Translations under genes and position numbers: made by a program | In this document: positions 1 through 6,053 of the stretch, in pieces | How the letters are laid out: every line of letters starts with the position of its first letter | Position numbering within the stretch: the first letter of the stretch is position 1 | Origin: Anaerolineales bacterium | GTDB taxonomy: Bacteria > Chloroflexota > Anaerolineae > Promineifilales > Promineifilaceae | NCBI GenBank assembly: GCA_020432595.1 | Contig: JAGQGA010000358.1 | Location: 1 to 6,053 of the forward strand | Reading direction: 5' to 3' | Length of the DNA: 6,053 nucleotides | The notes under the pieces: generated by a model | What the model saw: the letters and a program-made list of their open reading frames with translations, nothing else | Told to the model about the DNA's origin: nothing | The model's database searches: none

Positions 1-6
1 TGGCAC

Positions 7-35
7 TTGACAAACTAATTATATTAGTTTATAAA
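7..35 (+). promoter_or_regulatory. Sigma70-type promoter of the MBL-TetR operon
   Basis: A perfect -35 hexamer TTGACA (7-12) is followed after 17 bp by TATAAA (30-35), one mismatch from the consensus -10. Transcription would start near 42, giving a leader of about 27 nt before the ATG at 69. Two palindromes overlap or abut the promoter (see the operator entries), so repression by steric block is likely. No activity data can be read from the sequence. Confidence 0.8.
12..30. promoter_or_regulatory. Operator palindrome 1 (probable TetR-family site)
   Basis: Perfect inverted repeat: AAACTAAT (12-19), spacer TAT, ATTAGTTT (23-30). It fills the spacer between the -35 and -10 hexamers and overlaps the edge of each. 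A TetR-family gene is the second gene of the operon, and such regulators typically bind short palindromes in their own promoter. Assigning this site to that protein is inference. Confidence 0.75.
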
Positions 36-51
36 CTAATTATATTAGTAA
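33..51. promoter_or_regulatory. Operator palindrome 2, a direct repeat of palindrome 1
   Basis: AAACTAAT (33-40), TAT, ATTAGTAA (44-51). The 17 bases at 12-28 recur exactly at 33-49, a period of 21 bp or about two helical turns. The inner six bases of each half-site pair perfectly, while the outer pair is degenerate here. It covers the -10 element and the predicted start site. Two regulator dimers could therefore sit side by side on the same DNA face. Confidence 0.7.
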
Positions 52-68
52 TTGTTTGGAGGCTACAG

Positions 69-755
69 ATGAAGGTAACGGCAATTGGTGAGCATTTGAT
101 TCAACTGACGCGGTTGGGGGCGTTTAATTGTTATTTGGTGCGAGAGGCAGACGGGTTAACCCTGGTGGATACGGGTTTAGCGGGGAGTGCAAATGGGATA
201 TTGGCGGCTGCGCAGCAATTGGGACAGCCGATCAAACGTATTACGCTGACTCACGCACATGGCGATCATGTGGGGTCGTTGGATGTACTGGCGAATAGGC
301 TGCCGGGTGTAGAGTTGGTTTATGGGGCGAGAACGGCCGTTTTTCTCGCTGGCAATCTCACCCTCCACGCCGACGAACCGCAGGCCAAGCTACGCGGCGG
401 CTTTGTGGCCTCGTCCACCCAGGCCACGCGGCTGGTGGCGGACGGCGACAGGGTGGGGTCGCTGCGCGTGGTGGCGGCTCCCGGCCACACGCCCGACCAG
501 ATTGCTTTTTGGGATAGTCGTGATGGGACGTTGATAGCGGGAGATGCTTTTCAGACCAAGGCGGGAATCGCCGTAGCGGGGCAGATACGCTGGCTGTTTC
601 CGTTTCCGGCTTTGGCGACGTGGCATAAGGAAACGGCCGTTTCCACCGCCCAAAAGCTGCTTGCCCTCAACCCAACCCGGCTGGCCGTCGGCCACGGCCC
701 GGTGCTGGAAAACCCCGGCGCAGCGATGGCGGCAGCGATTGAGGCGGCAAGGTGA
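69..755 (+). CDS. MBL-fold metallo-hydrolase
   Basis: A 228-aa protein of the metallo-beta-lactamase superfamily (glyoxalase II-like hydrolases), predicted soluble and cytoplasmic. The zinc motif HAHGDH is at residues 62-67 (H62, H64, D66, H67). Further ligands fit H140 in PGHT, D159 in AGD and H209 in GHG, so all expected metal positions are present and the enzyme should be active. VDTGL near residue 35 is the usual early beta-strand motif. The ATG at 69 has a good Shine-Dalgarno TGGAGG (57-62) six bases upstream. It is the first gene of an operon with a TetR-family regulator 10 nt downstream, under a promoter covered by two palindromes. This suggests expression is induced by a small molecule, possibly the substrate or a relative. 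The superfamily is too broad to name the substrate (thioester, lactone, phosphodiester or other). Confidence 0.9.
   Translation: MKVTAIGEHLIQLTRLGAFNCYLVREADGLTLVDTGLAGSANGILAAAQQLGQPIKRITLTHAHGDHVGSLDVLANRLPGVELVYGARTAVFLAGNLTLHADEPQAKLRGGFVASSTQATRLVADGDRVGSLRVVAAPGHTPDQIAFWDSRDGTLIAGDAFQTKAGIAVAGQIRWLFPFPALATWHKETAVSTAQKLLALNPTRLAVGHGPVLENPGAAMAAAIEAAR
629..644. repeat. Longest copy of the dispersed palindrome, 16 bp
   Basis: GGAAACGGCCGTTTCC is a perfect 16-bp palindrome inside the MBL hydrolase gene, encoding Glu-Thr-Ala-Val-Ser. A 14-bp version, GAAACGGCCGTTTC, occurs at 5556-5569 in the kinase gene on the other coding strand. The symmetry therefore sometimes extends beyond the 10-bp core. 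Confidence 0.85.
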
Positions 756-765
756 GGCGTTGCAT

Positions 766-1332
766 ATGGCAAAAAGCAGGCGATTGAACAAGCAAATTGT
801 GGTGGAAACGGCCGTTTTGCTGGCAAACAGCAGCGGCAGCTGGCAGACATTGACGTTGACCGAGCTGGCGACGGTGCTGGATGTGCGGGTGCCGTCGCTT
901 TACAACCATGTGCAGGGGCAGGAAGGGCTGCGGCGGGAGTTGGCACTGTATGGATTGAAGGCGTTGTTAACGGCCGTTCGTCACGCCGCCATTGCCAAGG
1001 TGGGGCAGGAGGCATTGGTCGCCATTGCCCATGCCTACCGCGCCTTTGCCCAAGCCAACCCCGGCATTTACGCATTGACGCTGCAAGCTCCAGCGTCTGA
1101 CGACAATGAGTTACAGCAGCTTTCGTCTGAGCTTGTAGCACTGATAGCACTGCTGTTGAACAGCTTTAGCCTGACAGGCGACGCAGCCTTGCACGCCATT
1201 CGCGGGCTGCGGAGCTTGCTCCACGGCTTTGTCTCGCTGGAAATGGGCGGTGGCTTTGGTCTGCCGCTCGATTTGGACGAAAGTTTTCGGCAGATGGTGA
1301 TGGTTTATCTACAGGGGTTGGCGACGGGCTAA
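766..1332 (+). CDS. TetR/AcrR-family transcriptional regulator with WHG-type C-terminal domain
   Basis: A 188-aa one-component repressor. The N-terminal helix-turn-helix is clear at about residues 29-48 (TLTELATVLDVRVPSLYNHV), matching the TetR signature that ends in LYNHV/LYYHF. The C-terminal region around 148-174 (LLHGFVSLEMGGGFGL followed by DESF) matches the WHG/TetR_C_33 ligand domain. The reading frame stays open upstream to 661, but the ATG at 766 is preferred. It follows the hydrolase stop by 10 nt, has AAGGTGAG at 749-756, and yields the normal TetR N-terminus just before the HTH. It is co-transcribed with the MBL hydrolase and probably represses the shared promoter through the palindromes at 12-51. 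The ligand is unknown. The WHG assignment is from recalled motif similarity. Confidence 0.9.
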   Translation: MAKSRRLNKQIVVETAVLLANSSGSWQTLTLTELATVLDVRVPSLYNHVQGQEGLRRELALYGLKALLTAVRHAAIAKVGQEALVAIAHAYRAFAQANPGIYALTLQAPASDDNELQQLSSELVALIALLLNSFSLTGDAALHAIRGLRSLLHGFVSLEMGGGFGLPLDLDESFRQMVMVYLQGLATG

Positions 1333-1344
1333 ATCGGGTTTGTT

Positions 1345-1372
1345 TTGCAAAGCTTCACAACTTCTACATAAT
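1345..1372 (+). promoter_or_regulatory. Candidate promoter for the DUF4405 gene pair
   Basis: TTGCAA (1345-1350) and CATAAT (1367-1372) are separated by 16 bp in the 90-nt gap after the TetR gene. Each hexamer departs somewhat from consensus. I see no clear terminator between the TetR stop and this site, so read-through from upstream remains possible. Confidence 0.45.
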
Positions 1373-1422
1373 ATTGCCGTATCATGCACGCAAATTGATT
1401 CAAGGAGCATGGAAACAACAAC

Positions 1423-1941
1423 ATGGCAACAACGGTGGTGACGGAGACGCAGAAAAAGCGGGGGCTGAGCGAGACAGTTAAAAATTATTGGCTCGATATT
1501 TTTCTCTTTTTTGCTTTTATCATTGACATGAACACCCATTTTACCGGCATTTCGATTCATGAATGGCTGGGAATTGGGTTTGGTATTGCCCTGATTTATC
1601 ATCTCATGCTGCATTGGCAGTGGATAACGGCCGTTACTCAGCGGCTGCTCAAAAAGCTGCCAGCCCAGCAGCGGTTCCGCTATCTCATTGATATTTTGTT
1701 GTTTATTGATATGGTCATTGTCATTGTGACGGGGCTGTGGATTTCGGAAGTGGCAATGGCGCAGTTGGGGCTGTCGGCACAGCGCAGCTTTTTGTGGCGG
1801 CAATTGCACCACAGCACCTCCAACCTAGTTATCTTTTTGGTGGGGCTGCATTTGGCACTAGATTGGAAATGGATTGTGGCGCATACCAAACGCTATATCA
1901 CCGCACCTTTGGCAAAATTGGCTGGGAGAAAAACCGCATGA
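1423..1941 (+). CDS. DUF4405 family four-helix membrane protein, possible b-type cytochrome
   Basis: A 172-aa integral membrane protein. Four hydrophobic helices are visible at about 23-42, 47-66, 87-107 and 130-151, with a short charged N-terminus. It resembles the DUF4405 family, which shares the look of cytochrome b561/ferric-reductase membrane anchors. Helix 2 carries H46 and H60, and helix 4 carries H129/H130 and H143. The 14-residue spacing in both helices is the pattern used by di-haem cytochromes b, so haem binding and transmembrane electron transfer are plausible but inferred. H39, H64 and H154 are also present. The start at 1423 is the only ATG of this frame after the stop at 1396-1398. 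Its AAGGAG (1402-1407) lies 15 nt away, unusually far. The stop overlaps the next ATG (ATGA), so the two proteins are probably translationally coupled partners. Confidence 0.8.
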   Translation: MATTVVTETQKKRGLSETVKNYWLDIFLFFAFIIDMNTHFTGISIHEWLGIGFGIALIYHLMLHWQWITAVTQRLLKKLPAQQRFRYLIDILLFIDMVIVIVTGLWISEVAMAQLGLSAQRSFLWRQLHHSTSNLVIFLVGLHLALDWKWIVAHTKRYITAPLAKLAGRKTA

Positions 1942-2273
1942 GCAGTATTAAACAGATTGTGATTATTTTGCTGGCGGCACTGGTTGTGACTGGGGCACTG
2001 TATGGATATGGGCAGATGAGCGGGGCGGCGGCACAAAACGGCCGTTTTGGTGAGTTTGAACAACGCGGCGATTTTGGGGGGCGTGGTGAATTTGACGCCG
2101 GTCGCCCACCCCGTGGCGAAGGAGATCGTGGGCTTGTTCCATTTAACGTGCGCGGCATCCTCGGGTTTGGGCAAACGCTTATTCCCATCGCCCTGATCAT
2201 CATCGTGGTTGCCCTAATTAACAAAGCCAGCAGCACCAGTCGCCGCAACCCGGTTAAACCCGCCCAAGAGTAA
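1938..2273 (+). CDS. Small two-helix membrane protein with Gly/Arg-rich loop, function unknown
   Basis: A 111-aa protein that I do not recognise. A hydrophobic segment at about 5-25 could be an uncleaved signal anchor, and a second lies at 79-95. Between them is a polar stretch of about 50 residues rich in Gly, Arg, Phe and acidic residues (RGDFGGRGEFDAGRPPRGEG), with no cysteine or histidine. Both termini would then be on the same side of the membrane. The frame is open upstream to 1737, but the ATG at 1938 is preferred. It overlaps the DUF4405 stop by 4 bp, has GGGAG at 1924-1928, and places the hydrophobic segment at the N-terminus. The overlap suggests it is an accessory subunit of the upstream membrane protein. 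It is the last gene before a strong terminator. Confidence 0.75.
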   Translation: MSSIKQIVIILLAALVVTGALYGYGQMSGAAAQNGRFGEFEQRGDFGGRGEFDAGRPPRGEGDRGLVPFNVRGILGFGQTLIPIALIIIVVALINKASSTSRRNPVKPAQE

Positions 2274-2297
2274 CGTCGTGTAGAAAACAAATTTGAT

Positions 2298-2340
2298 AAA
2301 GGGCATACAGAGGCAAAAGCTCTGTGTGCCCTTTTATTTT
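2298..2340 (+). terminator. Rho-independent terminator after the DUF4405 pair
   Basis: Stem arms GGGCATACAGAG (2301-2312) and CTCTGTGTGCCC (2320-2331) form 12 pairs, one of them G-U, around a 7-nt loop. The T-rich tract TTTTATTTT (2332-2340) follows. An A run just before the stem (2298-2300) could pair with the first Ts. It begins 24 nt after the stop of the small membrane protein gene and separates that unit from the PPOX gene. Confidence 0.93.
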
Positions 2341-2385
2341 GGGTTAAAATACACGGTAAGAAGTCCCAATTGGAGGTCTGTAGAT

Positions 2386-2754
2386 ATGAGTTTGGCTGAG
2401 CTAGGCAACGAAACGTATGTTTCGCTGGAGACATTTCGCAAAAACGGAACAGGGGTTAAAACACCGGTGTGGGTGACAAGCGAAAATGGCCGCCTGTATG
2501 TGGTGACAGAAGCGAACGCTTGGAAAGTGAAGCGCATCAATAACAATAGCCAGGTGCGGCTGGCAAAAAGTGATGCGAGAGGTAATGTTCAGGGCGAGTG
2601 GATGGATGCTCAGGCGCGTGTGCTAACCCACGCGGAGGCATTGATGGCGCAAACGCGGCGCGGCAATACCAAATATGGGTTGCTGTACCGCCTGTTGTCG
2701 CTAATGGGGCGGCTGCGGGGCAGCAACCGGGTGGTCATTGAAATTTTTGCTTAG
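2386..2754 (+). CDS. PPOX-class protein, probable F420-dependent enzyme (Rv2061 family)
   Basis: A 122-aa single-domain split-barrel protein of the pyridoxamine-phosphate-oxidase-like superfamily, close in pattern to the Rv2061-type F420-binding group. Visible family hallmarks are ETFRKNGTGVKTPVW (15-29), LYVVT (37-41), KVKRI (47-51), VRLAKSDARG (57-66) and the C-terminal KYGLLYRLL (96-104). Such proteins bind F420 or flavin at a homodimer interface and reduce small molecules. The actual cofactor and substrate cannot be read here. The frame is open from 2293, but that start lies before the terminator hairpin. The ATG at 2386 has a strong GGAGGT (2372-2377) eight bases upstream and gives the normal family length. 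A possible -10 TAAAAT (2345-2350) lies just after the terminator, with no convincing -35. It appears monocistronic, with no regulator of its own. It contains no copy of the AACGGCCGTT repeat. Confidence 0.85.
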   Translation: MSLAELGNETYVSLETFRKNGTGVKTPVWVTSENGRLYVVTEANAWKVKRINNNSQVRLAKSDARGNVQGEWMDAQARVLTHAEALMAQTRRGNTKYGLLYRLLSLMGRLRGSNRVVIEIFA

Positions 2755-2772
2755 AACCCATCAATTTTCCCC

Positions 2773-2803
2773 TTGACTCTGACGTAACGTCATACTTTAT
2801 ACT
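2773..2803 (+). promoter_or_regulatory. MerR-type promoter with 19-bp spacer
   Basis: TTGACT (2773-2778) and TATACT (2798-2803) are near-consensus hexamers separated by 19 bp. That over-long spacer is the hallmark of promoters activated by DNA distortion through MerR-family regulators. The spacer holds a palindrome (see the next entry), and the MerR gene itself begins 92 nt downstream. Autoactivation upon ligand binding is the expected mode. The predicted leader is about 85 nt. Confidence 0.88.
2780..2792. promoter_or_regulatory. MerR operator palindrome
   Basis: TGACGT, central A, ACGTCA is a perfect inverted repeat of 6-bp arms lying between the -35 and -10 hexamers. This is the position occupied by MerR-family dimers. 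Outside the core only scattered further symmetry is visible (T2778 with A2794, A2776 with T2796). Confidence 0.85.
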
Positions 2804-2894
2804 TCCCCTACAGTAAAAAACAAGCAGATAACGTGCCTCAGTACCGGCGGTAGAAGTCGGTATTGAGCCATGCTTTGCTTGAAGGAGGGTGTTG

Positions 2895-3683
2895 ATGACC
2901 AAGCTGTATCGGATTGCCCAGTTTGCCCAATTGGCGGGGGTGACGGTGCGGACGTTGCAATATTATGACCGAATGGGGCTGCTGCGTCCGTCGGCGACAA
3001 CGGAGGCGAATTATCGGCTGTATACAACGGCCGATTTGCTGAAGCTGCAGCAGATTTTGACGCTGAAGTGGATGGGGTTTAGCTTGAGCGAGATTGGCGC
3101 GATTTTGTCGCCGCCGGGATATGTGCTGGGGCGGTCGCTGATGATGCAAAAAACGGCCGTTGATCGTCAAATTGCGCGGCTGCAAGAGGCATCGGCGGCG
3201 CTGGAGCAGGCCATTACGGCTGTGGAGGCAGCCGGAACGGAGTCGGTGAGCATTGAGACTATTCAGACGATCTTGCGGGGCATTGCCGAAACGCCGGATA
3301 TGAACTGGGCAAAGGGGTATTTTGGCGAAGCAAGCTGGACGGCCGTTCGTACACGGGGTTTGCAATACAGCCAGGCCGACTTTGCCGCCATCGCGCAGAC
3401 GTGGCGGAAACTGCATGACAGCTTTGCCACTGTGCGCCATTTGCCGCCAGATGACCCGGCCGTGCAGCAGCTTGCGGCGCAAATGGATGATTTGATTGCT
3501 AGTTTTACGGGTGGGGATGTGGCAGTGGAAGCCAGCTTGCGCCACCTGCATGAGGATGCGGAAAACGGCCGTTTACCCCCCGAACAGATGCCCTATACCC
3601 CGTTTGCCGGGGTGGATGTTGAGCAGCAGCAGTTTACGCAACAAGCATTGGCGATTTATCGTCAGACAAAAGGTGAGAAATGA
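2895..3683 (+). CDS. MerR-family transcriptional activator with TipAS-like ligand-binding domain
   Basis: A 262-aa regulator. The winged HTH is at residues 5-42 (YRIAQFAQLAGVTVRTLQYY then DRMGLLRPS), followed by the second DNA-contact region RLYTTADLLKLQQI. A dimerisation coiled coil runs about 83-112. Residues about 140-255 match the TipAS antibiotic-recognition domain, including YFGEASW, a W..LHDSFATV helix and LIASFTGGD. Such proteins (TipAL, SkgA and relatives) activate defence or efflux genes on binding drugs or cell-stress ligands. The protein has no cysteine, so covalent capture of thiopeptides as in TipAL cannot occur. A GTG (2889) and a TTG (2892) lie in frame upstream, but AGGAGG (2883-2888) is six bases from the ATG at 2895, which decides the start. 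The stop overlaps the next gene's ATG by 4 bp, so the peptidase is its likely regulated target. Confidence 0.92.
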   Translation: MTKLYRIAQFAQLAGVTVRTLQYYDRMGLLRPSATTEANYRLYTTADLLKLQQILTLKWMGFSLSEIGAILSPPGYVLGRSLMMQKTAVDRQIARLQEASAALEQAITAVEAAGTESVSIETIQTILRGIAETPDMNWAKGYFGEASWTAVRTRGLQYSQADFAAIAQTWRKLHDSFATVRHLPPDDPAVQQLAAQMDDLIASFTGGDVAVEASLRHLHEDAENGRLPPEQMPYTPFAGVDVEQQQFTQQALAIYRQTKGEK

Positions 3684-4570
3684 AAGCAAATTGGATACCA
3701 ACAAACGAATATTATGATGAAGTGATGGCGGCGGCGGACGCAAACGGCCGTTTACAAACTTACCAAGAACGATTTATCGTCCCGTGGCAGCAGATGATGC
3801 AGATGGTTGGGGTGGGGGGTGATGATGTGTTGGCTGGGGCACGGGCGTGGGCGTGGTTGCTGCCAGAGCAGTTAACGGCCGTTCACCCTACCCTGCAAGC
3901 TCTTAAAACCGCTCAGGCCTGGGAGACAGGCGCAGCCGCCCTTGCCAAAGGGGTGGCGCAATTTGCGCCCCACAGCCAGCAAATTGGCATGGACAGCGTG
4001 GAAGGGTGGCTCATTGCCGCCGATCCTGCCCGTGCCGACCCCATTAACCGGGGCTACACCGGCGCCATTGACTTTATGGCTCCTCGGCTGGTGGTGCAAT
4101 ACGACACCCCCACCACTACCAACTTGCGTCAACTGCCCGGTGCCATTGTTCACGAACTCAACCATTTGGTGCGCTTGCGATTGTTCCCCTGGAACATCAT
4201 GACCACCAGCGTGGCCGACTACATCATCCACGAAGGGCTAGCCGAATCGTTTGCTGTGTCGCTTTTTGGCGAAGAGGTGCTGGGTTACTATGTGGCTGAA
4301 TGCCGCGAAGCTGATCTCGCTGCCGCCAAATCGCTGGTTCAGGCGGGGCTAGACAAGACAGGCTTTAACGTCATTCGCAGCTATATTTTTGGCGACACGC
4401 TGGCGGCTAAATGGGGGTTTGAAAAAACCGGGATGCCTGACTTTGGCGGCTATGCCGTTGGCTACCACATTGTTCAGGCGTATTTGCGGCAAACGGGTAA
4501 AACGGCCACGGATGCCACGTTTGTGGCGGCGCAGGAAATTATCGCGCAGTCTGGCTTTTTGGAGGCTTGA
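3680..4570 (+). CDS. DUF2268-family putative zinc metallopeptidase
   Basis: A 296-aa protein resembling the DUF2268 group (Bacillus YjaZ type), predicted zinc-dependent proteases. The catalytic motif is HELNH at residues 158-162 (H158 and H162 as ligands, E159 as general base). HEGLAE follows at 184-189, and E189 is a good candidate for the third zinc ligand, as in gluzincins. No signal peptide or membrane helix is visible, so a cytoplasmic location is likely. A C-terminal GGYAVGYHIVQAYL segment (256-269) also fits the family. It starts inside the stop codon of the TipAS-type MerR gene (ATGA), with AGGTGAG just upstream, so expression should follow ligand sensing by that regulator. The substrate is unknown; processing a regulator or degrading a peptide toxin are possibilities only. 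Confidence 0.87.
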   Translation: MKANWIPTNEYYDEVMAAADANGRLQTYQERFIVPWQQMMQMVGVGGDDVLAGARAWAWLLPEQLTAVHPTLQALKTAQAWETGAAALAKGVAQFAPHSQQIGMDSVEGWLIAADPARADPINRGYTGAIDFMAPRLVVQYDTPTTTNLRQLPGAIVHELNHLVRLRLFPWNIMTTSVADYIIHEGLAESFAVSLFGEEVLGYYVAECREADLAAAKSLVQAGLDKTGFNVIRSYIFGDTLAAKWGFEKTGMPDFGGYAVGYHIVQAYLRQTGKTATDATFVAAQEIIAQSGFLEA

Positions 4571-4575
4571 TTTGG

Positions 4576-4608
4576 GTGGCAAGCTGGGTTGTTCACCCAG
4601 CTTGCCAC
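4576..4608. terminator. Perfect 14-bp hairpin between convergent genes
   Basis: Arms GTGGCAAGCTGGGT (4576-4589) and ACCCAGCTTGCCAC (4595-4608) pair perfectly around the 5-nt loop TGTTC. It starts 6 nt after the peptidase stop and ends 10 nt before the end of the minus-strand kinase gene, so it could serve both. Neither strand has a proper U tract after the stem (TTGCTATC on plus, CCAAATC on minus). It may act as a pause, a weak or bidirectional terminator, or a 3'-end-protecting hairpin. Confidence 0.7.
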
Positions 4609-4618
4609 TTGCTATCTG

Positions 4619-6053
4619 TTACTCAATGGTAAAGGGGTAGGCAACAACGGCCGTTTCCAGCCCTTCCCCCCGTGCCTGTACATACAGCACATGGTCGCCC
4701 ACTTCCAGCCCCGACAAAATCAAGGACGCACCTTGCCCCACACCCTCAACACCTTCATCTAGTGCCTCTGAATCTACGCTATAGGCATAGGTATAGAGCG
4801 CGTTGGGGTCGGAGTCAATGGCAACCATGATAAAAACAACGGGGTAGCTCTGGGTGGCGAAGTCATAGGACTGCTGGCTATAGTTAAACACAATGTCGTC
4901 TACCGTGTAATCAAAGCTATAGATTTGGCCGGGGGTGCCGCTACCGTCTACATAGCGAATATAGAGCGTGTGATCCCCCTTTTCATAGGGAATGGGGCCT
5001 ATGGTGGTGTTAGCAATGCCCGAATTGCCTGGCTCCGTGCGCCCATTGTTAATAGATGGTTCTGGGTCATCCACGCTAAACAAAATATGGGCAATGTCTG
5101 AGTTGGGCAAGCCAAGGGTAACAATTAGCCCTTCGTAGTTGTAGATGGTAAGAAATAGGGGATCAAAGTCTGGGATGCTAGAGTCTGAGGGGACATCTGT
5201 GGGCGTATCGCTACTGCTGCTGACGGCAAAGGCGGCACTGGTAGGATTGGCTTCCTCGCCACTGCTGGCGCTTCCAGAGGCACCCAGACTGGCCGAGCCG
5301 CTGCCGCTATTGGTGCTACTGTTATTGGAAAGAGAGATGCTTGACGAGGCCACAACTGGCGTGCGGCTGGCAGGAGGCTCATCGTTACCGCCACCGCGCA
5401 GGGCAAACAGGGCGACCATTGCCACAATGGCAACAATTGCTACGCCGCCGATGAGCCACAACGGCCGTTTCTTTTCCCCCTCTTTTCGCTCTTTTTCCAC
5501 CGGCGCGGCCGCCTGGCGCGTCGTGGTGGCCGTTTTGATGGGAAGCTGGTCGGGAGAAACGGCCGTTTCCACCACTGTCCTGTCATCAACCGACAATATA
5601 GGCGATTTGGCCGTCGCTGTTCCCGAATCCGAGCCAATCAGTTCACGAATGGCGGCGACAAGATCAACGGCCGTTTGAAACCGCGCCGACTTATCCTTCG
5701 CCAACGCCCGGTTGATCACCCGAATCAACCCCGGCGGCACATCGGCCCGCAGTTCGCGCACATCGGGAATCGGCGCATTCAAATGCTTCATCATCAGCGT
5801 TGCCGCCGAATCCGCCTCAAAAGGCGAACGCCCCGTCACCATCTCAAACAGCACCACCCCCAGCGCATAAACATCAGTGCGAGCATCTACCTTCTCCCCC
5901 ATCACCTGCTCTGGAGCCATGTAGCGAGCCGTGCCAAGCACCATGCCGGTAGCCGTGTGTTGCGCGGCATCATCCATCTTGGCAATGCCAAAATCCATCA
6001 AAATCGCCTCATCGCGCCGGTTAAACATGATGTTGGCTGGCTTAATGTCCCGA
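4619..6053 (-). CDS. Transmembrane Ser/Thr protein kinase (PknB-like), 5' end outside window
   Basis: A partial gene: 477 residues are visible and the N-lobe (P-loop, catalytic Lys) lies beyond the window. Counting from the first complete codon, the catalytic loop RDIKPAN is at 1-7, DFG at 20-22, GTARYMAPE at 40-48 and TDVYALGVVLFEMVTG at 59-74. The RD and DFG residues are intact, so an active Hanks-type kinase is expected. The domain ends near 138. A juxtamembrane segment, basic just before the membrane, leads to one transmembrane helix at about 198-218. A Ser/Thr/Asn/Gly-rich linker spans about 225-290. The outer C-terminus is not PASTA. It holds two similar beta-rich repeats (313-384 and 409-477), each with an SVD strand and a GDHxLY strand, probably a sensor or surface-binding module. 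An internal ATG at 6028 lies inside the catalytic loop and is not the start. The gene is convergent with the peptidase gene. Confidence 0.93.
   Translation of the reverse strand, partial: RDIKPANIMFNRRDEAILMDFGIAKMDDAAQHTATGMVLGTARYMAPEQVMGEKVDARTDVYALGVVLFEMVTGRSPFEADSAATLMMKHLNAPIPDVRELRADVPPGLIRVINRALAKDKSARFQTAVDLVAAIRELIGSDSGTATAKSPILSVDDRTVVETAVSPDQLPIKTATTTRQAAAPVEKERKEGEKKRPLWLIGGVAIVAIVAMVALFALRGGGNDEPPASRTPVVASSSISLSNNSSTNSGSGSASLGASGSASSGEEANPTSAAFAVSSSSDTPTDVPSDSSIPDFDPLFLTIYNYEGLIVTLGLPNSDIAHILFSVDDPEPSINNGRTEPGNSGIANTTIGPIPYEKGDHTLYIRYVDGSGTPGQIYSFDYTVDDIVFNYSQQSYDFATQSYPVVFIMVAIDSDPNALYTYAYSVDSEALDEGVEGVGQGASLILSGLEVGDHVLYVQARGEGLETAVVAYPFTIE
4622..5116 (-). repeat. Duplicated beta-rich repeat in the kinase outer domain
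   Basis: Two protein-level repeats of about 70 residues are encoded at 5116-4901 and 4828-4622. The first contains ILFSVDDPEPS and later GDHTLYIRYVDGSG; the second contains YAYSVDSEALDEG and later GDHVLYVQARGEG. Each ends in a Y/F-x-F strand (YSFDYTVD and AYPFTIE). The layout recalls Ig-like or fibronectin-like bacterial surface modules. The repeat is clear in protein, not in DNA, so the duplication is old. Confidence 0.6.

Follow-up and report, generated by a model that had tools for sequence, protein, structure and literature searches.

A HIP1-like palindrome iterated across the genomes of one Anaerolineae family, with symmetric GC-skew flanks

Genes and palindrome copies in the window

The window, the whole 6,053-nt stretch of DNA that was analysed, carries seven predicted genes. 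Copies of the palindromic octamer ACGGCCGT were assigned to these genes by comparing coordinates by eye, as follows.

69..755, plus strand: MBL-fold hydrolase gene, 2 copies
766..1332, plus strand: TetR_C_33 regulator gene (TetR), 2 copies
1423..1941, plus strand: DUF4405/Ni_hydr_CYTB (cytochrome b561-like) membrane protein gene, 1 copy
1938..2273, plus strand: small ORF with no Pfam match, 1 copy
2889..3683, plus strand: MerR/TipAS regulator gene, 3 octamers and 1 near copy
3680..4570, plus strand: DUF2268 Zn-protease gene, 2 copies
4619..6052, minus strand: Ser/Thr kinase gene with its 5' end beyond the window, 4 copies

The octamer occurs 15 times in the window. In 14 of the 15 copies, A..T lies directly outside the octamer, extending it to the decamer AACGGCCGTT. 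The 14 exact decamers and two copies with one mismatch, at 3026 and 3338, that had originally been noted were confirmed at every coordinate. The copies and the residues that they encode are listed below.

332..341: AACGGCCGTT, RTAV, MBL-fold gene; motif at the same codon column in 4 of 12 aligned orthologues
632..641: AACGGCCGTT, ETAV, MBL-fold gene; common to G014 and G007 (2 of 12 aligned orthologues)
807..816: AACGGCCGTT, ETAV, TetR gene; all 12 other aligned orthologues lack both motif and TAV
969..978: AACGGCCGTT, LTAV, TetR gene; motif and TAV again lacking from 12 of 12 other aligned orthologues
1626..1635: AACGGCCGTT, ITAV, DUF4405/cytochrome b561-like gene
2037..2046: AACGGCCGTT, NGR
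3026..3035: near copy AACGGCCGAT, CGGCCG core intact
3152..3161: AACGGCCGTT, KTAV, MerR/TipAS gene
3338..3347: GACGGCCGTT, complete ACGGCCGT octamer; the decamer fails on one side
3564..3573: AACGGCCGTT, ENGR
3743..3752: AACGGCCGTT, ANGR, DUF2268 gene
3874..3883: AACGGCCGTT, LTAV, DUF2268 gene
4646..4655: AACGGCCGTT, ETAV, kinase gene (minus strand)
5460..5469: AACGGCCGTT, KRP, kinase gene (minus strand)
5558..5567: AACGGCCGTT, ETAV, kinase gene (minus strand)
5666..5675: AACGGCCGTT, QTAV, kinase gene (minus strand)

Dinucleotide shuffles of the window (n = 200) yielded a mean of 0.29 and a maximum of 3 copies at ≤1 mismatch, and none of the 200 reached 16. The spread over several genes on both coding strands was as first noted, the minus strand being that of the kinase gene; the number of genes involved is seven, not six.

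Iteration, dialects and conservation in related genomes

Genome-wide counts were taken from relatives of the window's source, not from the source genome itself. The same palindrome was present in these relatives at thousands of copies per genome, bearing out the expectation of an excess that extends beyond this neighbourhood to whole genomes. Across 14 Chloroflexota genomes, we counted 396–5,060 decamers versus 1–29 occurrences of the reversed word. The octamer reached 15,176 copies per genome in one Anaerolineae (Chloroflexota) family of uncultured bacteria, and in 400 kb of genome G001 no other 8-mer was as frequent. More than 300 decamers were found in 20 of 396 genomes of the class, all 20 of them from this family. 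No comparable motif was evident in 14 samples from elsewhere in the class (6 of the 20 drawn, being <7 kb, were skipped). Motif density was roughly 1 per 0.5–2.4 kb and spacing was random (CV 0.81–1.23). Copies occurred in all reading frames and in both coding and non-coding DNA, the non-coding density being clearly below the coding density in 5 of 7 samples.

Most of the family repeats the octamer, with the decamer as a sub-dialect: in G001, Markov models of order 7 or 8 account for the decamer given the octamer, and the decamer was rejected as the unit there. Some relatives carry an alternate word, namely TCGGCCGA, GCGGCCGC, TGCCGGCA or the bare hexamer CGGCCG. Three of the octamer dialects share the CGGCCG core with the hexamer form; TGCCGGCA has a different core. 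These dialects were mapped onto an RpoB tree. Deviations from the octamer were predominantly at the outer bases and, among its one-base neighbours in G001, inner variants were depleted and outer variants enriched. We dropped the inner depletion as proof of directed conversion, reasoning that amino-acid constraint at Thr-Ala-Val (TAV) sites predicts the same pattern.

In the suggested comparison with orthologues, copies were conserved: the octamer was retained at 67–93% of orthologous positions, whereas control octamers were retained at 3–64%, and this held for 26 of 26 pairs (aligned >1.5 kb). The motif also shapes the proteome. Thr-Ala-Val was up to 8-fold in excess and, in three large genome samples, 97–100% of these tripeptides were encoded by the motif. 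The inflated tripeptides followed the dialect, being TAV/NGR or SAE, and TAV was not in excess in four genomes sampled from other octamer dialects. In a GCGGCCGC genome, Ala-Ala-Ala was 3.8-fold in excess; the excess was weaker without that word (2.4 in G410 and 2.7 in G086). A DNA-level signal can thus dictate amino-acid composition, nearly every Thr-Ala-Val in the three sampled genomes being the motif.

The description of the element as a HIP1-like over-represented palindrome is supported by its genome-wide iteration, random spacing, presence in coding and non-coding DNA, orthologous conservation and dialect replacement. Genome-wide excess, irregular dispersal over unrelated genes and alternate palindromes in relatives, all three observed here, are the marks of a HIP in the broad sense. 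An avoided restriction site would be under-represented, and ACGGCCGT is strongly over-represented. According to PMC4390886, cyanobacterial HIP1 (GCGATCGC) and alternate HIPs are likewise palindromic octamers at around 500–2500 copies per Mb, with deviations mostly at the outer bases, palindromic decamer extensions in some genomes and other palindromes substituting in some lineages. In our own counts, HIP1 distorts the proteome as well: AIA was 3.1-fold in excess, with 44 of 46 HIP1-encoded, although its permutation IAA was also 2.1-fold in excess. The two elements differ in sequence, as originally stated (ACGGCCGT versus GCGATCGC), and in phylum. The family offers an independent HIP-type system in a second phylum, and its four octamer dialects act as natural replicates that can help to identify the reader and to put the methyltransferase explanation to the test. 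On our reading of PMC4390886, the function of HIP1 itself is unsettled.

Among the literature matches listed, no report was found joining HIP to Chloroflexi, ACGGCCGT to Chloroflex, or Promineifilaceae to palindromes. The accessible part of a methylation paper on sludge bacteria (PMC12772301) held nothing for the motif. AACGGCCGTT itself was matched in print in four papers, one of them a Thermus regulator study with the word inside a 14-mer in its tables.

Symmetric GC skew around the octamer

The resident octamer lies at a symmetric GC-skew switch, in which the strand pointing toward the site is G-rich, fading by ∼40 bp. This skew was present in 7 of 7 octamer-dialect genomes sampled, the different core TGCCGGCA included, and in the window; it was also present around copies outside ORFs. 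The preference for G at −3/−4 outside the octamer was clearest in ACGGCCGT genomes. Hexamer-dialect genomes had little skew, and flank skew was weak (0.12, 0.01 and 0.04) at motif-dense viral-labelled loci, of which 12 out of 21 entered the analysis. Symmetric skew was not seen at control palindromes. Unlike the Chloroflexota sites, 102 HIP1 sites in samples of two cyanobacteria lacked it, HIP1 having short flank preferences of its own; the flanks thus provide a hint that the two HIP1 samples did not offer. In G001, the skew consisted of G replacing C, while the content of A and T hardly varied.

With respect to flank evolution, positions 1–2 changed faster than background, positions 3–6 were conserved slightly above background, and positions beyond ∼6 bp evolved at the background rate. 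The wide skew therefore exists without visible site-by-site purifying selection. Motif-less orthologues kept the skew at >85% and at 75–85% identity, with little left only at <75%, so that the skew may be either a cause or a consequence of the motif. An extended hairpin was rejected, the palindrome not extending outside the octamer. Helical AT periodicity was not found around the site, the 3-bp coding period being the one clear signal there.

Possible readers and origins of the palindrome

We propose, giving the idea about an even chance, that the palindrome forms the centre of a HIP-type signal spread over the genomes of this family, read by a putative dyad-symmetric, strand-polar DNA-processing machine. 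The iteration, restriction to the family, dialects, conservation in orthologues, proteome distortion and flank skew are observed; the existence of one reader, its dyad-symmetric binding and its role are what we infer. A putative sequence-specific protein or machine would read the palindrome and contact the DNA dyad-symmetrically well beyond the core. Selection, or else biased repair or conversion, would lead to the gain and retention of sites matching this reader, even when the encoded amino acids change, and a shift in the reader's specificity would rewrite the genome into a new dialect. The flank polarity suggests strand-polar DNA processing more than gene regulation, and this may be a form of repair, recombination or translocation that follows Chi- or KOPS-like logic. 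Chi and KOPS/SRS are short non-palindromic words whose G-rich strand has a set orientation with respect to a processing machine. The Chloroflexota sites share this polarity but, unlike Chi and KOPS/SRS, they are palindromes that G-rich strands approach from either side, at thousands of places. More tentatively, and at somewhat below an even chance, these sites may represent a new class of bidirectional genome-wide site, with a palindromic core and converging G-rich strands, whose putative fast-evolving machine in this family would, on changing specificity, convert sites by the thousand and with them the proteome's tripeptide make-up.

We consider it rather unlikely that the model proposed by Elhai for HIP1 accounts for these data, although a methyltransferase mark is possible, as are the other three origins first put forward, namely a chromosome-organising protein, repair and uptake. 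In that model, a cytosine methyltransferase acts at CGGCCG/GGCC, methylation-directed mismatch repair ratchets the flanks to the full palindrome, and enzyme turnover generates dialects. The shared CGGCCG core and the predominance of outer-base deviations, as for HIP1, are consistent with this model; the polar flanks, absent at the HIP1 sites sampled here, are given no reason by it. Among 52 family genomes (38 motif-bearing and 14 weak or motif-less), PF01555 was common, exceeding the cut-off in 41 and, by inference, in 31 of the 38; PF00145 and DndC were not shared across the motif-bearing genomes. PF01555 also exceeded the cut-off in about 10 of the 14 and so does not track the motif. The best PF01555 match in G010, G413 and G013 was no better than 9.5e-10. 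Four motif-bearing genomes (G005, G220, G377 and G408) had neither PF00145 nor DndC, and PF01555 was absent or matched at E 6e-5 to 5e-4; ComEC was present in all four. Because the drafts are incomplete (RpoB went undetected in 4 of 32 and ComEC in 5 of 52), PF01555 presence or absence leaves room for a shared enzyme. By contrast, PF00145 was absent from 16 of the 38, beyond what incompleteness explains. DndC exceeded the cut-off in 5 of 52, and the palindrome did not classify as a phosphorothioate (Dnd) site. An m5C or phosphorothioate enzyme shared by the motif-bearing genomes is therefore unlikely, and a shared m4C/m6A-family enzyme is possible. Groups formed from the retrieved enzymes were threshold-dependent, the largest ranging from 9 to 34; for PF01555, the comparison covered the best match in each of 30 genomes. 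According to the abstract of PMC6560206, M.Ssp6803II of Synechocystis methylates the frequent tetramer GGCC as GGm4CC, and its loss affects replication and repair. The GGCC core is shared, but that target is a tetramer, with no tie to an iterated octamer in the abstract.

A role in DNA uptake, with the palindrome as a counterpart of Neisseria DUS or Haemophilus USS that accumulates through preferential uptake and recombination, is improbable. Known uptake signals have thousands of copies, dialects around a common core and extended flank preferences, all of which the Chloroflexota word shares, and the density of the motif and the ComEC found in 47 of 52 family genomes are consistent with uptake. 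However, ComEC was equally present in the motif-poor or motif-less members G322, G350, G409 and G086, and tailed-phage contigs bore the motif at host-like density, albeit having been selected for a close pair. Moreover, DUS and USS are not known to be palindromic.

Equally doubtful is a neutral mutational or repair-patch bias, in which a repair process targeting the word would generate and maintain it and shift base composition outward from it, with no function. Random spacing, motif gains that alter amino acids, mobile elements that follow the host and a skew that declines with distance all fit such a bias. Against it, the substitution of G for C in G001 is not a deamination or oxidation signature, and the flanks beyond position 2 are not divergence hot spots. 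Finally, an origin in chance, in codon or amino-acid usage or in local duplication, with nothing in its favour except that TAV/NGR and the motif are frequent together, can be set aside as vanishingly improbable: genome-wide counts already refute chance and local duplication, the decamer far outnumbers its reversed word, TAV is not inflated in the other octamer dialects sampled, and copies lie in all frames and outside ORFs.

Iteration of the palindrome in the window and across one family

The window contained 14 exact and two one-mismatch copies of the decamer AACGGCCGTT, matching the original prediction in number and position, and none of 200 dinucleotide shuffles of the window reached 16 copies. 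As predicted, the copies lay in genes on both strands; the number of predicted genes carrying them was seven, not six. The octamer ACGGCCGT, which lies inside the decamer, occurred 15 times, and the core, CGGCCG, 18 times.

When 84,980 species genomes were scanned for decamer pairs 21–22 bases apart, 47 stretches emerged, 39 of which, from 14 MAGs, bore Anaerolineae or Chloroflexota titles. These MAGs contained 396 to 5,060 decamers each versus 1–29 copies of the reversed word. Four of the other genomes from the scan (Pseudarthrobacter, Limobrevibacterium, one of three Paenibacillus and Actinocatenispora) contained 6–12 decamers each, and a cyanobacterial MAG contained 37. Among 396 genomes sampled from the class, 20 had >300 decamers, three had 79–149 and the other 373 had 0–29. 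All 23 with at least 79 belong to one family, of which 52 genomes were examined. The comparison with related genomes, which the original prediction had proposed, thus revealed genome-wide iteration and not a single neighbourhood. With 681 copies, or one every 587 bp, ACGGCCGT was the most frequent octamer in 400 kb of one member, G001. There, the decamer's 164 copies exceeded its fourth-order Markov expectation of 9.5 but not the seventh- or eighth-order expectations of 182 and 180. The proposed Markov comparison therefore upheld the octamer, not the decamer, as the unit in this genome. Computed from counts, the decamer's share among octamers ranged from about 5% (G169) to 84% (G011).

The window's motif and sequence matches suggest that it belongs to this family. 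Of 30 motif-rich genomes searched, with at most 10 candidate places scored in each, 28 had DNA matches to the window; the long matches were mostly 67–75% identical and scattered across many members. Fourteen of the window's 15 octamers lay in decamers, a share like those of G008 (82%) and G011, a sister pair on the RpoB tree. The genes at positions 1–1332, which encode the MBL-fold hydrolase and the TetR regulator, adjoin in at least 12 family genomes. Upstream of this pair, positions 6–49 are repeat-rich and partly inverted, and were 87–93% identical to relatives, on both strands in several, versus about 67–71% for the neighbouring genes; this segment is a possible TetR operator. Outside the family, loci L308, L311, L318 and L320 (G058, G080, G137 and G173) came from Anaerolineae that over-use CGCGCG/GCGCGC, as in 15 kb of G173 (110 versus 6.1 expected).

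Dialects and distortion of the proteome

Thirty of the 52 family genomes used ACGGCCGT (about 420–2,100 per Mb), two of which, G169 and G006, had additional CGGCCG forms. G407, G113 and G198 had just 83–198 ACGGCCGT and 8,144–12,431 KCGGCCGM, which samples resolved to TCGGCCGA in G407 and G113 and GCGGCCGC in G198. G410 (4.0 Mb) contained 14 copies of ACGGCCGT and 3,665 of TGCCGGCA, a dialect that came to light as the reversed-word control in counting. CGGCCG was nearly missing from the G410 sample (L121–L124, L147–L149; 7 in 52 kb versus about 36 expected), as if a former core had been purged. In G420, G367 and G220, the hexamer CGGCCG was in 10–18-fold excess with no clear preference in the outer bases; G421, both sampled pieces of which were masked, was placed with them by its counts alone. 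The motif was weak or not apparent in the other 14 genomes, eight of which (G086, G414, G305, G417, G419, G409, G350 and G322) were sampled, in small samples that might conceal another dialect.

Of 32 genomes searched for RpoB, 28 yielded it. In a midpoint-rooted tree of 27, which omitted the G005 fragment and had low support at several nodes, G169 was the sister of G407 in a clade including G113 and G198, so that T, G and mixed forms stand side by side. ACGGCCGT occurred in all of the 16-genome main clade except G350. The range of dialects points to a reader that evolves, and with it the dialect would change.

The octamer distorts the proteome. Thr-Ala-Val was over-represented in G001 (305 observed versus 53.9 expected), G405 (116 versus 14.4), G361 (90 versus 15.7), G011 (18 versus 5.3) and the window (12 versus 1.2). 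The motif encoded 297 of 305 (codon usage predicts 17%), 116 of 116, 88 of 90, 17 of 18 and 11 of 12 of these, respectively. Permutations of the tripeptide were mostly at 0.4–1.7 of expectation, with a maximum of 2.3 (VTA, G405). In the TCGGCCGA genomes, Thr-Ala-Val was at 0.65–0.76 and Ser-Ala-Glu was 6.8- and 4.6-fold in excess. Ala-Ala-Ala was 3.8-fold in excess in the GCGGCCGC genome, a weak case because it was also 2.4-fold in G410 and 2.7-fold in G086. Cyanobacterial HIP1 acts similarly: in two genomes (L327–L331), AIA was 3.1-fold in excess (46 versus 14.6), with 44 of 46 encoded by HIP1, and GDR was 4.9-fold over expectation. The family palindrome showed all three features tested of HIPs in the broad sense, consistent with the predicted HIP1-likeness; as also predicted, its sequence differs from that of HIP1, so it is not HIP1 proper.

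Conservation, placement and flanking skew

We compared ten loci around one region; of the 45 pairs, 26, from eight genomes, aligned over >1.5 kb. Every one of these 26 pairs, which are not independent, retained the motif (0.67–0.93; copies in common divided by the mean count of the pair) more than control octamers with six G+C (0.03–0.64; simple identity), which answers the proposed check of conservation in orthologues. For example, G405 and G361, at 76% identity, shared 15 of 22 and 18 copies (control, 0.16). When codons were aligned with those of 12 other members, pairs of copies coinciding in column, a count that includes shared ancestry, numbered 100 versus 0.73 at random for MBL and 40 versus 0.24 for TetR. 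At two copies in the window's TetR gene, none of 12 orthologues had Thr-Ala-Val.

In G001, 621 of 681 copies lay inside ORFs, which cover 89% of the sequence, with 297, 235 and 89 in the three frames and a gap CV of 1.06 and 0.93 on two contigs. Of seven samples, five had a clearly lower density outside coding sequence than within it; in G001 the two were about the same, and in G113 the non-coding density was slightly higher. Among 256 palindromes, inner one-base neighbours in G001 were second lowest (0.47 of expectation) and outer ones highest (2.4).

The flanks showed a symmetric GC skew.

Symmetric GC skew at 3–12, 13–24 and 25–42 bp from the resident octamer (TGCCGGCA in G410)
G001 (679 sites): 0.37, 0.21, 0.11
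G405: 0.29, 0.21, 0.08
G361: 0.14, 0.11, 0.06
G113: 0.13, 0.15, 0.08
G407: 0.30, 0.24, 0.16
G198: 0.21, 0.24, 0.18
G410: 0.26, 0.19, 0.06
Window: 0.39, 0.28, 0.10

None of 5,000 random position sets reached the window's value. Control hexamers in family samples gave −0.08 to +0.09, except GCCGGC in G410, which is contained in the resident octamer there. In genomes with an octamer dialect, CGGCCG outside the dialect form gave −0.05 to +0.13 at 3–12 bp (samples of at least 12), and mixed-outer CGGCCG in G001 gave 0.10/0.03/0.00. Hexamer genomes had little skew, save G169 (0.12/0.13/0.05). At 35 sites lying outside all ORFs of 80 aa, the skew stayed near the core (0.37/0.10/0.04). In four genomes, net skew was positive at 81–86% of sites and on both sides at 50–58%, the two sides being nearly independent (r −0.09 to 0.14). 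After codon-phase correction, three ACGGCCGT genomes had an excess of G at −3/−4 on both sides, in each case on the strand that runs towards the site; other dialects peaked elsewhere (G407 at −7, G113 at −9). No palindromic extension beyond the octamer was found in the flanks. Flanks diverged at a near-background rate farther than about 6 bp from the octamer, slightly less at 3–6 bp and more at 1–2. At motif-less orthologues, skew was 0.22 (>85% identity), 0.20 (75–85%) and 0.06 (<75%). Unlike the family octamer, 102 cyanobacterial HIP1 sites had no such skew (−0.04/0.04/0.01).

These data fit a maintained recognition site, and we infer that the palindrome is functional. That G-rich strands converge on the palindrome from both sides favours a strand-polar machine, which would read it.

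Candidate enzymes and mobile elements

PF00145 (m5C methyltransferase) was missing from 16 of 38 motif-bearing genomes, and DndC (phosphorothioate) exceeded the cut-off in 5 of 52 family genomes. PF01555 (m4C/m6A-family) did so in 41 of 52; by E-values, seven of the 38 would fall below it. G005, G220, G377 and G408 had neither PF00145 nor DndC, and PF01555 never better than E 6e-5. A few missing genes are slight evidence, since RpoB, needed by every cell, went undetected in 4 of 32 draft genomes. The motif-bearing genomes are unlikely all to have an m5C or Dnd enzyme in common; they may share a PF01555 enzyme. Groups among the best PF01555 hits of 30 genomes (one read to just 30 aa) and 37 PF00145 proteins depended on threshold: the largest had nine members at 38% identity and E 1e-20, and at 30% identity 26 of 30 and 34 of 37, respectively, were linked. 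ComEC was found in 47 of 52 family genomes, including G005, G220, G377 and G408.

A scan of viral contigs yielded 21 stretches. Three dense ones (L009, L017, L021) carried portal, capsid/protease, terminase or tape-measure genes and 22–31 octamers in 13–15 kb, a density biased upward because stretches were picked for a close decamer pair. The 12 motif-dense loci of the 21, omitting nine sparse ones, had a skew of 0.12/0.01/0.04. L002, labelled viral, had 49 octamers in 13.2 kb with ParA-like and FtsK-like genes, and is possibly a plasmid or an integrative element.
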